The notes under the pieces were generated by a model. The model did no database searches, was not told the origin of the DNA, and saw only the letters and a list, made by a program, of their open reading frames with translations. The translations under genes and the position numbers were made by a program. From contig NZ_GL892014.1 in the NCBI RefSeq assembly GCF_000213575.1, positions 1 to 35,164 of the forward strand: a stretch of 35,164 nt of DNA, in the 5' to 3' direction. Positions 1 to 35,164 of this stretch are shown here, piece by piece. Each line of letters begins with the position of its first letter. The first letter of the stretch is position 1. Source of the DNA: Dysgonomonas mossii DSM 22836 (lineage in GTDB: Bacteria > Bacteroidota > Bacteroidia > Bacteroidales > Dysgonomonadaceae).

Positions 1-840
1 ATCAATCGATATATTTGGTATAAATTCCGTTGTACCACCGTTTAAATCAGTACTCACAACCTGTTTGAATGGAACATACGGAGAAGGCATTACCGTGCCT
101 GTGACGATCATTGATATGTCTTTATTCGTCATAGGCAGCATCATACGCATATATACCGCTCCACTTGCCTTGTTCACGGTAATATTAAGCTCTGTGCTTC
201 CCGATGAAGTAATATTGTAGCTACCCGCCACAAACTTTCCTGATGCATCATATTGGCAGCTTAAACGATATCTTTGACAAAGCAATGATGTTTCACCGTC
301 CCATCTAATAAGTGGTGTTACATACCACCCTGGACTAGTTATTATATTTCCGTTCGTATCTAAGCCTTTGTTAAATCCGTCTGAATAGTTTGGGTTAAGC
401 CTATTTGTTCCGTATTGTAGTTTAATGCCATTTTGCGTAAATTCAGTATCAAGTTGCGCCCCTGTCTTGGTTGTACCGCCTGCTAGCATTACGTCAGAAG
501 GTATAACAATGCCTATATCAACCCACTTGTTAGGATCATAAGGGTTTGTTTCTGAAATTACATCATTGTATTTCCAGTAATGACCTGTATCAGTTGCTTT
601 GTATGTATCACCTTTCTTTGGTGTTGTTACCTCTGATTTTATGGTAGCTACATTAGCTTTTGATCCTAGAAGGTTTGTTCCTGATACTGCATCTTGCAAT
701 TCGTTTTTTGTAGCTAATGTATCAAGAGATACTTTAGATGTCCTTCCTGATTTATACCCTATTGCTTCAAACCCTGCTGGCGAATCCTCTGTAGGTAATT
801 GAGATGGTTGTATGCCGTTTATATTTATATTATCTGCCAT
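1..840 (-). CDS. Tail fiber / receptor-binding-type protein, N-terminal 280 residues (runs off window)
   Basis: The frame is open from an ATG at 838-840 to the window edge, so the C-terminus is missing. The N-terminus (MADNININGIQPSQLPTEDS) and the following 'GFEAIGYKSGRTSKVSLDTLA' style segment resemble the virion-attachment ends of phage tail fibers. About residues 75-110 hold a 'KGDTYKATDTGHYWKYN' segment seen in carbohydrate-binding or fiber repeats. The rest is Thr/Gly/Asn-rich and beta-like. It starts one base after the stop of the Dit-like gene, so the two are probably translationally coupled. It is the most distal tail gene seen, which fits a fiber or adhesin that contacts the host surface. 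The role comes from position and composition; no catalytic motif is visible. Confidence 0.7.
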   Translation of the reverse strand, partial: MADNININGIQPSQLPTEDSPAGFEAIGYKSGRTSKVSLDTLATKNELQDAVSGTNLLGSKANVATIKSEVTTPKKGDTYKATDTGHYWKYNDVISETNPYDPNKWVDIGIVIPSDVMLAGGTTKTGAQLDTEFTQNGIKLQYGTNRLNPNYSDGFNKGLDTNGNIITSPGWYVTPLIRWDGETSLLCQRYRLSCQYDASGKFVAGSYNITSSGSTELNITVNKASGAVYMRMMLPMTNKDISMIVTGTVMPSPYVPFKQVVSTDLNGGTTEFIPNISID

Positions 841-841
841 T

Positions 842-1321
842 TCAAACTATAATAGTTTCGTTGTTATCAGTTAATAAAAGCTCATTGTTCTCTGTAACCA
901 GTACATCATAAGTTATCGTTTCGCCCAAAGGTTCAGTAAATCGAATAGCCACTTTCCCATCTGTAAATCCTATACCCATATCAAGGCTTTGCGGGTCTTC
1001 CATGTACAAGTAGTATGTTTCATCTATTGATGTCACAGAAAGCTTAATTTGTCCGTTACTTATCTCACTCTTGAAGTCTTTGTACTTTGTCAAATATTCG
1101 CTTCGTGTTGAACAAGTAATGTCAAAAATCAATATAATTTGCCTGCTGTTTTTCTTTGGGTTAGTTATGAAAACTTGTTTGCCGTCTTGAGAACGAGACT
1201 CATTCTCTATATATGACTTCATAGGATAAGGAGAAAGCAGATTTTCATAAGAGTTATCCGCTAACTTGACATTCCATGTAGACCATGCGTCTTTGTCATT
1301 TATAAATAATTCGCCTGTCAT
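842..1321 (-). CDS. Small tail protein, possibly distal-tail (Dit)-like
   Basis: This 159-residue protein begins MTGELFINDKDAWSTWNVKL. That kind of N-terminus (a short beta hairpin followed by 'D...W.V') recurs in tail proteins of Bacteroidetes siphophages. No signal peptide, membrane segment or catalytic motif is seen. The composition suggests a beta-rich structural protein. It lies between the tail hub (separated by the left island) and the tail fiber, one base upstream of the fiber start codon. A role joining tail tip and fiber is inferred from order only. Neck or other minor tail functions cannot be excluded. Confidence 0.55.
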   Translation of the reverse strand: MTGELFINDKDAWSTWNVKLADNSYENLLSPYPMKSYIENESRSQDGKQVFITNPKKNSRQIILIFDITCSTRSEYLTKYKDFKSEISNGQIKLSVTSIDETYYLYMEDPQSLDMGIGFTDGKVAIRFTEPLGETITYDVLVTENNELLLTDNNETIIV

Positions 1322-1407
1322 TATTTTTTTATTTTAAAGTTACTTATAGCTTAAAAACCTATTACCCTAATATGCTTTTACGAGTAAACAGTATCTATTT
1401 TGTTTGC

Positions 1408-1725
1408 TTATAAGTATTTAATCCACGAAAACAGCTTCCTTTTGATTAAATATTCATCATCTAATTGATTGATATACGCTTCACGTTCGAATGAAATATT
1501 ATAGTATGCTAACATCTTATCCCGGTACTGAATAAGCCTTATTAACCACTCTATACAATACCATAAGTAAAAGAATACCCAAAGCATTTCGTTCCCTTGC
1601 TTGACGTGTATTGCTTCGTGGTTCTTGCTAGTTTCGTTAAGCTCTTTTCTTGCAAACACAACCCCAAACAACGTAATAGCTATAAATCCTTTCGGCGGTA
1701 TCAACTTATTTTGTACTATCTTCAT
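1408..1725 (-). CDS. Small membrane-associated protein with HExxH zinc-peptidase motif
   Basis: The 105-residue product contains H36-E37-A-I-H40, a classical HExxH zinc site. A hydrophobic stretch at about residues 47-66 (aromatic, Trp/Tyr/Phe-rich) could lie in or on the membrane. E80 or E82 in 'FEREAY' is a plausible third zinc ligand. This arrangement recalls a reduced M56 or gluzincin peptidase. The gene follows the terminator at 1753-1784, so it is probably transcribed separately from the GHKL gene upstream. Whether it is active, and on what substrate, cannot be judged. It is unusual to find it inside a tail module. Confidence 0.55.
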   Translation of the reverse strand: MKIVQNKLIPPKGFIAITLFGVVFARKELNETSKNHEAIHVKQGNEMLWVFFYLWYCIEWLIRLIQYRDKMLAYYNISFEREAYINQLDDEYLIKRKLFSWIKYL

Positions 1726-1752
1726 GTTTTTGATTTAAAGATACAGGCATGA

Positions 1753-1784
1753 AAAAAGCCTACCATGTGATTAGTAGGCTTTGG
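1753..1784 (-). terminator. Intrinsic terminator after the GHKL-type gene
   Basis: A perfect 9-bp stem (AAAGCCTAC at 1755-1763 paired with GTAGGCTTT at 1774-1782) has a 10-nt loop. Read on the minus strand it is followed by a run of six T. It lies 32 bp beyond the stop of the 427-residue gene and closes the minus arm of the left island. Confidence 0.8.
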
Positions 1785-1815
1785 ATAAATAGTATTTGAG
1801 TGGTTTGATTATTAT

Positions 1816-3099
1816 TTATATTGAATAAGCATTTTTACGTTTCATATATTCAATAAACTCAGTAATAATAGCAGTTTGAAAACTACGAGTTTCGTCTTCT
1901 ACTCCATATTTTATGTGAATAAATTCTTCAAGAATAGTATTTACTGTTTCATTTATACCCCTAGTTAATCCTACATCTGATAATATAATATCATCTCCTC
2001 TTATAGTTCCAAATACTTTTTTATTATCAAATACTGCTACTTTTATATTATAAGGAATGACAAACCCGCACTCTTTAAGAAATTCATTCGCTTCTTTTAT
2101 AGTCTGCAATGCTAGACTATCAGGGTGTATAATACGATAAACTGATCCGTTTCTACTCATATCAAATCTATCGCCTACTTGTTCATGTCCTAATTTACCT
2201 CGAATTGCCGTATATACTTTAGTAGGAACTATTGCAAATTGATGAACCTCATCTGGTTTAAGCAGACCAGCAAATCCTTGTGGAGCTACATTTATATTCC
2301 TTATAACTTCCTCTGCCTCACAAGATAAGTAGCTACTATTTATAGTAATATAATCACCTATATTAGATTCTATATTATTAGGATTATTAGAATCAATTAA
2401 AATCTGTCTAAATACTTCTTTATTTGTACAACTAAATATCAATCTCCAAAGATACTCGGATACTTCCCATGAGTATTTTATAAGACGATTCTCATCAATA
2501 GATATGTCATGGAAATCATAATCAAAAGAACTATTTAAATTTGTTTCATGACAACGAATTCCTTTTCTATAAATATTTGCTTTAGAACCTGTCTTTTTTA
2601 GTATTCTACCATATTTTCCTTCAAATAATATCTCTTTGTTTTCTGCAAAATAATTATCAAAATTAGAGAAGAAGTCCATCACATCCGTTTTTATATCAAA
2701 ATATACATGAGTTTCTCCTTCTGCAGGGATAATATCGTTAACGCATTCTATTGAAGCTTCCCCTTCATCAATAGCATTGCAATATAATTCCCTAACAGCT
2801 TGCCAGAACTGCCAATCAACACCCATCTCAGTGGTAATAGATGATTGTTCACCATTAACATAAATACGATTAAATATATGACCTCTAAACTCTTCCTGTT
2901 TAGTTTCGATAAATATTTCTTCTTTTCCTGCAAATATTTTTACAATGTATTTATTCCGTAATAAATAGGCTAGAGCATATTTATTACCGCTACCAAAACG
3001 ACCTATTTTAGTACTATCATCTCGTTTTGATGATACACCTACTAATGTAAGTGCCCTAGCATCAATATGTCCCTTGTTTTTAATCTTAACGTATTTCAT
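1816..3099 (-). CDS. GHKL/Hsp90-like ATPase with permuted motif order and degenerate C-terminal HExxH
   Basis: This 427-residue protein has the signatures of a Bergerat-fold ATPase in unusual order. Residues 32-48 (IGRFGSGNKYALAYLLR) match the Hsp90/MORC G2 lid pattern 'IGxFGxGxxSA'. Just before it, residues 6-25 (IKNKGHIDARALTLVGVSSK) align with the G1 region 'DxGxGM...L..LGTIAKS', although the key Asp is Asn8. The N-box, which normally comes first, is downstream at residues 99-113 with correct spacing: E104, N108, D111. The C-terminus has E391-E392-F-I-H395 followed by E403, like an HExxH site that has lost its first His. It is the last gene of a three-gene minus unit with its own promoter and terminator. 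ATPase activity, ligand and role are inferred; defence, anti-defence or chaperone-like roles are all possible. Confidence 0.6.
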   Translation of the reverse strand: MKYVKIKNKGHIDARALTLVGVSSKRDDSTKIGRFGSGNKYALAYLLRNKYIVKIFAGKEEIFIETKQEEFRGHIFNRIYVNGEQSSITTEMGVDWQFWQAVRELYCNAIDEGEASIECVNDIIPAEGETHVYFDIKTDVMDFFSNFDNYFAENKEILFEGKYGRILKKTGSKANIYRKGIRCHETNLNSSFDYDFHDISIDENRLIKYSWEVSEYLWRLIFSCTNKEVFRQILIDSNNPNNIESNIGDYITINSSYLSCEAEEVIRNINVAPQGFAGLLKPDEVHQFAIVPTKVYTAIRGKLGHEQVGDRFDMSRNGSVYRIIHPDSLALQTIKEANEFLKECGFVIPYNIKVAVFDNKKVFGTIRGDDIILSDVGLTRGINETVNTILEEFIHIKYGVEDETRSFQTAIITEFIEYMKRKNAYSI

Positions 3100-3129
3100 A
3101 TTATATAAATTATTATTATTTCATTTCCA

Positions 3130-3273
3130 TTATTTCGGAAGCTCTATATTTCTTATCCGTATTTCGTAAGCTATACGCTTGCGGTTCTCGTGTGTCAAGT
3201 TGGTAGATAACATATCCTGTAAATGATCTGTAGACAGTTGATCTAGTTCTGTGAATGATATATCTTTTTTCAT
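3130..3273 (-). CDS. 47-residue protein of unknown function
   Basis: An ATG at 3271-3273 opens 47 codons ending with TAA at 3130-3132. The product starts MKKDISFTELDQLSTDHLQD and is charged and probably helical. It begins two bases after the stop of the 79-residue gene and is followed 30 bp later by the GHKL-type gene. That tight spacing supports a real gene in one transcript. A purine-rich stretch lies just before the start. No family is recognised. It could be a small partner or regulator of the ATPase. Confidence 0.55.
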   Translation of the reverse strand: MKKDISFTELDQLSTDHLQDMLSTNLTHENRKRIAYEIRIRNIELPK

Positions 3274-3275
3274 AA

Positions 3276-3515
3276 TCAATCCCCCGAATATGCACGGTTA
3301 GCGTAATAGCTTTCTATACCTACATTGTTACTTGCATTAAAAGAATAAATAGAAGTATCAACAGGTTTTCTGTTAGCTTCTCTGCGAGCTTCTAATACAT
3401 CACATTTAGCTCTTTGCCATGCAATAGAAAGACATTCAGAAAATGATACGCTTGCGTTTCTTCTTTTGATCGACCATGCTGCCTTAAATATCCTGCTTTT
3501 GTTGTAACGTGTCAT
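3276..3515 (-). CDS. Small helical protein, unknown function, first gene of the left-island minus arm
   Basis: The 79-residue product begins MTRYNKSRIFKAAWSIKRR and continues with 'SFSECLSIAWQRAK'. This is a two-helix basic pattern (NKS-I-K-AW ... FSE-L--AW--AK) common in small proteins of Bacteroidetes phages and conjugative elements. Its molecular role is not known to me. The remainder is Ser/Asn/Tyr-rich and probably disordered. It is the promoter-proximal gene of the minus unit and overlaps none of its neighbours. Binding to nucleic acid is a guess from the basic helices only. Confidence 0.55.
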   Translation of the reverse strand: MTRYNKSRIFKAAWSIKRRNASVSFSECLSIAWQRAKCDVLEARREANRKPVDTSIYSFNASNNVGIESYYANRAYSGD

Positions 3516-3548
3516 AATTAATTAAACTTTAGTTGTATAATCACAATG

Positions 3549-3556
3549 CAAATATA
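3549..3556 (-). promoter_or_regulatory. Putative Bacteroidetes -7 element for the left-island minus arm
   Basis: Minus-strand TATATTTG fits TAnnTTTG and lies 34 bp before the start at 3515. No clear -33 TTTG is found at the expected spacing, so this rests on the -7 match, the position and the very AT-rich divergent gap. Confidence 0.4.
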
Positions 3557-3639
3557 ACTATATGTTTAATATTGTAGATGTTTATTTAGTTAATAAATAT
3601 TAAATAATTATATATATAGTTTTATTATTTAGTTTTTAA

Positions 3640-3647
3640 TATATTTG
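3640..3647 (+). promoter_or_regulatory. Putative Bacteroidetes -7 element for the XRE gene and plus arm
   Basis: TATATTTG fits TAnnTTTG and lies 33 bp before the XRE start at 3681. The -33 region is weak. With the element at 3549-3556 on the other strand it forms a divergent pair. The short AT-rich gap between them includes partial dyads (for example AATATT at about 3568 and 3596) that could be operators for the XRE protein. Confidence 0.4.
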
Positions 3648-3680
3648 TAGTTTAATTAATAACTAAATAACAATTTACAT

Positions 3681-3974
3681 ATGATTAAACTAAGAGTTAA
3701 GGACATATTGAGAGAAAAGGGTATTACACAAAAAGACTTAGCTGATAGACTCAATATTACAGAGGTTGGATTGTCGAAATCGTTAAGCGAAAAAGGAAAT
3801 CCTACAATATCAACATTGGATAATATTGCAAATGCATTAGATGTTAATATAACTGAGCTGTTTGAGCCAAAAGGTATAAGTGGAATTATAAAGATTGATA
3901 ATAAATCTTACGAAATAAATTCCCTAGACGACATTAAAAAATTATTGGCTGAAATAGAGGATAATAAAAGTTAA
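3681..3974 (+). CDS. XRE-family HTH transcriptional regulator
   Basis: Residues 4-60 form a compact Cro/CI-type helix-turn-helix: 'DILREKGITQKDLADRLNIT' then 'STLDNIANALDVNITELF'. The C-terminal part (GIIKIDNKSYEINSLDDIKK) is the short tail common in small Bacteroidetes XRE proteins. At 97 residues it lacks the protease-like domain of LexA/CI repressors, so cleavage-type induction is unlikely. It faces away from the 3276-3515 gene across a promoter-rich gap. Autoregulation and control of the GHKL unit are therefore likely. It leads a plus-strand unit of membrane and envelope genes. Confidence 0.85.
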   Translation: MIKLRVKDILREKGITQKDLADRLNITEVGLSKSLSEKGNPTISTLDNIANALDVNITELFEPKGISGIIKIDNKSYEINSLDDIKKLLAEIEDNKS

Positions 3975-3978
3975 TTTG

Positions 3979-3986
3979 TAGTTTTG
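3979..3986 (+). promoter_or_regulatory. Possible -7 element before the TM2 gene
   Basis: TAGTTTTG fits TAnnTTTG and lies 24 bp before the start at 4010, just after the XRE stop codon. No -33 TTTG is seen at the right spacing. In such AT-rich DNA a lone match is weak evidence. Confidence 0.25.
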
Positions 3987-4009
3987 TGGATTAACTTAAA
4001 TCTTATTGT

Positions 4010-4363
4010 ATGAAAAATAAGACAGTAGCAGCATTATTAGCAATATTCTTAGGTTGTCTAGGTATTCATAAATTCTATTTAGGTAAAGGCGGGCAAGGGG
4101 TTTTATATCTTCTTATAACAGTATTTACGTTAGGTATAGCAGGTATAATAATAGCTATAATTTCTTTAATTGAAGGTATTATATTAATATCAATGAGCGA
4201 CAAAGAATTTGATATGAAGTATAATAAACAGTATATGGCAGCGAACCAAAATAACAATCATAGAGGTGATTATATTGAAGATATACGCAAGCTATACCAA
4301 CTCAAACAAGATGGTATCATAACCGAACAGGAATTTGAGGATAAAAAAAGAAAGATGTTGTAA
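4010..4363 (+). CDS. TM2-domain membrane protein with C-terminal SHOCT domain
   Basis: The 117-residue protein has a TM2 domain. The first hydrophobic helix is at about residues 5-17, followed by the hallmark 'GIHKFYLGKGGQGVLYLL' and a second helix to about residue 62. A linker leads to a C-terminal SHOCT-type helix pair, 'IRKLYQLKQDGIITEQEFEDKK', where 'L..LkdqGiITeeEFe.kK' is the family pattern. TM2 proteins sit in the inner membrane and SHOCT is thought to mediate oligomerisation. It is the second gene of a plus unit whose other products also target the envelope. A superinfection-exclusion or host-modifying role is plausible but inferred. Confidence 0.85.
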   Translation: MKNKTVAALLAIFLGCLGIHKFYLGKGGQGVLYLLITVFTLGIAGIIIAIISLIEGIILISMSDKEFDMKYNKQYMAANQNNNHRGDYIEDIRKLYQLKQDGIITEQEFEDKKRKML

Positions 4364-4388
4364 AATAAACTCACTTAATAATATAAAT

Positions 4389-4700
4389 ATGGAAGGATTT
4401 TATTTATTTATAGGTATCGTTATTATTGTATTCGGTATTCTTCAAATTATATTGTTTTTTAAGCTTTGGGGTATGACAAACGATATTCGAGAAATAAGAA
4501 ATGAATATATAAATAAATCAGAAACCTATAATACAAATGATGATATCATTATAAATAAATCGGTAATACATAAAGTTTCAGGTAAAACACTTATTGCGAA
4601 ATTGTATGACAATGATACAGATAAATATGTGTGTTATTCAGAATCAGGAATATTTGAAAATAGATTTTCTAAAGACGATCTTATTTTTTTAGAAGATTAG
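4389..4700 (+). CDS. Single-span membrane protein, unknown function
   Basis: The start ATG at 4389 is preferred. It gives 103 residues beginning MEGFYLFIGIVIIVFGILQI, and it avoids the overlap with the TM2 gene that an upstream in-frame ATG at 4335 would create. Residues 4-26 form one strong transmembrane helix. The rest is a charged soluble region with 'SGKTLIAKLYDNDTDKYVC', perhaps a small beta domain facing the cytoplasm. No family is recognised. It lies 25 bp after the TM2 gene and 20 bp before the lipoprotein gene, so it belongs to the same unit. Confidence 0.6.
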   Translation: MEGFYLFIGIVIIVFGILQIILFFKLWGMTNDIREIRNEYINKSETYNTNDDIIINKSVIHKVSGKTLIAKLYDNDTDKYVCYSESGIFENRFSKDDLIFLED

Positions 4701-4720
4701 AATAATAAATTAATACTATA

Positions 4721-5122
4721 ATGAAAAAATACATATTGCTTTTCATGCTATTGCCTTTTTTTATTTCTTGCTCAAGCGATGAGAACGAACCTATGCAGGA
4801 TTATACAAGCTTTACGCTAGAGAATAAATCTTCCGTTGATTTACCGAATGTCGTTATTGGTTATCTAACTGATGGAAGGTATAAGAAGATTGCTGATTTA
4901 GGAAATATAAATAAAGGAGAAATATCAAATGAGATTAGAATAGCTAATTCATCTATTAAAGAGATATATGTATTTTTTGATTATTCTGATTATGTAGCTG
5001 CAATAAGAGCTGATATATCTTTTATAGTTTATGAAAATAAACTAAATAAATTTGTTCTGCCTAGCGGAATAAAGGGTATTGCGATAACGGATAAAACAGA
5101 TCCGGCACAATACCCTCAATAA
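4721..5122 (+). CDS. Predicted surface lipoprotein
   Basis: The N-terminus has a short basic start (MKK), a hydrophobic core and a lipobox ending FFISC, with Cys17 as the lipidated residue. Cys is followed by SSDENE. In Bacteroidetes such Ser/Asp/Glu-rich +2 to +5 signals direct lipoproteins to the outer surface. The mature part is about 117 residues, with no cysteine and a beta-like pattern. It is the last gene of the plus unit and stops 1 bp before the tail hub gene on the other strand. In a phage, such a lipoprotein could block a receptor and prevent superinfection. That role is inferred. Confidence 0.75.
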   Translation: MKKYILLFMLLPFFISCSSDENEPMQDYTSFTLENKSSVDLPNVVIGYLTDGRYKKIADLGNINKGEISNEIRIANSSIKEIYVFFDYSDYVAAIRADISFIVYENKLNKFVLPSGIKGIAITDKTDPAQYPQ

Positions 5123-5123
5123 T

Positions 5124-7325
5124 CTACTCAACTATTTCTAAGTTACCGTTATTGCTCCATACCGTACCTATTGGTTCAAAATCGGAACTAGTTGGTATTT
5201 CACTATTAATTATCAAAGTTGGATCACCTAAAAGAGGTTTAAATGTTATCCCTTTAGGTGTAATTACACATTGGCTCATTAAGTCGCCGTTTATTACACC
5301 TGAAACTTTGTCGGTGTACATGTCTCCAAGTGTCAACTTAGTAGAAATAATGTCATTTGTTGAATCCGTTGAATTTATCCATTCTAATTTTGCAATAGAG
5401 ATACTTGAACCTCTAAATCTTGCAAACATTTCAATGGATTTATTTTCAGCGTCAAAAACTATCTTATTTCCGTTGGTATCTGAACTTGTTACTTTCCCTC
5501 TCATAACTGCCTGCCCCATTATGACACGCCCGCCATGAGTAACCGCAAATCCTGCAACATCATCTGTAGCTTCTGGGTTTTCGACCAAGTTTATGGCTTG
5601 TTGTAAAGTTCCTCCACCCCAGAACGCAATATCATCATCATTCTGCTTTACACCGTTTACGCCTGCTGTATTTACCCAAACATCACCCTGCATTAATCCC
5701 ATTTGAATTAATGTAGTCAATATAAGACCTCCATCTATCGTTGTTTCATTCTGTAAAGCAGTACGCAAGTAATTCATACCTCTAATGCTTCGTGTGTTAT
5801 TGTTAGATGCTCTCATAGCCTCTAAATAATTCACATCAGCCTCTTTCTTGTTGCTGTCTACTTTGGCTTCTAATGCTTTTCTACGGCTATAACGAGGCTT
5901 TTCTCCGACTAAGTATTCATCTTTACAAGACACAGGGTATTTAGTAAATCCACGAATACGAGACACTTTTTCGCCTCCGTTAAAGATCAAACTTTTAAGT
6001 TTTACGCTTTGCCCTAAACCCATATCTAACCCATAAGCAGCAACCCTAAAAGGATTAGCCATACATGTATAAGTAGCGTTTTCTTCTTGAAGGCTTGCCA
6101 TTTTCGCTTGTGCCTCTGTTAATAGTTCCTGTTCTGCTTCTCCCACATACTGATCGCCAACTAAAGATATATTGAAGTTATAAAGCACATAGAAGTCACC
6201 TACACGTGGACATAGTAAGTCATTCGGTATAATTAAATCTGGGTTATCCTGATTGTTTATTATTTCAAATTCTTGTCCGTGCTCTTCTGTATTGTGGAAA
6301 GCTAGTTCAAAATCACGACCTGATAGGAAGCTGTTTTCGCCAAATTGAAGCGATAAAGTTAGCCCCGGTAATATATATTCAGAATTGAAGTTCAAACCAC
6401 TATCCTTGAAATAAAATACCGTCATTTCTATACCATCATCATTTTTTACGGTTGCCGTTCTAAGTGCTGTAATCGTTCCTGTACGCTTCGGATATATATA
6501 ATCAAATGTAAATACTTTCTCAATAATCTTATTCCCTGTCATATTCGGGAAAGCGTCTATATAGTCTCCGTTGGAAATTGGGAGTCTTAAGCGTTTTTGT
6601 ACAATAGCGTCCACAACTTCACTGCTTCCTGTACTTCTGTAGTTTGATGGTATATTTCGAGTCCCACCAAAAGCATACATACGTGTACAATATTCGTCAC
6701 TGTTTTCATTTGAGCGTGTAATGTCTATCAATTCTATTTCTCGCCTTAGCTCCATCAGTTCGCCTTTTGAATAGCTATACACTAAGTTTATTGTTTTAGC
6801 TTCATAGTCTAAATACCATTCGCAATTAAACGCTTCTGCAACGTCTGTAAGAAAATCGAAAACATTCTGAGAACTGAATGTAAGATTCTGCATATCGGTA
6901 GGCTCTACAACTCCTACGGTCCATGTTTCACCGGTGTATGCGTTTATATTATCACAACCTATCTGTAAGAATGTTCCGGCATGCTCCATTAGCGTCCATT
7001 CAGCCTCTTTCAATCCTTGATAAATATACCAACAAATAAAATCCTGCCAGAACATTTCAGGGGCTTCAAACTTTGGTTCATACTTGTAATTCTGAAATCC
7101 GCTTTCTGTTGGCTGACAGTCGGTGCGTATGGCATATCTTATACCCTTATAGTCTATATAATCAGCACGTACAAAGTCATATTTTATTGTTAGCGGAAAT
7201 GTGAACTGAACATAATGTTCTGACATTAATTCATTAGCCTGCTTGAAATCGTTAGGAATATCTAGGCGCACTTTAGGTTCGCCCCATGCATTGAAAATTG
7301 TAAGATCGTTACCTATTGTAATCAT
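5124..7325 (-). CDS. Tail tip / baseplate hub protein (prophage endopeptidase-tail type)
   Basis: This 733-residue protein immediately follows the tape measure gene. Its first about 420 residues have the mixed beta pattern of siphophage hub proteins (ITIGNDLTIFNAWGEPKVRL, then long segments such as 'FDFLTDVAEAFNCEWYLDYE', typical of the gp27-like hub fold). The region around residues 480-560 is charged and helical. The last about 200 residues are Gly/Asn/Thr-rich, with 'GFAVTHGGRVIMGQAV', and look fiber-like. It probably combines a hub with a fiber-carrying C-terminus. No catalytic residues could be assigned. It ends with TAG, which is relevant to stop-codon use in this genome. Confidence 0.7.
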   Translation of the reverse strand: MITIGNDLTIFNAWGEPKVRLDIPNDFKQANELMSEHYVQFTFPLTIKYDFVRADYIDYKGIRYAIRTDCQPTESGFQNYKYEPKFEAPEMFWQDFICWYIYQGLKEAEWTLMEHAGTFLQIGCDNINAYTGETWTVGVVEPTDMQNLTFSSQNVFDFLTDVAEAFNCEWYLDYEAKTINLVYSYSKGELMELRREIELIDITRSNENSDEYCTRMYAFGGTRNIPSNYRSTGSSEVVDAIVQKRLRLPISNGDYIDAFPNMTGNKIIEKVFTFDYIYPKRTGTITALRTATVKNDDGIEMTVFYFKDSGLNFNSEYILPGLTLSLQFGENSFLSGRDFELAFHNTEEHGQEFEIINNQDNPDLIIPNDLLCPRVGDFYVLYNFNISLVGDQYVGEAEQELLTEAQAKMASLQEENATYTCMANPFRVAAYGLDMGLGQSVKLKSLIFNGGEKVSRIRGFTKYPVSCKDEYLVGEKPRYSRRKALEAKVDSNKKEADVNYLEAMRASNNNTRSIRGMNYLRTALQNETTIDGGLILTTLIQMGLMQGDVWVNTAGVNGVKQNDDDIAFWGGGTLQQAINLVENPEATDDVAGFAVTHGGRVIMGQAVMRGKVTSSDTNGNKIVFDAENKSIEMFARFRGSSISIAKLEWINSTDSTNDIISTKLTLGDMYTDKVSGVINGDLMSQCVITPKGITFKPLLGDPTLIINSEIPTSSDFEPIGTVWSNNGNLEIVE

Positions 7326-7336
7326 AATATTGTTTT

Positions 7337-7438
7337 AAAAAAGAAAGGCAAAGAATAAAGATGTCCAAGGTTGCAGCCTACACCTAAATTCAATGCCTTT
7401 CTTTATATTTTTATACCGATGGCTGCAAGTATCGGATG
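7337..7438 (-). other. Structured noncoding leader with interleaved inverted repeats before the tail hub gene
   Basis: The 203-bp gap between tape measure and hub genes holds no convincing ORF. It holds two interleaved inverted repeats. One is AAAGAAAGGCA (7340-7350) with TGCCTTTCTTT (7394-7404). The other is TTGCAGCC (7371-7378) with GGCTGCAA (7431-7438). Because the order is A-B-A'-B', both could form together only as a pseudoknot, or they could exclude each other as alternative stems. On the minus strand the first pair ends in a T-run (CTTTCTTTTTT), so it may also act as a leaky terminator. A leader or attenuator that tunes hub expression is inferred. Confidence 0.4.
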
Positions 7439-7453
7439 TTTGTTTTCGTACTT

Positions 7454-7461
7454 CAAATGTA
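7454..7461 (-). promoter_or_regulatory. Weak internal -7 element before the tail hub gene
   Basis: Minus-strand TACATTTG fits TAnnTTTG, but no -33 TTTG is found at 19-21 bp. If used, transcripts would start just before the structured region at 7337-7438. Confidence 0.25.
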
Positions 7462-7528
7462 AAGTATACTACATCCCTAGCCTATTAAATTGATATTAGC
7501 AGATAAACAGTTTTGAAAGTATTTATTT

Positions 7529-10500
7529 TTACATTTCGTCAGTATTTCTCTTTATACCTTCTATACCATCTCTAATAGCATACAACTCCTTAGTGTTCTT
7601 ATTTATATCCTTTAATTCATAATAAGAATTGATAGCTATATTCCTGTTTTCTTCCATCATGCGTTCTATTCTTAGCGATGATTGGCTAAGTACACCCAGA
7701 GGCATAGCGATAGTATCAAAATTAAACTTCTCGCTTACAGGCTGATTCCATTGCGCTATACGTGCGACGTTTTGATCTAGTGATATAAGGCGCATTTGCG
7801 AACCTGTTTCTATACCTACAAGTTTATCTCCTGTATCTTGTGACATAGAAACTGAATAACCAGACGATGGAGTTTGAGATGATCCTTTTGACTTATCGGT
7901 ATTCTTTAAATCTATCCCTGTAGCATCTTTTATATTTTGGTTTATAGAATCTACCATGCCTTGTATTGCAGGGAGTTGTGTTTTATACCTATCCATTACA
8001 GAATTAGTTTCTTTAGCTACTGCTTCGGATAATTGAGCCTCGGTTAAATTCCCTTTAGAGTATTCTTCATAAAGTTTTGCTATATTATCTTTGAAGTCTT
8101 TAAAAACATCTTTCAGTAATATAGTTTTTATCATATCGGACACTATATCCCTAAATGTTTCTTTCGCATAATCTTTAAAGCTATCTAAAGCGTTTTTCCC
8201 TTCATCAAACCAATCCCATATAGAGCTAACCATATTATCAACTAACGGCTCATACAAGGAATTTACATATTCTCTTAGTTGTGCTCTAAATTCATTATAT
8301 TGCTCTGTAAGTGTCTTTAATTCTTCTAAAGTCTCTTTTGTCTGCCCTACTAATTTATCTCCGTATTTTTCGAGTATGACACCTGCTAGTTCTTGATTGA
8401 GCATACCATCAGCACCAAACAATTGAGTATCTAAACCTTTTTTAAATAGATCTTTGTTGTTATTAATCCATGTTTGCAGATCTTCTGTTTTTTGAGATTT
8501 ACCGCCGATCCCGGAACCAAGAAAACCGCTACTCTTTTTTCTTGTCTCGATCCTTAGATTATTTACAGCCGCAGTAGTACCTTCTTTGTACTTTTTATTT
8601 AGCAAGTCGAATCCGAATGTTATCTTACTAACCCAACTAACAGCAGATTTAAATGTATTTGTAAGCCAACCTCCCGAACCTTTATTTTCATAAATAGCCT
8701 GTTCTTCGAGCATCTTATCTCTATATGACTCGAATATCTTAGTTTGAAGTTCTTTATAGTCCTTTAGGTTTCGAAGGCTATCGTTTCCAAACCATGAGTT
8801 TTCAGCTTGACGAGCTTTTAATACTGCAATTTCATATTCATTGACAGCATCACGCATATCGTTTATTCTTTCTATCTTCTCATCATACTTTTCGTATTGA
8901 CTGAAAGCATCAGGAAGGATAGAATTAAGCTGTTTCATCAACTGGATAGCGGTAGAGATAATAGTAAGTATGACAGATGCTTTTTCTACAACAGAAATAG
9001 CTTGTGCACCGGTCTGCGCAACTTTTTCTATACCTTCGCTTGCAGTAGTGTAGAATGATGTAATATCCCCGATAAATGAAATTATTTCGCCTGATGTGCC
9101 ACCAAGTGCATTTCCAAGACCGGACATCTCTTTAGCTAATGCAGATACTTGATCTCTTATTTTCTTTTGAGTATCTAAAACCTTTTTGTTTTTATTATAA
9201 TATTCATCTTTGGCTTTATTTACCCTCTTTATTGCTTCTTCTTCCGTTAATAGTGGATCACCAATACCTAATTTAACCAGTCTTAAATCATTTTCGGCTT
9301 TTATTAATCGTTGATTGGCTTTTACAGCTTCATCTTTCTGTTTTATAAGAGATCCGTATAGGTCACGATTAGAAAGCTCATCGGCTATAGATTGTATGGT
9401 AGCTGTATATTCTCGAAGGTCTTTCGGCGATAATGTTTTTGCAGCCTCTTCTTTGAATTTTTCAAATTGACCAAGAAGAGAATTAAGCGTTTCTGTTGAT
9501 GTTGTTCCCAGATCTTCGAATGCTCTGATATATTCTGGAGCCTCTTTCATGCGCTCAAAGTCGAATGATATAAGATCTTTTCCCTTATCAGTTGTCGCTT
9601 TTGCAATGGATCTATTAAGTTTATTTACTGCTTCTTTATCTCCTTTCTCTTGAGCCTTTTCCCTTAATTTTATAAGGGTATCAATGTCCTTGTTGAACTT
9701 CTTTTCTATATCGAGTCTTTGATCTGCATAAGATTGATATTTGTCTGTTAACTCCTTTAAAGTATCTTTGTTGGCTTTTAATAAAATAGCAAATGATATA
9801 TTTGTCTTTTTATTTATTTGCTCTTGAATATATGCATCGCTCAATTCTTTTGGCAATAGCGTTTTATCAAAAGTTGCAAAATTAAACCCGGTATCTGTAC
9901 CATTATTTTTTATATAAATATTCTTGGCTGCTTCTTGCTGATCTTTTATCATCTTTTGGCGGAACTCTTTAATTGATATAAGTTCTTTTGCCATATTCAA
10001 CTGATTTTGCCTATATCTTTTATCAAAACTATCATCCTCAATATCCAACATTTTTTGCTCGTACTCAAGTTGTTGTTTTGCTGATTCGCTATCGAGTTCG
10101 GCTTGAAGATTAAGTAGTTTCAATGCTGCATCTCGCATCCTTTGAGCTCTCTTTTCTCCTTTAGGATCTTCTTCTTTCGTATTTTCTAACCCCGGTGTAT
10201 ATTTTGATGAGCCTATTGTATATTCCAATGATACATGTCCCATCTTTTTACCGGCTAACTGTTTAGCTTCATTTATTGATTTTGAAACCTCTAATGTTGC
10301 TTGCGCTGTATTTTGAGCGAAGTTTTTAATAAAATTATTATACGCTTCTAATGCTTTAGCAGGAGAACCAATATTACTCATAACATCTGCAAATGCACCC
10401 ATAGCATCAATGGCTATTTTTACATCTTTTTTAATATTTGCAAATACAGCAGTAAATATGACATATACGCCACCTATAGCAGCTCTCAATGTTTCAGAAG

Positions 10501-11461
10501 TATTATACCAATAAATAAATTTATTTACTACTACTTCTATTCTTTTAACGAGTAACGGCAAGTATCTTTCAGCTAAAGCACCTATAGAATCGAACGCACT
10601 AGCAACTATCTCATTCCATATAACCCTTATTCCAAGCAAGGCATTGCCTACTTTTAGTTGTGCATTCTCTCTCTTAGCTGCTGCAATCTGTTCTTTATCG
10701 GCTGCCGATAACACATAATTTCCCTGCTCTTTTAGTTTTTCATTTATCATATCTATGGCAGTTCCCATAAAATCGCCTGTTTTTTTAGCTCTTTTCTGTA
10801 ACTCTGCCACATTAATTTGTAGGTTATCAAGTATTTTTATTGATTTTCTTCCAAGTCCTGTTACAATAGAATCTACTAAATAATCTACGCTTTGCCCTGT
10901 ATCTGCTGCTCTTTGTTGTGCAAACTGTAGAAGTCCACCAAGTTTTTGAACAGGAATGCCAAAGTTTTGAGCTTGAACTGCTGCTTTCATCAATTCAAGA
11001 TCATTAATTGTTCCTTTTGTCGATTTTCTTAATCCATCTAATAATGTTGGATCATTTAATCCATCGAACGCCCTTTTGACTCCTTGCGCTTGTGTTGCCA
11101 TTGCAATACCCTGTGCTGCGAACTCCATAGCAACAGATGTTAGTTTAGCTATTGCAGCTCCAACAGCTAATATAACCCCTCCGATCTTAGCAATGCCAGT
11201 ATTTAATGCACCTAAACCCGACGTTGTTGTCTGAGTCGCTTGATTGGCTATATTTTGCTGAGATGTATATTTCTGTATATTTAATTGAAGTTCATTAACT
11301 CTTTTTGTTGTGTAGAACAACTCGTTATTGAGACGATCATAAGCTTTTGGGTCGCTTTCTCTTTTCATACCTGCAAGAGAAGCCCTTAATTCGTCTATTC
11401 TTCTTTTTAAGTTAATAACCTCTTGGGCGTTCGCCTTTATGTTTATTGCTGATCCTGCCAT
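7529..11461 (-). CDS. Tail tape measure protein
   Basis: At 1310 residues this is the longest gene in the window. It directly follows the tail chaperones and the gp10-like gene, the standard place for a tape measure. It is mostly charged helix and coiled coil (residues 10-65 and long stretches at about 430-880). Hydrophobic helices lie at about residues 88-125 and 325-345, with further Gly/Ala-rich ones near 830. No lytic transglycosylase or peptidase motif was seen. By the usual scaling (about 0.15 nm per residue) it would fit a tail near 190-200 nm. It starts 4 bp after the preceding gene. Confidence 0.9.
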   Translation of the reverse strand: MAGSAINIKANAQEVINLKRRIDELRASLAGMKRESDPKAYDRLNNELFYTTKRVNELQLNIQKYTSQQNIANQATQTTTSGLGALNTGIAKIGGVILAVGAAIAKLTSVAMEFAAQGIAMATQAQGVKRAFDGLNDPTLLDGLRKSTKGTINDLELMKAAVQAQNFGIPVQKLGGLLQFAQQRAADTGQSVDYLVDSIVTGLGRKSIKILDNLQINVAELQKRAKKTGDFMGTAIDMINEKLKEQGNYVLSAADKEQIAAAKRENAQLKVGNALLGIRVIWNEIVASAFDSIGALAERYLPLLVKRIEVVVNKFIYWYNTSETLRAAIGGVYVIFTAVFANIKKDVKIAIDAMGAFADVMSNIGSPAKALEAYNNFIKNFAQNTAQATLEVSKSINEAKQLAGKKMGHVSLEYTIGSSKYTPGLENTKEEDPKGEKRAQRMRDAALKLLNLQAELDSESAKQQLEYEQKMLDIEDDSFDKRYRQNQLNMAKELISIKEFRQKMIKDQQEAAKNIYIKNNGTDTGFNFATFDKTLLPKELSDAYIQEQINKKTNISFAILLKANKDTLKELTDKYQSYADQRLDIEKKFNKDIDTLIKLREKAQEKGDKEAVNKLNRSIAKATTDKGKDLISFDFERMKEAPEYIRAFEDLGTTSTETLNSLLGQFEKFKEEAAKTLSPKDLREYTATIQSIADELSNRDLYGSLIKQKDEAVKANQRLIKAENDLRLVKLGIGDPLLTEEEAIKRVNKAKDEYYNKNKKVLDTQKKIRDQVSALAKEMSGLGNALGGTSGEIISFIGDITSFYTTASEGIEKVAQTGAQAISVVEKASVILTIISTAIQLMKQLNSILPDAFSQYEKYDEKIERINDMRDAVNEYEIAVLKARQAENSWFGNDSLRNLKDYKELQTKIFESYRDKMLEEQAIYENKGSGGWLTNTFKSAVSWVSKITFGFDLLNKKYKEGTTAAVNNLRIETRKKSSGFLGSGIGGKSQKTEDLQTWINNNKDLFKKGLDTQLFGADGMLNQELAGVILEKYGDKLVGQTKETLEELKTLTEQYNEFRAQLREYVNSLYEPLVDNMVSSIWDWFDEGKNALDSFKDYAKETFRDIVSDMIKTILLKDVFKDFKDNIAKLYEEYSKGNLTEAQLSEAVAKETNSVMDRYKTQLPAIQGMVDSINQNIKDATGIDLKNTDKSKGSSQTPSSGYSVSMSQDTGDKLVGIETGSQMRLISLDQNVARIAQWNQPVSEKFNFDTIAMPLGVLSQSSLRIERMMEENRNIAINSYYELKDINKNTKELYAIRDGIEGIKRNTDEM

Positions 11462-11465
11462 AATT

Positions 11466-11867
11466 TTATATTTTTCTTGCTTCTGATTCTACTTTTAAAA
11501 ATCCGCTACTTACCACATCATAACCTTTACCTTCCACCCATGTACAATACTCCATTCCATTACCGCACACAAGCTCTATTCCTACACCATCTCTGTATTT
11601 ATCTAAGAAATAGCTCATAGTCGGTAACCCTATACTCTCGTATAGAACTTTGCCCTCTTTATACAGTCTATAAGAATTTGCGTTTCTTAAATTTTCTGTA
11701 TGGTCCATATAATCTTTAGGCACACTATTTTGCCCTTTATGTCGTCTTGCCTCAATTACATAAGCCTCACCTATACGCATCATTTTTAAGATAAGTTTCC
11801 TTTCTTGCGCTTCAATTTCCTTAAACACATCATCAATTCCGCTTAGGTCTACATCTATCTTTATCAT
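11466..11867 (-). CDS. HK97 gp10-like / tail-associated protein
   Basis: The 133-residue protein has an N-terminal amphipathic helix (DDVFKEIEAQERKLILKMMRIGEAYVIEARRH). It is followed by 'PKDYMDHTENLRNANSYRL' and a beta region ending 'GMEYCTWVEGKGYDVVSSG'. That layout (helix, 'D.TG/N LR.S', then '..YA..VE.G') is characteristic of the HK97 gp10 / tail-completion family. Here it sits between the tail chaperones and the tape measure rather than before the major tail protein. It overlaps the chaperone extension by 4 nt. The family call is by pattern only. Confidence 0.6.
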   Translation of the reverse strand: MIKIDVDLSGIDDVFKEIEAQERKLILKMMRIGEAYVIEARRHKGQNSVPKDYMDHTENLRNANSYRLYKEGKVLYESIGLPTMSYFLDKYRDGVGIELVCGNGMEYCTWVEGKGYDVVSSGFLKVESEARKI

Positions 11868-12097
11868 CCTTTTATATTATTCCCGAATAGCTCATCGCTG
11901 CTTTTTCGGATTATTATATCCCCTGTTGCTTCTCGTTGTTTATCTGCTTGCATCATAACTAAGTTTCGGTATGGTATCAACTCGAAAACTTCTTTGTATG
12001 AAAGGTGTAAACTATCCATGAATGAGGATATTTGCCCCATCATTGTATCACCACCTATTATAGTGGTCTTGCTATTATTTTTGCTGCGCTCAAGCAC
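11864..12097 (-). CDS. Tail assembly chaperone, frameshift-extension ORF (gpT-like)
   Basis: This 77-codon frame starts only at a GTG and overlaps the 3' end of the preceding chaperone gene by 40 nt in the -1 frame. That is the arrangement of lambda G/GT and many siphophages, where a programmed -1 frameshift yields a longer fusion that recruits the tape measure. The C-terminal part (residues about 19-60, 'MMGQISSFMDSLHLSYKEVF' then 'IPYRNLVMMQADKQR') has the 'LS..eV...P......l..A' look of T-domain proteins that precede tape measure genes. It probably exists mainly as the C-terminal part of a fusion, not as a free protein. Confidence 0.7.
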   Translation of the reverse strand: MLERSKNNSKTTIIGGDTMMGQISSFMDSLHLSYKEVFELIPYRNLVMMQADKQREATGDIIIRKSSDELFGNNIKG

Positions 12098-12474
12098 CCT
12101 TGCGCACTTCGAAAAACCTTTTCCTTGTCTATAAGGCTTAATATGGTATCTATTGCAATATCTATTTCATCTTGCGAAACGCTAGGATCTTTATTTATCC
12201 ATTCGTTGTATATCTTATCTGATAATTGAATATCACTTTCTATAAATCTGCTTATTCCTCTTAGCTGATGTTTTGATATTTCAGGTATCTGGGTGACTAA
12301 TGATAGGTTTGTTTGGTCTTTTAAATTAAAATCTATCTTAGCCCATTCACTAAGACCTAGACACATAGTCTTAATAGTTGGTGCTTTTACCTCATAAGCC
12401 TTACCCCCTATGAATATGGTCTTATAGTCTAATCCTAAAAGTGCCTCAGATACTAGTTTAGCTGCTTCGTTCAT
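12058..12474 (-). CDS. Tail assembly chaperone (gpG-like)
   Basis: A start at ATG 12472-12474 (MNEAAKLVSEALLGLDYKTI) is preferred. It gives 138 residues. An ATG eight codons upstream at 12498 lies inside the terminator hairpin that follows the major tail protein. The product is mainly helical with a short beta start (KTIFIGGKAYEVKAPTIKTM), the pattern of tail-tube assembly chaperones. It lies between the major tail protein and tape measure genes and overlaps the -1 frame ORF at 11864-12097. It is expected to hold the tape measure soluble during tail assembly. The long form would come from frameshifting near its stop codon. Confidence 0.75.
   Translation of the reverse strand: MNEAAKLVSEALLGLDYKTIFIGGKAYEVKAPTIKTMCLGLSEWAKIDFNLKDQTNLSLVTQIPEISKHQLRGISRFIESDIQLSDKIYNEWINKDPSVSQDEIDIAIDTILSLIDKEKVFRSAQGCLSAAKIIARPL
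12077..12083 (-). promoter_or_regulatory. Candidate -1 frameshift site (CAAAAAT) in the tail chaperone overlap
   Basis: Read in the zero frame the sequence is GCA AAA ATA. tRNA-Lys on AAA can slip one base back onto AAA, joining the zero frame to the ORF that ends at 11864. It is not a perfect X XXY YYZ heptamer. An alternative lies at the run of five T's (GTT TTT CGA, 12111-12118). The exact site is not settled by sequence. Confidence 0.4.
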
Positions 12475-12487
12475 ATTATTTTTATCG

Positions 12488-12522
12488 AAAAAGGGCAAGC
12501 AGTAAACACCGCCTGCCCTTTT
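12488..12522 (-). terminator. Terminator/attenuator after the major tail protein gene
   Basis: A stem of AAAGGGCA-GC with GC-TGCCCTTT flanks a 10-nt loop and is followed on the minus strand by a T-run. It lies directly between the major tail protein and chaperone genes, where partial termination would give the high major-tail to low chaperone ratio needed for assembly. Confidence 0.75.
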
Positions 12523-12542
12523 GGTTATACATAATTATTTTC

Positions 12543-13115
12543 TTATCCTATGACTGCTGCGTCAACGGCTGATTTGCGAATCTGAACGAACCCTTCTATC
12601 GCTGTATCCGGAACCATAGCTGTAGCCGTAACCAACATGCCTATTGCATTATCCACGGTTGAATCTCTTGCCTGAATAAATGCTTTAGGGAATACGATAT
12701 ACACGCCGTCTTCTGTCAATGCAACCACAGACTTGTAAATGTTTTGTTTTGTAGATGGTGCACCGTATTTATCAGCCCCGGCTGTTCCTCCCTTAAAGTC
12801 AGCAATATTTGTAAAATCAAACTTACCAACTGTAAATGTGATTACTTTTGCTCCTTTAGCGGTTGTACCACCCCTATACACTTCGCCTGTTAGCTGATCT
12901 GTATAGAAGTTTGTTGTATCTTCTGCTTCGTCATAATTCCATGTGTCTTGATGCACGTTTGGAACTGTTTTTGTATTCTCATCTGCCAAAAATGCCTTTA
13001 ATTCTGCAGGGGTAAGACCTTTTGTCGGGTCTCCTGCTACTGGTGCGGTTGCTGCTGTCAATAGATCATTACTATGATAAATAGCTGAAATTCCTATTCT
13101 TGAAATACTTGCCAT
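12543..13115 (-). CDS. Major tail (tube) protein
   Basis: The 190-residue protein is rich in Thr, Ala and Gly, with a beta-dominated pattern and a typical tube-protein layout: 'ISRIGISAIYHSND' start, a central 'YRGGTTAKGAKVITFTVGKF' strand region and a 'GVYIVFPKAFIQARDS' strand near the C-terminus. It lies just upstream of a strong terminator and the tail chaperones, and downstream of the tail completion genes. That is the canonical place for the major tail protein. It would polymerise as hexameric rings around the tape measure. No Ig-like C-terminal domain is seen. Confidence 0.85.
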   Translation of the reverse strand: MASISRIGISAIYHSNDLLTAATAPVAGDPTKGLTPAELKAFLADENTKTVPNVHQDTWNYDEAEDTTNFYTDQLTGEVYRGGTTAKGAKVITFTVGKFDFTNIADFKGGTAGADKYGAPSTKQNIYKSVVALTEDGVYIVFPKAFIQARDSTVDNAIGMLVTATAMVPDTAIEGFVQIRKSAVDAAVIG

Positions 13116-13120
13116 AATCT

Positions 13121-13549
13121 TTATAATTTAAAATTTTGATTTGTTACTTTTAATCTTACGTTTAAAAAGTTACTCCATGTTTCAGGATCATCTTCTTGAA
13201 CAATATCCTCCAATCTGTAATAGATGGTTTTCCCTTCGAACTCTACGAATGTCCGTTTGTAGAATAACTCAGTGCATACCCTTTCTAAAATTCTTAATCT
13301 TGATGTATCAGGCATATATGAACCTAAATCATTCAAATATTTCTTAGGTACATAAACACATACTCTTGCATACGTTTGCTGCCAATCACTATTATCAGTA
13401 GCATTAACGATAACGACTATTCTCTCTTTAACAGAGCCTTCTTTCACTGGCAAATGTTGATCCTTTACTATTTCAGGAATTAATCCTAAAACAGCATTAG
13501 ATTTAACATTGTCAATCAGAATAGTTTTTATGTCGTTTGTTGCTATCAT
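13121..13549 (-). CDS. Tail terminator/completion protein (lambda gpU-type position)
   Basis: The 142-residue protein has an N-terminal helix (DIKTILIDNVKSNAVL). Alternating strands follow, 'VVIVNATDNSDWQQTYARVC' and 'KTIYYRLEDIVQEDDPETW', ending in a strand 'NFLNVRLKVTNQNF'. This alpha/beta order and the position directly before the major tail protein match tail terminator proteins, which cap the tube and join it to the head. It overlaps the upstream head-closure gene by 4 nt (ATGA) and ends 5 bp before the major tail gene. The assignment rests on gene order and general layout. Confidence 0.65.
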   Translation of the reverse strand: MIATNDIKTILIDNVKSNAVLGLIPEIVKDQHLPVKEGSVKERIVVIVNATDNSDWQQTYARVCVYVPKKYLNDLGSYMPDTSRLRILERVCTELFYKRTFVEFEGKTIYYRLEDIVQEDDPETWSNFLNVRLKVTNQNFKL

Positions 13550-13872
13550 TTACTACCTAATATTATTTGAGTATAATTCAAAGCACTAAGCCTTTTTAAA
13601 TCTACGATCTGTGATTTTGCTCTGACAAGTTCTCCCTCTTTAACTGTAACCGTCACGCCTATTCCTAAATCGTCTCTACGATCTAAATTGACTGTATGTG
13701 TTGGTATTATCCCTGTTCCGGCATAAGCTTTCTTTATATCTGTACTTGCATCATGCAAAAAGCAATCGCATAAATATTCTACAGTTTCAGTGCCTTCTTG
13801 CCAATCTCCGTTTTCATCTTGATAAGATGGTGTCGATTTGTGGATATACAGTTTATGAGGTTTGAAATACAT
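13546..13872 (-). CDS. Head closure / head-tail stopper protein
   Basis: The 108-residue, mostly beta product runs 'KPHKLYIHKSTPSYQDENGD' then 'VEYLCDCFLHDAST' and 'RRDDLGIGVTVTVKEGELVR'. It resembles SPP1 gp16-like stopper proteins in size, strand pattern and a central 'G--V-V--G--V' segment. It lies in the connector cassette between the gp15/gp6-like adaptor and the tail terminator. Overlaps are 1 nt (TAATG) with the gene before and 4 nt with the gene after. Function is inferred from cassette order. Confidence 0.65.
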   Translation of the reverse strand: MYFKPHKLYIHKSTPSYQDENGDWQEGTETVEYLCDCFLHDASTDIKKAYAGTGIIPTHTVNLDRRDDLGIGVTVTVKEGELVRAKSQIVDLKRLSALNYTQIILGSK

Positions 13873-14186
13873 TACAAAAATCTTACAGATGGTTTTTGAT
13901 TAAGTTCATCTTTAATTCCAAGTTCTTTACATAGCCAAGCATAATATTGAAGTATGTCTTTTGTATCAAATGATACAGAGAACCCACTTTCAGATATTGA
14001 TTTTGCTCTAAGAAGTAATTGAGGTATGATATATCTAATTAATCCAAGATACACCGAATTTCGATTTTCATTTGAAAATTCTAAACCTACATCAATACCC
14101 ATAAGATCAAGATCAGCAAGATCAGCCTCTGAGATATTCACTCCGTAAGGCTGAAATTTGCTTGTTATGTAATCCTTTATTATCAT
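13872..14186 (-). CDS. Head-tail connector (adaptor, gp6/gp15-like)
   Basis: The 104-residue all-helical protein begins MIIKDYITSKFQPYGVNISE. It has a long helix 'NSVYLGLIRYIIPQLLLRAK' and 'ILQYYAWLCKELGI' near the end. Short helical bundles of this size just after the major capsid gene are the usual portal adaptors of siphophages (HK97 gp6, SPP1 gp15 class). Its start overlaps the preceding small gene by 4 nt. The call rests on position and fold type; no diagnostic residues exist for this family. Confidence 0.65.
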   Translation of the reverse strand: MIIKDYITSKFQPYGVNISEADLADLDLMGIDVGLEFSNENRNSVYLGLIRYIIPQLLLRAKSISESGFSVSFDTKDILQYYAWLCKELGIKDELNQKPSVRFL

Positions 14187-14383
14187 TTGGATACTTTCTT
14201 AGTTGCCTTCTTGTCTTCTACTACTTCTTCTTTAGGATCCTCTTTTACTTCGAGTTCTATTAATCCTCTTTCTGTAAGGTCTTGAATCCTTGCTTTATCA
14301 GAAATATCAATAACCTCACCCGGTTTGTATTCCTTTGAAAAATCGAACTTATCAGTAAAACCCTTTAATACTTTTACTTTCAT
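14183..14383 (-). CDS. Small head-associated protein with KOW-like N-terminus, Lys/Glu-rich tail
   Basis: The 66-residue protein starts MKVKVLKGFTDKFDFSKEYK and continues 'GEVIDISDKARIQDLTERGLIEL'. This pattern ('vkVLKgF.Dk.....Y..Ged.e..d.R...L..rGLie') is widespread in small proteins encoded next to capsid genes in many phages. The last 20 residues are a charged KKATKK-type tail. It lies between major capsid and connector genes, 11 bp after the capsid gene. Its exact role is unknown; a capsid accessory function is inferred from position. Confidence 0.6.
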   Translation of the reverse strand: MKVKVLKGFTDKFDFSKEYKPGEVIDISDKARIQDLTERGLIELEVKEDPKEEVVEDKKATKKVSK

Positions 14384-14394
14384 AGTAGAAATAT

Positions 14395-15471
14395 TTATGA
14401 GAAGTTAACCAAATCTAAGTTTACAATCTTATGAGGTGCAGCGATGTTTGGTATCCATTCGGCTCCATACTCCATGAAACGACCTTCTTCGGTTCTAACC
14501 TGTGATATATACATACCACCCTCAGAGCGAGTATAAACTTTACCCGGTATAGGATCGCTTGCTTCGTATGGCTCATGCCACATCATCTTACCGATCTTAT
14601 CAGCTTGCAATAGTGTTACACGCTTGTCTGCAAATGTTGAAACAGAACCCCCGTCAGTTGTAGCTACATATTCTTCAACTATGCGTACAGGTGGCAATCC
14701 TATACCAGTGAACAGCTGATTTGCCATAGCGTCAGTCATAAGACCTCCTGCCGATGCTAGTTCTGCGCTACCGAATATCATCTTATAGTTTGTTCCAAAC
14801 TCGGCAGCACCGATGATATATTTATTGAATGTAGATCTTGACATCTCGATAACTGAGAATGCGCCAATAGTTGCCCGAAGTGATTCGATCAATGTTTTCA
14901 GGTAAGTAATAAACTTATCCTGATCGCCTACTAATGGTGTGTAGTACTTAACCGGCAATTCAATATCAAGAAGCTCAATTCCTTGCGGATTATCTGCAAG
15001 CTTCACCTCTGCTTTACCTGTTGATCTCAAAGAACCTACAACCAAATCCATACGTTTGTGAGGCGCAAGAAGTACTTGTCTCAAATCGTCTGTGATATAA
15101 TCAATAATAGCATTCAGCGCAGCTATTTGATCGGCTGTTTTAGCCTGATTGTATTTATCAATCAAAGATTTAAGCTGATCTAGTCGGTCGTTATCCATCT
15201 GATAACGGTCTCCTAAATAAGCAACTTCTCCGTAACCTTGTCCTATAGACCGGCGTTCACGAAGCGGTTTGTTCGAGTTCCTGTCAATGATTGATCCTGC
15301 TGTTACACCTGTCACAGTTCCAAGATAAGTCTTGAATGTGCGTGACATTGTTTGCTCAAAGTCAAGATAACGCTTCCAATAGATAGTGTCTAGCTTTGTT
15401 TGCATTACCCTGTCAATTATCGCTTTTACGATATTTGCATCGTTGAATAATTTATCTAATGTCAATTGCAT
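14395..15471 (-). CDS. Major capsid protein
   Basis: The 358-residue product lies in the expected place: after scaffold and head fiber, before connectors. It begins with helices 'MQLTLDKLFNDANIVKAIID' and has an extended arm region with 'GYGEVAYLGDRYQMDNDRLD'. Its C-terminal half contains 'VIEMSRSTFNKYIIGAAEFG', 'GIGLPPVRIVEEYVA' and 'RVTLLQADKIGKMMWHEPYE'. The 'G.pv.i...' and 'vtLlp.g..G.m....' order is typical of HK97-fold capsid proteins of this group. No protease gene was found nearby, so maturation may not need a separate protease. No lysine cross-link could be assigned. Confidence 0.85.
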   Translation of the reverse strand: MQLTLDKLFNDANIVKAIIDRVMQTKLDTIYWKRYLDFEQTMSRTFKTYLGTVTGVTAGSIIDRNSNKPLRERRSIGQGYGEVAYLGDRYQMDNDRLDQLKSLIDKYNQAKTADQIAALNAIIDYITDDLRQVLLAPHKRMDLVVGSLRSTGKAEVKLADNPQGIELLDIELPVKYYTPLVGDQDKFITYLKTLIESLRATIGAFSVIEMSRSTFNKYIIGAAEFGTNYKMIFGSAELASAGGLMTDAMANQLFTGIGLPPVRIVEEYVATTDGGSVSTFADKRVTLLQADKIGKMMWHEPYEASDPIPGKVYTRSEGGMYISQVRTEEGRFMEYGAEWIPNIAAPHKIVNLDLVNFS

Positions 15472-15484
15472 AGCTTATAATTTA

Positions 15485-16072
15485 TTAGGGTTGAAACATA
15501 AAATTATCACCTAGAGAAGCTTTATCCTTGTCAGAGATAGGAAGTTTAAGCTTACTTTCTATTACCTCATAAGCACGTCCAACGGCTGTTACTGTTGCTC
15601 CGCTTTCTACTTTAGTTCTCGCATAATTAAGTTTGTTGGCTACATTCTTAGGGGTTGTTCCTCCTACTGCTGTTGCTTCAAACAAAACCTGACCGACTGT
15701 AACGGCTGCACCGATTGTGGCTGCTACTGTCACAAGATCATAACTTGCGTTTGTCTTATCAATGGCTGTTACTTCTGCTCCTTTTGCTCCTGTTCCTAAA
15801 TACATACCTACTGCAATAAGAGAGTTTTTAGCAATCTTATACGATGTGGCTGATGCATTAGCAGCTTCAACAATAGTAGCATTCTTAACAACCTTTACTT
15901 TGCGAGTGGTGAAATCCACTGCTATGGGTGCTAATACCGGAACAATATATCCATCTGTTAAAGAAGAATCGTCCAAGTTGAAACCTCCCGAATGACGGAA
16001 GACTGTTTCAAAACGGCAAAGTTCCTCGATTACCGGTTCAGCGTTCAGGTTATAACTAACTCCTGCTGGCAT
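15485..16072 (-). CDS. Head fiber / capsid decoration protein
   Basis: The 195-residue protein begins MPAGVSYNLNAEPVIEELCR. It then has low-complexity Ala/Val/Thr-rich beta repeats ('AVDFTTRKVKVVKNATIVEA', 'VTVAATIGAAVTVGQVLFEA') as seen in phi29 gp8.5-type head fiber proteins of Bacteroidetes phages. It lies 13 bp before the major capsid gene and 2 bp after the scaffold gene. It is probably displayed on the capsid surface, where it might bind mucus or host glycans; that role is inferred from the family. Nothing is truncated. Confidence 0.7.
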   Translation of the reverse strand: MPAGVSYNLNAEPVIEELCRFETVFRHSGGFNLDDSSLTDGYIVPVLAPIAVDFTTRKVKVVKNATIVEAANASATSYKIAKNSLIAVGMYLGTGAKGAEVTAIDKTNASYDLVTVAATIGAAVTVGQVLFEATAVGGTTPKNVANKLNYARTKVESGATVTAVGRAYEVIESKLKLPISDKDKASLGDNFMFQP

Positions 16073-16074
16073 AA

Positions 16075-16740
16075 TTAATTTTGTTTTTGTTGTTCTACAA
16101 TTTGTTTAGTTCCTGTGTTTATCATCCCTGCGATAAGCTCTGACTCTTTTACGTTCTCGCTACCGCTGGATGGAGGTACTGTTTCTTTGAATCCGTTGTT
16201 TGCAAGCTCCTGATTACGCTCTCCCCATTTAGTGCCGATTTTTTCAGCCCATGCATCTACTTCTGCTTCGTCTTTGAAAGTTCTACCGTCTAAAATATCA
16301 GAAGAGTACCATTCAGGCACTTTCTTTTCAGACAGGATGCTTGTAAGCTTTTGAGATAATGTAGCATGTGTTTTTTCTGCCTGTTGAGCTCCTACTGTTG
16401 AAGCAAGCGTTTGAACAGTTGCCGTAAGACCTTCAATAGCTTTTTGCCATTCTGGGACATCTTTAGGTGGATCTTGTTTTGTCGGATCATCTTTATTCTC
16501 AGTACCCTTTGCTTTCAGTTCGTCTAATTGTTTCTGTAGACCCGATTTCTCGTTTCGTACTGTGTCAATATCTCCCTGAAATGCTTTTAAAAGACCTTCG
16601 ACCCCACTAATAGCGGTTTCGATTGCACTTTCTTCTGTGACGGTTTTAGAAAGGTAGTCAGCCACCCCGTCAAACGCCTTATCACCAAACCCAAAGGTTT
16701 TATACTTCGTTTTCAGTGCTACTAATAGTTTTTCTTTCAT
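16075..16740 (-). CDS. Capsid scaffolding protein
   Basis: The 221-residue protein is strongly helical and charged. An N-terminal globular part (residues 1-55) is followed by a coiled-coil segment ('DTVRNEKSGLQKQLDELKAK'), then a Lys/Asp/Pro-rich linker and a further helix with 'WQKAIEGLTATVQTLASTVG'. Such composition directly upstream of head fiber and capsid genes is the hallmark of phage scaffolds. It is the first gene of the structural block after the terminator at 16864-16891, so it is promoter-proximal in the capsid/tail unit. I found no consensus Bacteroidetes promoter in front of it. Confidence 0.75.
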   Translation of the reverse strand: MKEKLLVALKTKYKTFGFGDKAFDGVADYLSKTVTEESAIETAISGVEGLLKAFQGDIDTVRNEKSGLQKQLDELKAKGTENKDDPTKQDPPKDVPEWQKAIEGLTATVQTLASTVGAQQAEKTHATLSQKLTSILSEKKVPEWYSSDILDGRTFKDEAEVDAWAEKIGTKWGERNQELANNGFKETVPPSSGSENVKESELIAGMINTGTKQIVEQQKQN

Positions 16741-16863
16741 TTTTATTTATTTTCGTTCGTAATCTTTGTAGTATAAAATTACTTAGGAACGAATTGAGGG
16801 AGAAGTAATTTAAGGTCGGGGAATAAACAGTTTTGTTTCTGTTTGTGAGTAGGTATAAAAAGG
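16741..16863. other. Noncoding leader before the scaffold gene, promoter not identified
   Basis: This 123-bp stretch holds no ORF on either strand. It probably carries the promoter for the capsid and tail unit, but no TAnnTTTG with TTTG spacing is present; the nearest is TAATTTTA on the minus strand near 16775. A phage-specific activator may be needed. Confidence 0.3.
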
Positions 16864-16891
16864 AAAAGACACCCTGTTATAGAGTGTCTTT
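16864..16891 (-). terminator. Intrinsic terminator closing the right-island minus arm
   Basis: AAAGACAC (16865-16872) pairs with GTGTCTTT (16884-16891). On the minus strand it is followed by TTTTCCTTTTT. It separates the accessory genes to the right from the scaffold-led structural unit. Confidence 0.75.
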
Positions 16892-16911
16892 GAGACCTAT
16901 TTAGTAGTCTG

Positions 16912-17106
16912 TCAGTCTATATCTATTATTCTTGTTCTTAAATCTTCGATTCTACCTAGAATCATAAGATTGTGCTCGTGTATATCAATAGGGATAATAT
17001 CTAACTCTCTGCATGATCTAGCATGCGAAACAGCGTCTTTCTTTGGGTATATCCCCGCTTCACTCCTTTTATTGGTATATCCGCATGAATTAGGTCTGTA
17101 ATATTC
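16912..17106 (-). pseudogene. In-frame continuation of the 17107-17460 gene beyond a TGA codon
   Basis: Directly after the TGA at 17107-17109 the same frame stays open for 64 codons to TGA at 16912-16914. The segment reads EYYRPNSCGYTNKRSEAGIY and onward, with 'PKKDAVSHARSCRELDIIP' and 'DIHEHNLMILGRIEDL'. The 'YYRPN.CGYT....AG.Y...dAv' pattern is one I recognise from small proteins of Bacteroidetes phages, usually as the C-terminus of one longer protein. There is no usable start codon at its beginning. It therefore looks like the detached end of one gene split by a nonsense change (for example CGA or GGA to TGA), or the product of stop readthrough. Confidence 0.6.
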
Positions 17107-17460
17107 TCATTTTTTTAGATAGCAATAAGTTATATCCTGATTTGCTAATATAGAATCAAGGTCTTGGCTCCTTTGCCGCCCGCTTAACTCGTTCTCTATT
17201 TGAGAATCGAATAATTCTTTACCCTCGAATAAGTAAAGGTCATATTCTTTGGCTCGAATTATAGGAATGTTGATATATGAAAGATCAACACATCCCCTCA
17301 ATTGCATATCATAAAATTGAGTGGCTTTTATCAGAAGTGCTGATTTAGCCTTATTTATAGAATCTGCATGAAAGAACACATCTGAATACAAATATCCCTC
17401 CTCTATTTTTTCGAGATCTATCTTGAATGCTTTTTTTGATATTGGGTATTTTTGTTCCAT
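17107..17460 (-). CDS. Unknown phage protein, probably truncated by an in-frame TGA
   Basis: The 117-residue product (MEQKYPISKKAFKIDLEKIE start) is a mixed alpha/beta protein. It has 'LYSDVFFHADSINKAKSALL' resembling segments that accept environmental or ligand input in small phage proteins, but no family is certain. It ends LKK followed by TGA, and the same frame continues for 64 conserved-looking codons (16912-17106). The intact protein would be about 182 residues. An A7 run (CTA AAA AAA) precedes the stop. A -1 slip there would add only a few residues and would not restore the frame. The gene is last in the right-island minus arm. Confidence 0.6.
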   Translation of the reverse strand: MEQKYPISKKAFKIDLEKIEEGYLYSDVFFHADSINKAKSALLIKATQFYDMQLRGCVDLSYINIPIIRAKEYDLYLFEGKELFDSQIENELSGRQRSQDLDSILANQDITYCYLKK

Positions 17461-17506
17461 CTTCTTTTACTTTTTCTTCAACTTATCTTTTAAAAATAAA
17501 TAGCCG

Positions 17507-17923
17507 TTAACCCATTAGAAGTGATAGATCATCTTCTGAATTACCTATCTTTTTACATCGGTTATCAATTTCCCATGCAGATAAAGAAACATTCATACTG
17601 TTTGATCCTTTTGAATAAATCTGACCTATTACGCTAAGGATAGAACTATCATAAACCAATAGAACAACATCTCCTTTGTACGCTTCGTGCTCATAAATAT
17701 CGCCTTCGTAATGCTCTGTGCCGTCATCCGATATGTGCAATAGCCTGCAAATAGTATCGGGTATAACGTTCCATCCATCAAGATCACTACACCCGCTGGG
17801 ATAAATATTGGTTCTAGGAAGAATATACATTAACCCTTGTTTTGAACCAACGCCATGTATTAAATCGCCGTAAACCCATTCTTTGTTGTCTCTTCTTTTT
17901 GCTTTAAATTTAAAAACTCTCAT
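17507..17923 (-). CDS. YopX-family protein (divergent copy)
   Basis: The 138-residue protein begins MRVFKFKAKRRDNKEWVYGD. It has 'GWNVIPDTICRLLHISDDGT' followed by 'HYEGDIYEHE', the degenerate form of the YopX signature ('q.tGL.D.nG..iyEGDiv'). YopX proteins are small beta-rich phage proteins of unknown function that form oligomers. This is one of three copies in the window and the most diverged. It lies 29 bp after the next copy (17953-18369), so tandem duplication is likely. No membrane or catalytic motif is seen. Confidence 0.75.
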   Translation of the reverse strand: MRVFKFKAKRRDNKEWVYGDLIHGVGSKQGLMYILPRTNIYPSGCSDLDGWNVIPDTICRLLHISDDGTEHYEGDIYEHEAYKGDVVLLVYDSSILSVIGQIYSKGSNSMNVSLSAWEIDNRCKKIGNSEDDLSLLMG

Positions 17924-17952
17924 TTCCTTTTCAATTTATATTCAATTAAATG

Positions 17953-18369
17953 TTAGAGGTTATCATCTCCAAATACATTTCCTATAACTTCATATTCTAT
18001 GTCGTCTCGCATCCTATAGTCAGATGTACCATCAAATAAATATAAGCAGCACCAAACTTGATTCCAGTAAACTTTAGATTCGTGATATTCGGTTTTCCAT
18101 GGGCGTTTGAATCGATGTTTTACTATATCGCCCTCATATATCTCTTTTCCGTTCTTATCTGTTAAGCCCGTGAACTGCAAAAGGTCGTAATTAGAGCAGT
18201 ACATTTCGAATACGGTTATAACCGTATCTTGGTATGCAATAGTATAGTGGCTACCTATGCTGATAGATAATACCTCATGCTGTTTACTCTCAATGTAATT
18301 CCTTTCTTCTTCCGAGTAATAGCCATTGTCTCGGATTTTAAATACGCCTCTGAATTTTATCTTTCTCAT
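17953..18369 (-). CDS. YopX-family protein
   Basis: The N-terminus MRKIKFRGVFKIRDNG and the signature 'LLQFTGLTDKNGKEIYEGDI' (about residues 63-82) identify YopX. The C-terminus has 'IEYEVIGNVFGDDNL', also typical ('e.iGNi..np.L'). The DNA of the signature (18139-18177) matches that of the third copy at 31544-31582 at 35 of 39 positions, so recombination between them is possible. The function of the family is unknown. It is part of the right-island minus arm, promoter-distal to several small genes. Confidence 0.85.
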   Translation of the reverse strand: MRKIKFRGVFKIRDNGYYSEEERNYIESKQHEVLSISIGSHYTIAYQDTVITVFEMYCSNYDLLQFTGLTDKNGKEIYEGDIVKHRFKRPWKTEYHESKVYWNQVWCCLYLFDGTSDYRMRDDIEYEVIGNVFGDDNL

Positions 18370-18401
18370 TGTCTTTGCTTTTATTGTTAATAAGGGGGAG
18401 G

Positions 18402-18659
18402 TTAAACTAAAATATCCAACATTCTACGAATATCTTTCATAGACCGAACTTCTCGCATTGATTCTGTGATGTGAGCAGGGAGGGAATTATCAGCGCCTCC
18501 AACCCATTGACCACAATTTTTGCAATTCCAATCAACCCATATTTCAGGATAACCGACTTGATGATCATATATGTTTATTCTATAATCACCACATACAGGA
18601 CAGCAGAATTTACCTCTCTTTATTCTGTTAAGAATTACACGGTTGCTTTTCTTTTTCAT
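18402..18659 (-). CDS. Small zinc-ribbon protein
   Basis: In 85 residues there are two CxxC knuckles, C20-x2-C23 ('CCPVCGD') and C46-x2-C49 ('CKNCGQW'), spaced as in a zinc ribbon. The intervening region is aromatic. The C-terminal third is helical and charged ('ITESMREVRSMKDIRRML'). Proteins of this type in Bacteroidetes phages (restriction-alleviation/Lar-like zinc ribbons) often bind nucleic acid or partner proteins. The precise role is unknown. It lies 3 bp after the preceding gene and in one unit with YopX genes. Confidence 0.7.
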   Translation of the reverse strand: MKKKSNRVILNRIKRGKFCCPVCGDYRINIYDHQVGYPEIWVDWNCKNCGQWVGGADNSLPAHITESMREVRSMKDIRRMLDILV

Positions 18660-18662
18660 CTA

Positions 18663-18929
18663 TTACGGTTTTATTAAACAAGCACCTATTAAAGCATGAC
18701 GAATAGCGTCTCTTATCTCATGACAATCTTCGTAAGTATCAACATCACGAAGTCCAGTCTTTATATCTATTACTTCAATATTAAATCGAGTTAGCCAATA
18801 TTTATCAGCTTCACCCAATCCATGATTAGAAGAAACTATTATTTCCTTACCTTTATATGTCGCATGAAAATCAGACTTTGTATTTTCGTCTATATTCCTT
18901 CTTTGAATTATACACCCTGATATCTGCAT
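18663..18929 (-). CDS. Unknown protein, 88 residues
   Basis: No family is recognised. The protein begins MQISGCIIQRRNIDENTKSD and is mixed alpha/beta, with 'HATYKGKEIIVSSNHGLGEA' (a possible beta hairpin) and a C-terminal helix 'CHEIRDAIRHALIGACLI'. It has no signal peptide; the C-terminal helix is mildly hydrophobic but contains His and Arg. It lies 3 bp upstream of the zinc-ribbon gene and downstream of a stable hairpin at 18952-18965. Codon use is like that of its neighbours, supporting a real gene. Confidence 0.55.
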   Translation of the reverse strand: MQISGCIIQRRNIDENTKSDFHATYKGKEIIVSSNHGLGEADKYWLTRFNIEVIDIKTGLRDVDTYEDCHEIRDAIRHALIGACLIKP

Positions 18930-18951
18930 ATTATTTCTTTTTAATGATTAT

Positions 18952-18965
18952 GCCCCCGAAGGGGC
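18952..18965 (-). other. Stable UUCG-loop RNA hairpin between two small genes
   Basis: On the minus strand the transcript would hold GCCCC-UUCG-GGGGC, a perfect 5-bp GC stem closed by the extra-stable C(UUCG)G tetraloop. It stands out in AT-rich DNA. No T-run follows, so it is more likely an RNA stability or processing element than a terminator. Confidence 0.5.
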
Positions 18966-18973
18966 TGTTTATT

Positions 18974-19288
18974 TTATGCTACCATTAATTCGCTCATATA
19001 TCTCTCATACTCATTGTATGCCTTTAGGTTCATCTCAAGAAGCTCAAATTTGCCATCTTTTTGAACACATACGAAATCAACAACTACGCCTACTTGCTTA
19101 GTCAAGAAAAGCATATATTCACCACCTTCTACTTTTATCAACTTAGGCATATCTTTAGAAGATAGATTGTAGTTCATTCTGATAACCTCACATACATCTT
19201 CAGGTCTGCAATAAGAAGAATAAGGGCTATAAGCATCTTTATTTAAGTTCTTGATGAAGTTTACTTTGTCTGAATCTATTGCTTTCAT
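18974..19288 (-). CDS. Unknown protein, 104 residues, first gene of the right-island minus arm
   Basis: The product begins MKAIDSDKVNFIKNLNKDAY. It has 'YCRPEDVCEVIRMNYNLSSK' and a beta region 'GGEYMLFLTKQVGVVVDFVC', ending in a helix 'MNLKAYNEYERYMSEL'. It is not assigned to a family. It is directly downstream of a very good minus-strand promoter (19335-19366), so it is probably expressed early or in lysogeny. It is separated by a stable hairpin from the next gene. No membrane segment or metal motif is visible. Confidence 0.6.
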   Translation of the reverse strand: MKAIDSDKVNFIKNLNKDAYSPYSSYCRPEDVCEVIRMNYNLSSKDMPKLIKVEGGEYMLFLTKQVGVVVDFVCVQKDGKFELLEMNLKAYNEYERYMSELMVA

Positions 19289-19334
19289 ATCTGTAATTAT
19301 TAATGGTTATATTTTGTTTGCTATTATTACATCA

Positions 19335-19366
19335 CAAATATAAGATATCTTTATTCAATATCCAAA
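19335..19366 (-). promoter_or_regulatory. Bacteroidetes-type promoter for the right-island minus arm
   Basis: Minus-strand TTTG (19363-19366), a 20-bp spacer and TATATTTG (19335-19342) match the Bacteroidetes -33/-7 consensus exactly. The start codon is 47 bp downstream at 19288. Confidence 0.8.
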
Positions 19367-19367
19367 G

Positions 19368-19397
19368 ATTATGTAATTTTATTTTGATATTATGTAA
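19368..19397. promoter_or_regulatory. Direct repeat ATTATGTAA x2, candidate operator between divergent promoters
   Basis: ATTATGTAA occurs at 19368-19376 and 19389-19397. The copies are 21 bp apart (two helical turns) and overlap the -33 region of the plus promoter (19383-19386). The inverted pair AATATC (19357-19362) and GATATT (19386-19391) lies in the same gap. A repressor such as the XRE protein at 20090-20344 could bind here; that is inferred. Confidence 0.5.
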
Positions 19398-19413
19398 ATA
19401 TTGCCTATTTTTG
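19383..19413 (+). promoter_or_regulatory. Bacteroidetes-type promoter for the right-island plus arm
   Basis: TTTG (19383-19386), a 19-bp spacer and TATTTTTG (19406-19413) fit the consensus. The start codon of the first plus gene is 21 bp downstream at 19435. Confidence 0.8.
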
Positions 19414-19434
19414 TAATATTATAAATCAGATGTT

Positions 19435-20166
19435 ATGGATCGTATTTTTATTTCGAAAAACGGCGTAAGATTTAAGGTCGTAAAAAGGACTGTTGCTAAT
19501 ACGCATTTATGCTATTTGGTGGATTTAGATCTTTATAGGAGTGTTGTTATAAATGACGTTACGAACGTTATTATTAATCCATACATATTTAAAGTAGGGT
19601 ATATAAAAGCGTCCTCTATTGACGAGTATAGCCATTCTTTATCGTCGGGCTCTTATAGCGTGTGGGCGAATATGATAGATCGCTGCTATTCTGGAAAGAA
19701 TGTTGCATATAAGGGCGTATCAGTATGCGATGAATGGCATAACTTTATTACTTTTGCTGAATGGCATAAAAAGAATTATGTGGATGGGTGGTCTCTGGAT
19801 AAAGATTTATTTAGTATTGAGGATAAAATATACTCGCCATCTACATGCTGCTATATGCCTATGATTATAAATTCAGCATTAAGGAGAAAGATCACTATAA
19901 AGAAGGATACGTATGGCTATTATTTCTTGGATAGTACATTGGTTGAATCTCCAAAGAAAGTGTATGGACATGATAAGCTAGACGCATACCGGCTATTAAT
20001 ATTGCATAGACGTACATATATGAGAACTTTAGTTCATATATATTCTGACAAGTTGGATTATAGGGTGAAAATGAAACTAATACATTTATATGATAAAGAA
20101 GGAGAAGTACTTAAAAATCCAAGAAGTTCTAAAACAAAAAGGCAAAACCCAGAAGGACTTAGCTAA
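19435..20166 (+). CDS. HNH-associated / endonuclease-like phage protein
   Basis: The 243-residue protein contains 'YSVWANMIDRCYSGKN' and 'YKGVSVCDEWHNFITFAEW', then 'GWSLDKDLF', 'DKIYSPSTCCYMPMIIN'. This is the ordered signature of a phage family usually linked to HNH endonucleases ('W..Ml.RCY ... Y.g..vc.eW..F..F..W ... LDKDi ... YsP.tC.fvP..iN'). Classical catalytic His pairs are not clear, so activity is uncertain; it may be a mobile-endonuclease relative or a DNA-binding protein. It is the first gene after the strong plus promoter. Its last 77 nt overlap the XRE gene in another frame, so its true C-terminus may be a late addition. Confidence 0.6.
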   Translation: MDRIFISKNGVRFKVVKRTVANTHLCYLVDLDLYRSVVINDVTNVIINPYIFKVGYIKASSIDEYSHSLSSGSYSVWANMIDRCYSGKNVAYKGVSVCDEWHNFITFAEWHKKNYVDGWSLDKDLFSIEDKIYSPSTCCYMPMIINSALRRKITIKKDTYGYYFLDSTLVESPKKVYGHDKLDAYRLLILHRRTYMRTLVHIYSDKLDYRVKMKLIHLYDKEGEVLKNPRSSKTKRQNPEGLS

Positions 20167-20344
20167 GTTTTTAGGAGTAAGGGAGGATTCGTTTTCGACA
20201 TCCTTAAAAACAGAATCTTTGGATATAAAGAAACTTGCAAAAATCGCAAGCTTCCTTGAAGTCCCAATAGGGGCGTTATTTGATGAAGAAGAAACATTCA
20301 CTTGCCCTAATTGCGGTGCAGTATATGAAATGAAAAAGAAATGA
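20090..20344 (+). CDS. XRE-family HTH regulator with a C-terminal CxxC knuckle
   Basis: Residues 7-63 form a helix-turn-helix ('YLKIQEVLKQKGKTQKDLAK' and 'LDIKKLAKIASFLEVPIGAL'), similar in layout to the XRE protein at 3681. The C-terminus ends 'FTCPNCGAVYEMKKK', with one CxxC pair (C72, C75) that could bind zinc only as a dimer. The ATG at 20090 is needed to include helix 1, so the 77-nt overlap with the preceding gene seems real. The gene is the likely regulator of the divergent promoters at 19335-19413. Confidence 0.8.
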   Translation: MIKKEKYLKIQEVLKQKGKTQKDLAKFLGVREDSFSTSLKTESLDIKKLAKIASFLEVPIGALFDEEETFTCPNCGAVYEMKKK

Positions 20345-20634
20345 GTATGAAAAACTTTAACGAAGAAATAAAAGCCTACGCTTTAGAAAATGGGTTTAAA
20401 GAAGAATCAGGATTTGATAAAGATACATATTCTGTAATATATGAAAACGGTTGGTACTGGAACGGTATAACCTTAACTCAATCCGAATATTTGTTTGATA
20501 AAAAACCTATTATTACGCATAACATGAGAGCTTTAGTTACAGAAGAATGGACGCATATAAAATCACAAATAGGTTGCTTAGTACCTTTAAAAAGAAGTGG
20601 ATTAAAAATTATAAAGAAAACAAACATAGCCTAA
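20341..20634 (+). CDS. Unknown protein, 97 residues, last gene of the right-island plus arm
   Basis: It starts in an ATGA overlap with the XRE stop; a second in-frame ATG two codons later is also possible. The product has 'EEIKAYALENGFKEESGFDK' and 'YSVIYENGWYWNGITLTQSE', suggesting a small alpha/beta protein, and ends with a basic stretch 'LKRSGLKIIKKTNIA'. No family is recognised. It stops 4 bp before the stop codon of the converging minor head gene, leaving no room for a separate terminator between them. Confidence 0.6.
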   Translation: MSMKNFNEEIKAYALENGFKEESGFDKDTYSVIYENGWYWNGITLTQSEYLFDKKPIITHNMRALVTEEWTHIKSQIGCLVPLKRSGLKIIKKTNIA

Positions 20635-20638
20635 TATC

Positions 20639-21601
20639 CTATGATTTCTTTTTTAACTCCCCTCTATTATCATAGTAGTCATAATATCCTTTTGGCATAT
20701 CAGGTTGTATAGGAGAATATCTTTCATCTTCCAATATTCTGTCAAACTCTTCATCGGTTGCAAGTATAGGTATAGTGACACACATGCATTGCACATGAAA
20801 GCCAATAAATTTAAACGTCTTAGGGAATACAAGACCATTCATCGCACTACATATAGGGCATACGGTTGATACCCTGTTTGAATTTTGAATACGATAGCCT
20901 ATTACTACCGGGTTTTGCTGAAATCTTAAGTATTCCGCTTCTCTGTATGCTCTGTTAATCTCATTTCTTGCCAACCTCAAAGCGTTTTGATAAGAACTTC
21001 TGTAGACACCTTGTCCTGGTGAATATTGTAATGCGTTCTTAGATGGTGCCAAATTACCGAACTTATCCCGAACTTTACGAAAACGCATATCGGGTTTATT
21101 AAGGTACTTCTTAATGTCGGTTGCGAGTGATTTTGCGCTTTTCCCTTTTTCGATAGCTGCGGATATAGCCGATTCTAGTTCACTTCTTAAGTTAGCATTT
21201 GAACTCCAAACACGATCAGATAACGTGAGGCCTTTAATCTTGCTTTGCTTGAATGCTTCTAGTTCTTTTATGTTAGGCGATTTTAAAGCCTTTGGAGCGA
21301 CTTTATCCCTTTGAGTGAATAGTTGGTCTACTAAAGCATCATTCTTTTGATTTGACAGCCCCCATACGTCCGTAATCTTATTATTTATGTAAATGTTGAC
21401 TGATAACTTTAGCTTATTGATTAAATCGTCTGCTTTGTTCTTGATTGAATGGTAATTCTTGAATAAGAAATACTCTTTATCCGAAATGCTAAGAAAAGAA
21501 GCAACCCCCAATAGTTCGTCTACTAAATCACCATAGATATTTTCTAGGTCTTTTAGTATCTTTATTTGGGTTTGGCGATATTGGGAGTCGTATTTGTTCA
21601 T
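20639..21601 (-). CDS. Minor head protein (MuF / SPP1 gp7-like)
   Basis: The 320-residue protein has an N-terminal helical region (1-160). The MuF-like core follows, with 'AIEKGKSAKSLATDIKKYL' and 'QNALRLARNEINRAYREAEY', where 'A.R.AR.E...A.....y' is the family hallmark. It ends in a Cys/His region 'TVCPICSAMNGLVFP' and 'FHVQCMCVTIPIL', typical of gp7-like minor head proteins ('C..C...G..y......hp.CrC...P'). These proteins bind the portal and can be injected with DNA. It lies downstream of terminase and portal with several small genes between. It ends with TAG at 20639-20641. Confidence 0.85.
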   Translation of the reverse strand: MNKYDSQYRQTQIKILKDLENIYGDLVDELLGVASFLSISDKEYFLFKNYHSIKNKADDLINKLKLSVNIYINNKITDVWGLSNQKNDALVDQLFTQRDKVAPKALKSPNIKELEAFKQSKIKGLTLSDRVWSSNANLRSELESAISAAIEKGKSAKSLATDIKKYLNKPDMRFRKVRDKFGNLAPSKNALQYSPGQGVYRSSYQNALRLARNEINRAYREAEYLRFQQNPVVIGYRIQNSNRVSTVCPICSAMNGLVFPKTFKFIGFHVQCMCVTIPILATDEEFDRILEDERYSPIQPDMPKGYYDYYDNRGELKKKS

Positions 21602-21688
21602 AATCAGGCCAGTTATACAATGTTTGATTTACAGATATTTACATCTAATTAGTAGTAGCTTTACCGCATTTCAAGGCCAGTCCTTTTT

Positions 21689-22183
21689 TCATGACCTTAT
21701 CCTATTTTCTTTTGATATTTTACGCATCTTATTGCTAATACCTAATCGATACAGCGTAAAAGCATAATCATGCATGCAAATATGACCTTTATACATTCCA
21801 AAATTCGTTTTCTTGACATCTGATAGATATGTAGGTATCTCTTTTAGGTTATTCCATTGCTTATCAGTAAGTGGCGTTGTTTTCTTTTGAATAAGTATGC
21901 GTCCATTTTCGGAGATTCTTACACAAGGTGCAAACCACTTCGGAACATCATTATTCATGCCCTTTACCATTTCCCATAACTCCCATTCGAGGATATTATC
22001 AGACGGCAACCGGTCTACATTCTTGTGTATTTTTACAACACATGATTTATCGTAATCACATTCATAGACAACCCTCGAACAACCTTCAGCAATCAGATCA
22101 CCGCAAAGCATATCGTGATAAGCCATCATTATGTCGGCACTATCAAATAATTCTATTATATCCTTTACGGTTTCGGTTCTCAT
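21689..22183 (-). CDS. Minimal protein-kinase-fold protein (164 residues)
   Basis: A near complete kinase residue set appears in order: a glycine-loop-like 'GCSRVVYE' (34-41), K51 in 'CVVKIH', an alpha-C glutamate (E66 or E68 in 'ILEWELWEMV'), a hinge-like 'RILIQKKTTPL' (95-105), D122 and N127 in 'LSDVKKTNFG' (spacing D-x4-N as in HRDxxxxN), and D139 in 'CMHDYA' (DFG position). The C-lobe after this is almost absent, since normal domains need about 250 residues. Small single-domain kinases of phage and of bacterial HipA or RIO-like families are possible relatives. It lies among head genes, so it may be made late or packaged. Its upstream neighbour is a 34-residue membrane peptide, overlapping by 4 nt. 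Confidence 0.55.
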   Translation of the reverse strand: MRTETVKDIIELFDSADIMMAYHDMLCGDLIAEGCSRVVYECDYDKSCVVKIHKNVDRLPSDNILEWELWEMVKGMNNDVPKWFAPCVRISENGRILIQKKTTPLTDKQWNNLKEIPTYLSDVKKTNFGMYKGHICMHDYAFTLYRLGISNKMRKISKENRIRS

Positions 22184-22284
22184 TTCTTCTTTTTTATATT
22201 CGAAACTATCGCATCAATAGCCATACGAATGACAAGAAGTAAAAGTACTGTCTCAGCTAAATTACTATATATGGAATCAAGCAT
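22180..22284 (-). CDS. 34-residue single-span membrane peptide
   Basis: ATG at 22282-22284 opens 34 codons ending in TGA (22180-22182), which overlaps the kinase-like start as ATGA. It also overlaps the end of the upstream gene by 8 nt. The sequence is MLDSIYSNLAETVLLLLVIR followed by a second hydrophobic part and a KKKK end, a typical small transmembrane peptide with a positive cytoplasmic tail. Overlaps at both ends support translation. It could be a small holin or a membrane anchor for the kinase-like protein; neither is shown. Confidence 0.55.
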   Translation of the reverse strand: MLDSIYSNLAETVLLLLVIRMAIDAIVSNIKKKK

Positions 22285-22522
22285 TTGCGTGATCGTTAAT
22301 CGGTATTACTTTATTGATACTTTCTTTAAACTCTCTTAGCTCTTTAAGTTCCTTTTTCATGCTTATAATAGCTTCAAGAATGAATCCTATTTCTTCATTA
22401 CCTGTCTTAACGAAGAAATTTTCAGGCTTATGTATTGCAATACATATGTTAGATATGCCTTCCTGAAGTTCATTTATCTTGTTTTGTTGCTGTACTGCAA
22501 ATTGCAAATCTGTAAGTTCCAT
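22277..22522 (-). CDS. Unknown helical protein, 81 residues
   Basis: The product (MELTDLQFAVQQQNKINELQ start) is almost wholly helical with heptad-like segments 'LQEGISNICIAIHK' and 'IISMKKELKELREFKESI', so a coiled-coil oligomer is likely. No Cys/His metal site or signal peptide is found. It lies between another unknown gene (5 bp upstream) and the 34-residue membrane peptide (8-nt overlap) in the portal to minor-head interval. Function is not known. Confidence 0.55.
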   Translation of the reverse strand: MELTDLQFAVQQQNKINELQEGISNICIAIHKPENFFVKTGNEEIGFILEAIISMKKELKELREFKESINKVIPINDHANA

Positions 22523-22527
22523 AGTTA

Positions 22528-22896
22528 TTACTTTAAATCTATCATTTTCATAGCAATGGTTCGCATATCCTCCAAATGTTTTTCTGTCGCCTCTAGTTTA
22601 CCCACAACAAAATCATTGCTTTTTTCATATTTGTTATTTGCTTGATTATATTTTTTAGCAAGCAGTTCTATAATCATGCCCCCAAGATCGTATGGCATAG
22701 ACAAAAGAGGTTTTGCAGATTCTGCCATCATCTCATCACCTTTCAAGTGTGTTCTGACTATCTTTTCTCCATCATATCCAATTATACACCGCCCTTCAAA
22801 TGTCATTTCACATGCAAATATCTGAATTCGATTTTTAGCTATGTCTTGCTCAATTATTATGTCTATCATACTGTTATATTGTTTTTCGTTTACCAC
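22528..22896 (-). CDS. Unknown protein, 122 residues (GTG start) or 113 residues (ATG start)
   Basis: The open frame begins at a GTG at 22894-22896. An in-frame ATG nine codons later (22869) gives MIDIIIEQDIAKNRIQIFAC and would follow the stop of a small upstream ORF by 4 bp, so it is an attractive alternative. The protein has an N-terminal alpha/beta part with 'CEMTFEGRCIIGYDGEKIVR' and a long C-terminal helix 'NDFVVGKLEATEKHLEDMRT'. No family is recognised. It belongs to the run of small genes between portal and minor head protein. Confidence 0.55.
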   Translation of the reverse strand: MVNEKQYNSMIDIIIEQDIAKNRIQIFACEMTFEGRCIIGYDGEKIVRTHLKGDEMMAESAKPLLSMPYDLGGMIIELLAKKYNQANNKYEKSNDFVVGKLEATEKHLEDMRTIAMKMIDLK

Positions 22897-22966
22897 TCTT
22901 AAATCTTCTCGTTGGTCTATTCTCTCTGTGATATAGATAGCGTAGAAAGTTTAGGATTGCTTTCAT
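22874..22966 (-). CDS. Possible 30-residue basic peptide
   Basis: An ATG at 22964-22966 starts 12 bp after the preceding gene and runs 30 codons to TAA at 22874. The product is highly basic and aromatic (MKAILNFLRYLYHRENRPTR, then RRFKSGKRK-like). It fills an otherwise empty 82-bp gap and ends 4 bp before a good internal ATG of the next gene. This tiling supports it, but a chance ORF of this size is common. Confidence 0.3.
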   Translation of the reverse strand: MKAILNFLRYLYHRENRPTRRFKSGKRKTI

Positions 22967-22978
22967 TGGCTATTTAGC

Positions 22979-23206
22979 TTAATATATGATTTCAGTACCC
23001 CAAGGTCTAACTGTAGGGAATATACTTGGAGGGAAAATGATTGGAGTAATAGGCTTATTAACCTGTTCTACTGTAACTGTTCTTTCTATGGTATATTCTT
23101 CGCATGAATCAGGAAAAGCTGACTCTAGGAAATCCATAATCTCTTTAATACTTGCATCTTCCCATACTATAATACTTTTCTTTTCTGTATCTACTGTTAT
23201 TCTCAT
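22979..23206 (-). CDS. Unknown protein, 75 residues
   Basis: The product starts MRITVDTEKKSIIVWEDASI. A helix 'KEIMDFLESAFPDSCEEYTI' follows, then a Pro-rich end 'PITPIIFPPSIFPTVRPWGT'. The first 45 residues resemble a small beta-hairpin plus helix domain seen in many short Bacteroidetes phage proteins, of unknown role. The Pro-rich tail may be flexible. It lies 16 bp after the portal gene. Confidence 0.55.
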   Translation of the reverse strand: MRITVDTEKKSIIVWEDASIKEIMDFLESAFPDSCEEYTIERTVTVEQVNKPITPIIFPPSIFPTVRPWGTEIIY

Positions 23207-23222
23207 AATTTTTAAATTTTAG

Positions 23223-24704
23223 TTATACTCCTATAGGGTAATTGCTTACTTCATTTTTCTTCTTTTCGTCTTCCTCAATATCCAAAAGTTCCTGATCCAC
23301 GTTGTCCTCTTCAACAAGTCCTGCAAGTATAATCCCTGTCTTGCGTGATGCTATACCACCCATAACAGCATCACCAGCATTTTTAATCTTGTCAGAAGTA
23401 CTATCGATCATATAAGGGACAATCTGAACATCTATATCTATAGTCTCAGAGGCATCAGCATAAGCAGTATTAACCGATCCGATAGCAGAGACAAGAAAGT
23501 TATAACGCCTTTGCAAATGCTCTCCTAATGTCTCAGCGTGCATTTCTACTGCCATGTGAGCACCCATAAAAGCATATTTGAAGCTTACACCAGAGAAAGC
23601 ATTCCCCATACCCTGTAAGTTTTCAAAGCTTATACGAGGCGTATTTGTGAGGGAATAAGCATTTTCTGTAAGTGTATCTATTTCTAGTTTTGCAGCCTCT
23701 GGTGTTTGCTGCCATGAAAGATATTTTAAGTCTCCTTGATTCTCTAGTTCTACTAACCCCCCTCTTGCTGCCTTCGGATTATTGCCTATAACTTTACCGG
23801 TTGCAACCAACTTAGGAAAGAAATTATAATCAATACAATCTCCATAGTTAGATATTATTGTTTCTAACCTATTCCTTATAGGTCTTATCTTAGCGCATAA
23901 TGATTTCTCTCTGTATGAGTATATTGTTGGGTTCTTTTTGAAATTATGCTTAAATGGATACCCCGGAGCATTAGACCAGTCAGCACCATTTTGCACCCAT
24001 AGATATACTGAATTATCATCTACAAACTGAAAGTAATTAATAGTAGTGCCATCAGCTTGCTTGATCATATATTCACGTCCTAACCCTTTATAATCATTGG
24101 CATCATCAAAGAATGGCCAAAGAGTATCACCACGGAAAGGCGACCAGACAGCACATTTGAATTTACGTGTAGCATTTGTCTTAATACCGAAAACAGATTT
24201 TACTTTATTCAGTATCAGTTTCCAAAAGCTTTTATCTTCAACAGTGTACCAATACTCAGCAACTTCTTGTTCCGCTAACCATGAACGAACGATGCGTTTA
24301 TTTAGATACTTAACTTTATTCTTTCGGTCGATAGTTTTAACAACCTTGAAAAGCTCTTTTTCTTTGTTATCATCGGTTTCACAAGTTAGATTTGGTTCTG
24401 TACCAACCGTAAAAGCAGTATGAATATTGACTATATCTTGCTCGAGTGGTAACGGAATGCGATTAACCGGCTCTTCTTTGGTTATGGCCATCTTTGTTAC
24501 TTTACCTGTCAAAGGATCTCTTTCTTCCGGGCTGATAACTTTTATCTCATCAGGGCGTAAATTCTTATCCATGACATCGTGAAGCATCGGATCCCAATCT
24601 TTTTTTAACTGCTCTACTTCAACTATGGGTGTTTTCCTAGCCTGTTTAATAAGTTTTATCTTATCGGCTATATTTTCTTGTGATAGTATCTCTTGTAATG
24701 TCAT
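23223..24704 (-). CDS. Portal protein (SPP1 gp6-like)
   Basis: The 493-residue protein follows TerL by 10 bp. It contains typical portal segments: 'NRIPLPLEQDIVNIHTAFTV' near residue 80 ('n.ip....k.iv......l.g.p'), the central 'GREYMIKQADGTTINYFQFV' beta region, 'NPTIYSYREKSLCAKIRPIR' and the stem/wing helices 'RLETIISNYGDCIDYNFFPK'. A negatively charged C-terminal tail ('LDIEEDEKKKN') ends it. It would form the dodecameric DNA channel at one capsid vertex and bind TerL and the MuF-like protein. Length matches the gp6 family. Confidence 0.85.
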   Translation of the reverse strand: MTLQEILSQENIADKIKLIKQARKTPIVEVEQLKKDWDPMLHDVMDKNLRPDEIKVISPEERDPLTGKVTKMAITKEEPVNRIPLPLEQDIVNIHTAFTVGTEPNLTCETDDNKEKELFKVVKTIDRKNKVKYLNKRIVRSWLAEQEVAEYWYTVEDKSFWKLILNKVKSVFGIKTNATRKFKCAVWSPFRGDTLWPFFDDANDYKGLGREYMIKQADGTTINYFQFVDDNSVYLWVQNGADWSNAPGYPFKHNFKKNPTIYSYREKSLCAKIRPIRNRLETIISNYGDCIDYNFFPKLVATGKVIGNNPKAARGGLVELENQGDLKYLSWQQTPEAAKLEIDTLTENAYSLTNTPRISFENLQGMGNAFSGVSFKYAFMGAHMAVEMHAETLGEHLQRRYNFLVSAIGSVNTAYADASETIDIDVQIVPYMIDSTSDKIKNAGDAVMGGIASRKTGIILAGLVEEDNVDQELLDIEEDEKKKNEVSNYPIGV

Positions 24705-24714
24705 ATATTCGTTT

Positions 24715-26199
24715 TTAGTGGAAAACTCCTGTTAAATCAATGCTTACCGATTTGCCTCTCATTTCTACAGTCCCTGTTAAAGCATCTTCGGCATCATCAT
24801 GCTTATTTTTGCCCTCTTTCCTGTATGATTTCAAATGACTAGCAAAATCAGGCCATCTCCTTTCCCAATCGTTTGGAAAATATGTAATATTGCTTACTTC
24901 TGCTGATTTGGTAAATATTCGCACTTGTTTATTTTCAGATTGATTAAACCATTCTATTTTAGTATAATTATTTCCTATTATACGAAGCTGTTTTTCTACG
25001 GCTCTTGCGAATGACCTACCTGCACCGTTGCTTTCAATGAATGCAATTTCAGTCATATTCTTAGCTAACATTTCAGCAGTTTTAGGCTCTGTATATTCCA
25101 TTGGTTTAGATGTGTAAATTACATCTGTAATGAAATTACCTATTTCGGTTTCATCATAACATATAGAACATAGATAATCAGATCCTGTATCTGCTGTATC
25201 TGTATAATTTCGTTTTAATCTTTTTTTTGTGAATGGTATTGTTTCGTATGTTTTAAACGTACTATACATTAACCCCTCTATAGGAGTAGGATTTTGCATA
25301 TACTGTGTGTCGAATACATAAGGATCATTACGTTCTATCTTTCTTAACTCTTCGATAGTATGCTTATGCTCCCATAATGGTTTTTCGTCTCCGTTCTCGT
25401 CTATGTGGATAGCAGGCAAAGACAACACCGTCCACTCGTCAGGCTCTTGTTCTATAAGATATCCGCATAAATCATGTTCATGCAGTCTTTGCATAATTAT
25501 AATTATAGGGGTATTTCTGCTATTCACACGGCTTCGTATAGTGTTTTCAAACCTTTTATTTACTCGCTCCCTTACCAGATCAGATAGTGCATCTTCAGGC
25601 TTTAGCGGGTCGTCAATTATTATTGCTCCTGCGAACTTCTCAGTTTCATAAACAGGCATAGTGTCGAGTTCTTGACAAAGTTCTTTAATCAAGTCGCTTG
25701 TTTCTTCGTCTTCTTCGTCAATCTCCCCGGCTCCGAACCCTGTAACCTGACCTCCTGTTGATGTCGCATATACTCCACCGCCAGCAGTTGTATCCCATTT
25801 CTTCTTTGAATCGGAAGACTTAGAAACTTTTACAAATGGGAATAGCTGTTGATATGCCTCGCTCTTAACGATATCTCTTACCTCTTCGGAATTATCAATA
25901 GCCAAAGAATCAGAAAAAGAAAGATGTATAAATTTAGAACGTGGGTTTAAAGCTATTCCGTAAGCTATAAGGTTCTTTACCGCAAGCTCTGTTTTCCCAT
26001 ATCTAGGGGGTACGTTTATTATTAGCTTAGTTATCTTTCCATCTATGACATCGTCTAAAGCCTTAGCGATCTTTTCGTGATGTTCGGCGACAATGAATTT
26101 CTTCTTATTGTTACGTAAGAAAAAGTATTTTGTAGAGTTTAGTACACTTTTAGTGCAATAAGCCTGCATCATTGTATTTCCATCAATCGCCGAGTTCAT
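24715..26199 (-). CDS. terL: Terminase large subunit
   Basis: The 494-residue protein has a Walker A motif 'PPRYGKT' (residues 64-70) and Walker B 'AGAIIIDDPL'. The coupling region 'IIIIMQRLHEHDLCGYLIEQ' is also present. In the nuclease domain are 'YTDTADTGSDY' (first acidic residues), 'FIESNGAG' and 'KHDDAEDALTG', the RNase H-like metal site. It translocates DNA into the capsid and cuts it. The start at 26199 overlaps TerS by 17 nt. Alternative ATGs at codons 10 and 11 (26172 or 26169) would avoid that overlap and may be the real start. Confidence 0.95.
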   Translation of the reverse strand: MNSAIDGNTMMQAYCTKSVLNSTKYFFLRNNKKKFIVAEHHEKIAKALDDVIDGKITKLIINVPPRYGKTELAVKNLIAYGIALNPRSKFIHLSFSDSLAIDNSEEVRDIVKSEAYQQLFPFVKVSKSSDSKKKWDTTAGGGVYATSTGGQVTGFGAGEIDEEDEETSDLIKELCQELDTMPVYETEKFAGAIIIDDPLKPEDALSDLVRERVNKRFENTIRSRVNSRNTPIIIIMQRLHEHDLCGYLIEQEPDEWTVLSLPAIHIDENGDEKPLWEHKHTIEELRKIERNDPYVFDTQYMQNPTPIEGLMYSTFKTYETIPFTKKRLKRNYTDTADTGSDYLCSICYDETEIGNFITDVIYTSKPMEYTEPKTAEMLAKNMTEIAFIESNGAGRSFARAVEKQLRIIGNNYTKIEWFNQSENKQVRIFTKSAEVSNITYFPNDWERRWPDFASHLKSYRKEGKNKHDDAEDALTGTVEMRGKSVSIDLTGVFH

Positions 26200-26749
26200 C
26201 TATAATCTTTCTTGCGAGTTCTTTTGTCATTGGTTTAACTGTAACATTAGCATCCATTTCAACCTTAGTAGCTGCATCAAATCCAAGCATCTTATTAATA
26301 CTGTCGAGACTCTTTTGCTTATCGTATAGTTCAATCTTTACATATTCCACATCGACAATATCCGGCTCATCATAAGTTCCTATATTCTTTTTTATGACTT
26401 TAGTAGATATACTTTTGATACATGCTTTTTGCTCATCTGTCAATGATTCTAATTCTACTCTTTCAATCCAAGTATTATGCAAATGAGCTATCGATGAAAA
26501 AGCAATCTTCTCATGCTCTTTTATAACTCTTAAAGCAGATATACCCGCCGTCTGAGCAAGATTGTCTTGCATTTCCTTAATTCTATTTAGAATGTAAGGT
26601 TTTCTAAGGTTCTCGGATGCTATAGTAAAGGCTGTCTTCTCACTATAACCTGATCTTATAGCTGCTTGTGTTGCATTAAAATCAATGCAATACTCATAAC
26701 AAAATCTCTCTTGTTTTGCCGTAAGTTTTATTTCGTTATCTTCTTGCAT
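26183..26749 (-). CDS. terS: Terminase small subunit
   Basis: The 188-residue protein contains the terminase_2 N-terminal HTH: 'KLTAKQERFCYEYCIDFNAT', 'QAAIRSGYSEKTAFTIASEN' and 'LRKPYILNRIKEMQ', the classic 'lt.kqe.Fc.eY..d.nat.AairaGYs...a....e.L..p.v...i'. An oligomerisation helix region and a C-terminal tail that would contact TerL follow. It recognises the phage packaging site. Its start overlaps the preceding gene's stop by 1 nt. Confidence 0.92.
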   Translation of the reverse strand: MQEDNEIKLTAKQERFCYEYCIDFNATQAAIRSGYSEKTAFTIASENLRKPYILNRIKEMQDNLAQTAGISALRVIKEHEKIAFSSIAHLHNTWIERVELESLTDEQKACIKSISTKVIKKNIGTYDEPDIVDVEYVKIELYDKQKSLDSINKMLGFDAATKVEMDANVTVKPMTKELARKIIDELGD

Positions 26750-27201
26750 TATTTCAGTCCGTATAAATCAATTCTATCTAATATCTCACTATAAAGGTAG
26801 TCAAGTGATGATTGAAAGTCTTTGTAGAACTTATACCACGAGCAAACAGAACGCAAACTATTTGAAATATGAGAAGGTGATAAGTTTAGGACATCTGCGA
26901 TAACGTCCCTCTTTCCTCTTTCAAGAAATTGCCCTGCGAATATTCGAGGTGAATAAAGCAAGGCAGCAATAATTAAGAAGTAGTGTTTTGTGTCGTATCT
27001 GAAATTATTTATTTCTTCTCGTTCGTTACATAATTGAGTTACCCAATCATACACTTTGTAAATAGTATCTATGTCTTTTAAGTCTGACCTTAGAACTATC
27101 TTCTCTACTTCACGAAGTTTGTCTAATTGTATTTGGTAGTTTTCTAGGTCGGTAATTCTCTTTTGAAGTAATCCTTTCTCTTGAATTTTAACGGTTTCCA
27201 T
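26749..27201 (-). CDS. HTH-like regulator candidate at the head of the terminase operon
   Basis: The 150-residue protein is helical. A long coiled-coil start ('LLQKRITDLENYQIQLDKLR') precedes a segment 'GKRDVIADVLNLSPSHISNS' that looks like a helix-turn-helix, with 'IADVLNLSPSHISN' as turn and recognition helix. It then continues 'VCSWYKFYKDFQSS'. Proteins like this sit just before terS in Bacteroidetes phages and may regulate packaging or late genes, or act in DNA recognition. Its start is 1 bp from the perfect 11-bp inverted repeat at 27203-27245, which makes autoregulation plausible. I cannot assign a family with certainty. Confidence 0.6.
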   Translation of the reverse strand: METVKIQEKGLLQKRITDLENYQIQLDKLREVEKIVLRSDLKDIDTIYKVYDWVTQLCNEREEINNFRYDTKHYFLIIAALLYSPRIFAGQFLERGKRDVIADVLNLSPSHISNSLRSVCSWYKFYKDFQSSLDYLYSEILDRIDLYGLK

Positions 27202-27202
27202 A

Positions 27203-27245
27203 TACTCTGCAATTTAAATTATTACTAACTTTGTATTGCAGAGTA
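27203..27245. repeat. Perfect 11-bp inverted repeat before the terminase operon
   Basis: TACTCTGCAAT (27203-27213) is matched by its exact complement ATTGCAGAGTA (27235-27245), with a 21-bp spacer. The left arm abuts the start codon at 27201. It may be an operator, a packaging/terminase binding site, or an mRNA hairpin over the start region. No consensus minus-strand promoter is found in this gap, which would fit activator-dependent late transcription. Confidence 0.7.
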
Positions 27246-27267
27246 CTTTTTGTTTTAAGTTAAGATT

Positions 27268-27306
27268 AAAAAGAAGGCAACCTTAGTAATGCGGGGTTGC
27301 CTTTTT
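27268..27306. terminator. Strong bidirectional terminator between early and terminase units
   Basis: AAGGCAACC (27274-27282) pairs with GGTTGCCTT (27295-27303), with T-runs on both sides (minus TTCTTTTT, plus CTTTTTG). It overlaps the last codons of the 27283-27513 gene and ends the early minus unit. Confidence 0.85.
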
Positions 27307-27513
27307 GTTTTGTTGATGTTTATTCGCTTCTATTATCTTATCGTACATGATTTGGTTCTTGTTGTACATCTTTACTCCGTACGATACTGTTGCATGATTG
27401 TATCCGGCCATCTTTCCGATGTCTTCTACTTTTAGACCTTGCTTTCTTAATTCAGAAAAACGCTTATATCTTAAGGCTACTTCTATACCTGTGCTTCCTT
27501 TTCGTTTTGCCAT
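27283..27513 (-). CDS. DnaA domain IV-like small HTH protein
   Basis: In 76 residues the segment 'LRKQGLKVEDIGKMAGYNHA' followed by 'TVSYGVKMYNKN' resembles the DnaA C-terminal signature 'IG..FGGRDHSTV..A', with NHATV in place of DHSTV. Small stand-alone proteins of this type occur in Bacteroidetes phages near HNH and terminase genes. It may bind DNA; a true replication role is not implied, since the ATPase part is absent. The gene lies between two terminators, which would limit its expression from the upstream promoter to readthrough. Confidence 0.65.
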   Translation of the reverse strand: MAKRKGSTGIEVALRYKRFSELRKQGLKVEDIGKMAGYNHATVSYGVKMYNKNQIMYDKIIEANKHQQNKKATPHY

Positions 27514-27521
27514 CTTATAAA

Positions 27522-27552
27522 TAAAAAAAGAGAAACATAAAGCCTCTCTTTT
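27522..27552 (-). terminator. Intrinsic terminator after the XRE gene
   Basis: AAAAGAGA (27526-27533) pairs with TCTCTTTT (27545-27552) across an 11-nt loop. On the minus strand it is followed by at least seven T. It lies only 9-12 bp before the next start codon (27513). Confidence 0.8.
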
Positions 27553-27575
27553 AATAAATTATTAAAAAATTATTA

Positions 27576-27860
27576 TTATAAATTATCCGGATTATTATCT
27601 ATTGCTTTGGTTATCATTTCTCCAAGATCGTGAGTATCATCTGTATTGTCTTTTTCTGCAAAATATATGTACAAATCACTACCAGATATATAACCGAGAA
27701 AAGCATCTATTGTATAATTTTTTTCGCCCAGCTCCACAGCATTTACCTGGTCTATCCTTATATTACCCTTTTGAGCCACACGATAAGCTGACAACCCTCT
27801 TTCTTCGCGAAAAGTCCTAAGCCTTTCGCCTATGACTTCTCTATAACTTTTTTTATCCAT
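27576..27860 (-). CDS. XRE-type HTH regulator
   Basis: The 94-residue protein starts MDKKSYREVIGERLRTFREE. It has an HTH in residues 9-60 ('RLRTFREERGLSAYRVAQKG', 'IDQVNAVELGEKNYTIDAFL'), close to the 'iRe.RGlS.y.va...gi....v..iE.G..nytid.fl' pattern of Bacteroidetes XRE proteins. The C-terminal tail is acidic. It overlaps the HNH gene by 8 nt and is followed by a strong terminator. It may regulate the 28906-28937 promoter; no target site is identified. Confidence 0.8.
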   Translation of the reverse strand: MDKKSYREVIGERLRTFREERGLSAYRVAQKGNIRIDQVNAVELGEKNYTIDAFLGYISGSDLYIYFAEKDNTDDTHDLGEMITKAIDNNPDNL

Positions 27861-28176
27861 TTTTTCTATAATCGATTATCATATTTCCTTTTTCAACATT
27901 GCAATCCCGGCATAATGTCTGTAAATTACTTTCATCGTTAGACCCACCACGAGATATAGGTCTAATGTGATCAATGGTTAATTTATCCTTTGATCCACAT
28001 TTTAAACATAGTTTGTCTCGAGAAAATATTTTTTCTCTTAACATTCTTGTCATACCCATACCAAAAGAGACTCTTATTAGATTAGGGCATGATCTATCAC
28101 AATCTTCACACGGCATTTTAAAAACCGAACATTTACCAGTTTTTTCGCAAAACCATTCATAAGATAATTTCTTCAT
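27853..28176 (-). CDS. HNH endonuclease
   Basis: The C-terminal half is a clear Cys4-type HNH domain: C57-x2-C60, D69-H70 ('TIDHIRPISRGG'), N84 ('SNLQTLC') and C89-x2-C92, then 'VEKGN'. The N-terminus has a second Cys cluster (C10, C16, C23, C26, C30), perhaps another zinc site. Phage HNH proteins near terminase genes can assist DNA packaging cleavage (HK97 gp74 type) or act as homing enzymes. At 107 residues it is of normal minimal size. Overlap with the neighbouring gene is 4 nt upstream. Confidence 0.9.
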   Translation of the reverse strand: MKKLSYEWFCEKTGKCSVFKMPCEDCDRSCPNLIRVSFGMGMTRMLREKIFSRDKLCLKCGSKDKLTIDHIRPISRGGSNDESNLQTLCRDCNVEKGNMIIDYRKNG

Positions 28177-28610
28177 CTTATATTAAAATGTTTTTTTATA
28201 AAACTTTGCGATACACCAGTATTTTCGGATAACGATTTTATTTCTTCGTGTGAAGCGAAACGGCTTAGTGTATATCCTCTTAGCTTATCCTCATTAGCAT
28301 TATTCCTATTTATTCTCATTTCGGCTATACGTCCATCATTTGATTGTTCTTCCCCCTCGTCTTCATTTTTAAAAACAAAGATATCTTTATCATAGCTACC
28401 ATCTTTCCAGTCGTTTATTATTTCTTGAAAGTCTGCTATATCATAATCTCTTCTTTCGCAGATATATTCTATCTGCCTTTCAATTGAAAGTAATTGATTA
28501 TCGGCACTCTTTACGTATAGTTCTATATCGCTTGTGCCTCTCAGGCGTTCGTTAGGTTCGTGATCCGAAACTCTCACCTTCAACCCTTTTATATTGTAAT
28601 ACTGGCTCAT
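28173..28610 (-). CDS. Unknown protein, 145 residues
   Basis: The product starts MSQYYNIKGLKVRVSDHEPN, then 'LRGTSDIELYVKSADNQLLS' and a helical part 'ERQIEYICERRDYDIADFQE'. The C-terminus 'HEEIKSLSENTGVSQSFIKK' reads like a small HTH or tRNA-like helix pair. The first 80 residues recall proteins that carry ADP-ribose or sugar-binding folds, but I cannot name a family. It lies second in the operon started at 28906-28937 and overlaps the HNH gene by 4 nt. An acidic segment (NEDEGEEQSND) divides its halves. Confidence 0.55.
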   Translation of the reverse strand: MSQYYNIKGLKVRVSDHEPNERLRGTSDIELYVKSADNQLLSIERQIEYICERRDYDIADFQEIINDWKDGSYDKDIFVFKNEDEGEEQSNDGRIAEMRINRNNANEDKLRGYTLSRFASHEEIKSLSENTGVSQSFIKKHFNIR

Positions 28611-28622
28611 AACTTTTGTTAT

Positions 28623-28874
28623 TTATAATAAATTCCTTTGATTTTCTCTTTCTTGTTCGAAAATAGCTTGTGATTTAATATCAATATTTTCTAATTTTTT
28701 AAGTTCTACTTTTTTTGAAAACAAACTATCTTCTATTTCATAGTGAAATTTACCTTCGTAAAATGAAACCTCATATTCATTTTGATGAAAATATATTTTA
28801 CCACAAGAACCTAAAACCATCAATATGTCATTCTCATCTGTTTCAACTTTGCCTATTTTATCTGTTAGTATCAT
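28623..28874 (-). CDS. Unknown protein, 83 residues, first gene of the HNH-XRE unit
   Basis: The product (MILTDKIGKVETDENDILMV) is beta-rich in its first 60 residues ('LGSCGKIYFHQNEYEVSFYE') and ends in a charged helix 'SQAIFEQERENQRNLL'. No family is recognised. It is directly downstream (32 bp) of a consensus promoter and 12 bp before the next gene. Codon use and spacing support a real gene. Confidence 0.55.
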   Translation of the reverse strand: MILTDKIGKVETDENDILMVLGSCGKIYFHQNEYEVSFYEGKFHYEIEDSLFSKKVELKKLENIDIKSQAIFEQERENQRNLL

Positions 28875-28905
28875 AATCTTTGTTATTTGTTTTATTTTTA
28901 TATAA

Positions 28906-28937
28906 CAAAGATAATGCGTTTTTTCGTACCATGCAAA
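28906..28937 (-). promoter_or_regulatory. Bacteroidetes-type promoter for the 28874-27576 unit
   Basis: Minus-strand TTTG (28934-28937), a 20-bp spacer and TATCTTTG (28906-28913) match the consensus exactly. The start codon is 32 bp downstream. Confidence 0.8.
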
Positions 28938-28999
28938 TATTTAGTGCGTTTTTTAGTATGTTTTATAACATGTTTTTTAATATTCTAAGTCATATTCTT

Positions 29000-29272
29000 T
29001 TATCTACTAATTTTATTAAGAAGACTCTGTCTCATTCTTTGTCTATTTCTGTGATATTTTCGTTTTCTTAGTTTTGAAAAATGCCTATAGGCTATAAACC
29101 ATGAAATATCACTACACAGTCCATATAATTTTAGTATGTGAATATAAAATTCACGTGACACACAAAACTCACCTGCATCAAGTCCTTTCTTCTGAACTAG
29201 AATATACGTTTCTGATTCGGAGATCCCTATAAACCAGTTCTCTCTGATTCTTTTAAGTAATTTATCTTTCAT
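29000..29272 (-). CDS. Unknown basic protein, 90 residues
   Basis: The ATG at 29270-29272 (MKDKLLKRIRENWFIGISES) is preferred over an upstream ATG at 29314 that only adds a low-complexity leader. The product has a 'ETYILVQKKGLDAGEFCVSR' beta part and a strongly basic C-terminus ('YRHFSKLRKRKYHRNRQRMR'), suggesting nucleic acid binding. No family is recognised. Its 3' end is near the promoter at 28906-28937 and no terminator was seen between. Confidence 0.5.
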   Translation of the reverse strand: MKDKLLKRIRENWFIGISESETYILVQKKGLDAGEFCVSREFYIHILKLYGLCSDISWFIAYRHFSKLRKRKYHRNRQRMRQSLLNKISR

Positions 29273-29324
29273 TTTGTTACATTTTGTTGTACTGGCCCGT
29301 TGACGAACCCTCACTTTTGATATT

Positions 29325-29337
29325 TATTCCGGGAATA
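29325..29337. promoter_or_regulatory. Short dyad TATTCC-G-GGAATA, possible operator
   Basis: This perfect 6-bp dyad around one base lies in the gap between the 29351-29638 gene and the next. It is followed by tandem CATTTTGTTA/CATTTTGTTG-like repeats at about 29269-29290. No clear promoter accompanies it. Confidence 0.25.
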
Positions 29338-29350
29338 TTTTTAAAAAATG

Positions 29351-29638
29351 TCAGAAATGAATAAGTTTAAAGCCTAAATCAATAGCTAAATCATATTCTA
29401 AACTAGCCCCTTTTGAATACTCCCATCCATTAAGCATGTATATAGCATCACAATCAAGCAATAGCTTTAAATCGGCTCTCATGTGTTCGTTCCATGTTGC
29501 ATTTGTGGGCAGTCCGTTATTAAGAGGATTTACGACCTCATATCCTTGTTCTAAAAGTCGTACTTCAGCATTAGTGAAGTTGTTATAGACAGTTTCTAAA
29601 GGTAACCCGCTAATAGGGCCTGATATGTATACTTTCAT
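29351..29638 (-). CDS. DUF4406 / nucleoside 2-deoxyribosyltransferase-like protein
   Basis: The 95-residue protein starts MKVYISGPISGLPLETVYNN. It has 'EQGYEVVNPLNNG', 'WNEHMRADLKLLLDCDAIYM' and 'GWEYSKGASLEYDLAIDLGF', the complete ordered signature of DUF4406 ('iYiaGPisg.......nF..a...l...Gy.vvnP......W...m..di..l..cD.iymL.gW..S.GA..E...A..lg'). It is related to nucleoside 2-deoxyribosyltransferases, with E in 'ASLEYDLA' as the catalytic-type Glu. It may process nucleotides in phage DNA metabolism. Substrate is unknown. Confidence 0.9.
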   Translation of the reverse strand: MKVYISGPISGLPLETVYNNFTNAEVRLLEQGYEVVNPLNNGLPTNATWNEHMRADLKLLLDCDAIYMLNGWEYSKGASLEYDLAIDLGFKLIHF

Positions 29639-29653
29639 CTTCTTTCCGTTATG

Positions 29654-30034
29654 TTATGATATGGGTTTCCATTCGATTACTGTATCTAGATATTCCTCTG
29701 TGCCTGATTCCATCCATGCACCACATGAATGATATACAGCTATAGCATAAGCACCAAATTCGAGCCTTACAAGACAAGTATAAGAGTACATTAAGTGTTC
29801 GTCAACTGCAGGTCTATGCTCTCCTACCTTTCTCCACCTTTCAGCTTCTTGCCACTTGGAGAGGACGAATCTTGCACCAGTTTGAAACGATTCTTGGCTT
29901 GCTGTTTCTATCATATCTTCCGCTTCTCTTTCTGTTACAGTTCCTTCGTAGCAGAATCTACCCAACTCAATCAGAGCTGTAGATGATACATATTTATTCG
30001 ATTCTTCCTCTATTAATTGATCTATATTAACCAT
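29654..30034 (-). CDS. Unknown phage protein with DUF551-like C-terminus
   Basis: The first 65 residues are helical and acidic ('MIETASQESFQTGARFVLSK'). The C-terminus 'HLMYSYTCLVRLEFGAYAIA' then 'GTEEYLDTVIEWKPIS' fits the DUF551-like pattern ('...v...g...iA.y......W.......l..V..W.pip'). Function of that family is unknown. The gene overlaps the upstream one by 8 nt and is 15 bp before the DUF4406 gene. Part of the early/accessory run. Confidence 0.65.
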   Translation of the reverse strand: MVNIDQLIEEESNKYVSSTALIELGRFCYEGTVTEREAEDMIETASQESFQTGARFVLSKWQEAERWRKVGEHRPAVDEHLMYSYTCLVRLEFGAYAIAVYHSCGAWMESGTEEYLDTVIEWKPIS

Positions 30035-30230
30035 GGCGCTTGTCTTTAGTTGATTTATATATAAGTCCTACAGAATCTAAATCTTCTTCCGTTACTCCGA
30101 TCTTCCCTTTATCCTGATCTTTACTTATTCTCTTATGGACCTTATCGTTCTCCGCCTCTGATAATAGGTAATTAAAATACAAATATTGTCTACACCAGAC
30201 TGCAATTGCTATATCTTCTTTATTTTTCAT
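30027..30230 (-). CDS. Unknown protein, 67 residues
   Basis: The ATG at 30228-30230 (MKNKEDIAIAVWCRQYLYFN) is preferred. The longer frame from 30356 would overlap the whole of the preceding Cys-rich gene. The product has a helical N-terminus and a charged middle ('ENDKVHKRISKDQDKGKIGV'), ending 'LDSVGLIYKSTKDKRHG'. No family is recognised. It overlaps the next gene by 8 nt and starts 13 bp after the Cys-rich gene. Confidence 0.5.
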   Translation of the reverse strand: MKNKEDIAIAVWCRQYLYFNYLLSEAENDKVHKRISKDQDKGKIGVTEEDLDSVGLIYKSTKDKRHG

Positions 30231-30243
30231 TTTATCAGTTGTT

Positions 30244-30405
30244 TTATTTCTTCCATGATTCATTATTTTTAATATAAGTATCGCAAATATCATCGTTAAA
30301 TTTAGGCTGTTGGTGAAAATCGCACCATACTTCATCTTGATAAGACTTATCTTCAAATTCAGTGCATAGAGAGCATGTCTTACAGCTTGGCTTTACTTCT
30401 ACCAT
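30244..30405 (-). CDS. Small Cys-rich (probable zinc-binding) protein, 53 residues
   Basis: The ATG at 30403-30405 gives MVEVKPSCKTCSLCTEFEDK. It contains C8-x2-C11-x2-C14 and two further Cys ('EVWCDFHQQP', 'DDICDTYI'). The pattern 'CktC..........vwC.f......C..y' is typical of short zinc-binding phage proteins. The upstream in-frame start at 30438 would overlap the preceding gene by 32 nt and is less likely. Binding partner and role are unknown. Confidence 0.6.
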   Translation of the reverse strand: MVEVKPSCKTCSLCTEFEDKSYQDEVWCDFHQQPKFNDDICDTYIKNNESWKK

Positions 30406-30406
30406 G

Positions 30407-30769
30407 TTATTTGTCCTTTTCAATTTTAATAATTGCATACTTCTTGTTAGGGTCTAGTCTCTTTAGTCGTTGTATATCATCCCATCTGTCCTTGGGTGAT
30501 ACTTTATGCAAATAATACAACCTATCGAAGCATCTGCAATATGTTTTTTCATTAGTAAATGAACTTCCTACTATACCATGTATCTGTTGTTCTGTTAGCG
30601 GAGTAACGCCGACTAAAGAATGATTATTAAATCCAGATGTAATGCAATATGAGCTTCTGTACTCATTGATAACCGTCTTGTATGAAAAGCATCCGTTATC
30701 TGATATTTGCACATTACAGGCATCCTCTGGTATCTCTACGGCTATGTGTTTATCTGTTATGTGTATCAT
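30407..30769 (-). CDS. Unknown protein, 120 residues
   Basis: The product starts MIHITDKHIAVEIPEDACNV. It is beta-rich up to residue 50, then has 'PLTEQQIHGIVGSSFTNEKT' and 'DRWDDIQRLKRLDPNKKYAI'. Four Cys are scattered and do not form a clear zinc site. No family is recognised. It overlaps the HEAIH-containing gene by 4 nt (ATGA) and ends 1 bp before the start of the Cys-rich gene. Confidence 0.55.
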   Translation of the reverse strand: MIHITDKHIAVEIPEDACNVQISDNGCFSYKTVINEYRSSYCITSGFNNHSLVGVTPLTEQQIHGIVGSSFTNEKTYCRCFDRLYYLHKVSPKDRWDDIQRLKRLDPNKKYAIIKIEKDK

Positions 30770-31125
30770 AGTTGTTTATTTTTTATAGTTTTAATGAGGC
30801 AGTCAGCTATATATCCCGCTAAATATGCAGAAGTCTCTTTTCCGTTTATTTCATCACCTATCTGGTCTAATAAATAACCAGTAGCGTGAATAGCCTCATG
30901 TGTCACTGTTTTGTGGCTCAATCTACTTTCGTCTGTGAATATTATTAGCACTCCCCAAAGTCCTGTTGATATTTCTTCTACAGGCTCTACAAAATCTCTT
31001 AATGGAACATCTGCGATAGGGTTGCCCGTATAATAATTTCTAAAACGATTAAGGGTGTTATTCCTATCTTCACTTATTTCTACCCATATTGTAAATGGGT
31101 AAATATCATTTGTATAAACCTTCAT
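30766..31125 (-). CDS. Small HExxH zinc-peptidase-like protein
   Basis: The 119-residue protein has H76-E77-A-I-H80 ('VTHEAIHATGYLLDQIGDEI'), with E97 in 'NGKETSAYLAGYI' as a likely third zinc ligand. The pattern HExxH-x16-E is gluzincin-like. A beta region ('GLWGVLIIFTDESRLSHKTV') precedes the helix, as in small M78/ImmA or SprT-like proteases. No membrane segment is found. A similar HEAIH motif occurs in the gene at 1408-1725. ImmA-type proteases cleave phage repressors, which is one possible role here, unproven. Confidence 0.6.
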   Translation of the reverse strand: MKVYTNDIYPFTIWVEISEDRNNTLNRFRNYYTGNPIADVPLRDFVEPVEEISTGLWGVLIIFTDESRLSHKTVTHEAIHATGYLLDQIGDEINGKETSAYLAGYIADCLIKTIKNKQL

Positions 31126-31126
31126 C

Positions 31127-31333
31127 TTATTCCTTGTTTAGTTCGTTGATAAACTCCTTTTTAATCAGCTTATTTGCTTTGACTGTTAGCCATTTCCCAT
31201 CTACCTTAAAATCCAATGACGAACCTTTTTCGTAATCTCGATCTAGCCGATTTTGCCAGATTATCGGAATGAAATTTATCTTTGGAAATGTTATAGATTC
31301 GCCTTTTTCTAATCTCTCAAACTAGTCTTTCAT
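31127..31333 (-). pseudogene. Short gene interrupted by an in-frame TAG at codon 4
   Basis: ATG at 31331-31333 reads Met-Lys-Asp-TAG, then 64 sense codons to TAA at 31127-31129. The continuation begins FERLEKGESITFPKINFIPI and includes 'KVDGKWLTVKANKLIKKEFI'; it has good coding character and no other start codon early on. It fills the gap between YopX and HEAIH genes exactly (1 and 12 bp from them). A single CAG to TAG or TAT/TAC to TAG change would account for it. It is either newly inactivated or needs suppression of the amber codon. Other genes here do end in TAG, so genome-wide recoding is unlikely. Confidence 0.65.
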
Positions 31334-31345
31334 ATTTTCTATTCT

Positions 31346-31768
31346 TTATTTTAGTAATGAGGGGTTGTCGTGAATGTTGCCGATAACAGCCCATTCTTTA
31401 GTCTCTTTGCTATAAAATGAATCTACCGCCGTATAACTTTTTAATCCATCATAACCATACGCATATGATGCAATACCCCATGACGTTTGAAACCACATTA
31501 TCACACCAATTCCGTTATTGTCTTGTATTATATCCCCCTCGTATATTTCTTTTCCGTTCTTGTCGGTTAAGCCTGTGAACTGACCGATTGTTTCGGAAAT
31601 AACAGGAGTATGTGAATAATCAATATATCCGTTTTCATCATAGCTTATATCTGATAATTCTACTATTCCATAGTTGTTTTCATCAATCTGTATAAGACTT
31701 CCATACAACCAACCATTTCCGTAATTATAACCCGATTTAGGTTTTCCTCTGAATATTATCTTTCTCAT
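31346..31768 (-). CDS. YopX-family protein
   Basis: The 140-residue protein begins MRKIIFRGKPKSGYNYGNGW. It has the signature 'IGQFTGLTDKNGKEIYEGDI' and a C-terminus 'EWAVIGNIHDNPSLL', all diagnostic of YopX. It is the third copy in this window, 13 kb from the other two. It shares 35 of 39 bp with the 17953-18369 copy in the signature region. It overlaps the upstream gene by 4 nt. Function of the family is unknown. Confidence 0.88.
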   Translation of the reverse strand: MRKIIFRGKPKSGYNYGNGWLYGSLIQIDENNYGIVELSDISYDENGYIDYSHTPVISETIGQFTGLTDKNGKEIYEGDIIQDNNGIGVIMWFQTSWGIASYAYGYDGLKSYTAVDSFYSKETKEWAVIGNIHDNPSLLK

Positions 31769-32079
31769 TCTATTAAAGTTTTGGCTTTGGTAATAAGTGA
31801 TTTTAAATCATCTATTTCTACGTAATGATTGTTTTCACAATTGTTCGAATTTTCTGCACCGGGTGCGACCCATTCTTCACACTCTTTGATTATCTCTCTC
31901 AACGCCTCCCTTAGTTGGGCGTTCTCGGTGGAAAGAGATTCGGTATATTTCATTAATGTATCTGAAACATATACTTTATCCTTGCACCATAGAGGGCTTA
32001 TGACTAAGTCATTTAGTTTATTCTCGATTAAGAATAGTTGAGCGTTATTTGCCTTTTCTTCTGCTTTATCTTTACTCAT
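31765..32079 (-). CDS. Unknown helical protein, 104 residues
   Basis: The protein starts MSKDKAEEKANNAQLFLIEN and contains 'CKDKVYVSDTLMKYTESLST' followed by a coiled coil 'ENAQLREALREIIKECEEW'. The last part is acidic and ends 'LKSLITKAKTLIE'. Such proteins are common in Bacteroidetes phage small-gene clusters; function is unknown. Its start lies in an ATGA overlap whose flanking sequence AGCCATGAGTAA is shared with two other junctions just upstream. Confidence 0.55.
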   Translation of the reverse strand: MSKDKAEEKANNAQLFLIENKLNDLVISPLWCKDKVYVSDTLMKYTESLSTENAQLREALREIIKECEEWVAPGAENSNNCENNHYVEIDDLKSLITKAKTLIE

Positions 32080-32261
32080 GGCTTAATTTTATTTGTTGAA
32101 TAACTAATGATTAGATTCCGTATGTAGGCAAATTGCTTACCACATCTGCTACAATATGTTTCGCCTTCATTATCTGATAATTCCCATGCGTCCGTATCTT
32201 CATATCCACAATAAGGACAAACTAAATTGTAAGTATATTCGTGATCTATTTCTTTACTCAT
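32076..32261 (-). CDS. Zinc-ribbon protein, 61 residues
   Basis: C15-x2-C18 ('CPYCGYE') and C37-x2-C40 ('CSRCGKQ') form a standard zinc ribbon with 18 residues between. The central 'DTDAWELSDNEGETY' is the 'd..e.......e....C..C...f' pattern seen in many phage ribbons. It starts MSKEID in the repeated ATGAGTAA junction, overlapping the upstream gene by 8 nt and the downstream gene by 4 nt. Nucleic acid or protein binding is likely but undefined. Confidence 0.75.
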   Translation of the reverse strand: MSKEIDHEYTYNLVCPYCGYEDTDAWELSDNEGETYCSRCGKQFAYIRNLIISYSTNKIKP

Positions 32262-32493
32262 GGCTCACTACTGTATCTTTTTCTATTATTGTAATATTGG
32301 TTACTTTAAGGTAATAGAGAGCGTCTATAATCGAGTCCTGCGTTTTGATACGCTTATCTTTACGATCTATCTCCAGACTATCCATGTAGTGTATCTTCTC
32401 TGCTATTTCAAGATTCTTGCGCTCTTGATATAAGAAACAAGATAATATTACTACGATTGGCATTAGGGCTAATATCTTGTATAGGTTACTCAT
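32254..32493 (-). CDS. Single-span membrane protein with helical soluble region (spanin-like layout)
   Basis: The ATG at 32491-32493 (MSNLYKILALMPIVVILSCF) is preferred over one three codons upstream. Residues 5-21 form a membrane helix or uncleaved signal anchor. The remainder is charged helix 'QERKNLEIAEKIHYMDSLEI' with a short beta end. This layout (N-in anchor, then periplasmic coil) would fit an inner-membrane spanin or a small membrane regulator. No partner lipoprotein gene is adjacent. It overlaps both neighbours by 8 nt in ATGAGTAA junctions. Confidence 0.55.
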   Translation of the reverse strand: MSNLYKILALMPIVVILSCFLYQERKNLEIAEKIHYMDSLEIDRKDKRIKTQDSIIDALYYLKVTNITIIEKDTVVSHE

Positions 32494-32656
32494 GGCTAAC
32501 ACTTTTTAATAAGTCTTCATTTATCTTTAAATATTCTGATATCATAAAATGTACTTCATGGATGGTAAACACTTCTAATTTTTCCATCTCTATAAGATTT
32601 TGTATTGATTTTAAGTTATTCCTAACATGGTTTAGAACGTGGTCTTCCTTACTCAT
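32486..32656 (-). CDS. Unknown helical protein, 56 residues
   Basis: An ATG at 32654-32656 opens 56 codons ending in TAA at 32486-32488. The product begins MSKEDHVLNHVRNNLKSIQN and is all helical ('LEVFTIHEVHFMISEYLKIN'). It overlaps both neighbours by 8 nt at ATGAGTAA junctions, the same arrangement as the surrounding real genes, so it is very probably translated. No family is recognised. Confidence 0.6.
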   Translation of the reverse strand: MSKEDHVLNHVRNNLKSIQNLIEMEKLEVFTIHEVHFMISEYLKINEDLLKSVSHE

Positions 32657-32858
32657 CGTCTGCCTCCTTTCCGAGTGCTTCTTCTTCCAATATCCTTTCT
32701 TTTATATAATAAGCGATTGCAGACCCATGTGTTCCTTTGTTATGCTCGCAGTAGTATTCTAATGCCCAAAATATTACATCTTCAACTCTTTCTGGGTGTC
32801 CTTGCTCTTCAAGTTCTTCCAGTATTACTTTTTTAGCTTTTGTTCCTTTAAATTCCAT
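32649..32858 (-). CDS. Unknown acidic helical protein, 69 residues
   Basis: The product begins MEFKGTKAKKVILEELEEQG. It has 'EDVIFWALEYYCEHNKGTHG' and ends 'YYIKERILEEEALGKEADDE', strongly acidic. All-helical architecture is likely. No family or motif is identified. It is the first of the small-gene run that follows the PP-loop gene (18 bp after it). Confidence 0.55.
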   Translation of the reverse strand: MEFKGTKAKKVILEELEEQGHPERVEDVIFWALEYYCEHNKGTHGSAIAYYIKERILEEEALGKEADDE

Positions 32859-32876
32859 TTCTATTTAATTTTTGTT

Positions 32877-33740
32877 TTAAAATTGTAATGATGTTTGTTT
32901 TGATTTAGATGCTTTTTCAAAATAGACTTTTAAATCATCAAGACCGCAAAATCCGTTACATTCGGTTAGTGGTTCTGGCTCCCGACCTTTGAACATTGAA
33001 ATGTCTTTTACATCGGGATAGTCTGGGTGTGGCAATAAGAATACAGGAACATATCCTCCTTTTGCTTTAGCTTCTTTACTCTGGTCTTTACATATGGTTG
33101 CCGGTTCACCTTTCAGATTCGTAAGTTCATGCTCTCTCATAGCCATTCGATAAAATTTATCGTATTCCTCACGCTGTCTTTTCTGCCAATATCCGATACC
33201 TCCCTGAACGCATCCTGTTTTGTCGCAATTGTTATTTTCGTATCCGTTCAAATATGGAGCAGGAAGAACTATACCAGCATCTTCGAGTATCTTAACGCAA
33301 TCTTTTTTTAGCAAACCATAGAGTAAGAGAGGATATATAGCTTTTACTTTTGGGTTGTTGATCGTCATAGAAACGGCTCTATGAGCTTCTTTTAAATCAA
33401 AGCCGAACGCTTGATGCATCCAAGTATTATTTGTTTGCCAATCTTCACGAACTCTACGTTTTAAAACCGTAGAACAGATAGCACCATGAGCGGTGTTTAA
33501 GGATAAATATGTTCGCCAGACACCCTCTATTGATTCAAATTGACTAGATATTGTTTCTATTGGTAGTCCATACCATTTTTCGCAATCTCGTAGAAACCTA
33601 TAAGTATCATCATGTTCGTTCTTAGTGTCTATAAATATAATCCGAACACGATCTTTTCCATATAAATCAATACAGAGCTTACAAGTTACAGCAGAAGTTA
33701 CCCCCCCCGACCACCATGCGATTACATCTTTCCGTTTCAT
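32877..33740 (-). CDS. PP-loop (PAPS reductase / DndC-like) protein
   Basis: The 287-residue protein carries a PP-loop 'SGGVTS' at residues 11-16, then 'VRIIFIDTKNEHDDTYRFL' (the second strand with acidic residues) and 'GAICSTVLKRR' (C89), the PAPS-reductase type CT-x-LK site. Five cysteines (C89, C172, C177, C261, C265) could hold an Fe-S cluster or zinc. Such adenylating enzymes act in sulfur transfer, phosphorothioate-type DNA modification or tRNA thiolation. The codons for Ser-Gly-Gly-Val contain a G8 run (33701-33708), so length changes there would destroy the frame. It is separated from the methyltransferase by two unknown genes. Confidence 0.8.
   Translation of the reverse strand: MKRKDVIAWWSGGVTSAVTCKLCIDLYGKDRVRIIFIDTKNEHDDTYRFLRDCEKWYGLPIETISSQFESIEGVWRTYLSLNTAHGAICSTVLKRRVREDWQTNNTWMHQAFGFDLKEAHRAVSMTINNPKVKAIYPLLLYGLLKKDCVKILEDAGIVLPAPYLNGYENNNCDKTGCVQGGIGYWQKRQREEYDKFYRMAMREHELTNLKGEPATICKDQSKEAKAKGGYVPVFLLPHPDYPDVKDISMFKGREPEPLTECNGFCGLDDLKVYFEKASKSKQTSLQF
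33701..33708 (-). repeat. Poly-G8 tract in the PP-loop codons
   Basis: Eight consecutive G on the minus strand span the last base of Ser11, Gly12, Gly13 and the first base of Val14, i.e. the ATP-binding loop near the 5' end of the gene. Gain or loss of one G would switch the gene off. Confidence 0.8.
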
Positions 33741-34141
33741 TTTATTTTTGTTTCTAAATATTTATCATGCAATTCTTTAATCCTGTATATGTTTGTAGAT
33801 TTTAGTTCAATAGCCTTAATTATAAATTCATTAATCTTATTAATGGTCACAGGAAAGCCGTCATGCAAACTAGAGAAAGACATATAAAGCTGAAAAGGTG
33901 GATAGTTTTCAGGACTCAGAAATATATTGGAATCTATGTATGAATGTTTTAATTCATCAAATTGTTTAAGTGTTATTTCCTCATATTTCAATCCTCTTTT
34001 TACGTTCTGCGGTATTGCTATGAATAATATAGAATCATCTTTATGCACTGTCCTACAATACTCATTTGCCGTGTTTTTTTTAGATACAACCCAATAAGTA
34101 TGATCTGTTTCTAATATCTGTTTTAATAAATCTGATCTCAT
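33737..34141 (-). CDS. Unknown protein, 134 residues
   Basis: The product starts MRSDLLKQILETDHTYWVVS. It has 'CRTVHKDDSILFIAIPQNVK' (beta), 'EEITLKQFDELKHSYIDSNI' and a helical end 'EFIIKAIELKSTNIYRIKEL'. It looks like a small soluble alpha/beta protein, with no Cys/His site. It overlaps the PP-loop gene by 4 nt (ATGA), so the two may be co-translated and act together. No family is recognised. Confidence 0.55.
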   Translation of the reverse strand: MRSDLLKQILETDHTYWVVSKKNTANEYCRTVHKDDSILFIAIPQNVKRGLKYEEITLKQFDELKHSYIDSNIFLSPENYPPFQLYMSFSSLHDGFPVTINKINEFIIKAIELKSTNIYRIKELHDKYLETKIK

Positions 34142-34143
34142 GA

Positions 34144-34659
34144 TTATTTTATTTTTGTTTTGTCTATTGCTAGTCCTTTGTCTATTAAGCCAAATACATC
34201 GAAGTGATGCGAAAAGAGGTATTGAAATACTTCAAATTGATTAATCACATTACGACCTGTGCTCGGTTGATTTTTGTCAAAATAAGACCTGTACCAACCC
34301 TCGCAATTTTCGTTTATTATAAGCTCCTCAAATCCATCCTCGAACGTACATTTGAAGTATGACAGGTTTGTACAACAGCCATCTATCTTATCGACTAATA
34401 CCGTCCCGCTAAGCATCTTCGCCAACTCCACGATCCCAACCATACCGTCTATCTCTGTGTAGAGTGAGGAAAGAGGTCGAAGAAGGGGTTTATATTTTTC
34501 AATATTAAAAAGCACTGAATCGGCAGTCCAATATTGCTCACAATAATCTCTAAAATAATCCTTTGATACTGCTATGTACCCATTGATATTCCTTTCAATG
34601 TGATGCACCATTAATTTATGTGGCAAATAGCCAACTATATGTCTTGGTTCTAGTTTCAT
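34144..34659 (-). CDS. Unknown phage protein, 171 residues
   Basis: The N-terminus MKLEPRHIVGYLPHKLMVHH is followed by 'YKPLLRPLSSLYTEIDGMVG' and a C-terminal 'FQYLFSHHFDVFGLIDKGLA'. These segments ('YKPlLrPLs.L' and 'yLf.hHfDvFgLI..GLAid') recur as a conserved pair in small proteins of Bacteroidetes phages and mobile elements. The function is unknown to me. It lies 11 bp after the methyltransferase gene, with the next gene 2 bp on. Confidence 0.6.
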   Translation of the reverse strand: MKLEPRHIVGYLPHKLMVHHIERNINGYIAVSKDYFRDYCEQYWTADSVLFNIEKYKPLLRPLSSLYTEIDGMVGIVELAKMLSGTVLVDKIDGCCTNLSYFKCTFEDGFEELIINENCEGWYRSYFDKNQPSTGRNVINQFEVFQYLFSHHFDVFGLIDKGLAIDKTKIK

Positions 34660-34670
34660 CTTTCTCTGTT

Positions 34671-35164
34671 TTAAAATAATACGCCTTGCTTGATTTGATT
34701 GTGTGATTCTATTTCAAGTACCTTGTCTAAGATTGCTTTGCCTATAAGAGGATCTACACAATTGCGGAGTAGTTTTTCTTTTTTGGGACAATCATATTTT
34801 GATAGATCAAATCCTAAAAGCTGTTTAGCTTTCTGTTTATTGCCCCCCCCATTAGTACCGTTCATATCCTGATGCTTTATCCTGTTTACCAATGGCGGTA
34901 TCTGGAAGTTAGCCCAGAAGTAATGCCTACCCGATGCTTGAGGTTTTATTAACGGCTCATAGTACGGTTTCACATTCTCAATGCAATACTTACCTTTAAA
35001 AAACTTTTGTAATAATATTATTTCTTGATATAGCGTCATATCTGGATAGCGAACGACACCGATAGAGTTTAGCGTAAAATTGATTATCGAATGCGTAGGA
35101 CACGGAGGTGAACACCAAATAAAATCAAACTCTTGATAATGCTCTAACAGGTATTGATGAGCAT
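34671..35164 (-). CDS. C5 cytosine DNA methyltransferase, C-terminal 163 residues (5' end outside the window)
   Basis: The frame is open to the right window edge, so an ATG at 35037-35039 is internal and not the true start. Visible motifs are the catalytic 'IWCSPPCPTHS' (motif IV, Pro-Cys nucleophile) and 'YCIENVKPYY' (motif VI, ENV). A target-recognition and C-terminal part ends 'LLRNCVDPLIGKAILDKV', which is motif IX/X-like. It would methylate cytosine to protect phage DNA from host restriction. A G8 tract (34843-34850) encodes 'NGGGN' in the region after motif VI. The next genes lie 11 bp away. Confidence 0.8.
   Translation of the reverse strand, partial: AHQYLLEHYQEFDFIWCSPPCPTHSIINFTLNSIGVVRYPDMTLYQEIILLQKFFKGKYCIENVKPYYEPLIKPQASGRHYFWANFQIPPLVNRIKHQDMNGTNGGGNKQKAKQLLGFDLSKYDCPKKEKLLRNCVDPLIGKAILDKVLEIESHNQIKQGVLF
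34843..34850 (-). repeat. Poly-G8 tract in the methyltransferase gene
   Basis: Eight G on the minus strand encode Gly-Gly-Gly in 'NGTNGGGNKQK'. In an AT-rich sequence this is a rare and slippage-prone run; one-base changes would shift the frame in the C-terminal third of the enzyme. Confidence 0.8.

Follow-up and report, generated by a model that had tools for sequence, protein, structure and literature searches.

Hsp90, gyrase, MutL, MORC, and histidine kinases belong to the GHKL ATPases, which are among the best-studied ATPases and are recognized by the order of their sequence motifs, so what is to be made of a phage-type gene whose product carries these motifs in the wrong order? The gene in question encodes a protein of 427 amino acids and lies in a stretch of 35,164 nt of Dysgonomonas mossii DSM 22836 (GCF_000213575.1; NZ_GL892014.1, positions 1-35,164) that was analyzed as a whole and is called the window here (Table 1). 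A first-pass annotation made from the letters of the DNA had placed the G1 and G2 motifs of this protein ahead of its N-box (E104, N108, D111), and this layout can indeed be read from the open reading frame, with a G1/G2-like block at residues 5-44 (KIKNKG...SSKR...KIGRFGSGNKYALA) and the N-box RELYCNAID (R103, E104, N108, D111) ca. 65 residues downstream of it, whereas GHKL proteins have the order N-box, G1, G2. By analogy to other GHKL proteins, we take E104 to be the base, N108 the Mg2+ residue, and the glycine block the lid. In the PHROGs collection, the protein matches phrog_8203 from end to end (E 5.7e-185) and has piecewise matches to phrog_6077 (E 3.6e-20), and both of these families are filed there under "unknown function".

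Table 1. Features at the locus of the 427-aa protein, in positions of the window.
Feature	Position	Strand	Basis
Gene of the 427-aa protein (phrog_8203), very probably a permuted GHKL protein with a SprT-like domain	1816..3099	-	ORF; phrog_8203 match over residues 1-427
G1/G2 block, residues 2-61 (canonical GHKL domains have this part second; here it comes first)	2917..3096	-	Sister-profile match
Transposed N-box segment, residues 85-118, with W96, W99, R103, E104, N108, and D111 (canonical GHKL domains start with this part; here it comes second)	2746..2847	-	Sister-profile match of residues 85-111
Domain 2, residues 138-233, with E203 and R205	2401..2688	-	Sister-profile match
C-terminal SprT-like zincin domain, residues 300-427	1819..2202	-	SprT profile and L328 C-terminus
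EEFIH motif, residues 391-395 (EExxH where zincins have HExxH)	1915..1929	-	Sequence and conservation
Intrinsic terminator 3' of the gene	1752..1782	-	11-bp stem, 6-nt loop, six U at the end

Searching 50,697 phage records by tblastn with the 427-aa query, we found matches in 71 of them, among them YuA gp29 and further genes of Yuavirus, with a query coverage of at least 80% in 65 and less than 60% identity throughout. Their annotations, among the 60 of 71 matches listed, are mostly hypothetical with a few cases of HATPase, ATP-binding protein, or "hydrolase, metallopeptidase". A scan of viral contigs counted 354 relatives, of which 80 were examined, and a scan of genome contigs gave 26 loci; the plasmids searched for relatives and a DNA-level search of phages with the window gene returned no match. 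The family alignment comprises 106 members (the query and 105 of 125 ORF matches, leaving out ORFs of less than 300 aa or with an open end as well as identical ones and copies of the window gene), and Escherichia phage ERS-1 (L013), an unverified record with broken frames, was left out of the evidence. A profile search for homologs had been suggested as a check on the motifs, and both the N-box (E..xN..D) and the GxxGxG of the G2 box came through it well: no substitution is seen at G21, K25, I32, G33, G36, G38, W96, R103, E104, N108, and D111 in 105 of 106 members, the last one having a gap, and E203 and R205 of domain 2 are identical in all 106. The G1 box, in which an Asp normally reads adenine in GHKL proteins, has instead Asn (91 members), Ser (12), Thr (2), or a gap (1) at this position, and ATP use by the phrog_8203 protein is therefore not assured. 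The literature matches listed, from a search with partial coverage and most subscription journals outside, held no description of the family.

Direct comparisons of permuted members to curated GHKL and SprT models gave weak matches, a point against the GHKL-SprT reading. The NCBIfam sacsin ATP-binding model NF047352 aligns to residues 13-40 (E 2.5e-4, 21.5 bits, cut-off 50), the sole Pfam match of the query is irrelevant (E 0.19), and Pfam searches among 99 permuted members gave SACS in four (best E 0.049), SprT-like in three (0.015), and HATPase_c in one (0.054); the query's own matches stay below the curated cut-offs. Against the PDB, the family profile weakly matches three MORC2 chains with residues 15-41 at G2 (E 3.2-3.3), and no close solved relative of the query family was found there by sequence. 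A sortase that came up in the same comparison (E 0.22) was set aside as unrelated, and the PDB search with a profile of the sister family described below returned nothing relevant.

The rearrangement becomes visible as a real evolutionary event because a phage sister family, phrog_6077, keeps the ordinary order. When 395 genomes were searched for phrog_6077, ten had a match, and the window gene was hit in three pieces: phrog_6077 profile positions 41-105 at its N-terminus, positions 7-38 at the N-box (2746-2841), and positions 160-242 downstream. Beyond the window gene, five loci were inspected and three could be read as canonical frames. A tblastn search with residues 1-80 alone yielded 124 phage records, among them Vequintavirinae and phages of Vibrio that are absent from the full-query search, and ten annotated sister proteins were taken from such absent groups (among the 60 of 124 records listed). 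In all ten, the N-box comes first and is followed by G1, G2, and domain 2, and the four of them that were tested match phrog_6077 almost from end to end (E 2.3e-88 to 3.8e-137) and also phrog_8203 (E 1e-12 to 7.5e-8). Contigs gave the same result: 161 sister relatives were counted, and among the 80 loci examined, some of which are phages that had also been fetched (L268 is phiTE), 77 are canonical (73 distinct sequences), none is permuted, and three could not be called by pattern, two of these being canonical by eye and one an ORF whose start is too late to tell. One sister protein (L252) exceeds the cut-off of Pfam HATPase_c_3 with 27.0 versus 25 bits, the other sister proteins tested being below it, and as sister and query families are homologous, it ties the 427-aa protein to a GHKL member above a curated threshold.

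Each part of the query domain finds its counterpart in this sister family. Residues 2-61 align to positions 53-111 of the sister profile (score 100.4, shuffle maximum 26.2), residues 85-111 to positions 14-40 (53.2, maximum 23.5), and residues 138-233 to positions 154-258 (57.8, maximum 24.1), with none of 60 shuffles reaching the score in any of the three comparisons. The conserved residues are equally spaced in both families, and each of them has domain 2 after the ATPase domain. Against the sister profile, the query as it stands scores 155.4 (E 6.8e-22), and with the canonical order restored it scores 199.7 (E 1.9e-28).

The same gain is seen with canonical profiles from genomic loci, which took in 16 of 30 sacsin-type and 19 of 30 HATPase_c_3-type loci and were used separately and combined (35 sequences). 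In hhalign, residues 1-135 as they stand score 56.9 against the sacsin-type, 36.2 against the HATPase_c_3-type, and 40.9 against the combined profile, compared to 73.9, 55.0, and 65.1 once re-ordered as 77-135 followed by 1-76; shuffling columns 77-135 gave maxima of 61.3, 35.5, and 46.6, and the re-ordered scores were reached in 0 of 100 shuffles each. Taken by itself, the N-box piece falls on the N-box of the template in all three profiles, scoring 26.6, 36.0, and 32.3 versus shuffle maxima of 17.1, 14.4, and 15.9 (again 0 of 100 each). Doubling the query domain produced an alignment that runs through the junction with the sacsin-type and HATPase_c_3-type profiles, whereas the canonical profiles, doubled as a control, gained nothing (115.7 to 115.6 and 121.8 to 121.6), and doubling either half of the domain alone changed scores little, at most from 38.5 (residues 1-60) to 44.9 (residues 1-76 doubled) with the combined profile. 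The gains on doubling and re-ordering, together with the three-piece match to a sister of canonical order, bear out the earlier suspicion of a real circular permutation. That the motifs are chance matches or an assembly artefact, as one might suppose given how common short glycine-rich motifs are and how irrelevant the sole Pfam match of the query is, can be put aside as extremely improbable: chance is ruled out by the conservation over 106 members, by the shuffle controls, and by a sister family in the other order, and an assembly error by the open frames in many contigs and records. The 427-aa protein is thus almost certainly built on a circularly permuted GHKL domain, as judged from these alignments, and we infer from homology that this domain has a Bergerat fold.

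In a FastTree reconstruction, a fast method that we applied to 122 sequences, 105 permuted members (of the 106 aligned) fall into one clade (0.941) and ten canonical phage proteins into another (0.998), and both stand together apart from seven sacsin-type outgroups (0.855). Because the outgroups used are canonical, we take the permuted order as derived. Among 124 ORFs, a pattern search found none in which G1 is flanked by two N-boxes, as it would be in a tandem intermediate. The N-terminal strand and the N-box helix would have left their place ahead of G1 and come to lie behind the G2 strands, domain 2 would have remained C-terminal to the ATPase domain after the permutation, and the moved elements would still meet in the fold to form one nucleotide pocket.

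The C-terminal domain had been described as keeping a degenerate remnant of an HExxH site, of which the peptidase-like origin stands and the decay does not. Residues 300-427 score 27.5 against a SprT profile built from 20 of 30 loci (shuffle maximum 14.7, 0 of 60), a domain-wide similarity that stays below the Pfam cut-off. The HExxH motif itself is found in a single member (L068, HEAMH), EExxH in 91 of 106, and neither in 14, and E-E-H-D-R-Q at residues 391, 392, 395, 402, 405, and 408 are kept together in 80 of 106; we therefore regard this as a conserved altered site. An M78/ImmA peptidase (11.8 with a profile from 19 of 30 loci, reached by 7 of 60 shuffles) and a GHKL domain (12.1, reached by 3 of 60) were tried for this C-terminus and rejected, and comparing it to the sister profile gave no match (16.5, E 0.093).

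One of the 80 sister loci (L328, positions 2486-3778 of an IMG/VR contig) encodes a canonical-order phage GHKL protein with an intact C-terminal HELAH. Its last 110 residues match SprT-like (E 4.2e-4) and WLM (E 0.0012) of Pfam, both below the cut-offs, and score 46.4 against the C-terminal profile of the query family (maximum 15.4, 0 of 100), and hmmsearch with this profile within the ORFs of the 80 loci picks out L328 at E 8.8e-10. A search with patterns drawn from L328 alone found its own contig only. The simplest reading, taken from this single case, would be a GHKL-SprT ancestor with a later change of metal ligands in which the first His of the SprT-like metal domain became Glu. Asp402, whose place we judged by eye, is probably the third metal ligand, and we conjecture that the E/H/D triad binds metal.

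The altered site can also be read in another way, with the permuted GHKL protein as an Hsp90/sacsin-like chaperone or scaffold and the C-terminal domain as a non-catalytic metal- or protein-binding module, i.e., a pseudo-peptidase. We consider this possible but doubtful: no other general GHKL profile used scores as high as the sacsin-type one, Glu stands at the place of the peptidase His in 91 of 106 members, and one sister protein is annotated as chaperon protein htpG, but it would be unusual for a dead site to keep six residues together in 80 of 106 members, and DNA recombination genes recur as neighbors of the relatives.

In the window, the gene lies between tail genes (a tail protein at 842-1321 and tail-region ORFs at 5124-7325 and 7529-11461), so that its earlier assignment to a phage tail operon fits this locus, but annotated relatives elsewhere are found near recombination and replication genes: a few genes after the primase in YuA-type phages, near a Gam-like protein gene in AH02, and downstream of ERF and YqaJ genes in a Bradyrhizobium phage. 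The gene had also been credited with its own promoter and terminator. Of these, the terminator is well supported (z -4.2, 0 of 200 shuffles as stable), though the scan that listed promoter-like sites did not report it, and the promoter is unsupported: positions 1-6000 hold 31 promoter-like sites where 34.0 +- 6.5 would be expected, and the site in front of the gene directly adjoins its ATG.

Across the relatives, 144 of 546 neighbors were chosen for a scan with a preference for longer ORFs, and the resulting counts are thus not frequencies. Pfam detected ERF in four of these, DUF3799, PRTRC_E, and helicase domains in three each, and YqaJ in two, so that even the commonest family occurs in only 4 of 144 and the context is mixed; PHROGs gave a similar picture. 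ERF, RecE/YqaJ-type exonucleases, helicases, and HNH enzymes recur among the neighbors. We note that the three PRTRC matches are to PRTRC system protein E (PF19556).

Several other genes close to the family or in the window deserve mention in their own right. Just downstream of the 427-aa gene, positions 1408-1725 (minus strand) encode a 105-aa protein with NHEAIH...FEREAY and, by eye, a hydrophobic middle, which matches phrog_15610 "protease" (E 3.4e-54); this is a small HExxH protein, perhaps membrane-bound, beside an EExxH protein. On the other side, four short plus-strand ORFs at 3681-5122, set against the minus-strand tail genes, look by eye repressor-like (HTH), TM2-like, of no recognized kind, and lipoprotein-like, a group that resembles a lysogenic-conversion cassette. 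A 121-aa gene directly precedes the permuted GHKL gene in three Yuavirus-type phages (L004 7587-7952, L006 4585-4950, L007 3582-3947) and is called "putative metallopeptidase" in one record and appears by eye to encode a small membrane protein. A PAPS-reductase-like gene is found in the window at 32877-33740 (minus strand; phrog_424, E 1.4e-51), and Bradyrhizobium phage ppBeUSDA76-2 has a PAPS reductase gene around 2 kb from its relative.

MORC and MutL act as clamps, and SprT and SPRTN are proteases. From this background and the gene context, with recombination genes as recurring neighbors, we propose an ATP-gated factor that may act on phage nucleoprotein, an assignment of role that we hold tentatively. 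ATP binding would close or dimerize the module of GHKL domain and domain 2 on phage nucleoprotein, and, while the phage recombines and replicates, the closed module would present the SprT-like domain to protein bound to DNA. That the 427-aa protein uses nucleotides, binds metal, and has this target and role is likewise what we infer. The permuted GHKL identity and the proposed function, taken jointly, make a likely account, while the fully specified version, in which a permuted Bergerat ATPase arose once in phages, is coupled to a re-liganded E/H/D SprT-like site, and serves as an ATP-gated remover or remodeler of proteins on recombining phage DNA, is a speculative one.

A counter-defense or host-takeover factor, as proposed for T4 rIIA orthologs, would be a different and rather unlikely role. 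The gene is accessory, the genome of the window being the one carrier among the 199 of the relatives set, and the canonical sisters differ in their C-termini much as the T4 rIIA orthologs do, which a jumbo-phage review describes as having an N-terminal GHKL domain and a variable C-terminus (PMC7824862). However, the likeness to rIIA is by description only, and PADLOC matched the query to TmtA over no more than residues 15-38 (E 0.0013) and found no match in three other family members.

Returning to the permuted domain and its ATP-gated reading, a natural permutation with a surviving unpermuted phage sister makes the tolerance of the Bergerat domain to rotation directly testable. Searches based on motif order can miss permuted GHKL proteins, and both phage families are indeed without assigned function in PHROGs. 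The SprT-like link, in turn, offers a concrete biochemical test for a gene that is found across many phages.

Among known systems, the SprT-like and WLM zincins (PF10263, PF08325) share a profile match with the query's C-terminal domain, with L328 linking both, but they have HExxH where the query has EExxH and Asp402 at the likely place of the third ligand. T4 rIIA has the canonical motif order. Its orthologs, as the jumbo-phage review describes them, are likewise phage proteins that join a GHKL domain to a C-terminus of variable kind (PMC7824862). The N-box and G1/G2 of GHKL/HATPase_c_3 proteins (Hsp90, MutL, MORC) align by profile with the query once it is re-ordered, but these sequences, selected by that very pattern, have the order N-box, G1, G2 and a G1 Asp. 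The sacsin-type N-terminal domain (NF047352), which has 24 matches over its cut-off, 15 of them in frames longer than 1000 aa, scored highest among the general GHKL profiles used and has HNG instead of D.G at G1 in 9 of the 16 sequences used, but is canonical in order. The phrog_6077 proteins of phiTE, 4MG, and other Vequintavirinae as well as Vibrio, Xanthomonas, and Luteibacter phages, annotated as hypothetical, "histidine kinase-like ATPase", "histidine kinase", or "chaperon protein", share with the query family the W-x6-RE-x3-N-x2-D helix, an equally spaced G1/G2 block, and domain 2, and differ from it in their C-termini and in an N-box that precedes G1.
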